This document shows positions 1 to 64,000 of a stretch of DNA of 64,000 bases, in pieces. Each line of letters begins with the position of its first letter. Position 1 is the first letter of the stretch. Source of the stretch: Deltaproteobacteria bacterium (GTDB lineage Bacteria; Myxococcota; Myxococcia; Myxococcales; 40CM-4-68-19); assembly GCA_005879315.1 (NCBI GenBank), contig VBLC01000048.1:17919-81918 (forward strand). Reading direction: 5' to 3'. Made by a program: the position numbers and the translations under genes. The notes beneath the pieces were generated by a model. The model was not told the origin of the DNA and made no database searches. It saw only the letters and a program-made list of their open reading frames with translations.

Positions 1-1
1 C

Positions 2-181
2 GCCGAGCTGTCATCCTCCTCGCCGGAGGTGCAGCGGCTGATGGTGCAGATCAAGGGCCTCGTCCTGCAGCTCGCCGACGCGCAGCAGCAGGTTTCAGAG
101 CGCGACGCGCAGATCGAGAAGCTGCGCGAAAAGCTCGACATCATCCGCTCGGCCCTGGCGCGCGCCGTTCGCAAGTCCTGA
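2..181 (+). CDS. C-terminal end of a coiled-coil protein (partial)
   Basis: An open frame enters from the left edge and stops with TGA at 179-181, giving 59 residues of a gene that begins outside the window. The visible part is rich in Glu, Gln, Arg and Leu with heptad-like spacing (QLADAQQQVSERDAQIEKLR), so it is probably a C-terminal coiled coil. Only 37 bases separate it from the next gene, which has its own ribosome binding site. No family can be assigned from this fragment. It is absent from the ORF track because its start is missing. Confidence 0.55.
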   Translation, partial: AELSSSSPEVQRLMVQIKGLVLQLADAQQQVSERDAQIEKLREKLDIIRSALARAVRKS

Positions 182-218
182 GTTGTGATAGAAGCGCCCT
201 CCCCTGAGGAGGAAATCC

Positions 219-1061
219 ATGGGCTTGCTCGAGGGAAAAGTCGCCATCGTCACCGGCTCGGGCGGCGGCATCGGCCGCGAGCACGCGCTGCTCTTCGCGC
301 GCGAGGGCGCGAAGGTGGTGGTCAACGACCTGGGCAGCGACCGGCACGGCGGCGGACGCGGCGGCGAGATGGCCGACAAGGTGGTGGCCGAGATCAAGTC
401 GGCGGGCGGCGATTCCGTCGCCAACTATGACAGCGTGGCCACGCGAGAGGGCGCCGACGGCCTCGTCTGGAGCGCGCTGAACAAGTTCGGCAAGCTGGAC
501 ATCGTCGTCAACAACGCCGGCATCCTGCGCGACAAGACCATCCTCAACATGAGCGAGCAGGACTTCGATCTGGTGCTCGACGTGCACTTGAAGGGCACCT
601 TTCTCGTCATGCAGGCCGCTGGCCGCGTCTTCAAGGTGCAGGGCAAAGGGGGACGCATCGTCAACACCACCTCCCTGAGCGGCCTCTTGGGCAACTTCGG
701 CCAGGGCAACTATGCGGCCGCCAAAGGCGGCATCTATTCGCTGACGCGGACGGCGGCCCTGGAGTTCCAGCGCATGGGCGTGACGGTCAATGCCATCGCG
801 CCGGTGGCTCTGACGCGCATGACGCAAGACCTGACGATGTTCAAGGGCATGACACCCGACCAGATCGGCCCCCAGTACATCGCGCCGGTCGCCGCGTTTC
901 TCGCCAGCGATCTTGCGGCCGACATCACCGGCACCATCGTCGGGGTCCAAGGGCCAAAGATCTTTTTGTACAAAATGACCGAGACCGAAGGCGCCACCCG
1001 GGACGGCGGCCCTTGGAATGCCGCGGAAATCAAAGAGCGCTGGGCGGAGATCTCGCGGTAA
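219..1061 (+). CDS. SDR family oxidoreductase, (3R)-hydroxyacyl-CoA dehydrogenase-like
   Basis: This is a 280-aa NAD(P)-dependent short-chain dehydrogenase. The cofactor-binding TGSGGGIG motif is at residues 12-19, the NNAG motif at about 98-101, and the catalytic Ser152, Tyr165 and Lys169 are all present (NYAAAK). The VNDLGSD segment after beta-2 and the ANYDSV stretch resemble the dehydrogenase unit of multifunctional beta-oxidation enzymes (MFE-2), so a hydroxyacyl-CoA substrate is a reasonable guess. The substrate itself is inferred, not seen. The start is supported by GAGGAGG eight bases upstream. A hairpin follows the stop codon. Confidence 0.9.
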   Translation: MGLLEGKVAIVTGSGGGIGREHALLFAREGAKVVVNDLGSDRHGGGRGGEMADKVVAEIKSAGGDSVANYDSVATREGADGLVWSALNKFGKLDIVVNNAGILRDKTILNMSEQDFDLVLDVHLKGTFLVMQAAGRVFKVQGKGGRIVNTTSLSGLLGNFGQGNYAAAKGGIYSLTRTAALEFQRMGVTVNAIAPVALTRMTQDLTMFKGMTPDQIGPQYIAPVAAFLASDLAADITGTIVGVQGPKIFLYKMTETEGATRDGGPWNAAEIKERWAEISR

Positions 1062-1068
1062 AAGAGAA

Positions 1069-1097
1069 GGGGGCACCGCCCTTTGGCCTGTGCCCCC
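1069..1097 (+). terminator. Hairpin after the SDR gene
   Basis: GGGGGCAC at 1069-1076 pairs perfectly with GTGCCCCC at 1090-1097 around a 13-base loop, starting eight bases after the SDR stop. No strong T tract follows, so it may be a Rho-assisted stop or an RNA-stabilising hairpin. Confidence 0.5.
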
Positions 1098-1125
1098 GTC
1101 TGCCCAGCCGTCTTCCTGCCGGGCG

Positions 1126-1141
1126 CCCGCCTCTAGGCGGG
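1126..1141. terminator. Short hairpin at the end of the convergent 65-aa gene
   Basis: CCCGCC, a TCTA loop and GGCGGG form a perfect 6-bp stem that overlaps the stop codon of the minus-strand small gene. With the 1069-1097 hairpin it forms a double stem-loop between two convergent genes, which suggests two-way termination. Confidence 0.4.
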
Positions 1142-1330
1142 AATGCTGTCTGCCGCCGGGACGGAGTAGTCGATGATCACCACTCCGCGCGGGGGCGTCT
1201 CGTCTTCATCGCCGCGATCGTTCTGGCGCTGGGGTCTGGGCTCGGGAAGGGGCAGATCGATCCGGGGGCGCTGCTGCTCCTGCTCGCGCTCGCGCTTCTT
1301 GATCTCTTCGATGATGAAAGCGTCGAGCAC
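1133..1330 (-). CDS. Small acidic/proline-rich hypothetical protein (65 aa)
   Basis: This is a 65-aa protein of unknown function starting at GTG, with a strong GAGGAGG ribosome binding site seven bases upstream. The N-terminus (MLDAFIIEEIKKRERE) is a likely amphipathic helix. A charged, proline-rich middle follows, then a short hydrophobic VVIIDY segment. The style matches small conserved myxobacterial hypothetical proteins, but no domain is recognised. It stands alone, convergent with the SDR gene, with its own possible promoter upstream. Confidence 0.7.
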   Translation of the reverse strand: MLDAFIIEEIKKREREQEQQRPRIDLPLPEPRPQRQNDRGDEDETPPRGVVIIDYSVPAADSIPA

Positions 1331-1441
1331 GGAGCAACCTCCTCAGTTGGATCGATGCAATCCGGACACCATCGATTCACCGTCCCCGCGCAATCCTTAC
1401 CTTCTCCGACCCTCCAAGGGCCTGCTCGCCCTCTGGTAGAC

Positions 1442-1469
1442 TTTTAACAGCGTCTCCTACCTCGGTCAA
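1442..1469 (-). promoter_or_regulatory. Possible sigma-70 promoter for the 65-aa gene
   Basis: On the minus strand TTGACC is followed 16 bases later by TTAAAA, close to the -35/-10 pattern and unusually AT-rich for this window. It would give a leader of about 100 bases before the GTG at 1330. Confidence 0.3.
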
Positions 1470-1505
1470 CATACCCATCTCGAGCGAATTTCAGAACCGC
1501 CGCGG

Positions 1506-1949
1506 CTAACGAACACCCTGCAGCTTCTCGGCGCGCGCCTTGAAGTTGGCGAGCAGGTTGGGCAGCCCGCGCTCTGCCAGCACCTTCTCGAAGGTGCGAG
1601 GGATGAGCGGCCCGAAGGCGATCTCGATGGCATAGGTGGCGCGCGTCCCGCCAGAAGCCGTCCGCTCCAGAGTCCAGGCGCCTTCGTTCTGGCGGATGAA
1701 GTCGCCGCCGCGAACCAGGTGCCAGTCGATGCGCTTCCAGGGATGACCGACGTGGCGCAGCGTGAACTCGTACATCTTCAATTTGACGTCCAGCCAGTAA
1801 GTGACCTCGACCGCCTCCCCCTCGCGCGCGCCCAGCTTGACCGCCTTCACCTCGGGCAAGAACTCGGGATAACGGGCGTAATCCCGCAAGACGCCGAAGA
1901 ACGCCTGCGGAGGAACCTCGATTTCGATCGCCCGGCTCGCCTTCGCCAT
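1506..1949 (-). CDS. SRPBCC (START-like) family protein
   Basis: This protein of about 147 aa belongs to the SRPBCC/polyketide cyclase-like fold, which binds hydrophobic ligands or works as a coenzyme-Q-binding protein. The typical start of the family is seen (AIEIEVPPQAFFGVLRDYARYPEFLPEV), as is the C-terminal helix. The ORF track starts at 1988. I prefer the ATG at 1949 because the family alignment begins there and an AGGA lies upstream, but 1961 and 1988 remain possible. It lies just downstream of glpX on the same strand and may share its transcript. Confidence 0.75.
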   Translation of the reverse strand: MAKASRAIEIEVPPQAFFGVLRDYARYPEFLPEVKAVKLGAREGEAVEVTYWLDVKLKMYEFTLRHVGHPWKRIDWHLVRGGDFIRQNEGAWTLERTASGGTRATYAIEIAFGPLIPRTFEKVLAERGLPNLLANFKARAEKLQGVR

Positions 1950-2010
1950 GCTGTTTGACATCCTGCATCGGAACGGGCTGGCTTGCATCCCATTCCCGCC
2001 GGCGAGGCCC

Positions 2011-2973
2011 TCAACCGTAATTCGGTTTGTGGTCGAACTGGTGACGGGACTGTAGATAGCGGACGGTGCGCGACTTGGAGCGCATCACCACCGAGTGCGT
2101 CTCCGAGCCACCCTTGAAGAAGCGCACCCCGCGGAGGAAATCGCCGGAGGTGACGCCGGTGGCGGCGAAGATGACGTGGCCGGCGGCGAGCTCCTCCAGC
2201 TCGAAGAGCTTGTTGACCTCCTTGATCCCCATCTTCTTGGCGCGCTCGATCTCTTTCTCGTTGCGGGGCTTGAGGCGGCCCTGCATGTCGCCGCCCATGC
2301 AGCGGATGGCGGCGGCCGCGATCACTCCCTCGGGCGCGCCGCCGATTCCCATCAGCACATCCACACCCGTCTCGGGAAAGCAGGTGGCGATGGCCGCGCT
2401 CACGTCGCCGTCGCCGATCAGCTTGATGCGCGCTCCGGTGGCGCGCACTTCGGCGATCAGCTTCTCGTGCCGCGGGCGATTGAGGATGATGACGGTGAGG
2501 TCGTCGACATAGACGCCCTTGCGGTCGGCGATGGCGCGCAGATTCTGGGCGGGGCTCTTGTCGAGATCGATCGATCCCTTGGCGGCAGGGCCGACGGCGA
2601 GCTTGTCCATGTACGTGTCGGGCGCGTTGAGCAGGTTGCCCTTGTCGGCCATGGCGATGACGCTCAGCGCGTTCGGCCCGCCGGTGGCGGTGATGGTGGT
2701 TCCCTCGAGCGGATCGAGCGCGATGTCCACCTCGGGATCGGTGGCGTCGCCTTTCCCCACTTTCTCGCCGATGTAGAGCATCGGCGCCTCGTCGCGCTCG
2801 CCCTCGCCGATGACGACGGTGCCGCGGATGTGCAGGTCGTTGAACGCGCGGCGCATGGCGTCGACCGCGGCCTGGTCGGCGGCCTTCTCGTCGCCGCGCC
2901 CCATCAAGCGGGCCGAGGCGATGGCGGCGGCTTCGGTCAGCCGCACGGCTTCGAGTCCGATGTTCCTATCCAT
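2011..2973 (-). CDS. glpX: Class II fructose-1,6-bisphosphatase
   Basis: This 320-aa enzyme hydrolyses fructose-1,6-bisphosphate to fructose-6-phosphate in gluconeogenesis. The class II (GlpX) metal and phosphate motifs are clear: GEGERDEAPM, DPLEGTT followed by TATGGPNA, and the later GIGGAPEGV and FAATGVTSGD segments. The ORF track runs 36 codons further upstream. The start at 2973 (MDRNIGLEAVRLTEAA) fits the family and is preceded by GGAGGGAAGAGGG. It overlaps the thioesterase stop by 8 bases, which implies translational coupling. No key residue is missing. Confidence 0.95.
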   Translation of the reverse strand: MDRNIGLEAVRLTEAAAIASARLMGRGDEKAADQAAVDAMRRAFNDLHIRGTVVIGEGERDEAPMLYIGEKVGKGDATDPEVDIALDPLEGTTITATGGPNALSVIAMADKGNLLNAPDTYMDKLAVGPAAKGSIDLDKSPAQNLRAIADRKGVYVDDLTVIILNRPRHEKLIAEVRATGARIKLIGDGDVSAAIATCFPETGVDVLMGIGGAPEGVIAAAAIRCMGGDMQGRLKPRNEKEIERAKKMGIKEVNKLFELEELAAGHVIFAATGVTSGDFLRGVRFFKGGSETHSVVMRSKSRTVRYLQSRHQFDHKPNYG

Positions 2974-3367
2974 GCCCTCTTCCCTCCAGTTTCTGCAGAA
3001 GCCAGTCGGGCGCGCGGGTCGGCCGCCCTTCCTTGCCGACGCAGACGTGAACGGTATGCCCCAGCGCGAGGACTTCGTCACTGCCCGACCTGTGCACCTT
3101 GTACTCGAAGCGAATCTTCACCCGGGTGTGGGTCGAGATGACGTGGATCTCGAGCAGGTCGTCGTACTTCGCCGGCTTCAGATACTGCACCGCCGCCTCG
3201 TAGACCGGCAGCATGATGCCCGCCTCCTCGATGTCGCGGTAGGTGATGCCGAGCGCGCGGATCCATTCGTTGCGGGCGCCCTCGAAGAAGCGGAGATACG
3301 TGGCGTAATAGACGACACCCATCTGGTCGGTGTCGCCGTAGATGACGCGATAGCGGTAGGGCTCCAA
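2966..3367 (-). CDS. YbgC/FadM-type acyl-CoA thioesterase (hotdog fold)
   Basis: This 133-aa protein has the 4-hydroxybenzoyl-CoA thioesterase signature near its N-terminus (YGDTDQMGVVYYATYLRFFE), with the catalytic Asp in DTDQMG. Such enzymes hydrolyse acyl-CoA thioesters, and the true substrate here cannot be read from sequence. YbgC proteins often sit with Tol-Pal genes, but none is nearby. It overlaps glpX by 8 bases and lies 33 bases after a lipoprotein gene on the same strand. Confidence 0.9.
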   Translation of the reverse strand: MEPYRYRVIYGDTDQMGVVYYATYLRFFEGARNEWIRALGITYRDIEEAGIMLPVYEAAVQYLKPAKYDDLLEIHVISTHTRVKIRFEYKVHRSGSDEVLALGHTVHVCVGKEGRPTRAPDWLLQKLEGRGHG

Positions 3368-3400
3368 GCAGGCTCCGGGCCTCAGCCTTCAGACCTCAGG

Positions 3401-3946
3401 TTACTGCGCGAGATGGTACGCGACCAATTGCAGCTTCGTCTGGTCCTGCTCTTTTCCTGAGGCGGCCAGGGTCTTGGTGGCAACCTGAACGAGCCCGACT
3501 CGAGGAGCGTACGTCCATTCGGTGATGAACTTGCCGCCCTTGGCGAGCGGCTGCTCGTTGCGCACCAGGGCGCAGCGGGTGAAAGTGCCGGCCTCGGTGA
3601 CGGCGCTTGCGTCGGTCGAGAGCACCTCGAAGCGCTGCACCACCAGGTTTTCCACCGCGCTCCACTTGGCGCCGGCGGCGACCGGCGAACGCAGCAGATA
3701 ACGGTCGGCGTCGCGCACACCGTCGTTTTCGTAGCGCAGCCGGCCGCGGTGGTCGTCGATGAACCAGGGTCCGTCGCGTCCGACGACGGTGATGGTCTCG
3801 CGCTTTCCCGCGCTCTGGTAGGTCCAGGAGTTGCCGACGGCGAGCGGATAGTAGAGGCGCGCGTCCTCGGCCGCCGCGGCGGGGGCAGGCGGTGGCGCGC
3901 TCTTGCAGCCAAGGAGCAGCGCCAAGAGCAACGCCAATCTCTTCAC
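3401..3946 (-). CDS. Putative lipoprotein (181 aa)
   Basis: The N-terminus has a short signal with an LLLGC lipobox, so the product should be lipidated. The mature part begins with an Ala/Pro-rich stretch and then reads YYPLAVGNSWTYQ, a motif common in secreted bacterial proteins of unknown function with beta-rich folds. The start is a GTG at 3946 that overlaps the upstream stop (GTGA), so it is translationally coupled to the HEAT-repeat lipoprotein. The ORF track joins it to an out-of-frame extension up to 4834, which is a shadow of the neighbour. Function unknown. Confidence 0.75.
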   Translation of the reverse strand: MKRLALLLALLLGCKSAPPPAPAAAAEDARLYYPLAVGNSWTYQSAGKRETITVVGRDGPWFIDDHRGRLRYENDGVRDADRYLLRSPVAAGAKWSAVENLVVQRFEVLSTDASAVTEAGTFTRCALVRNEQPLAKGGKFITEWTYAPRVGLVQVATKTLAASGKEQDQTKLQLVAYHLAQ

Positions 3947-4875
3947 GGAGCTTTCCGGCCGTCCGAGACGCGCGCGGCGTCCTCCTGCTTCTTGCGCAAC
4001 AGATCCTGATAGGCGCCGCGGGCGGCGCGGCGGATCTCCTCGTCGGGAGAGCCGCTCTCGAGCGTGAAGAGGAACGCCTCCGCCTCCGAGCCGCCCAACG
4101 ACCCGATGGCGTAGAGGATGGGCCCGACGTCCTCGGAGCGGCGCTTGCGCGTCATCTCGATGAGCGGCACCACCGCGCGCCGGTCGCCGATGGCGATGAG
4201 CGCTCCCGCGGCCCGCCGCGCCACCTCGGGATTCTCGTCCTGCAAGCGCGTGATGAGCTGCGGCACCGCCGCGGGGCTGCGCCGGTCGGCGAGCACCCGG
4301 ATGGCGTAGTCCCGCACGCGCGCCTCGGGCGAGGCGAGATCGGCGAGCAGCTCTTTCTCCGTCTTGCGCCGCGCGTCGACCTGGTCGCGCAGCGCGATCA
4401 CCGCCTCGTGCAGCGCGGCATCGAGGGCGGCGTCGAAAGCGGCGTGGCGCGCGGCGGGGTCGAGGCTGTCGTCGGCGCCCGTCGGCCGGCGCGCCTCGCC
4501 CTCGGCCACCAGGCGATCGACATCGCCCTGCGCGCCCATCGAGGTCATCTCCAGCGTGATGGCCACGTCCGCCATCTCGCGGTCCGGCCCGGGGGGCTGG
4601 GCGGGCAACACCATCGGCGCGGGGGCGAGAACGCGCTGGACGCGATCGATCTCCATCCGCACCTGCACCGGCCCGCCCTCGCGCACCGAGAAGCGTCCCG
4701 TTCCCTCCAGCACCTGCTGCAGCTCGCCGCGAAGCTGCGCCGCGGTCTCGCCGATCTCGGGTTTGCCGGCCAGCCCGGCTTCGCTCACCACCAGAGAGAC
4801 GCGCAGCGCGCCGGGCCGCGCGGCCGGCTTGCAAGCCAGAGCAGAGAGCGCGAGAAGCAGGCTGGCGCGGGACAT
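3943..4875 (-). CDS. HEAT-repeat lipoprotein
   Basis: This is a 310-aa protein with a lipoprotein signal peptide (LLLALSALAC). The middle resembles a beta-rich domain. The C-terminal third (about 185-295) holds HEAT-like helical repeats (ARVRDYAIRVLADRRSPAAVPQLI; PEVARRAAGALIAIGDRRAVVPLI), which usually mediate protein contacts. It is the first gene of a coupled pair with the next lipoprotein, suggesting that they work together at the membrane. Partner and role are unknown. Confidence 0.8.
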   Translation of the reverse strand: MSRASLLLALSALACKPAARPGALRVSLVVSEAGLAGKPEIGETAAQLRGELQQVLEGTGRFSVREGGPVQVRMEIDRVQRVLAPAPMVLPAQPPGPDREMADVAITLEMTSMGAQGDVDRLVAEGEARRPTGADDSLDPAARHAAFDAALDAALHEAVIALRDQVDARRKTEKELLADLASPEARVRDYAIRVLADRRSPAAVPQLITRLQDENPEVARRAAGALIAIGDRRAVVPLIEMTRKRRSEDVGPILYAIGSLGGSEAEAFLFTLESGSPDEEIRRAARGAYQDLLRKKQEDAARVSDGRKAP

Positions 4876-4917
4876 TCTTTCCCGATGCTACGGTTCCGCA
4901 GGCGCGCGGTCAAAGCG

Positions 4918-6534
4918 TCACTGTGCGCCGCTGTCTCCTTCGCCTTCGGACTCTTTTTCCGGCTCGTCGGGCGGCGCGCTTTCCGGCGCGGTTTCGCTCT
5001 CCTTCGGCGCAGTGGCCACGGTCGGTCCCGGCGGAGGGGCGAAGCGCAGCGTGCCTGCGGGCTGTCCCCAGGCCTGCTCGGCCGGTGTCGTCGCGCGCTG
5101 GCGGTCGTCGCGTCCGCCGCGGCGCCGGCCTTTCTCGCGCTGAGGCTCCTCGACCGACTCCCGCGGCGCCTCCACCGGGACGGGCGGCGCCTCAAGCTCG
5201 GCGGGTGGCAGCTGCGCTTCGGCCTGCGGTTCAGATTCAGGCTGCGCCGCGGGCGGCTGCTCGGGCGGTTCCTCGCGCTCCCGACGCCGCGGCTCCTCGC
5301 GATGGCGCATCAGCCCGACGAAGAAGGCCTCGTCGACGTCGGGCACTTCCACCGCCTGCACGGTGACGCCGACGCGCACCGCGATCATCTCCTCCGGCAG
5401 CGCATCGCCGGCATAGAGCGCCACGGGCGCCTCGCCGGCTGCGCTCGCTTCGCTGCGCGCGTCGCGACCGGCCTGGCCGGGCGCCAGCACGAGACCCATC
5501 TGCGCCGAGTAGTGAGCCAGGTCCTTGCGCAGCTCCTGCACGTCGGCGCGGCCGATCTCGCGGGTCCCGCGGACGAGCTTGACGGCCACCCGCAGATCCG
5601 AAACGCCGCGCCGCTGCCGCGCCAGATAGAGCGGCCCCTCCTTGCTGCGCTTGGCGACGCGCACGTCGCGCATGCCCATCTTCTCCAGCAAGCTCGAGCA
5701 GAGCGCCTCGAAGGCCGACGTCTCCATCTCGCTCAATCTGCGCCGGAGCGCCCGCACCACCGCCCGGCGCGTCTCGGCGAGAAGCTGCGCACCGCTCATC
5801 GGCCGGGCTCCGCCCTGCGGCGCGCGGGCCTCGGCCAGCTCCGGCGGCGCGCTGGGCGGCGGGAACTCCACCAGCGTGACGCGCTCACCGTCGACGATGA
5901 ACGCCGGCTTGCGCCCCGCCTCGGTGCGGCGGCGGTTGTCCTCGAGCAGCGCCGCCACCAGCGAAGGCACGTCGCGCGCCAGCCCTTCGGAAAGCATCCC
6001 TTTCTCACCCAGCTGCGCCGCGAGCTCGGCGAGTTGTGCGCCCGCCTGGCGCTGCGCCAGTGCTTCGAAGATGACCTCGGCTGGCGGAGGGAAGCGGCGC
6101 TGTCCGCGGCGCGACTGGTCCTGCCGGCGGCGCTCCGCCTCGGCCTCCTCGTAGCCATCCTCGTGCTCCGCCTGCAACTCCGCCAGCCGCCGCCGCGCCT
6201 GCGCGTGAATGGCGCGCGGCTCGCGCTCGCGCGGCCGGTAGACCGGCTCTTCGGCCTCCGCCGGCTGCAAGGGTGGCGCGACCGGCTCGATCATCGCGTC
6301 GGGCGGCACGTTCCATTCGAGCAGCGCGAACGTGCCGTCGGGCGCGACCGCCACCACCTTGCGCTCCTCGTCGCGCTTGGCCATGGCGGCGAGCCGCTGG
6401 CCCATGGTCACCTCGGGATCCTGCCCGACGTGCGAGAGCAGGTTCTCCTTGAGGGCGACCTCGGCGATTTCCCTGTAATGGAGCGGTTTGCCGGCGCGGC
6501 GCAGCACCTCGACCGCCGCTTCGGTGAAAGTCAT
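4918..6534 (-). CDS. HARE-HTH protein with degenerate Mrr-like nuclease domain
   Basis: This 538-aa protein starts with a HARE-HTH winged-helix domain (about 1-74; TFTEAAVEVLRRAGKPLHYREI). A second, diverged HARE-like unit lies at about 180-265 (LAELAAQLGEKGMLSEGLA ... FIVDGERVTLVEF). An Mrr-like restriction endonuclease fold follows at about 285-445 (ETSAFEALCSSLLEKMG), then a Pro/Glu/Gln-rich tail. In Mrr enzymes the active site reads GDGGID followed by QAK. Here the matching positions read KEGPLYLAR and AVK, so the acidic residue and Gln appear lost. HARE domains are linked to chromatin or modified DNA. A DNA-binding, non-cutting role is inferred. It is divergent from the PQQ-propeller gene with 59 bases between. 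Confidence 0.8.
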   Translation of the reverse strand: MTFTEAAVEVLRRAGKPLHYREIAEVALKENLLSHVGQDPEVTMGQRLAAMAKRDEERKVVAVAPDGTFALLEWNVPPDAMIEPVAPPLQPAEAEEPVYRPREREPRAIHAQARRRLAELQAEHEDGYEEAEAERRRQDQSRRGQRRFPPPAEVIFEALAQRQAGAQLAELAAQLGEKGMLSEGLARDVPSLVAALLEDNRRRTEAGRKPAFIVDGERVTLVEFPPPSAPPELAEARAPQGGARPMSGAQLLAETRRAVVRALRRRLSEMETSAFEALCSSLLEKMGMRDVRVAKRSKEGPLYLARQRRGVSDLRVAVKLVRGTREIGRADVQELRKDLAHYSAQMGLVLAPGQAGRDARSEASAAGEAPVALYAGDALPEEMIAVRVGVTVQAVEVPDVDEAFFVGLMRHREEPRRREREEPPEQPPAAQPESEPQAEAQLPPAELEAPPVPVEAPRESVEEPQREKGRRRGGRDDRQRATTPAEQAWGQPAGTLRFAPPPGPTVATAPKESETAPESAPPDEPEKESEGEGDSGAQ

Positions 6535-6593
6535 AAAAGTTCAGGGATCGTATTGAGTTGCACAGCGGGTGTCAACGAACTTAGCCTGCCCTC

Positions 6594-8627
6594 GTGATCC
6601 GCATCCGGCCAGGCCGCTCCTGGCGCCACAACCCCTCCTACCTGCGCGAGCTGCGCGAGGGCAAGAGCGGGGCGGACATTCTCGACGTGCTCGGCGTCGA
6701 GGTGGACGGAGTCGACATCGCCGCGGGCGTGGGCGAGGCGCAGGTGCTCCTGGCGGTGGCCGAGCTCGCAGCGGCGCTGCAGCACATCGCCGAGGGGACG
6801 GCGGCCGCCCAGGCCACCATCGGACCCGGGCCGACCGAGCTGGTCCTCGAGGCGCGCGGGCCCGACCTGCTCATGACACTCGTCTCGCTGGCGCCGCCGG
6901 CGCGCATCGTCGCCGGAGGCCTTCTGGTCGATGCCGCCCGGATGCGCGCCGCCACGCTGCACGCCGCGCGCGGGCTCCTGCTCGATCTCTTCGCCATCAG
7001 CCCCGGCGCCACCGAGCTGCCGCTGGCGCGCCAGCTGGGCGATGCCTGTGCGCTGCTCTCTCGGCGGCCGCAGCGAAGCGCGGCGCAGTGGCCGGTGAAG
7101 GAAGGGCGCTGGGTTTCGAGCCGCACCGGCGCGAGGCCCTCGCTCGAGCTGTCGGTCACGCCCGCGGCGCACGCGCGGTTGCGGGCGAGACGCGAAGTGC
7201 CGCACGCGCCGCTCGCGCCGCATCTCGGCAGCGGCCGGCTGACGCTGCGGCAGAAGGGCGCGCCGGGGCTGACCTGCGAGGGGCCGCTCTTCCTGCTTCT
7301 GCGCAATCTCCTCCAGGATGCGCAGGCGCTGGCCGAGGCGTGGGAAGCTGGCGAGCGCAGCTTCACCCTGCATTTCGGGCCGCACGAAATGCGCTGCGAC
7401 CTCACTACCGACGAGCTGCGAGTGCCGGGCTGGCGCAATCCGCTGCAGGCGCCGGCGCTCCGCTTCGCTGCCCTCGCTGCCGACGGCGCGCTCGCCTACG
7501 CGCGCCTCTGCGGCCGCGGGCCAGCCGACGACTACCTTTCCGACTTGCGGGATTCCGCGCACCGCCTCCTGCGCCATTGCCGCGATGTGGAGTCGGGCGA
7601 TCTGCGGCGCGCGCCCGAGACGGTGGCGGCTCCGCCCTCGCGGACGCCGCGGCAGAGGCCGGCGCCGCTCGCGCCGGGCCGGGTCCGCCGGCTGGTGTAT
7701 CGCGAGGCGTGGCGGTCCGAAGCACCGGATGCAGAGCGGCTGATCCTGCCGGCCGACGGGCCGCTCCTGGTCGAGCGGGCCGATTCGCTGGAAGCGCGCG
7801 ATCCGAGAACCGGCGAGAAGCTGTGGAGCGTGCCGGCCATGCCCGGCGCGGTAGCGCGCGGGACCGACCTTTTCTACGCCGAGCCCGGCGACGCGCTCGT
7901 GCGCCTCGATCTGCAGACCGGCGAGCCGCGCTGGAAGCGGCGGCTGCGCGGCGCTGCCCATCCCTGCCGGCTCTGGCCCATCGACGGCGGGGTGCTGCGC
8001 TCGTTGCCCGGCGAGGGTCTCGCGCTGGTCAAAGACGGCGGCGCGCTCGGCTTCCGGATCCGGCTCGCCGGCGGAGCGCCGCTGTCGGCCGCCCTGCTCG
8101 AAGGCGAGATCGTCGCGGCGCTCGCCTCCGGTTCGATCGCCGGCCTCGATGCGGGCGACGGCAAGGCGCTGTGGAAATTGCGCCACCGGACGCAGGCCAT
8201 CCTGCCTTTCGACTCCGGGGTGCTGCTCCTCCGCGCCGCGAGCGCCGCCTACTTCGAGCCGGGCAAACACAAGATCGCCTGGGAGCGCGAGCTCCCTTTG
8301 CAGGGGGAGCTGGCCGTCTACGACGACGTCATCATCGTCGCCGGCGCTGGCGGGGCCGCCACTCGCCTCGACGAGAATTTCGCGCCGCTCTGGACCCTGT
8401 CCGCCGAGGGCAATGCTCCGGCCGTCCCCGCCGTGCTGCAGCGCGAAGTGGTGCTGCTCCAGCGCGGCGAGATCTGCCTGCACGATGCGGCCGAGGGCCT
8501 GCTCATCGCAAGGTTCCCCTCAGCGCGCGCCGCCGCGCTCGGACCTGATCTCTCTTGCGCTCTCTTGCACGAGAGCGAGATCTCCTTCCACCGCCTCGCT
8601 GCGCACCTGAGCGTGCTCACCACTTGA
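6594..8627 (+). CDS. PQQ-type beta-propeller repeat protein
   Basis: This 677-aa protein has no clear signal peptide. The N-terminal 350 residues are an unrecognised alpha/beta region rich in Leu and Ala. The C-terminal half shows repeated PQQ/YVTN-like blades with the typical 'G..LW' ends (ARDPRTGEKLWSV, LDLQTGEPRWKR, LDAGDGKALWKLR, KHKIAWERELP). Such propellers usually serve as interaction scaffolds. The start is a GTG without a strong ribosome site. Its 3' end overlaps the convergent small membrane protein gene by 11 bases. The function is unknown. Confidence 0.75.
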   Translation: MIRIRPGRSWRHNPSYLRELREGKSGADILDVLGVEVDGVDIAAGVGEAQVLLAVAELAAALQHIAEGTAAAQATIGPGPTELVLEARGPDLLMTLVSLAPPARIVAGGLLVDAARMRAATLHAARGLLLDLFAISPGATELPLARQLGDACALLSRRPQRSAAQWPVKEGRWVSSRTGARPSLELSVTPAAHARLRARREVPHAPLAPHLGSGRLTLRQKGAPGLTCEGPLFLLLRNLLQDAQALAEAWEAGERSFTLHFGPHEMRCDLTTDELRVPGWRNPLQAPALRFAALAADGALAYARLCGRGPADDYLSDLRDSAHRLLRHCRDVESGDLRRAPETVAAPPSRTPRQRPAPLAPGRVRRLVYREAWRSEAPDAERLILPADGPLLVERADSLEARDPRTGEKLWSVPAMPGAVARGTDLFYAEPGDALVRLDLQTGEPRWKRRLRGAAHPCRLWPIDGGVLRSLPGEGLALVKDGGALGFRIRLAGGAPLSAALLEGEIVAALASGSIAGLDAGDGKALWKLRHRTQAILPFDSGVLLLRAASAAYFEPGKHKIAWERELPLQGELAVYDDVIIVAGAGGAATRLDENFAPLWTLSAEGNAPAVPAVLQREVVLLQRGEICLHDAAEGLLIARFPSARAAALGPDLSCALLHESEISFHRLAAHLSVLTT

Positions 8628-9039
8628 CGGGCGAGAGGTCCTGCTCGGCGTGGTCGACGAACTGCACCGTCCGCGTCCCGCCCGCGAAGGGGATCTTCAC
8701 CGTCCGGTTGTAGGTGAGCCAGATGTTCACGTACGCCGGCACCTGGCTGCGCTCGATGCGCAGGTCGTCGGGGTCGGCTTCGATGCGCATTGCCGTGACG
8801 ATGCGGCCGTGGTCCTCGACCTGCTCGTCGAACAGCTCGTGCAACTTGCGGAAGACGAAGCGCCTGATGTTGCCGTCGTCGTGCTCGCGGTAGCACATGT
8901 TGGCCGCCTGCTTGAGGACGTTGTTCACCTCGATGTTGTCCCAGTAGGCCTGACCGAAGGTGGCGATCCAGAAGAGGCCGGCGGTGACGGCCAGCGCGAT
9001 GAGCAGCGTGACGAGAGTGATCCCGCGCGGCGCTTTCAA
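8617..9039 (-). CDS. Small membrane-anchored protein after lepB (DUF4845-like)
   Basis: This 140-aa protein has one N-terminal membrane segment (about 6-28: GITLVTLLIALAVTAGLFWI) and a soluble C-terminal domain. It resembles DUF4845/pilin-like proteins that are often encoded next to lepB in proteobacteria, and that is its position here. It begins at a TTG overlapping the lepB stop (TTGA), so it should be co-translated. A helper role in protein export is inferred from context only. Confidence 0.7.
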   Translation of the reverse strand: MKAPRGITLVTLLIALAVTAGLFWIATFGQAYWDNIEVNNVLKQAANMCYREHDDGNIRRFVFRKLHELFDEQVEDHGRIVTAMRIEADPDDLRIERSQVPAYVNIWLTYNRTVKIPFAGGTRTVQFVDHAEQDLSPVKW

Positions 9040-10204
9040 TTCACGCTCCGGAAGAGCCGCTCGAAGCGGATGCCGTGCGGGCCGCCGAAAGAGATCCAGA
9101 TGATGCTGGCCCGCCCCTTGATGTAGCTGAAGGGAGGCTCGCCGATTCCCCCTTCGACGCGGCTGTCGGCGGAGTTGTCGCGGTTGTCGCCCATCATGAA
9201 GACTCGGCCCTCCTCGACCACGAAGGAGCCGGAGCGCTGGAAGGCGGGGTCCTTGCGGACGATGATGGGGTGCTCCCGCCCCTCGAGGTTCTCGATGTAC
9301 TCGCGGGAGACCACCTCCACGTCGCTGTCGGTGTACTCCGAGTGCTCCTTGTAGACGTAGTCGCCCACCTCGCGGCGCTTCTGCTCGACGCCGTTGACGT
9401 AGACGACGTTGTCGCGGATTTCGATGCGGTCGCCGGGCAGGCCGATCACCCGCTTGACGTAGTCGACGTCGGGATGCTGCGGGTTGATGAAGACGACCAC
9501 GTCGCCCCGCTTGGGCGGCCGCTCCCAGAGCTTGTGGACCTTGGCGGGATCGGTGAAGGGGATGCGCAGGCCGTAGGCCATCTTGTTGACGAAGATGAAG
9601 TCGCCCACCAGCAGCGTCGGGATCATCGAGCCCGAAGGAATGTGGAAGGGCTCGAAGACGAACGCGCGCAAGAGCAGCGCGACGAGGATGGCGCCGCCGA
9701 TCGACTCGGTGTACTCGCGGGCGGCGCTCTTGCGGGCGAAGGCGAGGTGCTTGTCGAGCACCGCATCGAGGGCGAGCCGCGCCTGCAGGGCGGGGAGCCC
9801 GGCTTTGCCGGCGAGCGCATCGTCAACGCGCTTCAAGGCCGCTTCCACTTCCGCCGCGGCGGCGGGAGCGATGCGCCCGCGGTTGCGCTTGAGCAGCCGC
9901 GCCCCGCTGCGCCGCAGCCCCTTGGCCTCGTTGCGCGCGCGCTTGCGCACGCCCCAGGGCGTCGCCGAGCCGATGGTGGAGAGCACGAAGACGGCGAGGA
10001 AGACGGCCAGCGAGCCGAGCAGGAAATTCTGCTGGCGCAAGAGATGCTGCGCGACCAGCGCGATCACCACCGTGGCAGCGACGATGCTGCCGACCTTGCC
10101 ATAGCCGGCCGCCGCGTAGAAGGCGCGCGCCCCTTTGTCGGCCGCCGCCACCAGCTCCTGCTCGCGCCGGGCCTGGGCCGAGGCCTTGCTCTCTGCCACC
10201 GCGG

Positions 10205-10208
<4 letters not shown>
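9036..10208 (-). CDS. lepB: Signal peptidase I with long N-terminal extension
   Basis: This is a 390-aa type I signal peptidase, the membrane protease that removes signal peptides after export. The catalytic Ser194 lies in PSGSMIPTL and Lys252 in [12 protein letters not shown], and the box-E motif [11 protein letters not shown] is present. The protease core starts only near residue 165. Before it lie a charged segment, two likely membrane helices (about 40-55 and 62-80) and a basic/Ala-rich stretch. The true start at 10208 overlaps the lepA stop (ATGA). The 999-aa ORF in the track is this gene plus an antisense-like extension through lepA. Confidence 0.95.
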
Positions 10209-12013
<1,805 letters not shown>

Positions 12014-12065
12014 GCGGAGGGCGGGGGGATAACATGCGCCCCGGGGGGGCACAACGACGAGCTGC

Positions 12066-12998
12066 CTACAGGCCGAGCTCTCGCTTGAAGTACTCGATGG
12101 TCGGCCGCAGGCCGTCCTCGAGGCGCACCTGCGGCTCCCAGCCGAGCAGCGCGCGGGCGCGGCTGATGTCGGGCTGGCGTTGCTTCGGATCGTTCTCCGG
12201 CAGCGGCCTCACCGAGCGGACCGCCCCTCCCTTCCCCACCGCCCGCCGCACCACCTCGGCGAATTGCACGAGCGTCATCTCCACCGGATTGCCCAGATTG
12301 ACGGGCCGCGCGTCGCCCTTCTCGAGGAGGAGCAGAAGGCCCGAGACGAGGTCGTCCACGTAGCAGAAGCTGCGCGTCTGCGTGCCGTCGCCGAAGACGG
12401 TGAAGTCCTGCCCGCGCAGCGCCTGGCTGATGAAGGCCGGCACGACCCGTCCGTCGTCGACCCGCATGCGCGGCCCATAGGTGTTGAAGATGCGCGCGAT
12501 GCGGATCGGCAGCCGATGCACCCGCGCAAAGGTGCTCACCAGCGCTTCGCCGTAGCGCTTGGCCTCGTCGTAGCAAGCGCGCGGCCCGACGGGATTGACG
12601 TTGCCGAAGTAATCCTCGCGCTGCGGATGCAAGAGCGGATCGCCGTAGACCTCGGAGGTCGACGCTTGCACCAGGACCGCCGAGGCCATGCGGGAAAGGT
12701 CGAGAGCATTGCGCGTGCCGAGCGCGCCGACCTCGAGCGTCTCGAGCGGCAGCCGCGCGTAGTCGAGCGGCGAAGCCGGCGAGGCGAGGTTGAAGACGGC
12801 CTGGGCCGGTCCGATCACCGGGATCGGTCGGCAGATGTCGTGCTCGACGAAGGTATAGCGGGACGCGCGCCGCTCGGCGTTCTCGCGGCGGCCGGTGAGG
12901 AAGTTGTCGACCGAAACGACCTCGTCGCCGCGCGCGAGCAGGCGGTCGACCAGGTGGCTGCCGACGAATCCCGCTCCTCCGAGAACGACCGCGCGCAT
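12066..12998 (-). CDS. UDP-glucuronic acid decarboxylase (NAD-dependent epimerase family)
   Basis: This 310-aa extended SDR protein probably converts UDP-glucuronate to UDP-xylose for polysaccharide synthesis. It shows the [10 protein letters not shown] cofactor loop, [23 protein letters not shown], and the [10 protein letters not shown] active-site Tyr/Lys segment, all typical of UDP-xylose synthases. It starts three bases after the cupin gene, so both sugar-related proteins are likely made together. Exact substrate specificity is inferred from the motifs. Confidence 0.9.
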
Positions 12999-13001
12999 CG
13001 A

Positions 13002-13355
13002 TTACTTCGGCGCCCGGCCGTAGCGATCTTCCAGGCGGACCACGTCGTCGAGCTCGGGCGTCGAGGCCTCGAGCACGTCGCAGTCGGTCTCGGCGATCAT
13101 CCGATGGCGCATGCGCGGGGTGATGTGGAAGCTCTCGCCGGCCTCGAGCACCCGGTCGCGAAGCTCCTTCTCGCTCTCGCCCGTCTGGAAGCGCATCCGG
13201 CCCGAGAGCAGGAAGACGGTCTCGTCCTTGCGCTCGTGGTACTGCAGGCTGAGCGCATGGCCCGCTTTGATGTGGAGGATCTTGCCCACGTAGCGATCGG
13301 TCTTGGCCCAGATCAGCTCGTGGCCCCAGGGCTTGTCGACGCGGATGGGCTTCAT
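13002..13355 (-). CDS. Cupin protein, mannose-6-phosphate isomerase/GMP C-terminal type
   Basis: This 117-aa single cupin domain resembles the C-terminal isomerase domain of mannose-1-phosphate guanylyltransferase/mannose-6-phosphate isomerase proteins (VDKPWGHELIWA, GHALSLQYHERKDE, FHITPRMRHRM). Metal-binding His and Glu residues are present in the QYHERKDE and RHRM segments. It may isomerise a sugar phosphate or act as a stand-alone sugar-binding cupin. The start at 13355 has GAGAGG upstream. It lies between the SPOR gene (14-base gap) and the UDP-glucuronate decarboxylase gene. Confidence 0.85.
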   Translation of the reverse strand: MKPIRVDKPWGHELIWAKTDRYVGKILHIKAGHALSLQYHERKDETVFLLSGRMRFQTGESEKELRDRVLEAGESFHITPRMRHRMIAETDCDVLEASTPELDDVVRLEDRYGRAPK

Positions 13356-13369
13356 CGCGGTTGGTCCTC

Positions 13370-13912
13370 TCAGTGCGTGCTCATCACCACCGCGGCGGAG
13401 CGCAGCTCGCGCTGCACGTCCTTGCGATAGCGGTCTGCCGCATCCTTGTCCTTGAAGGCTCCGACGCGCACGCGGTACCAGGTGCCCTTCTTGCCCAGGT
13501 CCGCTTCCACCACGTAGGGCTTGAGGCCCGCGGCGCGCGCCCGCTGCTCGATGCGCGCCGCCTCGGCGCGGTCCTGCGAGGCGCCCACCTGGACGGTGTA
13601 ATCGCCCCGATCCTTCGGAGGCGGCGTGAGGACGACCGGCTTTTCTTTCTCCGGCGCAGGCGCCACTTCCAAAGGCTTCGGCGGCGGGGGAATCGTCACC
13701 GGCTTTGCCGGAGCGACGGCCGCAGGCGGGGTCGGCTGCTCGCGCGGCGGCTCGGCAGGCGTTCCCGCCTGCGCCACCAGATGCTTTCCGATGACGAGAC
13801 CGAGCGCAAAGACGCCGCCGAGCAGAAGCAGGCCACCCACGGCGACCGCACCCATCTGCCGGTCGTCGAAGTTGACTGGAGTCTTTTCCCGCAGCCGTTC
13901 GGCGTCGCGCAT
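13370..13912 (-). CDS. SPOR domain membrane protein
   Basis: This 180-aa protein has one membrane helix (about 20-44), a Pro-rich linker (50-100) and a C-terminal SPOR domain (about 103-180; YTVQVGASQDRAEAARIEQR). SPOR domains bind denuded peptidoglycan glycan strands at the division septum. The architecture, with a cytoplasmic N-terminus and periplasmic SPOR, suggests a cell-wall or division role. It lies 31 bases after argS in the same operon. Confidence 0.9.
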   Translation of the reverse strand: MRDAERLREKTPVNFDDRQMGAVAVGGLLLLGGVFALGLVIGKHLVAQAGTPAEPPREQPTPPAAVAPAKPVTIPPPPKPLEVAPAPEKEKPVVLTPPPKDRGDYTVQVGASQDRAEAARIEQRARAAGLKPYVVEADLGKKGTWYRVRVGAFKDKDAADRYRKDVQRELRSAAVVMSTH

Positions 13913-13943
13913 GCAATTTTCCGTCTACCACCGAGTCGGCGGG

Positions 13944-15674
13944 TCAGGCCACTTCCTCTGCTTCGGGAGCTTCCATCCGCTCCGGAGCGGACACTCCGAG
14001 GAGCGCCAGGGCATTCGCGAGCGTTCGCTGCAGCGCCCAGATGAGAGAGAGGCGCGCGGCGGTCTTGCGCGCATCGTCCGAGATGACCCGCTCGGTGCGC
14101 TTATATTTAGTATAGTAACCGTGGAAAGCGGCGATCGTCTCCTGGAGATAGAAGACGATCCGGTGCGGCTCCAGCGCCTGCGCCGCGTGCGCGACCAGCT
14201 CGGGAAACTGGAGCAGCCGCTTGATCAAGTCGATCTCCTCGGGGAGCTGCAGCGCGGCCACCGCCTCCTTGTCCCAGCGCGGCTCGATGCCCTTCTCCTC
14301 CTTCGCCTTGCGGAGGATGGCGGCGCAGCGCGCGTGGCCGTACTGCACGTAGAAGACCGGGTTGTCGTTGTCGCGCCGCTGGGCCAGGCCGACGTCGAAG
14401 TCGAGCGCCATGTCGCCCCGCCGCAAGAGGAAGAAGACGCGAGTCGCATCGGGCCCGGCGACTTCCAGGAGCTCGCGCAGCGTGACGAAGTTGGCGGCGC
14501 GCTTGCTCATGCGGAAAGGCTGGCCGTCCTTGAGGAGATTCACCAGCTGGAAGATGATGATCTCCAGCTCGCCGCCCATCGCCTTGACCGCCGCTTTCAT
14601 GCGCGCGACGTAGCCGGCGTGGTCGGCGCCCCAGACGTCGATCAATCTTCGATAACCTCTCGATAACTTATCGAAGTGGTAGGCGACATCGGCGGCGAAG
14701 TACGTCGGCTCGCCGTTGCTCTTGTAGAGCGGCCGGTCGCGGTCGTCGCCGAAGCGGCTGGTCTTCACCACCTTGAGCGGCTTCTCGACGTACTCCTCGT
14801 CGGGCTCCTGGCCCTTGGGCGGCGGCAGTACCTCGACGGCGGTCAAACCCTTCTCGTCGAGGAGACGGACGGCCGCTTCCAGCGCGTGCTCGTCGTGGAG
14901 GCGCTTCTCGCTGAAGAAGTGATCGAATCGGATGCCGAAGAGGCGCAGATCTTCCTTGATCAAATTTTGCAAAATCCAGTCGGTGGCGAACTTGCGCAGG
15001 CTTTCGCGGATCTCTTCGAACGGCCGGGCAGGATCGCCGCCCGCCGCCAGCCAGGCCTCGGCCACCTCGCGCACGTACTCGCCCTGGTAATCCTCCGCAT
15101 CGAGCGGCACGCGCTTCACCTCGGGCCGCAGCTCGGTCGCGCGCGCGAGCACCGAGTGCGCCAGCCGCCACACCTGCCCGCCGGCGTCGTTGATGTAGAA
15201 CTCTCGATACACTGAATATCCTGCCCATTCGAGCAGGTTGGCGACGACGTCGCCGATGACCGCTCCGCGTCCGTGGCCGACGTGCAACGGTCCGGTGGGA
15301 TTGGCGCTGACGAACTCGACCATCGTGCGCGTGCCCTTGCCGGCATCGCTGCGGCCGAACCTTTCCCGCTCGCGCCAGATCGTCTCCAGCTCGCTCTGCC
15401 AGACTTGACGCGCCAGCCGGATGTTGAGGAAACCGGGGCCGGCGATCTCGATCCGCTCGATGATCCCCTCAGGGTCCTCGATGCGATCGATGATCTCCTG
15501 CGCCAGCTTGCGCGGATTCGCTTTCGCAATCTTTTGCAAGACCAGCGCGGCGTTGGCGGCGAAGTCCCCGTGCTCGGCCTGCCTGGGCGGCTCGAGCTGG
15601 AACTCGCGCGCTTCGGGCAGCCCCAGCCGGCCGATGGCCGCGCCGAGGATCGCGCGGAGCTTCTCCTTCACCAT
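13944..15674 (-). CDS. argS: Arginyl-tRNA synthetase
   Basis: This 576-aa class I synthetase charges tRNA-Arg. It has the N-terminal additional domain, the HIGH-type motif HVGHGRGAVIGD and a KMSKS-type MSKRAANFVTL segment, and ends with the DALR anticodon-binding helices. It overlaps the HIT gene stop by 7 bases. Several short patches use AT-rich codons that are rare in the neighbourhood, including an Arg-Arg pair coded CGA-AGA within an inverted repeat at 14647-14676. The product is otherwise normal. Confidence 0.97.
   Translation of the reverse strand: MVKEKLRAILGAAIGRLGLPEAREFQLEPPRQAEHGDFAANAALVLQKIAKANPRKLAQEIIDRIEDPEGIIERIEIAGPGFLNIRLARQVWQSELETIWRERERFGRSDAGKGTRTMVEFVSANPTGPLHVGHGRGAVIGDVVANLLEWAGYSVYREFYINDAGGQVWRLAHSVLARATELRPEVKRVPLDAEDYQGEYVREVAEAWLAAGGDPARPFEEIRESLRKFATDWILQNLIKEDLRLFGIRFDHFFSEKRLHDEHALEAAVRLLDEKGLTAVEVLPPPKGQEPDEEYVEKPLKVVKTSRFGDDRDRPLYKSNGEPTYFAADVAYHFDKLSRGYRRLIDVWGADHAGYVARMKAAVKAMGGELEIIIFQLVNLLKDGQPFRMSKRAANFVTLRELLEVAGPDATRVFFLLRRGDMALDFDVGLAQRRDNDNPVFYVQYGHARCAAILRKAKEEKGIEPRWDKEAVAALQLPEEIDLIKRLLQFPELVAHAAQALEPHRIVFYLQETIAAFHGYYTKYKRTERVISDDARKTAARLSLIWALQRTLANALALLGVSAPERMEAPEAEEVA
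14647..14676. repeat. Inverted repeat inside argS
   Basis: CTTCGATAA at 14647-14655 pairs perfectly with TTATCGAAG at 14668-14676 around a 12-base spacer that carries another TCGATAA. It is a low-GC dyad within coding sequence and forces the rare codons TTA, AGA, CGA and AGA in the argS frame. Confidence 0.6.
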
Positions 15675-16174
15675 GCCGCGACCTTGCTGAATTCCTTCTC
15701 GAAGAGCGGCCGCAGGCGGTCCCAGCTGGTCTGCAAGTGCTCGATCATCACCTTGGTGTCGCCCAGCACGGGCATGAAGTTGGTGTCGCCATTCCAGCGG
15801 GGCACGAGGTGCCAGTGGAGGTGATCGGCGATGCCCGCCCCTGCCATCCGGCCGAGATTCATCCCGAGGTTGTATCCCTGCGGGCCGTAGGCCTGCCCGA
15901 CCAGGCGCACCGCGACGCGCAGCATCTCGGCCAGCTCGGCGTTCTCCTCGGGCGAGAGCGCGAGCAGCTCGGCGGCGTGCGTGCGCGGGACGACCATCAG
16001 ATGACCGTTGTTGTAAGGGAAGCGATTGAGGATGGCGAACGTCCGCTCGGTCCGGCCGAGGACCAGGCTTTTCCGGTCATCGCGCGAGCGCGGCAGATCG
16101 CAGAAGATGCAGCCCGCCGGCTGCTCGCCCCTGGCGATGAGCTCCATGCGCCAGGGCGCCCAGAGCTGATCCAT
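15668..16174 (-). CDS. HIT family hydrolase (Fhit/Ap4A-type)
   Basis: This 168-aa protein belongs to the histidine triad superfamily, with the triad HLHWHLVPRW and an upstream CIFC pair that may bind zinc. It has the short N-terminal MDQLWAPWRME motif found in bacterial Ap4A phosphorylase-like HIT proteins. It likely cleaves dinucleoside polyphosphates or nucleotidyl conjugates. The start overlaps the sppA stop (TGATG), so translation is coupled. Confidence 0.92.
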   Translation of the reverse strand: MDQLWAPWRMELIARGEQPAGCIFCDLPRSRDDRKSLVLGRTERTFAILNRFPYNNGHLMVVPRTHAAELLALSPEENAELAEMLRVAVRLVGQAYGPQGYNLGMNLGRMAGAGIADHLHWHLVPRWNGDTNFMPVLGDTKVMIEHLQTSWDRLRPLFEKEFSKVAAW

Positions 16175-17115
16175 CAGCGCCCCAGCGAAGGCGCGAGCAG
16201 CTGTACTCCCTCGGACCCCTCGGCCGCGCTGCGCACTCCGGCCGCCGCGCCTTGGAACGCGCCGCGCACCAGCTCGCGCAGCGAGAGCACTTGCTCTTTG
16301 GGCGGGTACTGCACCTTCGCCTCCCCGCTCTGCCCCGCGAGCGACCAGGCTGCCTGCACCGCCTCGTCGAGGCCGCCCAGCTCGTCGACGAGCTTCAATT
16401 CCTTCGCCTTGCGGCCGGTGTAGATGCGCCCCTCGGCGATGTCGCGCACCTTCGTCTCCGGCAGCCTGCGCCCTTCGGCGACGGCGCGGACGAACTGGCC
16501 GTAGACGTCGTCGGAGATGGACTGGATCTCCTCGCGGTCGGTCTCTTGCAACGGCCGGAAGGGCGAAAGCGTGTCCTTGTACCTGCCCGTCTTCAGCGTC
16601 GTCTCGTCGATCTTCGCCCAGTCGAGGAGGCCGCGGACGTTGAAGTGCATGAAGAGGACGCCGATCGAGCCGGTCAACGTGCCCGGTTCCGCGTAGATCT
16701 TGTCGGCTGCGGCCGAGATGTAATAGCCACCCGACGCCGCCAGGTTGCCCATCGAGACCACGACCTTCTTTTTCGCCTTGATGCGCTTGATCGCGTCGTG
16801 GATCTCCTGCGATGGGGCCACCGCGCCGCCGGGGGAATCGACCCGCAGCACGATGGCCTTGATGTCGTCGTCCCTCTCGTACTTGCGCAAGAGCTTGCCG
16901 AGCTTGTCGGGGTCGACGCCGTTCTCCCGGTCGCCGATCGTCCCGCGCGCCTCGACGATCCCGACGCGCGCGCCGGTGGTGCTCTCCACGTCGCTCATGT
17001 TGATGCTCGTCCCCGCGCCCCTCACCGCCGAATAAGCCAGCAGCATGAATCCGAAGAGCACGAGAAAAAGCCCGCCGAAAATGACTGCCAAGACGACTGC
17101 TGCTCTCTTGTCCAC
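16174..17115 (-). CDS. sppA: Signal peptide peptidase SppA
   Basis: This 313-aa membrane-anchored serine protease degrades cleaved signal peptides. It has an N-terminal membrane helix (about 7-29), catalytic Ser128 in LAASGGYYIS, and catalytic Lys180 in GRYKD. The Ser-Lys spacing of 52 residues matches short Gram-positive-type SppA. It is the first gene of the long minus-strand operon that also encodes LepB, so two signal-peptide proteases share one transcription unit. Confidence 0.95.
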   Translation of the reverse strand: MDKRAAVVLAVIFGGLFLVLFGFMLLAYSAVRGAGTSINMSDVESTTGARVGIVEARGTIGDRENGVDPDKLGKLLRKYERDDDIKAIVLRVDSPGGAVAPSQEIHDAIKRIKAKKKVVVSMGNLAASGGYYISAAADKIYAEPGTLTGSIGVLFMHFNVRGLLDWAKIDETTLKTGRYKDTLSPFRPLQETDREEIQSISDDVYGQFVRAVAEGRRLPETKVRDIAEGRIYTGRKAKELKLVDELGGLDEAVQAAWSLAGQSGEAKVQYPPKEQVLSLRELVRGAFQGAAAGVRSAAEGSEGVQLLAPSLGR

Positions 17116-17158
17116 GCGGGCTTGCTACCATTCGCCCCCTCTGGGTACAAGCGCTCCC

Positions 17159-17497
17159 GTGGGCTTCCGCCAGATGCTCGCCTCGCTTCTGCAGCGGACC
17201 AAGGGGACACGCGGGGTTGTCTTCTGCGACGGCGACGGCGAGTCGGTCGACGTGGCCGTCGGCGACCCGCAGCTCTCCGACTTCGACATGAAGGTCCTCG
17301 GCGCGCACGCGGCGGCCTGGCTGGCTCCCCCGGCAAACGTGCAGGAGCTGAAGATCCGCTGCTCGAAGGGCACGCTGCTCTGCCGGAGCGTACGCGAGGG
17401 ATATTACCTGGTGCTGCTGCTCGGGCAGGACGTACCCACCGGCGCCGCCGCCTTCGAGCTGCTGCGCACCGCCGCCGAAGTTTCTACAGAGCTGTAG
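17159..17497 (+). CDS. Roadblock/LC7-like small protein
   Basis: This protein of about 112 aa resembles the Roadblock/LC7 (MglB-like) fold: an N-terminal helix, then GVVFCDGDGESVDVA, a middle helix, and a C-terminal sheet ending in a helix. Such proteins regulate small GTPases or bind c-di-GMP-linked partners in myxobacteria. The start is either GTG 17159 or ATG 17174, and neither has a strong ribosome site. It is divergent from sppA and overlaps the next convergent gene by 14 bases. Confidence 0.55.
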   Translation: MGFRQMLASLLQRTKGTRGVVFCDGDGESVDVAVGDPQLSDFDMKVLGAHAAAWLAPPANVQELKIRCSKGTLLCRSVREGYYLVLLLGQDVPTGAAAFELLRTAAEVSTEL

Positions 17498-18929
17498 AGG
17501 CGCCCTTCACCAGCGCGGCGAGGTCGGGGCGGTCGGCGTCGATGCGGTCGAAGTCGAGCAGGAGTGGCTTTTGCGCATCGAGGTCGGCGGCCTGCCTCAG
17601 CCAGGCCTGCGCAGTCGCCTGCGTTCCTTCGGTCACGGCGAGCACGGCGAGGCCGGCGAAGTTCAACGCCGCGATCCGCTTGTCGAACACCGGCCGCATC
17701 CGCCTGCTGGAAGCGACCAGCGCGACGCGCGGCCGCGCCGGCTCGGCGGGCCGCCAGAGCCAGGCAGAGAACTCTCGTCCGTCGGGCGCCGCGGCGTGCA
17801 CCAACTTTGGCCGGGCGATCGACTCGCGCGGCAATCCCGGTCGCGGGCTGCGGGTGAGCCGGACCGGCACGCCATAGCCCATGCGGAAGGCCCAGATGTC
17901 GGTGGTGTCGTCGGAGAGCCGCCAGCCGAAGAGCAGCCGATCTCCCGCGCGGCTCCAAATCATCGGCGACTCGCCCGACACGGCCGGCGCGAGCGCCCCG
18001 CTGGGCGGCACCGGCAGAGGCTGCGGCCGGAGGCTGGGCAACTCCAGGACGGAGAAGAGCGTCTCGCCCTCCTGCTCGGCCCCCACTGCGAGCCGGTGGC
18101 CATCCTCGCTGATCGCATAGGCCTCGAGATTTTGCGGCGGCGCGTAGAGCGTCTTGCGCACGCGGCCCAGCAGGGTGATGGTGTCGACGCCCATCGTCGT
18201 CCGGCCGGCGTCGGTGAGGACGAAGACGGCCCTGCCGTCGGGCGAGAACCGCGGCAGGCGGAAGCGCGCCCCGCCGTCGCCGGGGACGATCACTTCGCCG
18301 CGCGCGGCCGACAGGTCGATGAGCACCAGCCCTTGCTCGGTCACCGCCAGCGCCGCGCGCCCGTCGGGAGAGGGAGGGCCCAGCGAGATGAAGCCGGCCA
18401 GCGCCTGCGCCAGCGCGAGCGATTTGGGCGCGGCCGGCTGCGGGCCCGCCGCGGCAGGCGGGGGCGCGATCTCGGCGGGCGACCGCGTGTCGAGCGGCAG
18501 CTGGCGCAGCGAGACCTTGCTGCCCTCCGCGACGGCGTAGAAGAACCTTTTACCGTCGCGCGTGAAGCCGCCCGGAACTTGATCGCCCGGCGCCGGATCG
18601 ACTTCGCCCGCCGGCGCGCCCTCCTCGTCGATGAAGAGCAGCCGCCGCCGCGCGCCCCGCATTGCCAGGGCGATGAGCACCTTGGGATCGTTGGGTGCGT
18701 AACGGAGGGCGATGACTCCGCCCGGCTCGTCGGTGAGCTGGTTGGGATAGCCGCCCTCGGAAGCCATCGAGGCCGCCTGCCGGGTCCCGAACAAGGTGGT
18801 GACGAAGGCGATCCGGGAGCCGTCGGGCGAGGAGGCGGGCGCCTCGGCGCTCCCTGCCGACTCGAGGTGGCGCAGGCGGCTGGCCAGATCTTCGGGCGCG
18901 GCAAGGAGAACAAGAGCGAGCAAGAGCAT
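17484..18929 (-). CDS. Secreted TolB/S9-type propeller protein lacking the peptidase half
   Basis: This is a 481-aa protein with a short signal peptide. Repeated PD40/WD40-like blades fill residues 20-370 (SSPDGSRIAFVT; FSPDGRAVFVLTD; WSRAGDRLLFGW). The C-terminal 100 residues look like the start of an S9 prolyl oligopeptidase alpha/beta hydrolase (AAAPDGREFSAWLWRP), but the chain stops before any GxSxGG nucleophile or catalytic His. It is therefore probably a binding protein derived from a peptidase. Confidence 0.7.
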   Translation of the reverse strand: MLLLALVLLAAPEDLASRLRHLESAGSAEAPASSPDGSRIAFVTTLFGTRQAASMASEGGYPNQLTDEPGGVIALRYAPNDPKVLIALAMRGARRRLLFIDEEGAPAGEVDPAPGDQVPGGFTRDGKRFFYAVAEGSKVSLRQLPLDTRSPAEIAPPPAAAGPQPAAPKSLALAQALAGFISLGPPSPDGRAALAVTEQGLVLIDLSAARGEVIVPGDGGARFRLPRFSPDGRAVFVLTDAGRTTMGVDTITLLGRVRKTLYAPPQNLEAYAISEDGHRLAVGAEQEGETLFSVLELPSLRPQPLPVPPSGALAPAVSGESPMIWSRAGDRLLFGWRLSDDTTDIWAFRMGYGVPVRLTRSPRPGLPRESIARPKLVHAAAPDGREFSAWLWRPAEPARPRVALVASSRRMRPVFDKRIAALNFAGLAVLAVTEGTQATAQAWLRQAADLDAQKPLLLDFDRIDADRPDLAALVKGASTAL

Positions 18930-19013
18930 TGAATTTCGACCTCCTCCCTCGTTCTACTGTGTAGCGTGGCCGCGGGCGACTGCCGCGCGTCACCATCTGT
19001 CCGGAGGAACGAC

Positions 19014-19895
19014 ATGCGCAACCTTCTCGCCCTGCTGCTCTTGTCGGCGGGGTGCATCGCCGGGCACGCCGCCGCCGAGCGCGACGACCGGCTTCTGCGC
19101 GAGATCGTCCGCCAGCAGCGCTGGTCGCAGCAGGCCGTCGAGTCGCGGTTCTCGCCGGAACAGCTCGATCGCATCCGCGGCAGCGATTACGAAGCCGTGG
19201 GCGCGGCACGCAAGCAGCTGCGCCGGCTCATCCAGGCGATCGACCGCGGCACCTGGGTGCGCGAGGCGGCGGCGGAGGCGATGCGCGACGACGACGATCC
19301 TCAGCTCCAGCAGGAGTTCGACCACGCCGCGACGCTGCGCAAGGACGCCATCAACGCCGCCGACGAGCTGGCCGACGCGCTCGCCGAAGCGAAGGGCGGA
19401 CTGACCATGTCCGACCTCCGGCCCGCTTTCGAGGCGATGCGCAAGGCGCAGCAGAGCGAGGACCGGATCGCCAAGCTCCCGGCGCGCGCCGCGACCAAGG
19501 CGCCGCGGCTCGTCGCGGTCGCCCTGCCCACGCCGCGGCCATTCATCGACGCCGCCGCCAAGCTGATCCACGCCCACGCCGAGATGGCCAAGGAGCTGGA
19601 CAAGCTCGCTCCCGAAGACGCGACCAAGATCCGCGCGAAGATGGCCGAGCTCGATCTGCAGCAGAAGGAGACGGCCGCCTCCGCTCCGCGCGCGGAGCCG
19701 CCGCCTCCCGAGGCGGAAGCGCAGGGTCCGGCGGACACCCTGACCATCTCCAACGACGTCGCCAACCTCATCGTCAGGAAGGGCGCGCCCAAGTCGATCA
19801 CCTGGCGGCCCGACGGGCTCTTCGCGCTCCACTGGGACGACGGCGATACGCTGGTCTATCCCGACGGCAAGCTCGCGCCGCCGCCCAGGCAGTAG
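19014..19895 (+). CDS. Putative coiled-coil lipoprotein
   Basis: The start at 19014 (MRNLLALLLLSAGC) is chosen over the track start at 18966 because of CGGAGGA upstream and the lipoprotein signal with lipobox LSAGC. The 293-aa product is highly helical and charged (about 30-220), followed by a Pro/Glu linker and a C-terminal beta-like segment (ITWRPDGLFALHWDDGDTLVYP). Its stop codon directly abuts that of the convergent astB. Function unknown. Confidence 0.75.
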   Translation: MRNLLALLLLSAGCIAGHAAAERDDRLLREIVRQQRWSQQAVESRFSPEQLDRIRGSDYEAVGAARKQLRRLIQAIDRGTWVREAAAEAMRDDDDPQLQQEFDHAATLRKDAINAADELADALAEAKGGLTMSDLRPAFEAMRKAQQSEDRIAKLPARAATKAPRLVAVALPTPRPFIDAAAKLIHAHAEMAKELDKLAPEDATKIRAKMAELDLQQKETAASAPRAEPPPPEAEAQGPADTLTISNDVANLIVRKGAPKSITWRPDGLFALHWDDGDTLVYPDGKLAPPPRQ

Positions 19896-21224
19896 TCAGC
19901 GCTGGAAGTCGTAGACGCTGCCGAGGCGGAGGATTCGCGTCAGCTCGTCGAGCGCCGCCAGCGTCTCGCGCCAGAGGCGCACGTCGGCGAGGTCTTTGCC
20001 GGTGAGCCGGTCGCGATAGTGGCGCTGGACCCAACGTTCCAGCTCGGCGCCGAGCTCCTCGTCCCAGAAGACGCGCGCCCCGACCGCCGCGCGCTCCTCG
20101 TCGGAGAGGACGATCCGCTGCCGCAGGCAGGCCGGGCCGCCGCCGTTCTGCATCGACTCGCGCAGGTCGAGGTAATGGACGCTCGCGACCGGCGCCGACT
20201 CGAGGAAGCTCCGCGCGCGCGGATCCTCGCGCGACTCGACCGGCGCGACGATGGTCATGCTTCCGTCCGGAAGCGTGAGCAGCTGTGAATTGAAAGGATA
20301 GGCCGCCACTGCGGAGGCGAGGGGCAACTGCGCCTCGGTCGCGACCTTGGCGATGAACTGATCGCTGAGCAGCTCACGCAGCTTCTTCAACAGTGCATCG
20401 GTCTCGGCGAAGGCCTTCTCGTGCAAGAGGAGCAGATGGCCATTTCCCACCGCGACGACGTCGGTGTGGAAGGCGCCGGCGTCGATGCCCTCGGGATGTT
20501 GTTGGGGGAAGAGCGCCCGCGCCGGATCGACCTGCCCCAGCCGCGCTAGCGCATGCGAGGCCTCCCGGGTCTGTCGCGCCGGATAGCGCTGCGACTCTCC
20601 GGCTCGCGGCTGCTCGCCGAAAGCGACACGGCCCCAGGCGAAAAGATGCACCGCCGGCCTTCCCGGCACCAGGAGCCTCGTATGATTGGCGGCGCCCTCG
20701 TCGGCGAAATGCGTTCCGCCCGGCAGCGGATCGTGCACCTCGAAGCGGCGCGGGTCGGCGAAGATGGCGCGCAGCACCCGCGCGGTGGTCTCCGCTTCCA
20801 GCGAGCGGTGGAACATCGCCGTCAGATTCGCCGGCATCAAGTGGAGGCGGCCGTCCTCCGCATCCGTTCCGGGCACGCAGGTGGCAGCGTTCGCCGTCCA
20901 CATCGCCGCCGCGCTGGAGCTGATGCGGAGCAGATGATCGCGCAGCTCGGGATCGGCCGCAGCGCGCGCGATGACCTCCTCGTCGCTGCCGCGAAATCCG
21001 AGCCGCCGCAGAGTACGCAGGCTGGGCCGTTCGTGCGGCGGCAGCACCGCCTGCCCGACGGCGAGCGAGGCCACGAAACGCATCTTGGCGAGACCCTGCA
21101 GCGCGGCCGCGCGCGGATCGGCCGGCTGCCCGGCATGCTCCTGCGATGCGACGTTGCCGAACGAGAGCCCCGCGTAATTGTGCGTGGGGCCCACCAGGCC
21201 ATCGAAGTTGTATTCGCGAGCCAC
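19896..21224 (-). CDS. astB: N-succinylarginine dihydrolase
   Basis: This 442-aa enzyme of the arginine succinyltransferase pathway hydrolyses N2-succinylarginine to N2-succinylornithine, ammonia and CO2. Family hallmarks are visible: NFDGLVGPTHNYAGLSFGN at the start, MWTANAATC, ADEGAANHTR, and the catalytic Cys in QNGGGPACLRQR. No astA, astC, astD or astE lies in the window, so the rest of the pathway must be elsewhere or the enzyme has another role. Upstream on the same strand is a coiled-coil gene. Confidence 0.95.
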   Translation of the reverse strand: MAREYNFDGLVGPTHNYAGLSFGNVASQEHAGQPADPRAAALQGLAKMRFVASLAVGQAVLPPHERPSLRTLRRLGFRGSDEEVIARAAADPELRDHLLRISSSAAAMWTANAATCVPGTDAEDGRLHLMPANLTAMFHRSLEAETTARVLRAIFADPRRFEVHDPLPGGTHFADEGAANHTRLLVPGRPAVHLFAWGRVAFGEQPRAGESQRYPARQTREASHALARLGQVDPARALFPQQHPEGIDAGAFHTDVVAVGNGHLLLLHEKAFAETDALLKKLRELLSDQFIAKVATEAQLPLASAVAAYPFNSQLLTLPDGSMTIVAPVESREDPRARSFLESAPVASVHYLDLRESMQNGGGPACLRQRIVLSDEERAAVGARVFWDEELGAELERWVQRHYRDRLTGKDLADVRLWRETLAALDELTRILRLGSVYDFQR

Positions 21225-21227
21225 TCG

Positions 21228-22673
21228 CTAGGGATGCCTGCGCGCCTTGGCTTGCTTCTGCGCGGCCTTCTGCTGGTTCTTCTTGTTGAACCAGTCGTCG
21301 TGGCGCTCCATCTCCCTGCCGTGCACCTGGGCCACCCTCGAGGAGAACCAGCTCTTCGCCTTCGCCTGCAGCTTGCTCAGTCTCTCGAAGGCCTTCTTCT
21401 TGTGCTCGTCGGCCCACTTCTGCACTTGCTGCATCGCCTCCTTCTTCTTCGATTCGAACTCCCGCTTCTTCTCCTCCAGCGCCTTCTCCAGGCGCTGCGC
21501 ATGCTGCCCCGTGAGCTGGCCGAGGACATCGTCGAGCAGCGCCTTCCCTTGCTGCTTCAATTTGTTCAAGGCCTCGCCCTGCTCCTTCTCCACCTGGGCG
21601 CGCAAGTCCTGCTCCTGCTTTTCTTTCTCGCCAAAGAGGGAATGGAGCATCTCCTTGGTCGTGCTCGTCACCTCCTGCAGCGCCTCCTGGCGAAGACCCT
21701 GCTCGGCGTCGAGCCTCTCTTTCAGCTGGTTTTGCACAAGCTGCGTGAGCGTCGCCTTCTGCTCCGCCAGCTGCTTCTCGATCACTTGGCCCCTCTCTCC
21801 GCGCAGCGTGCGGAGCTTCCCCTCCAGGACCGCCGCCGCTCGGGTCGCGGCATCGTCGGCGTGGCGCTGCTTGAAGTCCTCGTAGGCCTGCTCGCGCGCC
21901 TCTTCCGTCTGCTTCCCCCGCGCGAGGACGTCCGTGAGCTCGAGCAGATGCTCCTTGCCCAGCTGCGCAAAGACGCCGATGTGGTTCCGCTCGAAATCCT
22001 CGCCGGCTTTTTGCTCTACCTCGACCAGCTCCTGGTGGTGCCGCTCGAGCAGCGCCTGGTGCGCGTCGAGCAGATCCTTGCCGTGCTTCTTTGCCAAATC
22101 GGAGACCTGCCGCGCGACGGCCTCGTGGAGGTCCTTGGCATGATCCGCGGCGAAGCGCGCGATCTTGTCGAGATGGAGCTGCTCCAGCCTGGGCATCTCC
22201 GCCTTGATCAGACCCTGGAGCTTGGAAGCGAAGTCCTGGTGGACGGCGTCGTGCTTCTTCTCCTGCTCCTGGGCGTGCTCCTCCCTCTTCTTCTCCACTT
22301 CCTCGGTGGCCTTGAGCTTGTGCTCGGCCTCGGTCTGGGTCAGCTCGGACTCGTGCTTCGCCACCAGCGCCTCTTCGTGCTTGGCGGCGACCTCCCCGTG
22401 GTGCGCCTCGAGATCGGAGGCGTGCTCCTCCTCTTGCTCGCCGTGCAGCTTTTCCAGCTCCTCGTCGTGCGTCTTCGCCTCGGCCTTGTGCTTCTGCTCC
22501 AGCTCTTCCTTGGAGGAGGCGGGGTCGTGCTGCGGGTCGCCCTCGGCATTCGGATCGACTTCGACGACGGCGCTGACCATCTCGCGGCCATCCGGCGCGC
22601 GCACCCAGAAGCGGTAGAGCTGCGCCTGCTCCTCGATGGGCTCGCTGCTGTCGTCGCCGGTCTGTTCGGCCAT
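21228..22673 (-). CDS. Long charged coiled-coil protein (481 aa)
   Basis: After a short N-terminal beta-like region (about 15-45; LYRFWVRAPDGREMVSAVVEV) the chain is almost entirely Lys/Glu/Gln/His-rich coiled coil to the C-terminus, ending in a basic tail. There is no signal peptide or membrane segment. It starts directly after the stop of the Ig-like repeat gene (TAGATG) and is surely co-transcribed with it. No family is recognised. The N-terminal segment has a 'FWVR..DG' pattern like single repeats in the neighbour, hinting at a shared interface. Confidence 0.75.
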   Translation of the reverse strand: MAEQTGDDSSEPIEEQAQLYRFWVRAPDGREMVSAVVEVDPNAEGDPQHDPASSKEELEQKHKAEAKTHDEELEKLHGEQEEEHASDLEAHHGEVAAKHEEALVAKHESELTQTEAEHKLKATEEVEKKREEHAQEQEKKHDAVHQDFASKLQGLIKAEMPRLEQLHLDKIARFAADHAKDLHEAVARQVSDLAKKHGKDLLDAHQALLERHHQELVEVEQKAGEDFERNHIGVFAQLGKEHLLELTDVLARGKQTEEAREQAYEDFKQRHADDAATRAAAVLEGKLRTLRGERGQVIEKQLAEQKATLTQLVQNQLKERLDAEQGLRQEALQEVTSTTKEMLHSLFGEKEKQEQDLRAQVEKEQGEALNKLKQQGKALLDDVLGQLTGQHAQRLEKALEEKKREFESKKKEAMQQVQKWADEHKKKAFERLSKLQAKAKSWFSSRVAQVHGREMERHDDWFNKKNQQKAAQKQAKARRHP

Positions 22674-23651
22674 CTATTCCTCCGCTTTGCCGTGCCCGCG
22701 CCGCCCTTTGATCTGCGCGATCTCTTCCCAAGACGATCCTTGCCGCAGCTGCCGCCGCTCCAGCTTCACTTCGAAGGCCTTGCCGTCCAGCCACTTCGGA
22801 TCGACCGAGACGACCAGGTCTTCTCCGCCATGAAAAGCGCATTTCGAGAAGTGGACCGGCGACGGCGGCTGCGCCCCTTCCGGCAGCGGCGGCACCAGCA
22901 CCGAGTTCTTCGCCGCGCTGCCCCTCACGGTCGAGATGGCCTTGCCGATCTGCACCCAGTTGCCCTCCGCGTCGCTGCGCTCGAGGAAGAACTCGAGAGC
23001 TGTGCCGTCAAGATTCCTGAGGGTCGCCTCCATCCAGACGGCGGCGTTCTCCTGCGGCTTGTCGATCCACCTGAGAGCGACGATCTCGCCGGCGACGAGG
23101 GGCCGCTCGCGCTTCACAGGCGGTGCCGGGAAGACGCCTTCGTACTTGCCGTCCTCGATCTCGCCCCGCCAGCTCGCGTACGTCTCCCATTCGCCGGTCT
23201 GCGGATTCTTGCGCTCGACGCGGAGGTCGAGGAGCGCGCCCTCGTAGCCCTCGGCCTCGACGTGCAGCCCGATGCGGTCGCCCGGCTTGGCGAAGGTGCG
23301 CCTCCACTCGGCCTTGGTGATGCGGCCGCGCGGCGGCGCCTTGGGGAGCTTGAACTTCGCGCTGGCCTTGTCGCCCTCGACGGTGGCCTTGAGGGTGGCC
23401 ACCTCGCGCCACGACTTGCCCTGCTTGTCGTCGCTCGACTCGATGCGGAACTCGTACGGACCCTCGCCGATGCCCTCGCCTTCGAGGATCAGCTGGGCCT
23501 CTTCGCCCGGCAGGTACTTCTCCTTGTCCCAGTGGCGATAGACGAAGCGCTTGCGGGGAAGGACGAGCGTGAACGCCGCGCCGGTCTTGAGCGGCCGCGT
23601 AGTCACGGGCTCCGGCAGCCGAGGCTTCAGCTCGATCTCTTGCCCAGCCAC
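22674..23651 (-). CDS. Four-repeat Ig-like/beta-sandwich protein
   Basis: This 325-aa protein has no signal peptide. It shows four diverged repeats of about 70 residues, each with a 'PGE..L.L..EG' entry, an 'E.R..E' strand and a 'G.W.E.A' turn (KSWREVATLK; GEWETYASW; GNWVQIGKA; SSWEEIAQIK). This suggests a string of immunoglobulin-like domains used for binding. It is the first gene of the pair with the coiled-coil protein. Similar cytoplasmic beta-sandwich proteins occur near secretion or injection systems, but none is visible here, so the role is open. Confidence 0.7.
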   Translation of the reverse strand: MAGQEIELKPRLPEPVTTRPLKTGAAFTLVLPRKRFVYRHWDKEKYLPGEEAQLILEGEGIGEGPYEFRIESSDDKQGKSWREVATLKATVEGDKASAKFKLPKAPPRGRITKAEWRRTFAKPGDRIGLHVEAEGYEGALLDLRVERKNPQTGEWETYASWRGEIEDGKYEGVFPAPPVKRERPLVAGEIVALRWIDKPQENAAVWMEATLRNLDGTALEFFLERSDAEGNWVQIGKAISTVRGSAAKNSVLVPPLPEGAQPPSPVHFSKCAFHGGEDLVVSVDPKWLDGKAFEVKLERRQLRQGSSWEEIAQIKGRRGHGKAEE

Positions 23652-23695
23652 CTGGCACTCCCCCTGGCGGCGACTTTACTTCATTTCATGCGCGC

Positions 23696-24154
23696 TCAAT
23701 AGAAACGGAAGACCAGCTCCGCTGCGCAGGCAGGCTTCTCTTCGCCCTCGACGTCGATGGTGGCCGCGAGGATGCCCTCGACGGCGTTCCCCGCCTCCTT
23801 GGCGTCGGCCAGCTTGACCGAGAGCCGGTACCGCTGTCCGTCCTTGAGCGGGGCGGGAAAGCGGACCTTGTTGAGCCCGTAGTTGATCACCATCGCGAAG
23901 TTCTTCACCTCGACCAGCTCGAAGAAGAGCCCGGCGATGAGCGCGAGCGTGAAGTACCCGTGCGCGACCGGTTTCTTGAAGGGCGACTCGCGGGCGATGC
24001 GCTCGCGGTCGACGTGGATCCACTGGTGGTCGCCGGTGGCGTCGGCGAACTTCTGGATCGCCTGGTAGGTCATCGTCTGCCAGGGCGACGGCCCCAGCTC
24101 CTTGCCCACCAGCGCCTTGAGGCCGGCCACTCCGTCGATGAGGGTCTTTGCCAT
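23696..24154 (-). CDS. MaoC-like (R)-specific enoyl-CoA hydratase
   Basis: This 152-aa hotdog-fold hydratase carries the MaoC/PhaJ active-site motif FADATGDHQWIHVD, with the catalytic Asp and His, followed by PFKKPVAHGYFTLAL. It likely hydrates enoyl-CoA to (R)-3-hydroxyacyl-CoA, which fits the R-specific SDR near the left end. That link is distant and is inference. It lies 10 bases after the REC-GGDEF-EAL gene on the same strand. Confidence 0.92.
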   Translation of the reverse strand: MAKTLIDGVAGLKALVGKELGPSPWQTMTYQAIQKFADATGDHQWIHVDRERIARESPFKKPVAHGYFTLALIAGLFFELVEVKNFAMVINYGLNKVRFPAPLKDGQRYRLSVKLADAKEAGNAVEGILAATIDVEGEEKPACAAELVFRFY

Positions 24155-24164
24155 GGGCTGCTCT

Positions 24165-25916
24165 TTACCGCGCAGGGCCGATCCGCGCCACGGCCGCGCG
24201 CGGGAAGGCGGGCCCCGGATGCGCGAGCAGGTATCCCTGCACGAGCGGCACCCCGAGCTCCTGCACCACGCGCAGCTCCTCCTCGGTCTCGATCCCTTCG
24301 CAGATCGCCCGCATCCCTTCGCCGCGGCAATACTCGAGGATGTGCTTGATCAGCCGCGCGGCGCGACCGCCCTGCGAGATCCCGCGCACCATCGCCATGT
24401 CCAGCTTGACGAAGTCGGGCTCGAGCAGCGCCAGGCTGTTCAGGCTGGAGTACCCGGAGCCGAGATCGTCGACGGCGATGCGGAATCCGGCGGCCCGCAG
24501 CGCGGCCACCCGGTCTCGCGCGCGCTCGAAGTTGCTCACCTCGGCTGCCTCGGTCAATTCCAGCACGATGCGCTTCGTCCAGGGTTGGAGCGCCGCCTCC
24601 TTCTCGATGCCGTCTGCGACGAGGAACTCGAAGGGATGGACGTTGAGAAAGAGCAGCTTCTCCGCGGGGAGCTGGCCGATGGCGGCCACCTGGATCTCGC
24701 GCAGCACGCGACCGAGCGCCGGCACTTGTCCGCCCCGCTCGGCCGCGCCGAGCGCATCGACGATCGAGCCGAAGCCCGGATCGGTCGGCCGCGCCAGCGC
24801 CTCCCACGCCAGCTCGCTGCGCGCGGCGAGATCGACGATCGGTTGGTACACGGCGCGAAAAGCGCGCTCGCGAATGGAGCGATCGAGCGCGCCCAGCTTG
24901 TCCGCCTCGTGGCGCACCTGCGCCGCATCGAGGCGGCCGCCCTGCGACAGCTCCCGGGACCAGCAGATGAGACGGTTGCGCCCGGCCTGCTTGGCGGCCT
25001 CCATGGAGATGAAGGCGGCGCCGATGAGCGCCTCGGCCTCCTGGGCGTGCTCGGGAAAGGAGGCAACGCCGATCGAGACGGTGATGCGCGGCAGGCCCGT
25101 GCCAAGCTCGGCTCCTTCCAGCATCCGGCGCAGGGTCTCTGCGCGCGTGGCGGCACCGGTCCGGTCGGTCTCGGGCAAGAGCAGCGCGAAAGTGTCGCCG
25201 CCGAAGCGCGCCATCACGTCGCCGCCACCCAGATACGCGGGCAGGTCGCTGACGCGGCAGTTGCGGTGAAGAAAGCCGCCCAAGGATCGCAGGAGCGCAT
25301 CGCCGCCGGAGAAGCCGAGGCTCTTGTTGATGTCGCGGAAGCGATCGACGCTGGCGAGGACCAGCGCGCAGGAGGCGCCGTGGCGCCGGCCGCGGGCGAT
25401 CTCCTTGCGCACGGACTCCTGGAAGGAGGCGTGGTTGTCGAGCCCGGTCAAGGGATCTCGCGTCGCCAGGCCCTCGAGAATGGCGTTCTTGGTCTGCAGC
25501 TCGGAGAGGAGGCTCCGGTTGGCGCGGCGCAGCTTGAGGCCCTCCACGGCGCGCTGCAGGCGCGCGCGGAAGTCAGCCAGGTCGAAGGGCTTGACCACGT
25601 AATCGGCCACGCCGGCCTGCAGCGCGTCCACCGCCGACGAGAGCGTGGCGTAGCCGCTCATCACGACGATCTGCACGTCGAGGTTGCGCGCGCCGAACTC
25701 GCGGATCAGCGAGAGGCCGCTGCCGTCCGGCAGGTTCTTGTCCACCACCAGGAAGTCGTATCCGGCGGCCGCCATCTGCTGGCGCGCCTCGGCGAGCGAC
25801 TGCGCCGGACCGGTCGCGAAGCCCATCCCCTCCAGCACCTCGACCACGACCGAGCGGACGACTTCTTCGTCGTCGACGACCAGCGCGCGCAGTCCCTCTG
25901 CTACCGACTCTGGCAT
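24165..25916 (-). CDS. REC-GGDEF-EAL response regulator
   Basis: This 583-aa protein starts at 25916 (MPESVAEGLRALVVDDEE); the track adds 64 upstream codons. The receiver domain (about 10-125) has phospho-acceptor Asp59 and the conserved K in VVKPF. A GGDEF domain follows (about 165-325), with the signature site degraded to GGDTF and no RxxD inhibitory site, so cyclase activity is doubtful. The EAL domain (about 335-575) keeps EALAR, LFLNVHP, LELTE, VDDLGSGYSS, VKLDM and EGIETEEE, so it is probably an active c-di-GMP phosphodiesterase. It is divergent from a histidine kinase 79 bases away, a likely partner. Confidence 0.92.
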   Translation of the reverse strand: MPESVAEGLRALVVDDEEVVRSVVVEVLEGMGFATGPAQSLAEARQQMAAAGYDFLVVDKNLPDGSGLSLIREFGARNLDVQIVVMSGYATLSSAVDALQAGVADYVVKPFDLADFRARLQRAVEGLKLRRANRSLLSELQTKNAILEGLATRDPLTGLDNHASFQESVRKEIARGRRHGASCALVLASVDRFRDINKSLGFSGGDALLRSLGGFLHRNCRVSDLPAYLGGGDVMARFGGDTFALLLPETDRTGAATRAETLRRMLEGAELGTGLPRITVSIGVASFPEHAQEAEALIGAAFISMEAAKQAGRNRLICWSRELSQGGRLDAAQVRHEADKLGALDRSIRERAFRAVYQPIVDLAARSELAWEALARPTDPGFGSIVDALGAAERGGQVPALGRVLREIQVAAIGQLPAEKLLFLNVHPFEFLVADGIEKEAALQPWTKRIVLELTEAAEVSNFERARDRVAALRAAGFRIAVDDLGSGYSSLNSLALLEPDFVKLDMAMVRGISQGGRAARLIKHILEYCRGEGMRAICEGIETEEELRVVQELGVPLVQGYLLAHPGPAFPRAAVARIGPAR

Positions 25917-25945
25917 CGGCTGTGAGCCTATAGCGGGTGGTGTCG

Positions 25946-25980
25946 GCGGGAAACTTCCGTGCGTCGGATGCGCTTCCCGC
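25946..25980. promoter_or_regulatory. Inverted repeat in the divergent promoter region
   Basis: GCGGGAA at 25946-25952 mirrors TTCCCGC at 25974-25980, with an inner TCCG/CGGA pair. The whole dyad fills the 79-bp gap between the REC-GGDEF-EAL gene and the histidine kinase gene. It may be an operator or an RNA hairpin just before the kinase start. Confidence 0.35.
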
Positions 25981-25995
25981 GATACAGTCGCAGCG

Positions 25996-27807
25996 ATGCG
26001 CATCGGTGCCCGCGCACTTCTCGTGATGGTGCCGGTCGCCGTGCTTCCGCTCATCGGCGCGGGATGGATCGCCTTCAAGGTCTCGCGCCGCGCGCTCGAG
26101 GATCGCACCCGCGCCGCGCAGGTGGCGGCGGCGCGCTCTCTCGCCGAGCGCGTCTCCGCCGAGGTCTCCGCCAGCCTTCACGCGGCCGGCCTCGCCGGCA
26201 ACGCGATGGATTTCGCCGAGCTCAGCGCCGGCGAGCGCGTCGGAGCGTTGCGGCTGGTGTTCCGTCAAATCGAAGGCGCCGCGGCGGTGGCGCTGCTCTC
26301 GCCTGACGGCGCGCAGGTGGCGTCGCCGGTCTATCTCGATTCGCGCGCGCAGGATCCTTCTCTCGCGGACCGCGCGATCCTCGGCGAGCAGGACATCGAC
26401 GAGTTCGCCCGCAGCATCCCCCTGCGCGCGGCGGTGCAGGTCGGAGCTGCAGTGGGTCCGGCGCACGCCTCCCGTTCCGGAGAGCCCCGCGTGGCGGTTG
26501 CGGTTCGCGCACGCGGTGGACTGGTGCTCGCGGTCGAGTTCAGCCTGGCGAGGCTGATTCCGGTCGTCTCCGAGTCGCGCCTGGGCGTGCGCGGCAGCGC
26601 AGTCGTGGTCGATCGCACGGGCCGCGTGGTGCTCGGCTCGATCGCGCCGCGCTCGTCGCTGTCGGGCTCGCCGCTGGTGCAGGCGGCGCTGGCCGGGAGT
26701 CTCGGCGCGCTCTCCTTCATCGGACCCGATGGAGTCGAGCGGCTGGGCGCCACGGCCGAGGCGCCCGACCTGGGCTGGATCATCGCCATCGACGAGCCGG
26801 CCGAGGACGCGCTCGCCGAGTCACGGGTGCTGGCCCGGCGAACGGCGGCCGCAGTAGCGATCGCGCTGGTCGCGGGCGTGGCTCTCGCGCTTCTGGCGAG
26901 CAGGGCCATCGTGCGGCCCATCCGCGCGCTGCACCAGGGCGCCGCGGCGCTGGCTGGCGGAGAGCTGGGGCACCGCGTGGTCGCCGCCGACCGCGGCGAT
27001 GAGCTCGGCGATCTGGCGCGCGCCTTCAACACCATGGCCGCGGAGATCGAGCGCTGGAACCGCGAGCTGGCGCAGCGGGTCGAGGAGAAGACACGCGAGG
27101 CGCGCGAGGCGCAGGACCTTCTCTTGCGCGCGCAGAAGCTCGCCGCGGTGGGACAGCTGGGCGCCGGCGTGGCGCACGAGGTGAACAATCCGCTCGCCGG
27201 CCTCCTCGGGCAGACGCAGCTCTTGCTCTTGCAGGAGCCGGCCGACTCGGCGCGGCGCAAGAAGCTGGCGAGCATCGAGACGCAAGCGCTGCGCATCCGC
27301 GAGATCGTCCAGCGGCTGCAGCAAGGCGCGGAGGGCGCGGAGCAGACCGCTGTCGACCTGCGCGCGCTGCTCGACGATTCCCTGGCCCGCAACGGCGACG
27401 CGCTCGCCTCGGCCAAGGTGCAGATCGTCCGCGAGTACGGGCCGCCCTTGCGCATCACCGGCGACCCGCGGCGGCTGACCGAGGCCTTTGCCGAGCTGGT
27501 GACGAACGCGCGCCGGGCCATGCCGGCGGGCGGCCAGCTCACGGTCGGCTATCGCTGCATCGATGGGCAGCTCGCAGCCATCCGCTTTGCCGATACCGGA
27601 GAGGGCATTTCTCCCAGCGTCCGGCCGCGCATCTTCGAACCCTTCTTCACCACCAAAAAAGACTGGAACGCCAAGGGGTTGGGCCTCACGATGGTCCACC
27701 AGGTCTGCGAGGAGCACAACGGCCGGGTGACGGTGGAGAGCGCGCCCGGCAAAGGCGCAACCTTCACGGTGGTGCTGCCGGTGCTGCAAGAAAGGGCGCT
27801 AGCATGA
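25996..27807 (+). CDS. Membrane sensor histidine kinase (HAMP)
   Basis: This 603-aa kinase starts at 25996; the track extends it spuriously to 25684. It has a membrane helix at 8-28, a periplasmic sensor region resembling a Cache domain (about 30-280), a second helix at 283-303, a HAMP domain, a coiled coil, and a HisKA H-box with His394 (GVAHEVNNPLAG). The catalytic domain shows ELVTNARRAM, ADTGEGIS and GLGLTMV. It likely phosphorylates the divergent REC-GGDEF-EAL protein, since no other regulator is adjacent. Its stop overlaps the next start (ATGA). Confidence 0.92.
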   Translation: MRIGARALLVMVPVAVLPLIGAGWIAFKVSRRALEDRTRAAQVAAARSLAERVSAEVSASLHAAGLAGNAMDFAELSAGERVGALRLVFRQIEGAAAVALLSPDGAQVASPVYLDSRAQDPSLADRAILGEQDIDEFARSIPLRAAVQVGAAVGPAHASRSGEPRVAVAVRARGGLVLAVEFSLARLIPVVSESRLGVRGSAVVVDRTGRVVLGSIAPRSSLSGSPLVQAALAGSLGALSFIGPDGVERLGATAEAPDLGWIIAIDEPAEDALAESRVLARRTAAAVAIALVAGVALALLASRAIVRPIRALHQGAAALAGGELGHRVVAADRGDELGDLARAFNTMAAEIERWNRELAQRVEEKTREAREAQDLLLRAQKLAAVGQLGAGVAHEVNNPLAGLLGQTQLLLLQEPADSARRKKLASIETQALRIREIVQRLQQGAEGAEQTAVDLRALLDDSLARNGDALASAKVQIVREYGPPLRITGDPRRLTEAFAELVTNARRAMPAGGQLTVGYRCIDGQLAAIRFADTGEGISPSVRPRIFEPFFTTKKDWNAKGLGLTMVHQVCEEHNGRVTVESAPGKGATFTVVLPVLQERALA

Positions 27808-28736
27808 GCGGCGCCCCCAAGCCGGCTGTAGAAAAAAAAATAATTATTTTTTTTCCCGCCGCGGCGGGGGTGCTCCTCGCCCTCGGTGGCTGCGGATTTT
27901 GCGGGAAAAAACCGGCTGCGGCGCCCCCTCCGCCTGCTCCGGTTGCCGAAGCGCCCGCGCCTGCGCCTGCGCCGGTCGCATTGAACCTTTCCAAGGCGCA
28001 GGGCGATGTGCAGGTCCGGCACGCGCAGGGGCCGTGGGTGCCGGTGCAGCCGCCCTTCCCTCTCGGCCTCGACGACTCGGTCCGAACCGCCCTCGGAGGC
28101 ACGGCCACATTGCAGGTCGGCCGCGACGGATCGATCGAGGTTCGCGAACGCACGGAAGTGTCGGTGCGGCAGCTGCTCGCCGACCGCGCCCGGTTCCGGT
28201 TGGAACGCGGCCGCATCGGGGCCACGCCAGGGCACACGGCACTGACCGTCGAGTCGTCCGGCAGCAGCGCGGTGGCCGAGGCCAGCACCGGCTCGTTCGC
28301 CGTCTTCAACGACGGCAAGGGCCTGGTCGCCGTCGTCGCCGAGGCGGGCGAGGTGAAATTGACCTCGGGCGGCGGCGACACGCTCCTCGCTGCCGGCCAG
28401 GGGGCGCGCATCGTCGGCGACGCGGCGCCCGTGCGCGAGGAGGTGCCGCGCTCGGTGTTGCTCAAGGTGGCCTGGCCGGAGCAGAAGGAAACGCGCGACA
28501 CGTCGATCAAGCTGAGCGGCGAAGCCGATCCGGGCGCGCTCGTCTCGGTCAACGGCCGGCAGCTGCAGGTTGCTGACGACGGCCGCTTCGAGGCCGACGT
28601 GCCGCTCATCCCCGGACCCAACCGCTTGTCGGTCAGCAGCACCGACCGTTTCGGCCGCACCGCCGACGCGGAAAACACGCTGCGCGTCGATCGACGGCCG
28701 CCGCCGGTCAAGGCGCAGCACGAGGGCTGGGAGTGA
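27804..28736 (+). CDS. FecR-domain lipoprotein
   Basis: This 310-aa protein has a signal peptide and an LGGC lipobox (about residue 30), a Pro/Ala linker, and a FecR-like beta domain (about 60-215; LGLDDSVRTALGGTATLQVG). A C-terminal Ig-like segment follows (IKLSGEADPGALVSVNGRQL). FecR domains bind or transmit periplasmic signals. No sigma factor gene is next to it. The signal peptide is coded partly by an A9-TAATTA-T8 tract, which is extreme for this GC-rich genome. Start and stop are coupled to both neighbours (ATGA, GTGA). Confidence 0.85.
   Translation: MSGAPKPAVEKKIIIFFPAAAGVLLALGGCGFCGKKPAAAPPPPAPVAEAPAPAPAPVALNLSKAQGDVQVRHAQGPWVPVQPPFPLGLDDSVRTALGGTATLQVGRDGSIEVRERTEVSVRQLLADRARFRLERGRIGATPGHTALTVESSGSSAVAEASTGSFAVFNDGKGLVAVVAEAGEVKLTSGGGDTLLAAGQGARIVGDAAPVREEVPRSVLLKVAWPEQKETRDTSIKLSGEADPGALVSVNGRQLQVADDGRFEADVPLIPGPNRLSVSSTDRFGRTADAENTLRVDRRPPPVKAQHEGWE
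27833..27868. repeat. Adjacent AT-only and GC-only perfect palindromes
   Basis: A 22-bp perfect palindrome made only of A and T (A8-TAATTA-T8, 27833-27854) is followed at once by a 14-bp perfect palindrome made only of G and C (CCCGCCGCGGCGGG, 27855-27868). Both lie within the signal-peptide codons of the FecR-domain gene. The homopolymer runs are classic slippage sites. Confidence 0.75.
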
Positions 28737-30853
28737 TCGCCGCTGCCCTGGCAGCGGTGCTCGCAACGGGGCCGCTGGGAGTCTCAGCGCCGGCCGCCGT
28801 GCGGCGCGACGGCCGCACCGCCTCGACGGTGAAGTTGATGGGAGGGCCCGAGCTCCTCGAGGGAGAGGATCCCACGCTGCCCGACCTCGGATCGATCTCC
28901 TGCCGGGGCGCCTCCGTCGTGGCAGCGAACGGGACCCTCCCGCCGCGCGTTCTTCCGCCAGCTGGATCGGAGCCGGGCGAGATCTCGTGCGTGGCGCGGC
29001 GCCGCGGCGAAGAGAGCGCCTTCTCCCTGCGCCTCGAGGCTCCCGGCGCCGGGCTCTATGCCTCGCTCTTGCAGAATCGCCCCGCCGAGGTCGCGCTGCA
29101 CCCCTTCCGCATTCCGCAAGCGAAGCTGCTCTCGCTGCACGCCGCAGCCAGCGCCGGCCGCCTGATCGAGTCGCCTGACGGCACGCTGCGCATCGCGCTG
29201 CCGCCGGGGCGGTCTCCCCGTGCGCTGGCGGTGGCTCTGCTCGATGGCGACGGCGAGGGAGCCGCCTTCTTGCCGCTGCCCGGCCACACGCGATTGCGTC
29301 TCGAGTCGAAGCGCCGCTCGGTCCTCTCGGTGCGCGTGGCCGGCGCGCTCTTCGGGCCGGTGCGCGCGCCCAAAGGCAAGGCGACCCTGCCGGTGTTCGT
29401 GCCGCCCGGCACGCAGAGCGGCGTCGTTCGAGCCGTCGATCGGATTGGCAACGTCCGCGAGGTCGCCATCGATCTCGAGACGCCCTCGCTGCCGCGCATC
29501 GCTGCGGTCGCTTCGGGGAACCAGGTCGTGGCGCGCGGCGAGCTGCGCCTGGCGTTCGCTCTCGCCGCGGCGGACGGCGCTCCCGCCGAGAACGCGCAAG
29601 TGCGCGCTGCCGCCAGCCGAGGTTCCGTCGAGGCGCCGGCCGCTCGCGGAGCCGGGCTCTGGACCGCGCGCTATCGGGCGCCGGCATCGCCGGGCAGCGA
29701 TCTCGTCACCATCGATGTCAAAGGAGATCCTTCCGCCGGCACGGTCAAGCTGCGGTTCGAGGTGGTGGCCGGGCCGCCTGCCGAGATCTCGCTCGATCTC
29801 CCCTCCTCCGCGCCGCGCGCCGGCGACGAGCTGGTCGTGCACGCGGGTGTCCGCGATGCGGCCGGCAACGCCCTCGCCGGAGTTCCGTTGGAAGCGTCGC
29901 TGGCCGGAGCGCCGGCGCGCATCTCCTGGCGGGGCAAGACAGTCGACGTGCGCGGCCTCGTCCCGGAACGGCTCCCCGCAGGTGGTGCGGTCGAGATCTC
30001 TCTGCGCTCCGGCGATGCCGCAAGAGCACAGGCGCGCATCGAAGCGCGGCCGGGCGAGGCATCGACGGCCGAGCTGCGCGCCGACCCCACCGAGCGCACG
30101 GCGCTTCTGCGCGTGCTGGTGCGCGACCGCTTCGGAAATCTTCTCGGCGCGTCGGGCTTCGCGCTCGCCGCCAGCGGGGCCAGCGTCGGACCGCTGCGCG
30201 CTGCGGCCGCCGGCGCTGCCGAGGCCGATCTCGACGCTGCGCCCCGCGTCCGCGCCGCAGAGGCATCGGTGATCGCGGGCGGCCGGGTGCTCGCGCGCAC
30301 GAGCATCGCTTTTGATCCGCCGCCCGAAGCCTGGCTCCTCTCCGCGCGCGGACAGGGCGGAGGCATGTCGAGCGGCGCGATGCGCGCGCCGCGGCTCGGC
30401 GCCGCGCTCGGCATCCGCCGCCGCTTCGGCTCCTTCGAGGGGGGCGCTCTCCTCGGCCTCGACGCCCTTTCCTACCGCGACACCATCGTCGTCGACCTGG
30501 CTGGCGCCCAGCATCCGCTCTCGCGGCATCTGTTTGCGCTCACCGTGCCCTTGCTCCTGCGCGCCCGATTGCCGATCGCGCGGCGGTTCGGAGCGTCGCT
30601 CGAGGCAGGCCCGGCAGCAGTCTTCGCCTGGACCTCCGCCTCGAGCGAAGTGAGCGGCAACGAGCGCGTCGTCAGCGTCCGGCCCGGCTTTCGCGCCGGC
30701 GCCTCGCTCGATTTTTCCCTCGGCCGCGGCCGCATCGGTCTGGGCGCGAGCGTCGGCAGCGCGCGGCTGACGAATGGCGCCGTCGTCGGCCAGATCGAGG
30801 GAACGTCGGTCTGGCTGGGCTATGAAGCTTGGTGGCTCGACATCGGTCCCTGA
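28733..30853 (+). CDS. Outer membrane protein with Ig-like domains and C-terminal barrel
   Basis: This 706-aa protein starts at a GTG that overlaps the upstream stop (GTGA) and has a signal peptide ending near residue 20. Residues 30-530 hold several beta-sandwich Ig/invasin-like segments (AGDELVVHAGVRDAAGNALAGVPLEASL; TALLRVLVRDRFGNLLGASG). The last 170 residues show alternating hydrophobic strands typical of an outer membrane beta barrel, though the final residue is Pro rather than the usual aromatic. It may be the outer membrane partner of the FecR lipoprotein. No exact family is recognised. Confidence 0.75.
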   Translation: MIAAALAAVLATGPLGVSAPAAVRRDGRTASTVKLMGGPELLEGEDPTLPDLGSISCRGASVVAANGTLPPRVLPPAGSEPGEISCVARRRGEESAFSLRLEAPGAGLYASLLQNRPAEVALHPFRIPQAKLLSLHAAASAGRLIESPDGTLRIALPPGRSPRALAVALLDGDGEGAAFLPLPGHTRLRLESKRRSVLSVRVAGALFGPVRAPKGKATLPVFVPPGTQSGVVRAVDRIGNVREVAIDLETPSLPRIAAVASGNQVVARGELRLAFALAAADGAPAENAQVRAAASRGSVEAPAARGAGLWTARYRAPASPGSDLVTIDVKGDPSAGTVKLRFEVVAGPPAEISLDLPSSAPRAGDELVVHAGVRDAAGNALAGVPLEASLAGAPARISWRGKTVDVRGLVPERLPAGGAVEISLRSGDAARAQARIEARPGEASTAELRADPTERTALLRVLVRDRFGNLLGASGFALAASGASVGPLRAAAAGAAEADLDAAPRVRAAEASVIAGGRVLARTSIAFDPPPEAWLLSARGQGGGMSSGAMRAPRLGAALGIRRRFGSFEGGALLGLDALSYRDTIVVDLAGAQHPLSRHLFALTVPLLLRARLPIARRFGASLEAGPAAVFAWTSASSEVSGNERVVSVRPGFRAGASLDFSLGRGRIGLGASVGSARLTNGAVVGQIEGTSVWLGYEAWWLDIGP

Positions 30854-30861
30854 GGAGAGGC

Positions 30862-31515
30862 ATGGCTGAGACGAAAGACCCCGCACTGCTGCTCGCCGAG
30901 CTGGCCCACGAGCTGCGCCAGCCGCTGACCGGCATCCGCGCCAACGCCGAGCTGCTGCTCGACTCGCATGGCGGCGATGCGACGGTGCGTTCCCGCGCCG
31001 CGGCCATCGTGCAGCAGGTGCAGCGCATCCAGCTCCTGCTGGATCGCGCGCGACGGCCGGGGCCGCCTCCGCCGGGCACGCGCGGCGATCTCAACCAGGC
31101 GGTGGAGGCGGCGTGGTCGCTGCTCGAGGCCGATGCCGCGCGGCAAGGAGCGACGCTCGAGCGAAAGCTCGGCAAGGTGCCCCAGGTCGCTTGCGATCAA
31201 ATCGCGCTCGAGCAGACCTTTGGCAACCTTCTGCGCAACGCGATGGAGGCTCTCGGCAGCAAGGGCGGACGCATCCGCGTCACCACCGCGACCACGGGCG
31301 GAGGCGCCGAGGCCATCGTCGAGGACGAAGGAGCGGGCATCCCTGCCGAGCTGCGCGCGCGCCTCTTCAGCCCCTTCGTCACCGGGCGCGCGTCGGGCAC
31401 CGGCCTCGGCCTCTACATCTGCCGATCCCTCGCCGAGGAGGCCGGGGGAGAGCTCGATCTCCTCGAGGGCGGCCCCGGCGCGCGCTTCCGCCTGCGCCTC
31501 CCTCTCGCCCGCTGA
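30862..31515 (+). CDS. Soluble minimal histidine kinase
   Basis: This 217-aa kinase has no membrane segment or sensor domain. It holds just the H-box (ELAHELRQPLTGI) and the catalytic domain with NLLRNAMEAL, VEDEGAGIP and GTGLGLYI. The start at 30862 follows GAGGAGAGG, eight bases after the barrel protein stop. It is the second kinase in this operon and must get its input from a partner protein. Either it feeds the same REC-GGDEF-EAL regulator or works on a remote one. Confidence 0.88.
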   Translation: MAETKDPALLLAELAHELRQPLTGIRANAELLLDSHGGDATVRSRAAAIVQQVQRIQLLLDRARRPGPPPPGTRGDLNQAVEAAWSLLEADAARQGATLERKLGKVPQVACDQIALEQTFGNLLRNAMEALGSKGGRIRVTTATTGGGAEAIVEDEGAGIPAELRARLFSPFVTGRASGTGLGLYICRSLAEEAGGELDLLEGGPGARFRLRLPLAR

Positions 31516-31602
31516 TGTGCGTGGCGGCATCGAGATGGCGGCGGAAGTGATCCGCGGTGTGGATGAGAGCCTACCCGCGCGGTTGATAAAATTTCACTCA
31601 CG

Positions 31603-34600
31603 TTGGACTCGAAATTGGTCACGCCCGGGCGCATTCAGCGTGCGCGGCGCACGTGGAGTGCGCTCGCTGCGCTCGCTCTTTCCAGCTGCACTTGCGCCCA
31701 GCGCGGCTTGCCGGACCAGCTCTCGCTCGATTCCGTCGAGCCCGCGATCGCAGTCGCGGGTGTGGTCACGCCCTTGCTCTTGCATGGCAGCGGATTCCGG
31801 GCGCCGGTCGTCACCAATCTCGGCGCGAAGAGCGCCAGTGGAGATCCTCTTTTCGTGCGCGTCGGCTCGATCGATCTGGGCAATGCCGTGCTCCACGCCG
31901 ACGGCAGCATCGAGGCAACCCTGCCCGACACGCTCCTGCCCGGCGTGTATGAGGTGTCGATCGCGCTCGGCGCGCGGCAGGCGGCACGCAGCGCGGCCCT
32001 CGAGGTGGTCGCGCCCCTCGAGGTGGCCCTGGCGGCCCCGACCGATCTGGCGAGCGGCGAAGAGCAGTCGTTCTCGATCGCGCTGACCTCGCGCGCGCCT
32101 TCCGTGCAGGTGGCCATCGATTCGCTGAGCGTGACGCCCGGCGGAACGGTCGCGGTGAGCGGGCTGCTCCTGCCCTCCTTCCTCGGAGTCGATCCGATCA
32201 CGGCCTTCGGCAAGATCAGCTCGCTGCGACCTCCGGCTGCGGTCGACACAGCCCTGGCAGTGTCCGTGCGCTGGAGCCTGGGCACTGTCAGCGGCACGGT
32301 GCAGGTCTCCTCCACGCTGCACGCCTTCGCGCCTCCCCTGATGGCCGCCGGCATCGAGGCGCCCGCCGAGATCGAGCTGGGCGCTCAGCAGGCCATGACC
32401 GCGCAGCTGCTGGCGCCTGCCTGGGTCGATCTGGGGCACGTCACCGTCAACGTCAGCGCCGGCGGAGGCGCGGCGCTGGCCGCGAATGTCTCTCTTTCGG
32501 GCGCCGTGCTGCCGGCTGGCCTGGCCCTGCCCCTGCTCGGCCTGGTGCAAGGAATTGCGGCGGGGCCTGGATGGCTGCAGCTGGACGCAACCGCTCTCGC
32601 CGCGCGCGGCGACGCGCCAGCGGCGCTCTCGGTGCGGCGCGCGCTGACGGTGCGAAGCGGGCCTGCTCCGGCGCTCGCCTCTCTGGCATTGCCGGGAGTG
32701 GTGGAAGTGGGCCTGCCGGTCGCGGTCACGGTCCAGGCGCGCAACGACGGCGACGTCGACCTCTCGGGAGCGCAGCTCAGCGTCTCGGCCACGGGAGGAA
32801 GCGTCACGCCTTCGCTGGTGCAGCTCGCCATCGCGGCGGGGACCAGCTCGACGCAGACGCTGACGGTCGTTCCGCAGACCGCCGGAACCGCGGTGCAGCT
32901 GACCGTCAATCTCTCCGGCGCGAGCGCGCTCTCCGGCCGCACCTTCGCGGCGCAGTCCGCGTCGGCGTCGTCGGGTGCGGCGCGGCGGCCGCCGGCACTC
33001 TCGATCACCGGTACACCGGCGCAATCGCGCACGTCGGTGGGGCAGAGGATTTCCCTCGCCGTGCAGATCTCCAACGCCGGCGACGTGGACGTTCCCTCGG
33101 CGGTTCTCTCCATCTCGGCCGGCGGCTCGGGCTCCGTGATCGACAGCTCGGGCAATGCCGCGGCCGCGGTGCAGCTGCCGCCGGCCTCGGTTCCGGCGGG
33201 CGGTTCGGTCACGCTCTCCGCGGTCGTGCTGGGAGTTACGGCGGCGCCCGCGACCTTTGCGCTTTCGGTGGCGGGCACCGATCCGGTGTCGAGCGCAAAC
33301 GTGACGGCGTCGGGGGCGGCATCGTTCGATGTTCAGGCCGGCCCCTCCCTCTCGGTGACCCTGTCCGGGCCAGCGCGGCTGGTGACCGGCCAGTCGGCGA
33401 CGCTGGATGCGATGGTGAGCAACAGCGGCGGGGCCGACGCGGTCTCGGTCGCTCCCGCCGCGCAGGTCTCGGGGCCCATCGGCGCAGGGTCGCCGACGCC
33501 GTCCTCGCTGGCCCGGCTCACCGCGGGGACCTCGACGCATTTCTCCATCCCCGTGTTCGCTGGCTCGACCTCGGGAGCCGCATCGATCTCCGTCGTCGCC
33601 TCGGGACAAGACGGCAACGGCGCGGGGCCGGTGTCGGCGTCGGGCACCTTCAATATTGCCGTGCAGGATCCGCCGCGCCTCACCGCCTCGTTCCCGACCG
33701 CCCTGCCCGCCACCGCGACGGAAAATCAGGTCCTGCCGTCGATCATGCTCCACCTCGTCGCTGCCGGCGCGCCTTCGGCTGACGCGAGGCTGGCGGCGCT
33801 CCCTACGCTTTCTCTCTCGGGAAACGGGACCGCGGTGGCCCAAGCGCCCTGCCCTACGTTGCCCTGCGCACTCGCTGCGGGGTCGACGATGGACATCCCC
33901 GTGCAGATCACCGCAGGCACCGCCGGCAACCTCCAGGTCACCGCCTCCTTTGCGGGAGCGCTGGTCGATGCCGACCAGGGATCGGCCGTCGCGGTCTCCG
34001 CCGTCTCCACTACCGTCGTGCAAGTGCAGACCGCCGGCGCGCTCGCCGTCCAGGCGCAGGTCCCTCAGCTGACCGAAGGGTTCAGCGCGACGATCACGGT
34101 CGTCGTCTCCAACACGGGAGGGGCAGAGGTCAGCGCGCTCGCCCTTTCCGCGCTCGACGTCACCGACGGCGCCGGCTTATCTGTTGCGCACAGCACCGGA
34201 ACCCTGCCGGTCACGGCGCTGGCTGGCGGGGCGAACGCTTCCTTCACCTTCACGGTCACGCCCCAGACGGGCGCCGGGACGTTGAACGTCCATGTGCGCA
34301 TCGATGGCACGGAGACCAACACCGGGGCGGTGCGCACCGGCCAGACGACCTCGTCGACGCCGGTGCTGACTCCCGGCGGTCTGGTGGTCGATCTGCGCGG
34401 AGTGCCGGCGACGGCGTCGGTGGGACAGGCGATCAGCCTGCAAGTCCCGGTGACGAACACCGGGCAGACCACCGTCACCGGAGTGACGGCTTCGCTCACC
34501 CAGCGCGGCGCCGTCGGGGATGGAACGGTCACCATCACCGGCCCCGCCCAGGCGGCGCAGGACCTGGTCGCGGGTGCATCGGCGACGTTCACCTTCCAGA

Positions 34601-37600
34601 TCACGGTGACAGCGGCGGGGCCGGTGCATCTGACCGCGAGCGCATCGGGCACAGTCGGCGGCGGGCCGGCGACCGTCAAGCCTGCCTCGGCGGACATGAC
34701 GGCGCAGGCGCCGGCCCAGCTGACCGCCACCTTCACCACCGACCGGACGGCCGTGAGCGTCGGTCAGACGTTGCGCCTGACGCTCACCGTGCAGAACACC
34801 GGCGGCGCGGATGCCAACAACGTCACGGCCGCGACACCCACCGTCGCCTCTGGCGCGACGGCCACCACCGCGGCGATCACCGCCATTGCCGCAGGTCCCG
34901 TGACCCTGCTGCACGCCGGGGCGAGCGCATCGTTCAGCTGGACCACCTCGGGGACCTCGGCAGGCCAGGTCTCCTTCGTTTCGAGTGCGCAAGGCACGGA
35001 CGCGAACGACAGCAGCAAGACTCCCTCGACGGGCAGCGTGACCAGCGCCACCGTGCAGGTACAGAACCCAGGACAGCTCACGCTGTCGGCGGCGGCCAGC
35101 CCTGCGCGCGTGTCGGCCGGACTGCAGCGGGCCACGCTCACGCTGACCGCGGCGAATCCCGGCGGCGCGGACGTGACCCTCAACGCGCTGACGGCGCCAG
35201 TGGCGCTGACCTCGGGAAGCGCAGCGGTGACGACTGCGACGCCGCCGGCCTCGGCGGCTGGTGTGGTGCTCCATTCCGGGAATACGCGCGATTTCGTCTG
35301 GACCTTCGACGCCTCGGGCAGCGGCACGGTCTCGTGGCAAGCATCCGCGAGCGCCACCGAATCGAACACGGGCGGGACGCTCTCCCCGGCGCCGGCGAAC
35401 ACGTCGTCGATCGTCATCGAGGCGCCAGCAGGGCTCTCGCTCTCGCTCGTGGCATCGCCCGCGCGCGTCTCGGCCGGACTGCAGCGCGTGCAGCTCACCT
35501 TGACCGCCAAGAATCCCGGCGGCGCAGGCCTGCGGCTCGACGCCCTGCCGGCGCCGACCGTGGCAGTCACCGGAACGGCTGCGGCCACGGTGGCGACCTC
35601 GCCTCCGCCTGCCGGAGGCACGGTGCTGGCAGGAGGGTCGACGCAAACCTTCCAGTGGACGTACGACGTCTCGGGCAGCGGCATGCTGACCTTCTCCGCC
35701 GGAGCGAGCGGCACCGATGCCGACAGCGGCACAGCCGTTCAACCTGCCGCCGTCACGGCGCCCACGGTCCAGGTGCAAGCCCCCGGCGCGCTCTCGGCGA
35801 CGGCTTCGGCAATGCCGGCGCGCGTGTCGGCCGGGCTCCAGCAGGTGTCGCTCGTGCTCACGTTGCAGAACAGCGGCGGCGCGGGCGTGAAGCTCGACGT
35901 GCTGCCGGCGCCCACGGTGACCTCGACGGGAACCGCCGCGGCCTCGGTCTCTTCGTCACCCCCTTCGCCGGCCGGCGACATCCTCGCCGGCGGCGCGACG
36001 CGGACTTTCACCTGGGTCTGGAACGTCTCGGGCAGCGGCACGCTCACCTTCTCCGTCTCGGCCTCGGGCACGGACGTCAACGCGAGCACGGCCGTGGGCC
36101 CCACTTCCGCCGCGAGCCAGGCCGTCACCGTGCAGGCGCCGGGAGCGCTCTCCGTCTCCGTCTCCGTCTCGCCCGCCAGCGCGTCGGCGGGACAGAACAC
36201 CGTCTCCTTCACGCTGCTCGCGCGCAACACCGGCGGGGCCGACGTGAAGCTCGACGCCCTGCCCTCACCGACGGTCGCTTCCACCGGCACGGCGGCCGCG
36301 AGCGTCTCGAGCGCGCCTGCCTCGGCCGCCGGGACCGTGCTTGCCGGCGGCGCGAGCATGAGCTTCGTCTGGAACTACATCGTGTCGGGCAGCGGCACGC
36401 TCACCTTCACTGGCTCGGCCTCAGGAGTGGAGGCGAACACGCAGGGCGCGCTCGCTCCCGCGCCGGTCACTTCCTCGCCGGTCTCCGTGCAGCAGCCGGG
36501 CGCGCTCTCGCTCTCGGCCAGCGCCAGCCCGAGCCAGGTCTCGGCCGGCCTGCAGCAGGTGCAGCTCGTGCTTTCGGCGCAGAACACTGGCCAGGCTGAT
36601 GTCGTGCTCGACGCGCTGCCGCTCCCGACAGTGACGGCGATCGGCACCGCCTCGGCGAACGTCGCATCTTCCCCGCCGGCGACCGCAGGCACCGTCATCC
36701 CGGGTGGCGTGACGAAGACCTTCACCTGGACCTGGAACACGGGCGGCTCCGGCACGATCAGCTTTGCCGCTTCGGCCAGCGGACATGACGGCAACAGCAA
36801 CAACGCGATCGCGCCGCCGGGGGCGACGGCCGGTCCGGTCACGGTGCAGACCTCGGGAGCGCTCTCGCTCTCCATCGCCGCCAGCCCGACGCAGGTCTCG
36901 GCAGGGCTGCAGCAAGTCTCGCTGACGCTCTCGGCGACCAACACCGGCGGCGCCTCGGTCATCCTCGATGCGCTGGCGCAGCCTACCGTGGCAGTCACCG
37001 GAAGCGCGCTGGCCACGCTCGTCTCCTCGCCGGCCTCGCCCGCCGGCACTGCGCTGACCGGCGGCACGACACAGTCGTTCGTCTGGACCTACTCCGTTTC
37101 CGGCACTGGAACGCTCGCCTTCACCGCCAAAGCGAGCGGCAAGGAAGCGAACACCGGCAATGCCATCGCGCCCACGCCGGTCGTCTCGCCCACCGTGACG
37201 GTGCAGGCGCCGGCTGCGCTCGCGCTCTCGGCCTCGGCGACGCCGGCGCAGGTTTCGGCCGGGCTGCAGAAGGTCTCGCTGGCCTTGACGGCGAGCAATT
37301 CCGGCGGCGCCTCGGTGAAACTGGACGCGCTCGCCTCGCCGATCGTCACGACGACCGGAACGGCGGCAGCTTCGCTCGCGTCTTCTCCTGCGTCGCCTGC
37401 CGGGACATTGCTCGCGGGCGGAGCGTCGACGACCTTTACCTGGCAGTACGACGTCTCGGGCAGCGGGACGCTTTCCTTCTCCGCGAAGGCGAGCGGCGTC
37501 GACGCCAACAGCAGCACGGTGCTGGCGCCTTCCCCCGCGACGGCCGGACCGGCCACTGTCCAGCAGCCCGCGCAGCTGACGCTCTCGGCGTCGCTCAATC

Positions 37601-40113
37601 TCACGATTCTCTCCGCCGGCTTGCAGCAGCTGCAGCTCACCTTGCAGGCGAACAACCCTGGCGAGGCCGGGGTGGTGCTCAACGCGCTGCCAGCCCCTGC
37701 CATCACGCCGACCGGGACCGCCGGCGCAGCCGTTGCCTCCAGTCCTCCCTCCGCTGCTGGAACCACTCTCGCGGGTGGCGCGACGAAATCGTTCGTCTGG
37801 ACGTACTCGGTTTCGGGGAGCGGCTCGCTCTCGATCTCCGCCTCGGCTTCCGGCACCGATGCGAATGCCGGAAACACCCTTGCCCCCGCCGCCGCGAACG
37901 CCGGAACGGCCACCGTGCAGAAGCCGGCCAGCCTCACCGTCGCCTCGGTCACCGCGTCGCCTTCGCTGGCCCATCTCGGCGACGCCATCGACGTCGCGGT
38001 AGCCGTGCGCAACGATGGTGAAGCGCCCGCCATGCAGGTGGCGCTCTCCGGCACCTCCGCAAGCGCAACCGCGACGCAGGGCGCCGCGCCCGCGGCGGTC
38101 GCGCAGCTCGCCGGCGGGGCCAGCACCGTCTTCCACATTCCCTACACGGCGCAGTCGGAAGGAACTTTCACCGCGACCAGCGGCGCGACAGGCACCGAGG
38201 GCAACGCTGGCACGTCGCTCACCGCCGCCGCCGTGACTTCTGCCTCGATCAACATCACCGCCATCCAGGTGGCCATCACCTTCCCCGACAACCGGGCGAC
38301 GCTGCAGGGCGGCGGCTCGCTCAGCGCCGTCGCCAGCGCCTGGAACACCGCGGGGGCGAACATCACACAGCTCTCGCTCTCCGCGACCGGGCCGGCGAGC
38401 GTCGCGGCGCCTTCGAGCGTCTCGGGATCGCGGCCGACCGTCGGCGCGACCTTCTCCGTCTCTGCGAACTCGGGCGCCGCGGCCGGCAGCACCATCACGC
38501 TGGTGGCGAGCGCGACCGATGGGGCCGGAACGCAGGTCTCCTCGACACCGGTGACGGTGACCATCGGCCCGGCCAAGGCGCTGGCGCTCTCCTGCCGGCC
38601 GCAGCCGGTCTCCATCGCCCAGGGACAATCGAGCGAGGCGCGGCTGCAGGCGCAGATGAGCGATGGAACCCTCCAGGACGCGACGCTGTCGGCGACCTGG
38701 TCTTCGTCGTCGACGGCGGTGGCCACCGTCGCGACAGGCGTCGTGAAAGGCGCTGCGGCGGGAGACGCGACGGTCACCGGCACTTTCGGCGGGCTCTCCG
38801 CGAGCTGCCCCGTGCATGTCGCAGCGGCGCCGCCCGTCTACGCCATGATCCCCGCCGATCCGTTCCTGCTCGGCATCACTGGGCAGCTGCATCTGCGCTT
38901 CGTCCAGACGGGCCTGACAGGACGGCCGAACAGCGACGTCACCGGCGTCGTCAACTGGAGCACGAGCAATGCCTCGGTCGCGACCGTGAGCAGCGGACTG
39001 GTCACGGGTGCGGCCGCCGGCACCGCGACCATCACCGCCTGCACCGCGACCAACAACTGCGCAAGCTCGCTCGCCGTCGTGGGAAGCTCGCTCGACATCC
39101 CCGGCACGCTCACCTATCAGCGCTACGCCATCGGCAATTCGCAGACCTTCACCTCGCTGCGGCTGCGATCCGGCATCGTGACTTATCTTACCGATGTGGG
39201 CTACCCGCTCACGCTCAAGGTGACCTCCTTCCGGCTCGACTCGGGAGCCTCGCTGGTCGGAGACGGCAGCAGCGCACCCGGCGCCGTCTCCAACGGCAGC
39301 ATCACGACGACCGGCGAAGGCGGCGATGGTGCGCCCGCCGCGGGCGGCGGCGGAGGCGGCGGCGGCAGTGGCAGCAACTTCTGCACCAACGCCAACTGCG
39401 GAGGCCGCGGCGCGACCCCTGGCGACACTCCCAGCTGCGGTTTGAACAGCACCTGCGGCGGCGGAAACGGCCAGGCCGCAGCCGGCGGTCAGGGCGCTCC
39501 ACAAGGCGGGCTTCTTGGTCTTCTCGGGCCGCCAATTGGGGAGGCCGGCGGAGGCGGCGGCGACGGCGGCAAGGGCGGCCGCGGAGGGGACGTGAGCGCC
39601 GGCAGCTTCGCCAGCAACGGCGGTGGCCTCGGCGTGCTCGACGGCAAGACCGGCGGCGACGGCGGCGGTGGCGGCAACGCGGGCAGCGGCAGCGGACCCG
39701 CCGGCGGAGGCGGCGGCGGTGGAGGCGCCATCCTCTTCAGCGGCAATGCCTCCGCCTCGATCCGCATCGACGGCTTGATCTCTCTCGAGGGCGGCGGCGG
39801 CGGCATGATCCGCTCCGCCAACGGCGGCCCGGGCGGCGCCGGGTCCGGCGGATCCTTCTTCATCGACGCGAGCTCCGGCCAGGTGACGGGGACCGGCACG
39901 ATCTCGGTGCGCGGCGGGCCCGGCGGCAGCGGAGCATCGACGGGGACCTGCGGCGGAGGCGGCGGTGGAGGCGGCGGGATGATCCAGATCACCGCTCCTG
40001 TAGCGGGACCGAGTCTGGCCACGCTGGTCGAAGGCGGCCCCGGCGGCGGGGCTTGCGGCGGAGGCGGCCAGGCAGGTGAGGCCGGCGGCACAGGACAGCT
40101 GAAACGGCCCTGA
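31603..40113 (+). CDS. Giant repeat-built surface protein (2836 aa), putative lipoprotein
   Basis: The chain starts at TTG 31603 (or TTG 31615) with a basic N-terminus and a signal ending LALSSC, likely a lipobox. An IPT/TIG-like domain comes first (about 38-130). Diverged CARDB-like beta modules follow (about 130-1155). Next are eight well-conserved tandem modules averaging 119 aa (about 1158-2109; VSAGLQ..LTL.A.N.GGA), two BIG2-like domains (about 2345-2400 and 2440-2495), and a Gly-rich C-terminus with scattered Cys (about 2567-2830). No LPXTG, RTX or barrel anchor is seen. It looks like an extracellular filament or adhesin. A TAAAAT box lies at 31587-31592, but no terminator separates it from the kinase operon 87 bases upstream. 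Confidence 0.85.
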   Translation: MDSKLVTPGRIQRARRTWSALAALALSSCTCAQRGLPDQLSLDSVEPAIAVAGVVTPLLLHGSGFRAPVVTNLGAKSASGDPLFVRVGSIDLGNAVLHADGSIEATLPDTLLPGVYEVSIALGARQAARSAALEVVAPLEVALAAPTDLASGEEQSFSIALTSRAPSVQVAIDSLSVTPGGTVAVSGLLLPSFLGVDPITAFGKISSLRPPAAVDTALAVSVRWSLGTVSGTVQVSSTLHAFAPPLMAAGIEAPAEIELGAQQAMTAQLLAPAWVDLGHVTVNVSAGGGAALAANVSLSGAVLPAGLALPLLGLVQGIAAGPGWLQLDATALAARGDAPAALSVRRALTVRSGPAPALASLALPGVVEVGLPVAVTVQARNDGDVDLSGAQLSVSATGGSVTPSLVQLAIAAGTSSTQTLTVVPQTAGTAVQLTVNLSGASALSGRTFAAQSASASSGAARRPPALSITGTPAQSRTSVGQRISLAVQISNAGDVDVPSAVLSISAGGSGSVIDSSGNAAAAVQLPPASVPAGGSVTLSAVVLGVTAAPATFALSVAGTDPVSSANVTASGAASFDVQAGPSLSVTLSGPARLVTGQSATLDAMVSNSGGADAVSVAPAAQVSGPIGAGSPTPSSLARLTAGTSTHFSIPVFAGSTSGAASISVVASGQDGNGAGPVSASGTFNIAVQDPPRLTASFPTALPATATENQVLPSIMLHLVAAGAPSADARLAALPTLSLSGNGTAVAQAPCPTLPCALAAGSTMDIPVQITAGTAGNLQVTASFAGALVDADQGSAVAVSAVSTTVVQVQTAGALAVQAQVPQLTEGFSATITVVVSNTGGAEVSALALSALDVTDGAGLSVAHSTGTLPVTALAGGANASFTFTVTPQTGAGTLNVHVRIDGTETNTGAVRTGQTTSSTPVLTPGGLVVDLRGVPATASVGQAISLQVPVTNTGQTTVTGVTASLTQRGAVGDGTVTITGPAQAAQDLVAGASATFTFQITVTAAGPVHLTASASGTVGGGPATVKPASADMTAQAPAQLTATFTTDRTAVSVGQTLRLTLTVQNTGGADANNVTAATPTVASGATATTAAITAIAAGPVTLLHAGASASFSWTTSGTSAGQVSFVSSAQGTDANDSSKTPSTGSVTSATVQVQNPGQLTLSAAASPARVSAGLQRATLTLTAANPGGADVTLNALTAPVALTSGSAAVTTATPPASAAGVVLHSGNTRDFVWTFDASGSGTVSWQASASATESNTGGTLSPAPANTSSIVIEAPAGLSLSLVASPARVSAGLQRVQLTLTAKNPGGAGLRLDALPAPTVAVTGTAAATVATSPPPAGGTVLAGGSTQTFQWTYDVSGSGMLTFSAGASGTDADSGTAVQPAAVTAPTVQVQAPGALSATASAMPARVSAGLQQVSLVLTLQNSGGAGVKLDVLPAPTVTSTGTAAASVSSSPPSPAGDILAGGATRTFTWVWNVSGSGTLTFSVSASGTDVNASTAVGPTSAASQAVTVQAPGALSVSVSVSPASASAGQNTVSFTLLARNTGGADVKLDALPSPTVASTGTAAASVSSAPASAAGTVLAGGASMSFVWNYIVSGSGTLTFTGSASGVEANTQGALAPAPVTSSPVSVQQPGALSLSASASPSQVSAGLQQVQLVLSAQNTGQADVVLDALPLPTVTAIGTASANVASSPPATAGTVIPGGVTKTFTWTWNTGGSGTISFAASASGHDGNSNNAIAPPGATAGPVTVQTSGALSLSIAASPTQVSAGLQQVSLTLSATNTGGASVILDALAQPTVAVTGSALATLVSSPASPAGTALTGGTTQSFVWTYSVSGTGTLAFTAKASGKEANTGNAIAPTPVVSPTVTVQAPAALALSASATPAQVSAGLQKVSLALTASNSGGASVKLDALASPIVTTTGTAAASLASSPASPAGTLLAGGASTTFTWQYDVSGSGTLSFSAKASGVDANSSTVLAPSPATAGPATVQQPAQLTLSASLNLTILSAGLQQLQLTLQANNPGEAGVVLNALPAPAITPTGTAGAAVASSPPSAAGTTLAGGATKSFVWTYSVSGSGSLSISASASGTDANAGNTLAPAAANAGTATVQKPASLTVASVTASPSLAHLGDAIDVAVAVRNDGEAPAMQVALSGTSASATATQGAAPAAVAQLAGGASTVFHIPYTAQSEGTFTATSGATGTEGNAGTSLTAAAVTSASINITAIQVAITFPDNRATLQGGGSLSAVASAWNTAGANITQLSLSATGPASVAAPSSVSGSRPTVGATFSVSANSGAAAGSTITLVASATDGAGTQVSSTPVTVTIGPAKALALSCRPQPVSIAQGQSSEARLQAQMSDGTLQDATLSATWSSSSTAVATVATGVVKGAAAGDATVTGTFGGLSASCPVHVAAAPPVYAMIPADPFLLGITGQLHLRFVQTGLTGRPNSDVTGVVNWSTSNASVATVSSGLVTGAAAGTATITACTATNNCASSLAVVGSSLDIPGTLTYQRYAIGNSQTFTSLRLRSGIVTYLTDVGYPLTLKVTSFRLDSGASLVGDGSSAPGAVSNGSITTTGEGGDGAPAAGGGGGGGGSGSNFCTNANCGGRGATPGDTPSCGLNSTCGGGNGQAAAGGQGAPQGGLLGLLGPPIGEAGGGGGDGGKGGRGGDVSAGSFASNGGGLGVLDGKTGGDGGGGGNAGSGSGPAGGGGGGGGAILFSGNASASIRIDGLISLEGGGGGMIRSANGGPGGAGSGGSFFIDASSGQVTGTGTISVRGGPGGSGASTGTCGGGGGGGGGMIQITAPVAGPSLATLVEGGPGGGACGGGGQAGEAGGTGQLKRP
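35074..37929 (+). repeat. Eight tandem ~357-bp modules in the giant gene
   Basis: Eight copies begin with segments such as LTLSAAASPARVSAGLQ, LSLSASASPSQVSAGLQ and LALSASATPAQVSAGLQ. The first copy starts at 35074 and the eighth at 37573, exactly 7 x 357 bases apart. Each module ends with a 'VSGSGTL.FSASASGTDAN' strand pair. The copies differ at many codons, so the array is old rather than freshly amplified. Confidence 0.85.
39310..40080 (+). repeat. Glycine-run low-complexity region of the giant gene
   Basis: The stretch is dominated by GGC/GGA codons giving runs of up to nine Gly, broken by short hydrophobic strands (ILFSGNASASIRIDGLI; GTISVRGG) and several Cys (FCTNANCGG, CGLNSTCGG). It resembles Gly-rich beta-helix or elastic tail domains of secreted proteins. 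Confidence 0.7.
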
Positions 40114-40125
40114 AAAAGTTGGATA

Positions 40126-40776
40126 GTGATGGCCATGGTCGGCTCAGCGAACACAGGCAGCCACGGACACCGGGGCCACGATCATCATGGCAACCCCGAC
40201 GACCTCCGGGCTTACATCGAGAAGATGGAATCGCCGGGACGCGATGAGTGGCAAAAGCCCGCCGAGGTCCTCGCGGCTCTGGCCGTCAAACAGGGCGATG
40301 TCGTCTGCGACATCGGCGCCGGGCCGGGGTACTTCGCGCTGAAGCTCGCTCGTGCGGTCGGGGACAAGGGCGCCGTCTTCGCGGTGGACGTCGAGCCACG
40401 CATGCTCGAGGTGCTCCGCGAGCGCATCGAGAAGAGCGGGCAGCGCAACGTGATGCCCGTGCTGGCGCTCGACGACGACCCGCTCTTGCCACCCGCCTCC
40501 TGCGACCTGGTGCTGATCGCCGATACCTTCCATCATTTTCCCGTCGGCGCGGCGTACCTCGAGCGCGCAGCGCGCTCGCTGCGCAAGGGCGGCCGCATCG
40601 CCGGCATCGATTTCCACAAGCGGGAGCTGCCGGTGGGCCCTCCGCCCAAGCACAAGGTCTCCCGCGAGGAGTTCCTCGAGCACGCCGCGCTCGCCGGACT
40701 CGAGCTGCGGGCGGAGCATCACTTCCTGCCCTACCAGTACTTCCTGGTGTTCGAGCCGCGTCAGCGGGCTCCGTAG
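40126..40776 (+). CDS. SAM-dependent methyltransferase with His-rich N-terminus
   Basis: This 216-aa class I methyltransferase has motif I VCDIGAGPGYFALKLA and the VFAVDVEPRML acidic loop that binds S-adenosylmethionine. The first 22 residues are His-rich (HGHRGHDHHG), which suggests metal binding. The substrate is unknown. The start is given as GTG 40126, but ATG 40129 or 40135 are equally possible. It overlaps the convergent DUF3455 gene by 16 bases. Confidence 0.85.
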   Translation: MMAMVGSANTGSHGHRGHDHHGNPDDLRAYIEKMESPGRDEWQKPAEVLAALAVKQGDVVCDIGAGPGYFALKLARAVGDKGAVFAVDVEPRMLEVLRERIEKSGQRNVMPVLALDDDPLLPPASCDLVLIADTFHHFPVGAAYLERAARSLRKGGRIAGIDFHKRELPVGPPPKHKVSREEFLEHAALAGLELRAEHHFLPYQYFLVFEPRQRAP

Positions 40777-41276
40777 AAATAGTAGTTCGCCGAGTAGTCG
40801 ATGCGCGCTTCGTCACCGACGTGCGCCGCGTCGCAGCTTGCGGAAGGCGCGACGCCGCCCACCGTGTCGATGCGCTGGATGTACGTCACCTTCGTGAACG
40901 CGCCGGACCCTTCGTTGGACCGGGCGCGCAAGAGCAGCCACGGCACCGCGTCTTGCACGGCCGAGCGCTGCAGGACCTCGCCGGCGACGCGGCTGCCGTC
41001 AGCATTCTCCCAGGTCGGGCCGCCGTAGTGGCGGCCGATCTTCGCGCCGCGCTCATCGAAGAGCTCCGCGTCGGGCGCCTTGAGCACCCATTCGAACGCC
41101 TGCGAGTCTGCCGCCTTCGCTTTGCAGGAATAGATCTGTGCGCCTCGCGCGGCCGCGCGCAGGAGCAGCTCTTGACCCTCGGGCACCTTGAGATTCTCCG
41201 GCACCGACGGTGGCCGCGGCATCGGAGCGGAAGCGCAGGCGGCCAGCATGAATGCAATGGAGAAGCGGAGGAGCAT
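40761..41276 (-). CDS. DUF3455 lipoprotein
   Basis: This 171-aa protein has a lipoprotein signal (FMLAACAS) and the DUF3455 pattern GAQIYSCKA ... FEWVLKAPDAELFD ... HYGGPTWE.ADGSRV, with the paired Cys in the mature part. DUF3455 proteins are secreted and of unknown function. It is divergent from the LVIVD-repeat gene, with a 172-bp gap that holds AT-rich stretches but no clear operator. Confidence 0.88.
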   Translation of the reverse strand: MLLRFSIAFMLAACASAPMPRPPSVPENLKVPEGQELLLRAAARGAQIYSCKAKAADSQAFEWVLKAPDAELFDERGAKIGRHYGGPTWENADGSRVAGEVLQRSAVQDAVPWLLLRARSNEGSGAFTKVTYIQRIDTVGGVAPSASCDAAHVGDEARIDYSANYYFYGAR

Positions 41277-41448
41277 GTTCGCCTCCGCCTCCTTCTACCG
41301 CCGATCACCCTCGGACGGTTTGAGTTTCGAAACATGCTCGCAATAATCGGCTGACGCCGCGACTCTTCGCTCGCGCGACGCGTCTTGACTCCAAAAAAAT
41401 ATTGGGGCCTACCGCGGGCGCATACCTAATCACGGAGGCAGAATCGTC

Positions 41449-42996
41449 ATGACGCGATTTCTCGTGAAGCGCCCTCTTCTCGCAGTGCTTGCAGGTTTGC
41501 TCGTCCTCGGAGCAGGACGACTTGCCGCCCACGAAGACCACGACGGCGACGCAGATGAGGGCGCGAGCAGGAACATGAAGCTGGTGGGCTTCAACGACCT
41601 GCAAGCTCGCTCGGCGTACCAGCCGGTGGTCCACCAGCAGGGCGGCCGCTATATCGCTTACACCGGCCACCACGCGCTGGGGACGAATCCGCAGACCGGG
41701 GCGCCTCTGCCCTCGTTCAATCCGCTCACCGGCAAGGACGAAGAGAACGGCACGTCGATCATCGACGTCACCGATCCGCGCCGCCCGAAGTACCTCTTCC
41801 ATCTCCCGGTCCCGGACGGAAACGGAGGCGGCGCGCAGATGAACCGCGTGTGCGACGGCAAGACCCTGCCGGTGCACGACAACTTCGTCTACCTGCTGCG
41901 GACCTTCGCGAACTCCGCACAGGAGATCTGGGACGTCACCGACCCGGGCAATCCCCAGGACGTCCGCACCGTCAGGAACGGGAATCCGATCCTCGGCGCC
42001 AGCACCGGACAGCCGGGAGCCATGGCCGGGACGCACAAGAACTGGTGGGAGTGCGACACGGGCATCGCCTACCTCGTCGGCAGGCGCGGCACCGACGGCA
42101 AGGACGGATGGAAAAGCGGCAACCACATCCTGATCTACGATCTGGGCAACCCGGCCAAGCCGAAGTTCATTCGCGACTGGGCGCTCGATGGGCAGCAGCC
42201 CGGCGGCAAGATCCCACCCCACTTCACCGCGGTGCCGGCGATCCACGGGCCCATCTCGACGGGTCCGGCGGGCAACCGCGTGTACTTTGCCTACGGCGTC
42301 GGCTCGAACGGCGTGATGCAGATCGTCGATCGCAGCAAGCTGCTCGATCCCTCGATCACCGACTTCACCAGCGCGGAGCTGGGGCGGCTGGTCATGAACC
42401 CCGACAACGGCGGGCACACCAGCTGGCCCCTCGGCAAGATGACGGTCGCCGACTTGACGGTCGACACCGGCAACACTACCGGAAACGTGCGCGACATCGT
42501 GGTGGTGGTCTCGGAGGCCGGTGGGGCCTTCTGCGACGAGCCTCGCCACCTGACTTTCATGGTGGACGTCACCGCGGAGGGCAGGCCGCAGTCGATCTCC
42601 ACCTTCCAGGTGCCCGCCTCGAGCGGCAGGTTCTGCGATCGCGGCGGCCGCTTCGGCCCGCACGCGACCAATGAGGAGTTTGGGCCGCCCTTCTACCAGA
42701 AGCTCGTCTTCGTCTCGTATTTCAACGCCGGCGTGCGCGCCATCGACGTCCGCGATCCCTACAACCCGAAGCAGGCCGGCTTCTTCATCCCGGCCGTGAC
42801 CGCCAACACGGACCTGCGCTGCGGCACGCTCAACGGCGTAAAGAACGTGTGCAGGGCGGTGGTGCAGACCAACAACGTCGCGACCGACGACCGCGGGTTC
42901 GTCTACATCGTCGACCGCGCCAATACGGGGATGCACATCCTGCGGCTCACCGGCGACGCAGCGAGGATTGCCGGTCTGAACGGCGACGACCACTAG
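41449..42996 (+). CDS. Secreted LVIVD-repeat propeller protein
   Basis: This 515-aa protein has a signal peptide (about 1-27, ending LAAHE) and an acidic/His N-terminus. It carries at least four LVIVD repeats with the 'DVTDP..P' core (IIDVTDPRRPKYLFHL; IWDVTDPGNPQDV; IYDLGNPAKPKFI; AIDVRDPYNPKQAGFF), which form a beta propeller at the cell surface. CGGAGGCAG precedes the ATG. Upstream lies a TTGACT box at 41385 with an A7 tract. The role is not known; such proteins are often linked to surface binding. Confidence 0.88.
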   Translation: MTRFLVKRPLLAVLAGLLVLGAGRLAAHEDHDGDADEGASRNMKLVGFNDLQARSAYQPVVHQQGGRYIAYTGHHALGTNPQTGAPLPSFNPLTGKDEENGTSIIDVTDPRRPKYLFHLPVPDGNGGGAQMNRVCDGKTLPVHDNFVYLLRTFANSAQEIWDVTDPGNPQDVRTVRNGNPILGASTGQPGAMAGTHKNWWECDTGIAYLVGRRGTDGKDGWKSGNHILIYDLGNPAKPKFIRDWALDGQQPGGKIPPHFTAVPAIHGPISTGPAGNRVYFAYGVGSNGVMQIVDRSKLLDPSITDFTSAELGRLVMNPDNGGHTSWPLGKMTVADLTVDTGNTTGNVRDIVVVVSEAGGAFCDEPRHLTFMVDVTAEGRPQSISTFQVPASSGRFCDRGGRFGPHATNEEFGPPFYQKLVFVSYFNAGVRAIDVRDPYNPKQAGFFIPAVTANTDLRCGTLNGVKNVCRAVVQTNNVATDDRGFVYIVDRANTGMHILRLTGDAARIAGLNGDDH

Positions 42997-43010
42997 CAGG
43001 TCAGGTAAGT

Positions 43011-43057
43011 TGGCGGGCGCTACTGGATTCGAACCAGTGGCCTTCAGCTTCGGAGAC
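43011..43057 (-). repeat. 3'-half copy of tRNA-Arg(CCG), possible attachment site
   Basis: These 47 bases match the 3' half of the intact tRNA-Arg at 55745-55791 at 46 of 47 positions, running from the anticodon loop to the CCA end in the same orientation. The sequence 5' of it cannot form a D arm or a full anticodon stem, so this is not a working tRNA. It is what a tyrosine integrase leaves at the far end of an island inserted in a tRNA gene. Confidence 0.75.
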
Positions 43058-43162
43058 GGCTACCTGGGGGCCTTCGCCCTCTGACGCCCCACTGTTTTCA
43101 ATCAACTTGCGGTCCTGAGTGGAGCTGGATGCGCCCCACGGGAGCACATCAGATCGCCGTCT

Positions 43163-43660
43163 TCATCCAGAAGCACGCGCAGCCTTGCGGTCCTTCAGGC
43201 GCACGCTCAGCAGCTTTGTGACGCGCGCGACCGTCTCTCCCAGCCCGTTCGTGATCGTCACTTCGAAGGCAGGATTGATCTTGCCTTTGGCATCGACTTC
43301 AGCCTTCAGCGCCGCGACCTTCTCCTTCGGCAGCTCGAACCGGGCAGTGACCGTGCCGCGGCCGGGCTTGAGGAATTCGATCGTCGCGCTTTTGTCCCAA
43401 ACGAGGTAGTCGTCGCCAAGCTGCATCATCAGCATCAGCATGAAGAACGGGTCGCACATCGAGTAGAGCGAGCCGCCGAACTGCGTGCCAACGAAGTTCT
43501 GGTTGTAGGGGCGCAACTTCAACTCGACTTCCAGCGAGGTCAGATCTCGCGCAACGTGCTTCACCGAGATGCCCGCGCCGAGGTACGGCGGGTAGATGCG
43601 CATGAATTTGAGAAAGCGGTGCTGGCCGACCTTCGCGGCGAGTCGCTGCAGCAGTGCCAT
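43163..43660 (-). CDS. DUF4442 hotdog-fold thioesterase-like protein
   Basis: This 165-aa protein fits the DUF4442 family, tetrameric acyl-CoA-thioesterase-like hotdog proteins: NFVGTQFGGSLYSMCDPFFMLMLM followed by DYLVWDKSATIEFLKPG. It lies near the left edge of the candidate island. No neighbour suggests a pathway. Length and motifs look complete. Confidence 0.85.
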   Translation of the reverse strand: MALLQRLAAKVGQHRFLKFMRIYPPYLGAGISVKHVARDLTSLEVELKLRPYNQNFVGTQFGGSLYSMCDPFFMLMLMMQLGDDYLVWDKSATIEFLKPGRGTVTARFELPKEKVAALKAEVDAKGKINPAFEVTITNGLGETVARVTKLLSVRLKDRKAARASG

Positions 43661-43702
43661 ACGCAGATGATGCCCGAGAACGCGCGGCGGCTCAGCTGTC
43701 GG

Positions 43703-44236
43703 TCAGGTCGACGACCCGCTTCTACCGGCCCACGAACTCCAGCAGGGCCTTGTCCCCTTGATCGCCTCGAGCGAGCGCTTTCCGCTCGCCTCGAACGGGA
43801 CGATCGCGTCGGAGTCGCCGTGGATGATCAGCGCCGGGAGGGTGATTTTCTTCAGGTCGCCGCGGAAATCCGTGCGGCTGAACGCGGCGATGCAGTCCAG
43901 CGTTCCCTTCGGCGAGGCAAACGCGGCGATGTCGCGCGCGTAGATCCGCTGCGCCTCGCTGACCTGCAGCTTGCCGCCTGCGCTGAAGAAGAGCCTGGTA
44001 AAGTCATCGACGAACGCGATGCGGTCGCGCTTCACGCCGTTTTGAAACGACGCGGCCGGTCCCTTCCATGGCTGGGACGACGACCCGAAACCGCGGCGGT
44101 CATAGGCGATCACCCGGTATCCGGCGCCGATCAGCGCAGGCACCTGGTATTCCCAAGACCGGCCGCTCAGCGGCCAGCCGTGAATGAGCACGACGGCGTG
44201 CGATGTGCTGATGCTCCGAGCCGTGCTGAAAATCAA
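43703..44236 (-). pseudogene. Alpha/beta hydrolase (chloroperoxidase-like) remnant
   Basis: The start of a non-heme chloroperoxidase/esterase is clear (VVLIHGWPLSGRSWEYQ ... RVIAYDRRGFGSSSQPW), but the next residues jump to FQNGVKRDRIAF, so about 75 residues with the GxSxG nucleophile are missing. After SLEAIKG the frame shifts; another frame gives GDKALLEFVGR and a stop at 43722, and the catalytic His segment is gone. The N-terminus also looks replaced. It cannot be an active hydrolase. Confidence 0.8.
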
Positions 44237-44302
44237 GCCTTCCTGCGCAGGTACGACAGCCCGCGATGGCTACCGCTCGATTCCGCGTTTCTCCTCCGCT
44301 GG

Positions 44303-45292
44303 TCAGCTTCCGTCGCGTCCCTGCATGTTCTCGAAGAACAGGTCCTTCCAGCTCGCCGGCCGCTCCTTGATCCGGCCGGTGCGGTGCATGAACGTCGCCG
44401 TCCGCAGGACACCGTGGGGAGTGGTCGTGAATCTCATGCGCGGATCGCTGAGGATCGCTTCGATCTCCGCCGCGCTTTCCGACGCCTGCGCGAGCCGTTT
44501 GTAGATCCCCGCCGCCGCGGGCTTGTCCTTGTTGATGAGCTCGATGGCTTCCTCGAGCGCTTCGACGAAGGCTTGCTGCGCGCGCGGATTCCTCTCGCGG
44601 AACTGCGTGCGCGTCCAGACGGCGTTCAGCGTCGCGGGGCCACCCAGGACGTCGTACGTGGAAAGAATTGCGTGCAGGCCGGGATTTCGCAGCTCGCGCT
44701 CCATGAATGGCGGCGAGGAGAAGTGGGCGGTGAGCGCTGCGCTTCCGGAAAGGAGCGCAATCGTCGCGTCGGGGTGTGCCATCCCCACCGTCAGCGGATC
44801 GAGCTTGTCGAAGCTCGCCTCGCCGAATTCCTTTGCCGCCGCCATCTGGAGCGCGATGGCCTGGTTGGAGATCTTCACGGCCGTGACGGCGATCTTGTCC
44901 TGCGGACCGAAGTCGCGAACGGAGTGGATCTCCGACCTGCGCACGACCAGGTCGTTGGGCATGTCGCCGAGCGCGCCGACGGCCCGGACCGCGCCGCGCG
45001 TCTTCGACCAGAGCATCACCAGCGAGGGGATGCCGCCCGCAGCGAAGTCGACCTGGCCCGCGAGCAGCGCGTCGTTGATGGCGTTGATGGCGCCGAGCCG
45101 CGTCCAGCTCACGCGCACCGACGCCCCGATGCGCTGCGAATGCGCCTCGACCAGGCTGCGATCGCGCATCACCATCAACGGCAAGAAGGCGATGCCGTAC
45201 TGCTCGACGACGCGGATCTCGACAGGCTCTGCGCGCGCCGCAAGCGCGCAGAGGAGCAAACCGGGCAGAGTCCTTCGCACCGTGCCGCTCAT
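44303..45292 (-). CDS. ABC transporter substrate-binding protein (NMT1/SsuA-like), orphan
   Basis: The start at 45292 (MSGTVRRTLPGLLLCALAARA) gives a signal peptide, and the track extension to 45406 is unlikely. The 329-aa product resembles NMT1/SsuA-type periplasmic binding proteins for sulfonates, nitrate or thiamine precursors (QVDFAAGGIPSLVMLW; VGMAHPDATIALLSG; WTRTQFRERNPRAQQAF). No permease or ATPase gene is next to it, so it is an orphan, perhaps split off during island decay. Confidence 0.8.
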   Translation of the reverse strand: MSGTVRRTLPGLLLCALAARAEPVEIRVVEQYGIAFLPLMVMRDRSLVEAHSQRIGASVRVSWTRLGAINAINDALLAGQVDFAAGGIPSLVMLWSKTRGAVRAVGALGDMPNDLVVRRSEIHSVRDFGPQDKIAVTAVKISNQAIALQMAAAKEFGEASFDKLDPLTVGMAHPDATIALLSGSAALTAHFSSPPFMERELRNPGLHAILSTYDVLGGPATLNAVWTRTQFRERNPRAQQAFVEALEEAIELINKDKPAAAGIYKRLAQASESAAEIEAILSDPRMRFTTTPHGVLRTATFMHRTGRIKERPASWKDLFFENMQGRDGS

Positions 45293-45372
45293 GGTCGCCC
45301 CGCGGCAGAGTAGCAGACCCGAGGCCTGACGATCATGAGTCAGATAATCCAGCCCATCGTTTTCGAGAAAGT

Positions 45373-45391
45373 TTGTTACCCGGTTGTTACC
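45373..45391. repeat. Direct repeat TTGTTACC, 11-bp period
   Basis: TTGTTACC occurs at 45373-45380 and 45384-45391, one helical turn apart, just before an excisionase-like HTH fragment. Direct repeats of this spacing are typical binding sites for small excisionase proteins, but two copies could be chance. Confidence 0.3.
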
Positions 45392-45485
45392 AACTGGCTC
45401 TCGCACCGCGGCGGCGCTCTTGAGCGTCCGCCAGGTCGCGGCTCAGCTCGGCGTGTGCACGGCGACCGTGTACCGGTTGGGAACA
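45384..45485 (+). pseudogene. Excisionase/MerR-like HTH fragment
   Basis: The frame reads LLSVRQVAAQLGVCTATVYRL, a clear helix-turn-helix of the HTH_17/excisionase type. It has no proper start, and the homology ends at TVYRL. After that the sequence continues in another frame as the N-terminus of a nucleotidyltransferase. It looks like a deletion joint between two former genes. Confidence 0.6.
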
Positions 45486-45510
45486 TCAGGCAGAGCTCGA
45501 AGGGCTCGGA

Positions 45511-45738
45511 GTGCGCTCGCTCGATCTCTTCGGTTCCATCGCGCGCGGCGACTCGGGCGCAGATAGCGATGTGGACCTTCTAGTCGAGTTCGACCGGCCG
45601 GTCGGCCTTTTCCAGTTCTTCCGCGTCCAGCGCAGGCTCGAGGCCATCGTTGGGCGACCCGTCGATCTGGTCATGAAGGACGCGATCAAGCGCCAGCTGC
45701 GCACGCGAATCCTTGCCGAGGCGGTCAGTGCCACCTAG
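45511..45738 (+). CDS. MNT-type nucleotidyltransferase (antitoxin-like), 5'-truncated
   Basis: This frame of about 75 aa holds the minimal nucleotidyltransferase core LFGSIARGDSGADSDVDLLVEF with intact GS and DxD catalytic residues. Homology continues upstream in the same frame (EHQAELEGLGVRSL) to the joint with the HTH fragment, so the original start codon is lost. The GTG at 45511 could serve. MNT proteins pair with HEPN RNases as toxin-antitoxin modules, the MNT partner modifying HEPN. A HEPN remnant overlaps its 3' end. Confidence 0.7.
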   Translation: MRSLDLFGSIARGDSGADSDVDLLVEFDRPVGLFQFFRVQRRLEAIVGRPVDLVMKDAIKRQLRTRILAEAVSAT

Positions 45739-45859
45739 AGAGTGGCGCCTCCGCATCGAAGACATCCTGGCGGCGGTCGAGCGCGTGCAGCGCACCACCA
45801 TCAGCACCCCGCGAAGGACCCGGCTCGCCTCGCTCTTCAGGCGGGCACTGGAAGCGTGA
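45728..45859 (+). pseudogene. Truncated HEPN (DUF86-type) partner
   Basis: A 43-aa frame from GTG 45728 overlaps the MNT stop by 11 bases, as is usual for MNT-HEPN pairs. It starts like DUF86 HEPN proteins (PPREWRLRIEDILAAVERVQR), but after about 22 residues it runs into unrelated sequence and stops. The RNase motif RxxxxH region is absent. It ends inside the 3' end of the convergent histidine kinase gene. It was too short for the ORF track. Confidence 0.65.
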
Positions 45860-47540
45860 ACCAGAAGCGCGATCCTTTTCCGGGTTCGCTCGCGACGCCC
45901 ATCTCACCGCCGTGCGCGCGCACGATCTCGCGGGAGATGTACAAACCGAGCCCGATGCCCTCGCCCTTGGTGCCCGGCACGCGGAAGAACTTCTCGAAGA
46001 TGCGCTCGCGATACTCGGGCGCGATGCCCTGACCCTGGTCGGCCACCTCGAAGCGCACCTGCTTGCCGTTCGCCTGCGCGCGCACCGTCACGTCGGTGCC
46101 GCGCGCGCTGTGGCGGACGGCGTTACTGATCAGGTTGTCGAAGACCAACCCCACGCGCTCCGGGTCTGCCAGCACCGGCAGCACCGGCTCTGTGATCTCC
46201 ACCCGCAGCTTGACGCCCGCCTCCGCCGCGCCGTCCTCACGCACCGCCACCGCCCCCTCGACCAGCGCCTTGGAAGAGATGGGCGCCGGCTCGACCTCGA
46301 CCTTGCCCGCCTGGATGCGCGAGAGGTCGAGCAGGTCGTCGACGATGCCCTGCAGCCGCTCGCAGTCCTCGCGCGCGGCGAAGAGCATCTCCGCCTGCGC
46401 GTCGTTGATGCGGCCCACCGTGCCCTCGACGAGAATGTGGATGGCCATGCGCAGCGAGGTGAGCGGCGTGCGGAACTCGTGCGCGACAGTGGCGACCAGG
46501 TCGTTCTTCAGCTCGTCGAAGCGCAACAGGCGCGTCACGTCCTGCAGCACCACGGTCGCGCCGCTGACCGCGCCCTGCTCGGAATAGAGCGGCGCGCCGC
46601 GCGGCAAGAGGCGCCTGTCGCGCAGCGGTACCGCCTCCTCCAGCCCGCGTGGCACGTACGCGCCCTTCCCGCCCACCACGTGCAGCCGCACCCTCTCGAT
46701 GGCCTCGCGCACCTGCGGCTCGGCGCGCCCCAGCGGATCGGGTCCGGCCTGGATCTGCAGGCTGGTCTCCGCGCTCTGGTTGACGTTGAGCACGCGCCCG
46801 TCCACTCCCAGCACCAGCACCGGATCGGGCAGGCTGTCGATGGCCGCCTGCGACGCCTGCTGCGCCTGGAGCAACTCGCCCAGCGAGCTATTGCGGTACT
46901 CGCGCAGCTTGTCGGCCATGGTGTCGAACTCGCGGCCCAGGCGCGCGATCTCGTCCTCGCCCGCGATGCGCGCGCGGGTGTCGAGATCGCCCTCGCCGAT
47001 GCGGCGCACCGCCATGGAGAGCCGCGAGAGCGGCCGCAGTGCGCGGTTGGTCAACGCCGCCGAGGAGACGAGCCCGAACAAGAGCCCGATCACGGTGGCG
47101 AAGACCAACAGCGACTGGTTGCTCTCGGCTGTGCGCTGCGCCTGCTCGCTTTTCTGCACCATCGCGTCCTGGTTGATCTCGAGGATGCGCTGCGCGGCGT
47201 CGCGCACCTGCGCGTAGCGCGGCTGGCCCTGCTGGTACGCGGTCCACTCCTGCCGCAGCCGCTCGGTCAGCTCCTTCTCGCCCGGCTCGGTGAGGTTATC
47301 CTCCTGCGCTTTCAGCTCGGCCTCGAACTGCGCGGCGGCCTCGGGCGAGCGCTTGCGATCCATCTGCTCCAGCGCGTCCTTCATCCGCTGCGCCGCCAGT
47401 ACGCTGCGGTAATTGTCCTTGAGGATGCGCTGCGAGCTGCGGCCCAGCTCGCTCAGCGTGCGCAGGGCCACTACTCCGAGGAGCGCGAGCACCAGCGCCA
47501 GCGGCGCCTGGGCGAGGAGCAGCTTGCTGCGCAGGCTCAC
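45837..47540 (-). CDS. HAMP-PAS histidine kinase of the kdp locus
   Basis: This 567-aa kinase starts at GTG 47540, overlapping the stop of the KdpD-like gene (GTGA). It has membrane helices at about 10-28 and 155-178, a helical periplasmic domain, a HAMP domain, a PAS domain (SLPDPVLVLGVDGRVLNVN), the H-box VAHEFRTPL, and the catalytic motifs LISNAVRH, VADQGQGI and GIGLGLYISR. It lacks the four-helix DUF4118 region of classical KdpD. It is probably the kinase half of the split potassium sensor. Confidence 0.88.
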   Translation of the reverse strand: MSLRSKLLLAQAPLALVLALLGVVALRTLSELGRSSQRILKDNYRSVLAAQRMKDALEQMDRKRSPEAAAQFEAELKAQEDNLTEPGEKELTERLRQEWTAYQQGQPRYAQVRDAAQRILEINQDAMVQKSEQAQRTAESNQSLLVFATVIGLLFGLVSSAALTNRALRPLSRLSMAVRRIGEGDLDTRARIAGEDEIARLGREFDTMADKLREYRNSSLGELLQAQQASQAAIDSLPDPVLVLGVDGRVLNVNQSAETSLQIQAGPDPLGRAEPQVREAIERVRLHVVGGKGAYVPRGLEEAVPLRDRRLLPRGAPLYSEQGAVSGATVVLQDVTRLLRFDELKNDLVATVAHEFRTPLTSLRMAIHILVEGTVGRINDAQAEMLFAAREDCERLQGIVDDLLDLSRIQAGKVEVEPAPISSKALVEGAVAVREDGAAEAGVKLRVEITEPVLPVLADPERVGLVFDNLISNAVRHSARGTDVTVRAQANGKQVRFEVADQGQGIAPEYRERIFEKFFRVPGTKGEGIGLGLYISREIVRAHGGEMGVASEPGKGSRFWFTLPVPA

Positions 47541-48766
47541 TGCTCCTCCTCGAAGGAGACGATGTGCAGGTCGAGATCGGTGGCCTCGCGCAAGAGCCGG
47601 GTCAAAACCGACCCGAAGAGCACCTGCCTCCACCACGGCTGCAGCGATCGCCCGAGGATCAGCCGCGACACCCCGTGCGTGCGGGCAAAGTCGAGGATGG
47701 CCTGCGCCGGATCGTCGGACTTGAGCCGCACCACCTCCGCCCCCAGCTCGCGGGCCTTCTCGATGTTGGCGAGCAGGTGCCGCTGCGCCTCGGAGTCGAT
47801 CAGCTCGGGCGACTCGCGCGGCGTCTCAACGTAGACCACGTACCAGTCGGTGTTGAGCCGCCCCGCCATCCGCGAGCCGCGCTCGAGCAGCGTCTTGGCG
47901 CGCGGCGGGTTGGAGGCGAGGCACACCATCACCCGCCCCGCCGGCCTCGACTGCGGCTCGGTCGGGCGGGCAGCGCGGTCGAGGCTCTCGGCCACCTCGC
48001 GGAGCGCCAGCTCGCGCAGCGTGGCCAGGTTCTGGTCCTTGAAGAAGTTCTCCAGCGCCCAGGGAATCTTGTCCGCCGCGTAGATCTTTCCCTGTTTCAA
48101 TCTTTCCTGGAGATCCTCGACGGCCAGGTCCAGGTTCACCACCTGATCCGCTTGCTTGAGAAAACCGTCGGGCACCGTCTCGCGCACCGTCACGCCGGTG
48201 GCGCGCTCGATCAGTCCGTTCAAGGATTCCAGGTGCTGCACGTTGAGCGCGCCGATGATGTTGATGCCCGCGTCGAGCAGCGCCAGCACGTCCTGCCAGC
48301 GCTTGCGATTCTGCGAGCCCGGCGCGTTGGTGTGGGCGAACTCGTCCACCACCGCGATCTGCGGCTTGCGCGCGACAACCGCCTGGAGATCCATCTCCTC
48401 CACCTGAACGCCGCGGTACTCGATGCGCTTGCGCGGCACCACTTCCAGTCCCTCGATCAGCGCGATGGTATCGGCGCGGCCGTGCGGCTCGACGAAGCCC
48501 ACCACCACGTCCACGCCGCGGCGCCGCAGATCGTGCGCCTCCTGCAGCATGCGGTAAGTCTTGCCCACTCCCGCCGCGAAGCCGACGTAGAGCTTGAGCC
48601 GGCCGCGGCGGGCGCGCTCGACCAGCTCGAGGAAGTCCTCGGGTCGGCGCGCGGTCTCAGCCGTCTTCGTACTTCCTCCGCTTGCGCCAGAGGGTGCTGG
48701 AATCGAGTCCGAGGATGCGCGCCGCCTCCTCTTGCGTCTTGCTCCGCGCCAGCACGCGCAGGACAT
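47537..48766 (-). CDS. kdpD: KdpD N-terminal domain plus USP domain (no kinase)
   Basis: The chain carries the KdpD cytoplasmic sensor domain (GFAAGVGKTYRMLQEA Walker A; VVDEFAHTNAPGSQNRKRWQD) and a universal-stress-protein domain (RVMVCLASNPPRAKTLLERG), then ends. There is no membrane or kinase domain. The only in-frame ATG is at 48766, deep inside the upstream regulator gene and giving an odd basic N-terminus. The family start (AETARRPEDF) falls at an ACG at 48664 next to the regulator stop, with GGAGG upstream. So the true start is uncertain: an ACG start, or coupling. It probably senses K+ or ATP levels for the kinase encoded next. Confidence 0.85.
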   Translation of the reverse strand: MSCACWRGARRKRRRRASSDSIPAPSGASGGSTKTAETARRPEDFLELVERARRGRLKLYVGFAAGVGKTYRMLQEAHDLRRRGVDVVVGFVEPHGRADTIALIEGLEVVPRKRIEYRGVQVEEMDLQAVVARKPQIAVVDEFAHTNAPGSQNRKRWQDVLALLDAGINIIGALNVQHLESLNGLIERATGVTVRETVPDGFLKQADQVVNLDLAVEDLQERLKQGKIYAADKIPWALENFFKDQNLATLRELALREVAESLDRAARPTEPQSRPAGRVMVCLASNPPRAKTLLERGSRMAGRLNTDWYVVYVETPRESPELIDSEAQRHLLANIEKARELGAEVVRLKSDDPAQAILDFARTHGVSRLILGRSLQPWWRQVLFGSVLTRLLREATDLDLHIVSFEEEQ

Positions 48767-50021
48767 GCTCGCGCTCGATCTCCTCGGCGGTGAAATCGCC
48801 GCCCAGCGCCGGTCTGCCCGCGGCGTGAGCGGCGATGCGATCGGGGAACGCCTCGGGCGCGAGCCGTTGGCCGGGGCTGAGGATGACCGCGCGCTCGATG
48901 GCGTTGCGCAGCTCGCGTACGTTGCCGGGCCAGGGATAGGCCAGGAGCGCCTTCTCCGCTTCCGGCGTCAGCTCGGGCGGCGCGCGGCGGCCGGCGCGGG
49001 CGAAGAAGGCGAGGAAACGGAAAGCCAGCGGCAGGATCTCGTCCTGGCGATCGCGCAGCGCCGGAACGGTCAGCTCCACCACATTGAGCCGGAAGAGGAG
49101 GTCCTCGCGAAAGTGGCCCTCGCGCACCGCGACGTCCAGGTCGCGGTTGGTGGCGGCGACGATGCGCACGTTGGCCGTGCGCGTGCGCGACTCGCCGATG
49201 CGCTCGAACTGCTTGTCCTGCAAGAAGCGCAGCAGCTTGACCTGGATTCCTCCGGGGATTTCGCCCACCTCGTCGAGAAAGAGCGTCCCGCCTTCGGCCG
49301 CCTCGACGCGGCCGGGCCGATCGCGGACCGCGCCAGTGAACGCGCCCTTGGCATGGCCGAACATCTCGCTCGCCAAGAGCTCCTCGGAAAGCGCCGGACA
49401 GTTGACGACGAAGAAGGGCCGGTCGCGCCGCGGACTCATGCGGTGCAGTGCGCGGGCCAGCACGCTCTTGCCGGTGCCGCTCTCGCCGCGCAAGAGCACC
49501 GGCACGTCGTGGGCAGCAGCGCGCGAAACGACTTCCATCACCGCGCGCATCGGCGCGCTGGAAGTCTCCAGGCTGACTTCCGGGGCGGCGTCTGCCAGCT
49601 GCTCTTCCAGATCGAGGAGGCGTTGTTCCAGATCGCGACGCGCGCGGGCCGCCTCGATCACGCGCTTGATCTGCGCCGGGGTGAACGGCTTGGGCAGGTA
49701 ATCCTTGGCCCCGCGCTTGATCGCCTCCACCGCGGTGTCGAAGGCCGCGTAGGCGGTGATCATCACCACGTCGAGCCCCGGCCGCTCGGCCAGGAGCCGG
49801 GGCAACAGATCTAGGCCGTCCTCGCGGCCGAGCCGCAGGTCGACCAGCGCCACGTCGTGCGGCGCGCGGGCCAGCGCCTCCAGCGCCGAGGCGGGCGAGC
49901 CGGCCTCCGTCACCTGGCAACCCAGGCCCTGCAGGCAGACCACCAGCGTCTTGCGGATGTTGCGCTCGTCGTCCACTACCAGGACGCGCAGGGCAGGCCG
50001 CGATTCCATGGTCTCCATCAT
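48657..50021 (-). CDS. NtrC-type sigma-54-dependent response regulator of the kdp locus
   Basis: This 454-aa regulator has a receiver domain (about 10-125, Asp in VALVDLRLG, Lys in YLPKPF). A sigma-54 AAA+ domain follows (Walker A GESGTGKS, loop GAFTGA, Walker B GTLFLDEVGE), then a Fis-type HTH (TQEEAARILGLDSSTLWRKRRKY). Classical KdpE is an OmpR/PhoB-type protein, so this locus uses a different activator class. The start at 50021 has GAGGTG upstream; the track start at 50150 would run into kdpC. It lies 10 bases after kdpC. Confidence 0.92.
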   Translation of the reverse strand: MMETMESRPALRVLVVDDERNIRKTLVVCLQGLGCQVTEAGSPASALEALARAPHDVALVDLRLGREDGLDLLPRLLAERPGLDVVMITAYAAFDTAVEAIKRGAKDYLPKPFTPAQIKRVIEAARARRDLEQRLLDLEEQLADAAPEVSLETSSAPMRAVMEVVSRAAAHDVPVLLRGESGTGKSVLARALHRMSPRRDRPFFVVNCPALSEELLASEMFGHAKGAFTGAVRDRPGRVEAAEGGTLFLDEVGEIPGGIQVKLLRFLQDKQFERIGESRTRTANVRIVAATNRDLDVAVREGHFREDLLFRLNVVELTVPALRDRQDEILPLAFRFLAFFARAGRRAPPELTPEAEKALLAYPWPGNVRELRNAIERAVILSPGQRLAPEAFPDRIAAHAAGRPALGGDFTAEEIEREHVLRVLARSKTQEEAARILGLDSSTLWRKRRKYEDG

Positions 50022-50031
50022 CGCGCGCACC

Positions 50032-50622
50032 TCAGCGGCCTGCCAGCGGCGGGCGCCCGAGCAGCCGATCGAGCGCGAGGTTGACGAGCAGAACGTTGAC
50101 GCGCGGCTCGCCAAGCACCAGCAGATCGCGGCCTTCGACGTTGCTCTCAATCACCGCGCGCACTCGCGCCTCGGCCACACCGCGAGCACGAGCGATGCGC
50201 GGCGCCTGCCAGAGCGCGGCGGCGGGCGAGAGGTGCGGATCGAGGCCGCTCGCGGAAGTGGTGAGGAGTTCCGGCGGCACCGGTCTTGTGCTTTGCGGCT
50301 GCAGCCGGTCGCGCTCTTTCTGCGCCCGCTCGCGCAGCGCCTTGGAAGTGGGGCCGAGATTCGACCCGCCCGAGGAAGTGGCGTCGTAGCCTTTCTCGCC
50401 AGCCGCCGAGGGGCGCGGCTGCAAGTAGGCATCGGCCGTGAAGAGCTGTGCAATCAGCTCCGACCCCACCACCTGCCCTTTCTCGTCGGTGACCAGGCTT
50501 CCCCGCGCGCGCTGGGGAAAGAGGATTAGCGCCACGCCGGCGGTGAAGAGCGGATAGGCGAGGCCAGTCAGCACAAGCGTGACCAGCGTCGCGCGAAGGG
50601 CAATGAGGAGCTCGCGTTTCAT
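50032..50622 (-). CDS. kdpC: Potassium-transporting ATPase C chain
   Basis: This 196-aa subunit of the KdpFABC complex has one N-terminal membrane helix (about 10-33) and the family segments [19 protein letters not shown] and [25 protein letters not shown]. KdpC stabilises the complex and affects ATP binding. Its start overlaps the kdpB stop (ATGA). The motifs are complete. Confidence 0.96.
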
Positions 50623-52694
50623 GTCAACCCCAGGGCGCCGAGCCCGAGATCGATCAGCTTGATGCCGGCGAACGGCGCGATCACTCCGCCCACGCCGTAG
50701 ACCACGAGCGACCGGCGGAGCAACGCCGCGGCGCCCAGCGGCCGGTAACGCACGCCGCGCAGCGCGAGCGGAATCAAGAGGATGATGATGATGGCGTTGA
50801 AGATCACCGCCGAGAGAATGGCGCTGTAGGGCGAGGACAGCCGCATCACATCGAGCGGGGCCAACTCGGGAAATGCGCCGACGAAGAGGGCTGGAAGGAT
50901 GGCGAAGTACTTGGCGACGTCGTTGGCGATCGAGAACGTCGTCAGCGTCCCGCGCGTCATCAAGAGCTGCTTGCCGACCTCGACCACCTCGAGGAGCTTG
51001 GTGGGGTCGGAGTCGAGGTCCACCATGTTGCCGGCTTCCTTGGCGGCCTGGGTACCGGTGTTCATCGCCACGCCCACGTCGGCCTGCGCGAGCGCGGGCG
51101 CGTCGTTGGTGCCGTCGCCGGTCATGGCGACGAGCTTGCCCTTGGCCTGCTCGTCGCGGATGAGCTGCATCTTCGCTTCCGGCGTGGCCTGCGCGAGGAA
51201 GTCGTCCACGCCGCTCTCACGCGCGATGGCCGCCGCGGTGCGCGGGTTGTCGCCGGTGATCATCACCGTGCGGATGCCCATGGCGCGGAAGCGCGCGAAC
51301 CGCTCGGCGATGCCGCCCTTGACCACGTCCTTCAAGTGGATGATGCCCAGCACCCGCGCGCCGTCGCAGACCGCGAGCGGCGTGCCGCCCGAGTCTCCGA
51401 TACGCCAGGCCGTCTTCACCACCTCTTCGCTCACGCTGCCGCCCTGCGAATTGACGTAGTCGACCACTGCGTCGACCGCGCCCTTGCGCACCTTGCGCTC
51501 GCCCATGTCGGCGCCGCTCATGCGCGTCTGCGCGGTGAACGGAATGAAATGGGCGATGCCCTTCGTCTCGCGCGCGCGCAAGCCGTACTGCTCCTTGAGC
51601 AACACCACGATGGAGCGCCCTTCGGGCGTCTCGTCGGCGAGGCTGGCAAGGTGCGCCGCATCGGCCAGTTCGGTGGCGGAAACGCCGGGCGCCGGCAACA
51701 GCTCGGTGGCGAGCCGGTTGCCCAGCGTGATGGTGCCGGTCTTGTCGAGCAACAATGTGTCCACGTCGCCGGCCGCCTCGACGGCGCGGCCGCTCATCGC
51801 CAGCACGTTCTTGCGCAAGAGGCGATCCATGCCAGCGATGCCGATAGCGGAGAGGAGCCCGCCGATGGTTGTGGGGATGAGGCAGACCAGGAGCGCCACG
51901 ATGGCCGTCGCTCCCAGGCGGATGCCGGAGTAGATGCCGAGCGGCACCAGGGTGACGCAGGCGAAGAGGAAGATGATGGTCAATCCGACGAGAAGGATGT
52001 GTAGTGCGATCTCATTCGGCGTCTTCTGCCGCGAGGCGCCCTCGACCAGCCCGATCATCTTGTCGAGGAACGACTCGCCCGGATCCGCGGTGACGCGCAC
52101 CACGATCCTGTCCGAGAGCACTTTGGTGCCGCCGGTGACCGCGCTGCGGTCGCCGCCGCTCTCGCGGATGACGGGCGCCGACTCGCCGGTGATGGCCGAC
52201 TCGTCCACCGAGGCGATGCCCTCGATTACCTCGCCGTCGCCGGGGATGATCTGGCCCGCCTCGACCACCACCACGTCGCCCTTGTGCAGGCGCGAGGCAG
52301 GGATCATCTCCTCCATCGCCAGCGGCAGAGTGTCCGGCGGCAGGGGCCACTCGCGGTACTTGCGGGCGATGCTCTCCTTGCGCATCTTGCGCAGCGTGTC
52401 CGCCTGGGCCTTGCCGCGGCCCTCGGCCACCGCCTCGGCGAAGTTGGCGAACACAACGGTGAACCAGAGCCAGAGCGAGACCGCGAGCGTGAACCAGCGC
52501 GGCGCGCTGCCGGCGGCCGGCGAGAAGACGTCGCGCAGCCAGATCAGCGTGGTGAGGAGGCTCCCGATCTCCACCACGAACATGACCGGGTTCTTCGCCA
52601 CCAGTTGCGGTGCGAGCTTCTTGACGCTCTCGACGACGGCCGGCCCCAGGATGCCGGGGTCGAAGAGCGAGAGTTGCTTCGCCTTGGAGGCCAC
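50619..52694 (-). CDS. kdpB: Potassium-transporting ATPase B chain (P-type ATPase)
   Basis: This 691-aa P-type ATPase drives K+ uptake by KdpFABC. The phosphorylated Asp317 lies in DKTGT, the actuator loop reads TGES (169-172), and the hinge [10 protein letters not shown] is present. The start is GTG 52694, three bases after the kdpA stop. The Ser of the TGES loop, which is the inhibitory phosphorylation site in E. coli, is kept. Confidence 0.97.
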
Positions 52695-52697
52695 GGC

Positions 52698-54371
52698 CTA
52701 GAACACCTTTCCCGCCGCGCCGGCGAAGTGCTCCGCGAGCGGGCCGAGCGAGAGCGCGGGGAAGAAGGTGAGCGCTCCGACGATCACCACCACCGAGATG
52801 AGCAGCGTGACGAAGAGCGCGCCATTGGTGGGGAAGGTACCGGTCCCGGCCGGGATGACCTTCTTGCCCGCCATCGATCCGGCGATGGCGAGCGCCGGCA
52901 CGATCATCAGGAATCGCCCGATGAGCATGTCGAAGCCGAGCGCCACGTTCCAGAAGGGCGTGTTGGCGTTCAGTCCCGCGAAGGTCGAGCCGTTGTTTCC
53001 CGCGCCGCTGGAAAAGGCGTAGAGGATTTCCGACAGGCCGTGCGGCCCGGCGTTGGCGAGGCTGCTGGTTCCGTAGGGCACGACCGCGGCCCAGCCGGCG
53101 AGGCTCAAGATGATGAGCGGGAAGACCAGCACGTAGAGCATGGCCAGCTTCATCTCGCGCGCCTCGATTTTTTTTCCCAGGTATTCGGGCGTGCGGCCCA
53201 CCATCAGGCCGGCGATGAAGACGGTGAGCAGCACGAAGACCAGCATTCCGTAGAGGCCCGCGCCAACCCCGCCGAAGATCACTTCGCCGAGTTGGATGTT
53301 GGCCAGCGGCACCAAACCGCCGAGCGGGGTGAAGCTGTCGTGCATGGAGTTGACCGCCCCGCAGCTCGCGTCAGTGGTGACGGTGGCAAAGAGTGCCGAG
53401 GCGGCGATGCCGAATCGCGTCTCCTTTCCTTCCAGGTTCGGCGCGTGCAGCGCGGGGTTGTCGCGGCTCTCGGCCGCGTAGGTCGCCGTGACTCCCGCGA
53501 AGAAGAGCACGGCCATGGCGGCGAAGAGCGCCCAACCCTGCCGCTGATCGCCGGCCATGCGCCCGTACGTCCAGGTCAGCGCCGACGGAATGGCAAAGAT
53601 GGACACTAGCTGTACAAAGTTCGTGAGCGGCGTTGGGTTCTCGAACGGGTGGGCGCTGTTGGCGTTGAAGAAGCCGCCGCCGTTGGTGCCGAGCATCTTG
53701 ATCGCTTCCTGCGAGGCGACCGGGCCCATCGCGAGCGTCTGCTTCACGCCCTCGAGCGTGGTCAGCTCTTTGTACGGCGCGAGGTTCTGCAGCACTCCCT
53801 GCGAGACGAGAAAGAGCGCGTAGAAGAAGCTGATGGGAAGCAGCACGTAGATGGTGGCACGCAGCAGGTCGGCCCAGAAGTTGCCGACGGTGTGGCCGCG
53901 CCCCTTGCGCGTGAACCCGCGCGCCAGCGCCAGCGCCACCGCGATTCCCGCCGCCGCCGAGGTGAAATTGTGCCAGGCGAGTCCGGCCATCTGGGTGAGG
54001 TAGCTAACCGTCGTCTCGGGCGTGTACGCCTGCCAGTTGGTGTTGGTGGCGAAGCTCGCGGCGGTGTTGAAGGCAAGCGCCGGCTCGACGCCGGACAAGT
54101 GCTGCGGGTTGAAGGGCAGGTGCAACTGAAGCCGCTCGATAGCGTAGGTGACCAGCACGCCGAAGAGGCTGAAGGCGAGCAGCGAAATTGTGTATGCGGA
54201 CCAGCTTTGCTCTTCGCCCGCGGTCCCGCAGAGACGGAACGCGGCGCGCTCGAGGCGCGGCAACAGCGGCGGCCCCGCGAAGACGCGGAACATGTACGCG
54301 CCGAGCGGCCTGGTCACCGCCAGCACGACGAGAAAGAAGAGTCCGATCTGCGCCCAGCCGATGGCGGTCAT
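52698..54371 (-). CDS. kdpA: Potassium-transporting ATPase A chain
   Basis: This 557-aa polytopic membrane protein forms the K+ channel-like part of KdpFABC. It has about ten hydrophobic segments and the selectivity-filter-type Gly stretches ([66 protein letters not shown]). It starts three bases after kdpF and is followed closely by kdpB. Nothing is missing compared with the family. Confidence 0.97.
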
Positions 54372-54374
54372 CGC

Positions 54375-54464
54375 TTAGAACCGCTCGGGCTTGAGGAGCG
54401 CGCAGGCGAGATAGACGGTGAGCAGCGCCGTCAGCGCGAGGCCGATTCCGTATTCGAGAGTCAC
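54375..54464 (-). CDS. kdpF: KdpF small subunit (29 aa)
   Basis: A 29-aa frame from GTG 54464 encodes a single membrane helix with the KdpF pattern (TLEYGIGLALTALLTVYLACALLKPERF). KdpF stabilises the KdpFABC complex. Its GTG overlaps the stop of the 28-aa peptide upstream (GTGA), and it ends three bases before kdpA. It is too short for the ORF track. Confidence 0.9.
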   Translation of the reverse strand: MTLEYGIGLALTALLTVYLACALLKPERF

Positions 54465-54547
54465 GGCATGCCCTCGCAGTAACGCACGTAGGCCCACGAC
54501 AGCGCGAAGAACGCGACGGTCCCGAGGACGAACCAGAAGTCGAGCAT
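54461..54547 (-). CDS. 28-aa membrane peptide at the head of the kdp operon
   Basis: The ATG at 54547 follows GCGAGGTGCC and opens a 28-aa frame (MLDFWFVLGTVAFFALSWAY ...) that is one membrane helix followed by VRYCEGMP. It is coupled to kdpF by GTGA. Similar tiny hydrophobic frames are found in front of kdpF/kdpA in other bacteria but are seldom annotated. It may be a second accessory subunit or a leader that sets kdpF translation. The coding claim rests on the ribosome site, coupling and composition. Confidence 0.7.
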   Translation of the reverse strand: MLDFWFVLGTVAFFALSWAYVRYCEGMP

Positions 54548-54605
54548 GGCACCTCGCTGTGCATGCGCCATGCCTGTCCGCTCAGAGGGGCGCGGCCCAC
54601 GGCGG

Positions 54606-54651
54606 CTTGCACGATGCAAGGAACGCTGCGGCGCGAGGTTGCAATGTGCAA
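54606..54651. promoter_or_regulatory. Paired TTGCA-N3-TGCAA dyads upstream of the kdp operon
   Basis: TTGCAcgaTGCAA at 54607-54619 and TTGCAatgTGCAA at 54639-54651 share identical 5-bp arms and are centred 32 bp apart, about three helical turns. They sit 66 and 98 bp upstream of the first kdp start codon, where an NtrC-type activator would bind. They are likely binding sites for the locus regulator (inference). No convincing -24/-12 box was found. Confidence 0.55.
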
Positions 54652-55647
54652 TCAGAAAGTCGCGACGGCGCTGGCAAGAGCCAGCGCTTGCGTCTTCGAG
54701 GAAGCGAATACGGCCGCGTCCGACGCGTCGAAGCGCCCTTCGAGCTTCAAGACGAGGTGTTCCGCCGGACGCAGCTCAAGAGTCACGGTGCCATCCTTGA
54801 GGAGCTGCGGAGTCCCGGAGAGGAATCCGTCGGCGTCATCGTAATACTCGGCGCGGAGCGCCAGAGCGGCCTTCTGGTTTAGCGCAAGGCGCGCGAACAG
54901 ACCCGCTCCGTGCCACGCCGCCGCTCCCTTGGCGCGATCCTGCCGGCCCACGTCCACCGTCGCCCCCAGCGAGAGCTGTGCGGTCGCCTTGTATTGCGCG
55001 GTGACGTCGCCGAAGAGGCGCCAGTGCGAATCGTCCCCCGGCAGCTCGGGGCCGGCGAAGGTGTTGAGAGCGACCGAGAGGCGATCACCGGCGAATGCAA
55101 TCTGCGTCCCCACCGCCTTGGCGCGGTTGTTGTCCTCGATGATTTGCCAGCCATTTAGGAAATGGATCTGCGCGGACCAGTGCGCGTCGAACGCGTAGGC
55201 GATTTTCAATCCAGCTTGATAGTAAGGCGAGAACTCGCCCATGTAGCCGCGCGTATAGTTCCAATTGTCTTTGGAGAAGAAGCTCTCGTAGCCGATGTGC
55301 GAGGGATAGATACCGGCCTCGAAGAGCAGCCCCGACCCGATGGACGCGGTATAGCTCACGCTCGCTTGATAGATGGCGCGCCAGATCTCCGGCTCGCGCT
55401 CCGCCGCGTGCACTACTTCAGGGCCGGTGCCGTAGGCGAGCGTAAGGTGGAATCCAACCGGCTTGGGCTCGAGCGCGACGTCGAGCGCCGCCGCGTTGAG
55501 GCTCACCTCGTTCGCGCGGTGCGCGGTCGTGCCGGTGCCGGGCAAGAAGTTCTCCGAGCCGTGAGCGTTGTACGCGTAGAAGACATCGACCAGGCCATGA
55601 ACGTCGACGGCCTGCGCGAGCAAGAGAGCGATAGCGAGTGCGGGCAT
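54652..55647 (-). CDS. Outer membrane beta-barrel porin (BBP2-like)
   Basis: The start at 55647 (MPALAIALLLAQAVDVHG) has GGAGGG eight bases upstream. The track start at 55806 comes from reading through the tRNA. The 331-aa product has a signal peptide and amphipathic strands throughout, with the BBP2-type segments DVFYAYNAHGSENFLP and GIYPSHIGYESFFSKDNWNYTRGY, and ends in Phe, the usual last residue of outer membrane barrels. Its place in front of kdp suggests an outer membrane path for K+ when potassium is scarce (inference). Confidence 0.85.
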   Translation of the reverse strand: MPALAIALLLAQAVDVHGLVDVFYAYNAHGSENFLPGTGTTAHRANEVSLNAAALDVALEPKPVGFHLTLAYGTGPEVVHAAEREPEIWRAIYQASVSYTASIGSGLLFEAGIYPSHIGYESFFSKDNWNYTRGYMGEFSPYYQAGLKIAYAFDAHWSAQIHFLNGWQIIEDNNRAKAVGTQIAFAGDRLSVALNTFAGPELPGDDSHWRLFGDVTAQYKATAQLSLGATVDVGRQDRAKGAAAWHGAGLFARLALNQKAALALRAEYYDDADGFLSGTPQLLKDGTVTLELRPAEHLVLKLEGRFDASDAAVFASSKTQALALASAVATF

Positions 55648-55744
55648 GGCGTCGCCCTCCTGCATCCCGGATGCCAGGGCGTCCTCGCGCGCATCCTTCG
55701 GATGAGTCGCCGGCGCCTCTGCAAGTGATGAAGAGCAGATGGAG

Positions 55745-55821
55745 TGGCGGGCGCTACTGGATTCGAACCAGTGGCCTTCGGCTTCGGAGACCGACGCTCT
55801 ATCCAACTGAGCTAAGCGCCC
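55745..55821 (-). tRNA. tRNA-Arg (anticodon CCG)
   Basis: The minus strand folds as a full tRNA: 7-bp acceptor stem GGGCGCT/AGCGCCC, D arm GCTC-AGTTGGATA-GAGC, anticodon loop CTCCGAA with anticodon CCG (reads CGG), T arm ACTGG-TTCGAAT-CCAGT, and an encoded CCA end at 55745-55747. Its 3' 47 bases are repeated at 43011-43057. Confidence 0.96.
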
Positions 55822-55868
55822 GCGAGGCGAAGGCTCTATCCCGCCCGGCGCGGGCAGGCAAGGCGATT

Positions 55869-56642
55869 TCAGCGGACGGCCGTGGGGGCGAGCTTGCGCC
55901 CCTCGGCCGCGAAGCGCGGGCTGCGCAACAGACCCCAGCGCGCGGCGCGATATTGCAGTGCGGTGGCGAGGACGCCGAAGCCGTACTTCACGCTGCGGCG
56001 GAAATTGATCGACGACGCCTCGGCGAAGTAGCGCGCCGGGCAGGTGATCTCGCCGATCTGGAATCCGAACCAGATCGCCTGCGCCAGCATCTGGTTGTCG
56101 AAGACGAAGTCGTCGGAGTTCTCCTCCAGCGGAAGCGTCTCGAGGAGCCGGCGGGAGAAGGCGCGATAGCCCGTGTGGTACTCGGCCAGCTTGTAGCCGA
56201 TCAACAAGTTCTCGAAGAGCGTCAGCAGGCGGTTTGCAAAATATTTCCAGACCGGCATGCCGCCCGCCAGCGCGCCGGCGCCGAGAACGCGCGAGCCGAG
56301 CACGGCGTCGAAGTGGCCGCTCGCCACCATTCCCGCCATCGCCGGGATCAGGCGCGGCGAATACTGGTAGTCGGGGTGGACCATCACCACGATGTCCGCT
56401 CCGCGCGCGAGCGCCTCGGCGTAGCAGGTCTTCTGGTTGCCGCCGTAGCCGCGATTGCTGGGATGGACGATGACGTGCAGCCCGAGCTCGCGCGCGACCC
56501 GGACCGTCTCGTCGCGCGACTGATCGTCGACGAGGATGACGTCGTCGGCGACGCCGCGGTCGATCTCCTCGGCCGTCCGCCGCAGCGTCTTCTCCGCGTT
56601 GTACGCGGGCATCACCACGCAGATGCGGCGGCCGGAGATCAT
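55869..56642 (-). CDS. Family 2 glycosyltransferase (dolichol-phosphate-mannose synthase-like)
   Basis: This 257-aa GT2 enzyme has the N-terminal [15 protein letters not shown] nucleotide-binding start, [15 protein letters not shown] and the [10 protein letters not shown] acceptor segment, plus the DPM1-like C-terminal region. It probably transfers a sugar from a nucleotide donor to a polyprenyl phosphate. The start at 56642 overlaps the stop of the polytopic membrane protein gene (ATGA), so the two likely work together on lipid-linked sugars. Confidence 0.9.
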
Positions 56643-57970
56643 GCCGCCTCCCGGAAGCGGACCGCGACGGTAGCGCAGAGAAGTCCCACGCAGAGCCAGT
56701 AATAATTGCAAAAGGGCTGCTTGTAGAAGAGCAGCACCGCGAACCAGGCGGCGGCCGCGGCAGCGACGGCCTGCAAGAGGGTCGTGCGCGGGCGCAGGCA
56801 GAGGACGAGCACGATGGCGCCCAGACCGAGCGAGAGATAGACGAGCGAGCCGTAGTTCCCGGGATGCAGGTGCGCGAAGAGCGCGGGCAGCGAGAGCGAG
56901 TCGTCGCGGAACGGCTGCAAGAGCTGCATGCGGATCACGCCGCGGATGAAGCCGCGGAAGTCCCAGGCGGCGAAGGGCACCAGGACTGCGAGCGCCACGG
57001 CCGCTGCGACGCCGATCGACTTCCAGCGCCGCTCCGCCGGCAGCGCGAAGGCGAGGGGCACGACAAGATAAGGCGAGCCCTGCTTGCTCGCGGCGACAAG
57101 CCCGATCGCCGCGCCGGCCCAAAGTATCCGGCCGCGCGCAATGGCGAGAACGGCGAGCGCGAAGCAGGCCAGGACCAGCGGCTCGGTCCAGGCCTGCTCG
57201 AGGACGAAGAAGGTGCGCGGCTGGTAGAGCACGAAGAGCGCGGCCAGCTCGGCGGCGACGCTCGCGCCGGCCCGCGCCAGCGCCCAGGCCGAAAGCAGCA
57301 TCAGCGCCAGGAGCGAATAGCGGATGTCCCCGAGGAGCACATATCCCGGAAGGTCGGTGAGGATGGTCAGGGGCGGATAGGGATAGGCGGCGAGCCGGCC
57401 GTTCTGCAGGAGCTCGGCGGCGTACATCTTGCCGGTCAGGTTTCCATAGATGTTGGGATAGGACGCCGAATAGGGATCGATGCCGTGCCGAAGCGCTTCG
57501 GAAGCGCCCTGCTGCAAGATCCAGACGTCCACCCACGGCCGCGGGCTGGCGCGGATGATCGCGATGCCCATCACCGCGAAGCAGGCGAGCAGCAGAACGA
57601 AGCGCATCTTGACGAGCGATGCGCGCAGATGCACGCAGAGATAGGCGGAGAGCAAGACCAGGGCAGCGAGCGCGAACCAGCGGAAGCCGCCCTGCAGCGC
57701 GCGCTGGTCGGCATAGAAGGTCGGATTGCCGAGAAACTGGCAGGCCACGCCGAAGGCGCAGGCAGCGCCGAGAATGGCCTGCGCTGCAAAGGCAGGCTCG
57801 GGGGCAGCGCCGCGGCGCAGCCAGAGCGCGGCGACCAGCGAGAGCCCCGCTCCGAGCACGGCGAGCGCGACGGACCGCTCGTCGTACATGCCGCTCGAGA
57901 TCTGCAGTGCGAGCGCGAGGGCGGCCGCGGCCAGCGCGCAGAGGACGGCGGGCCCTCCAGCGAACTTCAC
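56639..57970 (-). CDS. Polytopic membrane protein, GT-C/GT87-like
   Basis: This protein of about 443 aa from GTG 57970 has ten or more hydrophobic segments. Motifs shared with the paralogue at 58895-60199 are [50 protein letters not shown] and [11 protein letters not shown]. These fit membrane glycosyltransferases of the GT-C group that use polyprenyl-phosphate sugars. It is coupled to the GT2 gene that could make such a donor. The first soluble loop has an RPWVDVW segment that may carry the catalytic Asp. Confidence 0.75.
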
Positions 57971-58010
57971 GGCCGCGCACTGTAGCAGAGGATCAGGGTA
58001 GAGTCGCCGC

Positions 58011-58898
58011 GTGATCCCCATCTCGTGCGCCTCCTGCGCGGGCGCGCTCTCGCCGCGGTTGCGCGAAGTGGAGGATCCGCAGACCCGAGAACGCTTCGAC
58101 ATCCTCGCCTGCCGGAGCTGCGGGCTCGGCCACACTTCGCCCGTTCCGGAGGATCTCGGCCGCTACTACGGCCGCCGCTATTACGGCGGCCGCCACGGTC
58201 TCACCCAGGCGCTCTGCCTCTGGCGGCGGGCGCGGCTACTGGATCGATTCGGCGGCAAAGGGCGCGTCCTCGACGTCGGCTGCGGCGACGGCAGCTTCCT
58301 CGACGCGGCCCGCGCTCGCGGCTGGGAGGTCGCGGGCACCGAGCGGAATCCGGCTCCGCCGCGGAGCAAGGAGCTGCAGGTCTTCCGATCGATCGCCGAG
58401 GCGAGCGGCCCCTTCAGCAGCGCTACTCTCTGGCACAGCCTCGAGCACCTCCCCGATCCGCGCGGCGCACTGGAACAGCTCCGCGCGCTGCTCGAGCCGA
58501 GGTCGACCGTCCTCGTCGCCGTCCCCGACGCGCAGGGAGCGCAGGCGCGCCTTTTCGGCCGGCTCTGGCGCCACCTGGACGTGCCTCGGCATCTGTTCCA
58601 CTTCGGGCGGGAGTCGCTGGCGCGGCTCCTCGAGCGCGCCGGTTTCACGCCTTACTGGTGGTGGCACCAGGAGATCGAGTACGACCTGCTCGGCTGGACG
58701 CAGTCGGCGCTCAATGCGCTGCCCGCAACTCACGATCTGCTCCTGCGCGCGCTCTCGGGCCGGCACCGGAGCGCAGGGGATCTGTTCGCCGGAGTTCTCC
58801 TCGGCGCGCTGCTCGGCGTGGCTGCTTTCCCCGCGGCGATGGCGACGGCCCTTCTCGGAAGCGGCGGGACGCTCATCGTCGCCGCGAGGCGCGCTTGA
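58011..58898 (+). CDS. Methyltransferase with N-terminal zinc-ribbon-like motif
   Basis: This 295-aa class I methyltransferase begins with a CASC ... CRSC pair that may bind zinc, then motif I VLDVGCGDGSFLDAARARG and the LWHSLEHLPDP segment typical of methyltransferases acting on glycan or quinone-like substrates. The C-terminal 50 residues contain one hydrophobic helix pair (about 250-285). It is divergent from the GT-C-like gene with a 40-bp gap and coupled downstream by TTGA to the second membrane protein. Confidence 0.85.
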   Translation: MIPISCASCAGALSPRLREVEDPQTRERFDILACRSCGLGHTSPVPEDLGRYYGRRYYGGRHGLTQALCLWRRARLLDRFGGKGRVLDVGCGDGSFLDAARARGWEVAGTERNPAPPRSKELQVFRSIAEASGPFSSATLWHSLEHLPDPRGALEQLRALLEPRSTVLVAVPDAQGAQARLFGRLWRHLDVPRHLFHFGRESLARLLERAGFTPYWWWHQEIEYDLLGWTQSALNALPATHDLLLRALSGRHRSAGDLFAGVLLGALLGVAAFPAAMATALLGSGGTLIVAARRA

Positions 58899-60199
58899 AG
58901 AGCGCCTTCTTTGCTCTCGCCGCTGTCGCCCTTGGCATCGCGCTGCAGCTCGGAGACGGCGGGCTCACTCCGGGCGCGCTGGGGCTGCTCACGGCCGCGC
59001 TCATCGCGCTCGTTGCATCGACGCAGGTGGGCGGCGAGCTCGACGAGCGCGGGATCGCCGTGCTGCTGGCAGCCGGCTGCGCCGTGGAGGGCTTGCTGCT
59101 CTTCACGCGCCCGCCGGGCATCTATCTCGAGCCGCGCCCCGGCGGGCCGTACCCATACTGGGCGGGGCTGGCCTTACTCCTGGCGTTCGCTTTGCTCGGA
59201 GCGCGTCAGGAAGCGCCGCGATGGCAGCTGCCGCTTCTCCTCGCGGTCCATTTCGCTCTCGGCGCCTGGGTGCTCTGGTCTTCGCCCGCGCCGCTCATCG
59301 ACGTCTTCACCTTCCAGCGCGACGCGATGGTCCACGCCCTGCAGGGCCACAATCCCTATGCGATGACGTTCGAGGATCCCTACGGCGGCAGATTCCCCTT
59401 CTATGGCGAGGGACTCCTCCGCGACGGCCGGGTGCAGGTCGGCTATCCCTATCCGCCGCTCTGCTTCGCGCTGGGGCTCGTCGCGCACCTTCTCGCCGGC
59501 GACTATCGATGGGCTGTATTGCTCTCCATCACTCTCTCCGCCGCCTGCATCGCCTGGGCGCAGCCGGACCGCGCCGGGCGCCTCGCGGCTGCGCTGCTCT
59601 TGCTCTCGCCGCGCGGATTCTTCGTGGTGGAGCAAGGGTGGACCGATCCGTACGTGCTCTTGCTCGCCTGCGCCGTCGCGCTCTGCGCCGTTCGCTTCCG
59701 GCGCGCTCTCCCCTGGATGCTCGGGGCGTTCCTGGCAGTCAAGCAATATGCGGTGCTGGCCTTGCCGCTCGTCGTCTTCATCGAGCGCCGGCCGTGGCGG
59801 CTCTTGCGCAACGCCCTGCTCTTCGCCGCCGCGCTCACCTTGCCCCTCGCGCTCCTCGATCTGCGCGCCTTCCTCGACGACGTCGTCCTCTTCCAGATCC
59901 GCCAGCCCTTCCGACCCGACGCTCTCAGCTACTCCGCGGCGCTCTTCTCCAAGACGGGCCGCGCGCTGCCTTCCTGGGCGCCACTGGCCACGCTGGCAGC
60001 GGGGATCTGGCTGGCGCTCCGCTCGATGCCGCGCGCGCCCGCGAGCCTGGCCGGCGCGATGGCGCTCTGCTACTGCGCCTTCTTTTCGGTCGGAAAGCAG
60101 GCCTTTTGCAACTACTACTTCTTCGTCCTCGGCCTCGCCGCCTGCGCCGCGGCGCTCACCGCGCCATCCGCACGATCGCCTGGTATTGCTCCTTCGTGA
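58895..60199 (+). CDS. Polytopic membrane protein, GT-C/GT87-like paralogue
   Basis: This 434-aa protein starts at TTG 58895 overlapping the methyltransferase stop. It has ten or more hydrophobic segments and shares YPYPPLCFALG, FFVVEQGWTDP, AVKQYAVLALPL, QIRQPFRPDALSYSAALF and KQAFCNYYFFVLGL with the protein at 56639-57970, so the two are paralogues facing opposite ways around one divergent promoter. A membrane glycosyltransferase role is inferred. Its 3' end overlaps the convergent EVE gene by 44 bases. Confidence 0.75.
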   Translation: MKSAFFALAAVALGIALQLGDGGLTPGALGLLTAALIALVASTQVGGELDERGIAVLLAAGCAVEGLLLFTRPPGIYLEPRPGGPYPYWAGLALLLAFALLGARQEAPRWQLPLLLAVHFALGAWVLWSSPAPLIDVFTFQRDAMVHALQGHNPYAMTFEDPYGGRFPFYGEGLLRDGRVQVGYPYPPLCFALGLVAHLLAGDYRWAVLLSITLSAACIAWAQPDRAGRLAAALLLLSPRGFFVVEQGWTDPYVLLLACAVALCAVRFRRALPWMLGAFLAVKQYAVLALPLVVFIERRPWRLLRNALLFAAALTLPLALLDLRAFLDDVVLFQIRQPFRPDALSYSAALFSKTGRALPSWAPLATLAAGIWLALRSMPRAPASLAGAMALCYCAFFSVGKQAFCNYYFFVLGLAACAAALTAPSARSPGIAPS

Positions 60200-60611
60200 C
60201 CGGCTGCACCGAGAGCCGCATGCCGCGGCGGATGAGGAGCATCTCGCGCAGGTCCGGCTCTGCCTTGATCTCCGCCAGCGTCACCGGATGAGGGAACTTG
60301 CGCAGCGCCTTCAGCTCCACCTGGAACCAGCGCGGCTCGTCGGCAGGCGAGTCGGGATCGTAGTGGTCGTCCTTGCGATCGAACTGCGTCGGATCGGGAT
60401 GGCCCTCGCGGACCACTTCCGCTTCGCCCACCACCGCCGTCGGCTCGGCGCTGGAATGATAGATGAGCGCGCGGTCGCCCTTCTTCATCCCGTCGCGGAG
60501 GAAATTGCGCGCCTGGTAGTTGCGCACGCCGCTCCAGCCGGCCTTGCCGTCGCGCAAAAGGTCGTCGATGGAATAGCTGGAGGGCTCCGTCTTGAGCAGC
60601 CAGTAGCTCAT
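60156..60611 (-). CDS. EVE domain protein
   Basis: This 151-aa stand-alone EVE domain (YWLLKTEPSSYSIDDL, GVRNYQARNFLRDGMKKGD, LIYHSSAEPTAVVGEAEVV) has a PUA-like fold thought to bind modified bases in DNA or RNA. The start at 60611 overlaps the DsbA-like gene stop (ATGA). The 449-aa track ORF is this gene plus a shadow frame. No methylase or restriction gene lies next to it. Confidence 0.93.
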   Translation of the reverse strand: MSYWLLKTEPSSYSIDDLLRDGKAGWSGVRNYQARNFLRDGMKKGDRALIYHSSAEPTAVVGEAEVVREGHPDPTQFDRKDDHYDPDSPADEPRWFQVELKALRKFPHPVTLAEIKAEPDLREMLLIRRGMRLSVQPVTKEQYQAIVRMAR

Positions 60612-61483
60612 CTGCCCTTGGCGACCTTCTTGCCGGCCTCGAACTTCCAGCCCTTCTCCTTCTGCCACTGCAGCTCGTCGTCGATGGTGAAGACGAGATA
60701 TTCGCTCCGGAGAGGGAGCAGGTTGATGCGCCCGTCGATGAAGAGCGTGGGCGTGCTCTCGACGCCGGCGGCCTTGCCTTCGCGGATGTGCTTCTCGACG
60801 ATCTCGTCGAACTTGCCGGCGTAGACCTGCTTGAGCATCTCCTCGCCGTCCAGCCCGGCCTCGCGCGCGTATTGCTGGAGGTCCTTGTCGTCGAGCTCTT
60901 CCTGATGGGCGAAGATGAGCCCGTGGAGCGGCCAGAACTTCCCCTTGGTGCGCGCGTACTCGGCGCAAGCGGCGGCGATGCGGGCGCGCGGATGCTGAGG
61001 GAAGGGGAAATGCTTGGAGCAGAGGCGGACCTTGCCCTTGCGCTGCTCGAGCACCAGGTCGTGGAGCGGCTGCACCGCCGCGGCGCAGTGCGGGCACTGG
61101 TAGTCGCTGAACTCGACGATGCTGATCGGCCCTTTGCCGAGGACGCCGCAGTTGTCGCTGCGCAGCTTGATCCGCTGCCGGGGGTCGAAGGAGGCATAGT
61201 ACTTCTCCACTACCTGCACGATGGTCGAGGAAGAAAATCCCTCGCGCGCGAATTGCTTGACCAGCTCGGCCATGCGCAGCGCGTGCGGATCCTTGACGCC
61301 CGCGGCGAGACACTTGGCGAGCGTGTCCTGGCAGCCGGCGTAGTCGAAGACGTCGGTCGCTACCTGGAGGAACGTTTCGCGCTGCAGGTCGGTGAGGCTG
61401 GAGAGGTCCGCGCGAGGCACGATCTGCTTCGCCTGATCGGCGGAGACCGGCGCGGCCAGGAGCAGCGAAAGAAGGAGCAGCAT
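60608..61483 (-). CDS. DsbA-like periplasmic thiol-disulfide oxidoreductase
   Basis: This 291-aa protein has a signal peptide (about 1-15), an N-terminal helical region with two Cys (C51, C58), and a thioredoxin/DsbA domain with the active site CPHC (130-133) and the cis-Pro loop ESTPTLFIDG. It probably introduces or isomerises disulfides in exported proteins. The N-terminal helical part is longer than in DsbA proper and resembles DsbA-like proteins with a fused substrate-binding helix bundle. Confidence 0.9.
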   Translation of the reverse strand: MLLLLSLLLAAPVSADQAKQIVPRADLSSLTDLQRETFLQVATDVFDYAGCQDTLAKCLAAGVKDPHALRMAELVKQFAREGFSSSTIVQVVEKYYASFDPRQRIKLRSDNCGVLGKGPISIVEFSDYQCPHCAAAVQPLHDLVLEQRKGKVRLCSKHFPFPQHPRARIAAACAEYARTKGKFWPLHGLIFAHQEELDDKDLQQYAREAGLDGEEMLKQVYAGKFDEIVEKHIREGKAAGVESTPTLFIDGRINLLPLRSEYLVFTIDDELQWQKEKGWKFEAGKKVAKGR

Positions 61484-61494
61484 GCGGCGCGGGG

Positions 61495-62709
61495 TTATAG
61501 CGCAAAGAGAGAGGGAAGCGCCCGTCCTTCGAAGCCGGGGAAGAGCTTCTCGACGTCGGTCGCGCCCAGCTGCGCGGCGGCTGCGGCCGCGAGGACGCTG
61601 CGCAGGTCGGTGGTCACGGCCAGATCGCGGCCCTCGTAGAGCTGGTCGTCGCGCAGCCCCGGCCAGCGGCCGTGGATCTTCCCGCCGCGCACGCCTCCGC
61701 CCAGGACGAACGCGATGCTGCCGTGGCCGTGGTCTGTGCCGTTGGCGCCGTTCTGCCGCACGGTGCGGCCGAACTCGGTGGCCGCGATCAGCACCACCTC
61801 ATCGGCGCGCTTGCCGAGATCGCGCCGGAAGGCGGCGAGCGAATCGCCCAGTTGCCGCAGGTTGTTTGCGAGCTGCGCTGGCTGCGCCAGGTGCGTGTCC
61901 CATCCGGCGGCGTCGGCGCAGCCCACCCGCAGGCCGATCCCCGCCTTGATCAGCTGCGCCAGCTGCCGGAGCGACTGCGCGATGGGGCCCTGCGGATATT
62001 CCGCGTCGGGCTTCGGCGCCTCCGGTCCGAGCTTCGCCTCTAGCATTTCGAGCGCCGCGAAGGTCTCTTTGGCGGAGGCATCGTCCCGATAGAGCGCCTC
62101 GAACGCCGCGCGCGCCTGCAGGCGACCTTGCGGTCCGCCCGGCCCGCCCGCGAGTGGCCGCAGCCGGAGCTGATCGAGCGAGGCGAAGGCGAGCGCCTCC
62201 GGCCCTCCCTGGAGCGCTCGTGGCAATCGCGGCGAGACCGCGACGGCATCGAGCGGGGAGCGCTCGGCGATGGGCGCCTCGCGCAGCGCGCGCGCCAGCC
62301 AGCCGTCGGGGGTCGACTTCACGCCCGGCGTGCCCAGCTCGAGAAAATCCTGCGCATCGAAGTGGGAGCGGGTCCCGTCGGGCGAGCCGACCGCATGGAC
62401 GATGGCGAGCGACCCTTCCTTCCAGAAAGGGAGCAGCGCGCCGAGAGAAGGATGCAGGCCGAATCCGGGCACGCCCAGCTCGAGCAGATCCTTGGACGGC
62501 AGCGCGATTTGCGGCCGCAGCTGCGCAAGCCGCGCCTCGCCGTACGCTGGGACGGCGTGCAGCCCATCGAGCGCGCCGCGGAGGAAAAGGAAGACGAGGA
62601 TCTTCTTCCCCTCTCGCTCCTGCGCCAGCGCGCGCCGGGCGAATCCGGGCAAGAAGGACCCCGCCGCCACCAGCGCGCCTGAGCGCAAGATCATGCGCCG
62701 CGAGATCAT
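61495..62709 (-). CDS. DUF1501 secreted protein (Tat substrate)
   Basis: This 404-aa protein has a twin-arginine-type signal (SRRMILRSGALVAAGSFLPG) and the DUF1501 core: LVFLFLRGALDGLHAVP, GSPDGTRSHFDAQDFLELG, AADAAGWDTH and ATEFGRTVRQNGANGTDHGHGS, a sulfatase-like fold with metal-binding residues. It starts at 62709 overlapping the DUF1800 stop (ATGA). DUF1501 and DUF1800 genes occur together widely. The pair is exported and of unknown role. Confidence 0.93.
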   Translation of the reverse strand: MISRRMILRSGALVAAGSFLPGFARRALAQEREGKKILVFLFLRGALDGLHAVPAYGEARLAQLRPQIALPSKDLLELGVPGFGLHPSLGALLPFWKEGSLAIVHAVGSPDGTRSHFDAQDFLELGTPGVKSTPDGWLARALREAPIAERSPLDAVAVSPRLPRALQGGPEALAFASLDQLRLRPLAGGPGGPQGRLQARAAFEALYRDDASAKETFAALEMLEAKLGPEAPKPDAEYPQGPIAQSLRQLAQLIKAGIGLRVGCADAAGWDTHLAQPAQLANNLRQLGDSLAAFRRDLGKRADEVVLIAATEFGRTVRQNGANGTDHGHGSIAFVLGGGVRGGKIHGRWPGLRDDQLYEGRDLAVTTDLRSVLAAAAAAQLGATDVEKLFPGFEGRALPSLFAL

Positions 62710-64000
62710 CGCCGCTGCAGCTCCGGCGCGCCGAGGAGCAGGCCCACCGCGCGCGCCGCTTGCAGCTCCGGCTTCGCGGGCGCCTTCTGGAGCTGATCGA
62801 GGAGAGATGCGCGCGTCTTTTCCGACAGCTCGCCGGCGCCGAGCTGCGCCGCCGCCTTGGTCAGAACCGAAGCAGGGTCGCTGCCGGCGAGCGGCGAGAG
62901 ATCGACCTTGACTCCCTGCAGCTGCCCGTTCGCGAGCTGCAGGCCGAAGTCGATCCGCGCCAGGAGGGCTCCCGACGAGAGCCAAGCCTGCGCGGTGTCG
63001 CCATAGCCGGTCGGGGGCTGCGCTGCGTAGAGCGGCTCGCCGATGCGCGCCACGGCGCGGGAGAGAGCGAGCGGATCGCCGACCTTTGCATCGAGCGCCC
63101 GCACCGCGCCCGCCACCAGCTCGAGCGGCGAACGCACCTTGGCGCGAAGGGCCCGGCGGCTCCAGAACTCCGGCGACTCGAAGATGGCGCGCAGCATCGA
63201 GCGGATGTCGCCCTGCGTGCGTTGGTAGGTCGCTGCCAGCCGCTCGACCAGCGCCTCCGGCGGGTCGTCGCTGACGAACCTTCGCGCCAGCTTGCCGGCG
63301 ATGAAGCGTGCCGTCGAGGGATGGCCGGCGAGAATGCGCAGCACCCTCTCGCCGTCTTCCTCTCCTCCTCCGGGGGAGATGACCTGGCCGAGCACGAGCT
63401 TCGGTCCGTAGTCGTGCATGCGCGGCCGGAAGACGAAGCGCGGATCCTTCTGCGGCTCCTCCACCGTCCAGCCGGTGAAGCAGCGAGCCACCTCGATGAT
63501 GTCCCGCTGGGTGTAGCCGCCCGCAACGCCGAGGGTGTGCAGCTCGAGCAGCTCGCGCGCGTAGTTCTCGTTCAGCCCGCCGCGCCGTGAGCGCCAGTTG
63601 TCGAGGTAGATCAGCATCGCGGGGCTGCGCGCGGTCGCTTCCAGCAGCTCGCCGAAATTGCCCAGCGCATTGGGCCGCAGCGAGCGCGTTTCGTACTCCG
63701 GCAAGAGCGCGGCCTCCATCTGCTTGCCGCCGAAGACGTTGAAGTGGTTGAACCAGAAGTCGGCCATCACCTCCTGCAGCTGGCGCTCGGAGAAGGCGGC
63801 GCGCACCAGCTTGACCTGCGCCAGCTGGGCGACGAAGTCCTTCTTCTTCATCCGCGCCTCCTCCAGCTCGCGCACCAGCGAGGACGAGTCCTCCTGGACC
63901 ACGTCGAACTGGTAGATGCGGTCGTACAGAGCCGGGTCGGCGATGCTCTCGGGATGGAGCTGGTCCTCGATGAACCGGGCGATCCCTTCGCGCTCGAGCA
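62706..64000 (-). CDS. DUF1800 protein (5' end beyond the window)
   Basis: The frame stays open to the right edge, so the gene starts beyond 64000; the ATG-like start at 63902 in the track is internal. The 431 or so visible residues carry the DUF1800 segments MADFWFNHFNVF, YLDNWRSRRGGLNENYARELLELHTLG and GGYTQRDIIEVARCFTGW. It is translationally coupled to the DUF1501 gene. Confidence 0.92.
   Translation of the reverse strand, partial: LEREGIARFIEDQLHPESIADPALYDRIYQFDVVQEDSSSLVRELEEARMKKKDFVAQLAQVKLVRAAFSERQLQEVMADFWFNHFNVFGGKQMEAALLPEYETRSLRPNALGNFGELLEATARSPAMLIYLDNWRSRRGGLNENYARELLELHTLGVAGGYTQRDIIEVARCFTGWTVEEPQKDPRFVFRPRMHDYGPKLVLGQVISPGGGEEDGERVLRILAGHPSTARFIAGKLARRFVSDDPPEALVERLAATYQRTQGDIRSMLRAIFESPEFWSRRALRAKVRSPLELVAGAVRALDAKVGDPLALSRAVARIGEPLYAAQPPTGYGDTAQAWLSSGALLARIDFGLQLANGQLQGVKVDLSPLAGSDPASVLTKAAAQLGAGELSEKTRASLLDQLQKAPAKPELQAARAVGLLLGAPELQRR

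Follow-up and report, generated by a model that had tools for sequence, protein, structure and literature searches.

Paired TTGCA-N3-TGCAA dyads as a probable upstream activating sequence of a kdp operon that encodes its own NtrC-type regulator

The kdp locus and its upstream region

The window analyzed here, a stretch of 64,000 nucleotides, carries a kdp operon in which two inverted repeats lie between a porin gene and the kdp genes. All of these genes are encoded by the minus strand. A tRNA-Arg gene and a BBP2 porin gene are found upstream of the dyads, and the gene order after them is ORF1, kdpF, kdpA, kdpB, kdpC, an NtrC-type regulator, a kinase-less KdpD with a Usp domain, and a putative histidine kinase. 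The features are as follows, with promoter-relative positions counted from the predicted transcription start.

54652-55647, minus strand: BBP2 (OmpL-like) porin, adjoining the dyads on their upstream side
54639-54651, minus strand: distal dyad, TTGCACATTGCAA as read on the minus strand, centre 54645, about -96
54607-54619, minus strand: proximal dyad, TTGCATCGTGCAA as read on the minus strand, centre 54613, about -64
54560-54575, minus strand: predicted sigma-54 promoter AGGCATGGCGCATGCA, with GG at 54574-54573 and GC at 54562-54561
54461-54547, minus strand: ORF1, 28 amino acids (MLDFWFVLGTVAFFALSWAYVRYCEGMP), no family match, kept upstream of kdpF in relatives
54375-54464, minus strand: kdpF, 29 amino acids, GTG start, TIGR02115 / PF09604 above cut-off
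52698-54371, minus strand: kdpA, PF03814
50619-52694, minus strand: kdpB, by its E1-E2 ATPase and HAD hydrolase matches and its place in the operon
50032-50622, minus strand: kdpC, PF02669
48657-50021, minus strand: NtrC-type response regulator with a receiver, a sigma-54 AAA+ domain with GAFTGA, and a Fis-type helix-turn-helix (HTH) ending SSTLWRKRRKY
47537-48640 (5' end approximate), minus strand: kinase-less KdpD sensor domain plus Usp, PF02702 and PF00582; its NF038185 score is under the cut-off for that family
45837-47545 (5' end approximate), minus strand: probable partner histidine kinase, identified by reading its ORF

The original prediction described two TTGCA-N3-TGCAA dyads upstream of kdp, and the sequence scan located both of them, with the forward-strand letters TTGCACGATGCAA at 54607-54619 and TTGCAATGTGCAA at 54639-54651, the distal copy abutting the porin stop codon (54652-54654). 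The two centres are separated by 32 bp and stand 66 and 98 bp away from the first ATG (A at 54547), in agreement with the description, while the start given for the first dyad, 54606, was one base early. The start codon in question is that of the unannotated ORF1 and not that of kdpF. Across the whole genome (4.43 Mb), the motif occurs in just these two copies, and no second 45-bp pair was found in it when up to 3 mismatches were allowed. None of 100 dinucleotide shuffles of the window contained an exact match.

Conservation of the pair and its spacing

The window was compared with 107 further kdp loci (108 in total), drawn mainly from Myxococcota and Desulfovibrionaceae and including some MAGs from other phyla. 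The loci were oriented by kdpA and scanned for dyad pairs at spacings of 14 to 60, the target regions being the 2.5 kb upstream of kdpA or the 700 bp upstream of the regulator. Because the motif threshold came from the consensus of the original prediction, it favours sites that resemble it; many of the loci, moreover, are close relatives, so that the counts that follow are not independent. In the target regions, 84 pairs were spaced at 31 (27 pairs) or 32 (57 pairs); there were none at 29, 30, 33, or 34, and no other spacing accounted for more than 9 cases. Pairs outside the target regions of the same loci were few and were scattered over many spacings.

The pairs recur upstream of kdp, of an operon-leading porin, or of the regulator gene. 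In the closest relatives of the window, the porin is upstream of the dyads and the pair lies between porin and kdp; in many Myxococcaceae, the pair stands ahead of an operon-leading porin, which is then located between the dyads and kdp. A BBP2 porin is found beside kdp in many genomes, and its side relative to the promoter varies (loci L038, L044, L045, and L052). Many genomes with a convergent, separate regulator gene have a second pair before that gene, as expected for autoregulation. On contigs of Aminicenantes, Hydrogenedentes, and Fermentibacteria, pairs spaced at 31 or 32 bp are also present behind homologous regulator genes. The perfect tandem pair was absent across 288 Desulfovibrionaceae genomes; one regulator-bearing kdp locus was found in that family, and its pair is weaker. 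The Desulfovibrionaceae genome of L260, which has an NtrC-type kdp regulator, contains a pair at 31-bp spacing. A Desulfovibrionaceae contig, L091, has two GTGCA-N3-TGCAM dyads about 23 bp apart (~1560-1600) behind a homologous regulator gene, possibly a spacing variant.

Scanning kdp operons with NtrC-type regulators for the same motif had been proposed as a check, and the pair was present in 49 of the 55 loci with such a regulator. It was also present in 12 of the 53 loci without a regulator in the fetched stretch. When 18 of the regulator-less loci were searched genome-wide, 15 of the genomes proved to encode the regulator at another place, among them every one of the 11 tested that carry a pair; for L046, L066, and L225, the regulator is wholly absent from the genome and there is no pair. 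Four regulator-bearing loci that at first scored as pairless (L226, L235, L242, and L244) carry a weaker pair where one would be expected, and six (L048, L218, L249, L250, L279, and L283) have no pair at the threshold, some of them having a single good dyad.

A predicted sigma-54 promoter and a short open reading frame

A candidate -24/-12 element (GG-N10-GC) lies downstream of the dyads at 54574-54561, from which transcription is predicted to start at about 54549; this places the dyad centres at about -64 and -96. Promoters were scored with a simple consensus score of our own, using a threshold of 6.5 and a search range of up to 160 bp downstream of the proximal dyad. The window's element scores 7.0, a value reached by 1.1% of shuffles, and is not ideal, having an A before the GG and CA in place of TT before the GC. 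The element is kept in aligned relatives, which read GGCACG-N4-RTGCA, and the window's copy is of moderate quality. Elements scoring at least 6.5 follow 81% of the pairs versus 3.9% of shuffles. Another sigma-54 candidate, TGGCGCATGCACAGC, five bases further downstream, was dropped because the aligned relatives hold the GGCATG...ATGCA register. Neither a sigma-70 promoter nor an intrinsic terminator was found in 54000-56200. The genome encodes sigma-54 itself (rpoN; TIGR02395 over cut-off).

Measured from the centre of the proximal dyad to the -24 element, the distances fall into groups near 40, 51, 61, and 70 bp, that is, one helical turn apart. Among 55 distinct promoters, the clustering at a period of 10 to 10.5 bp gave a Rayleigh p of ~1e-9, and it held among the 25 distinct promoters at less than 66 bp (p of ~2e-4 at 10.5), both of these significance levels being inflated by common ancestry.

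An ORF of 26 to 28 codons stands ahead of kdpF in at least 36 of the 108 loci, with a consensus like MDLVLVLVTxGFFALAWAYxHGCERL and the same position in L038, L051, L054, L212-L215, and others. It matched no family in Pfam or NCBIfam and probably encodes a small membrane protein of the kdp operon that has escaped annotation. The predicted transcription start is ~2 nt before the ORF1 ATG, a distance that is equally short in close relatives. Counted from the -12 GC, the ORF1 ATG is 13 to 14 nt away in the window and its close relatives (L033, L035, L051, and L054), so that the predicted transcript would be almost without a leader; in Myxococcaceae, a distance of 15 nt between the -12 GC and the ATG of the regulator gene is common. 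It is possible, if on balance doubtful, that the kdp sigma-54 transcript is nearly leaderless and that the first protein it encodes is a conserved small membrane protein with a part in the Kdp complex or in its sensing.

The regulator and its proposed action at the dyads

The product of the regulator gene has a receiver, an AAA+ domain with GAFTGA, and a Fis-type HTH, the end of which (S-T-L-W-R-K-R) shows no or almost no variation across 14 aligned homologues. The recognition helix of LuxO reads S-T-I-Y-R-K, with S423, I425, Y426, R427, and K428 among its critical residues, and the S-T-L-W-R-K of the kdp regulator matches these. The regulator is not LuxO itself, as it reaches 319 bits against a cut-off of 800 for the NCBIfam LuxO equivalog (NF041946). 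The co-occurrence, the helix match, and the context together suggest that the kdp regulator binds the dyads.

The original prediction suggested that the dyads are an upstream activating sequence for an NtrC-type activator at a sigma-54 promoter, and the spacing of 31 or 32 bp, the -24/-12 element, the co-occurrence with the regulator, and the pairs before separate regulator genes all speak for it. Considering in addition the anatomy of the sites, their conservation, and the recognition-helix match, the two dyads are very probably the upstream activating sequence of kdp, serving as docking sites for the operon's own NtrC-type activator. Binding, activation, signal, and transcription start are here inferred from sequence, and we envisage the following scheme. 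Each 13-bp palindrome would accept one dimer of the regulator encoded at 48657-50021. A spacing of 31 or 32 bp corresponds to three turns of DNA, so both dimers would share one face of the helix and could assemble into an active AAA+ ring. The ring would contact sigma-54 RNA polymerase at the -24/-12 element and open the promoter, driving transcription of ORF1-kdpFABC-regulator-kdpD-kinase. Since the regulator gene lies inside the operon that it would drive, the regulator would boost its own production. Low potassium or turgor is presumably what the system responds to, with the kinase-less KdpD domain and the separate histidine kinase acting as the sensor.

The dyads might instead be operators of another activator or repressor, such as a sigma-54 activator whose helix is similar, through which kdp would receive a second signal. 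The genome encodes about 20 further sigma-54 activators, and each of them might in theory use this site. LuxO and SypG have sites in common, and in D. vulgaris two further regulators are described as targeting the kdp operon, with overlapping putative sites for DVU3305 and DVU3334 (PMC3333781). However, the presence of the pair follows the kdp NtrC-type regulator across genomes, the separately transcribed regulator gene carries a pair itself, and the pair is found nowhere else in the genome of the window, which makes control by another regulator improbable.

Two further readings would remove the dyads from transcriptional activation altogether. Inverted repeats directly behind a porin stop codon could form RNA hairpins, as a terminator of the porin gene or a leader element, rather than protein-binding DNA. 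The arms are only 5 bp long, though, with no T-run after them and no terminator-like site found; the dyads matched no Rfam family (the tRNA-Arg was the only Rfam match); the spacing is held at three helical turns; and the Myxococcaceae pairs stand upstream of a porin or regulator gene and not behind the porin. An RNA role is thus extremely unlikely. In favor of chance repeats without function, a genome of this size and composition should contain a single copy of the 10-letter motif about once (~0.85 from base composition). A close pair, however, is expected only ~1e-5 times per genome, and the finding of equally spaced pairs in dozens of loci refutes coincidence, leaving it virtually no probability. 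The preferred reading remains that of docking sites for the operon-encoded NtrC-type activator.

Comparison with known systems

The nearest described system is that of DVU3334 in Desulfovibrio (Nitratidesulfovibrio) vulgaris, a sigma-54 response regulator encoded within the kdp operon and mapped experimentally to that same operon (Rajeev et al. 2011, PMC3333781; PMC4641369). That system likewise has a GAFTGA regulator encoded in the kdp operon and a KdpD sensor plus UspA protein split from the histidine kinase, and the window shows the same layout of regulator, kinase-less KdpD with Usp, and separate histidine kinase (the last by ORF reading only) with kdpFABC. It belongs to another phylum, and the likeness drawn here is one of gene layout and description. 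The same report gives the DVU3334 binding motif as validated and conserved in orthologues, listed there only for D. vulgaris Miyazaki and S. fumaroxidans, and names DVU3305 as an additional regulator at the kdp operon (PMC3333781).

The dyads were thought to be perhaps a new recognition motif, but TTGCA-N3-TGCAA is, letter for letter, the published consensus of LuxO (PMC3352281). At Vibrio qrr promoters, LuxO/VanO use two sites of this consensus upstream of a sigma-54 promoter (PMC3352281, PMC10162802). Both dyads of the window conform to this LuxO-type site, and the two systems have in common the paired arrangement, an NtrC-family activator, and the matching recognition-helix residues; they differ in that the LuxO/VanO targets are quorum-sensing small RNAs and in that the regulator here is not LuxO. 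The site is thus not specific to quorum sensing, which bears on annotation by motif alone. With the LuxO consensus and the DVU3334 case already published, the motif and the mode of control are each known. What appears to be new is the assignment of the motif to the kdp NtrC-type regulator family and its spread through Myxococcota, which would extend one experimentally mapped Desulfovibrio case to that phylum. Also new are the strict 31/32-bp spacing, the location of the promoter at whole-turn distances, and the occurrence of pairs ahead of separate regulator genes. The result is a testable sequence rule: two TTGCA-N3-TGCAA-like dyads 31 or 32 bp apart and whole turns from a -24/-12 element. 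The range may be wider still, as similar pairs stand beside homologous regulators in Aminicenantes, Hydrogenedentes, Fermentibacteria, and other deltaproteobacterial MAGs.

Two-component control of kdpFABC is shared with the KdpD/KdpE system of E. coli, and the KdpD sensor domain is kept. KdpE of E. coli is of the OmpR type and works without sigma-54, whereas an NtrC-type regulator and a split KdpD stand in its place here. The high-affinity potassium pump would thereby have a second mode of control, in which a sigma-54 activator replaces the OmpR-type KdpE.
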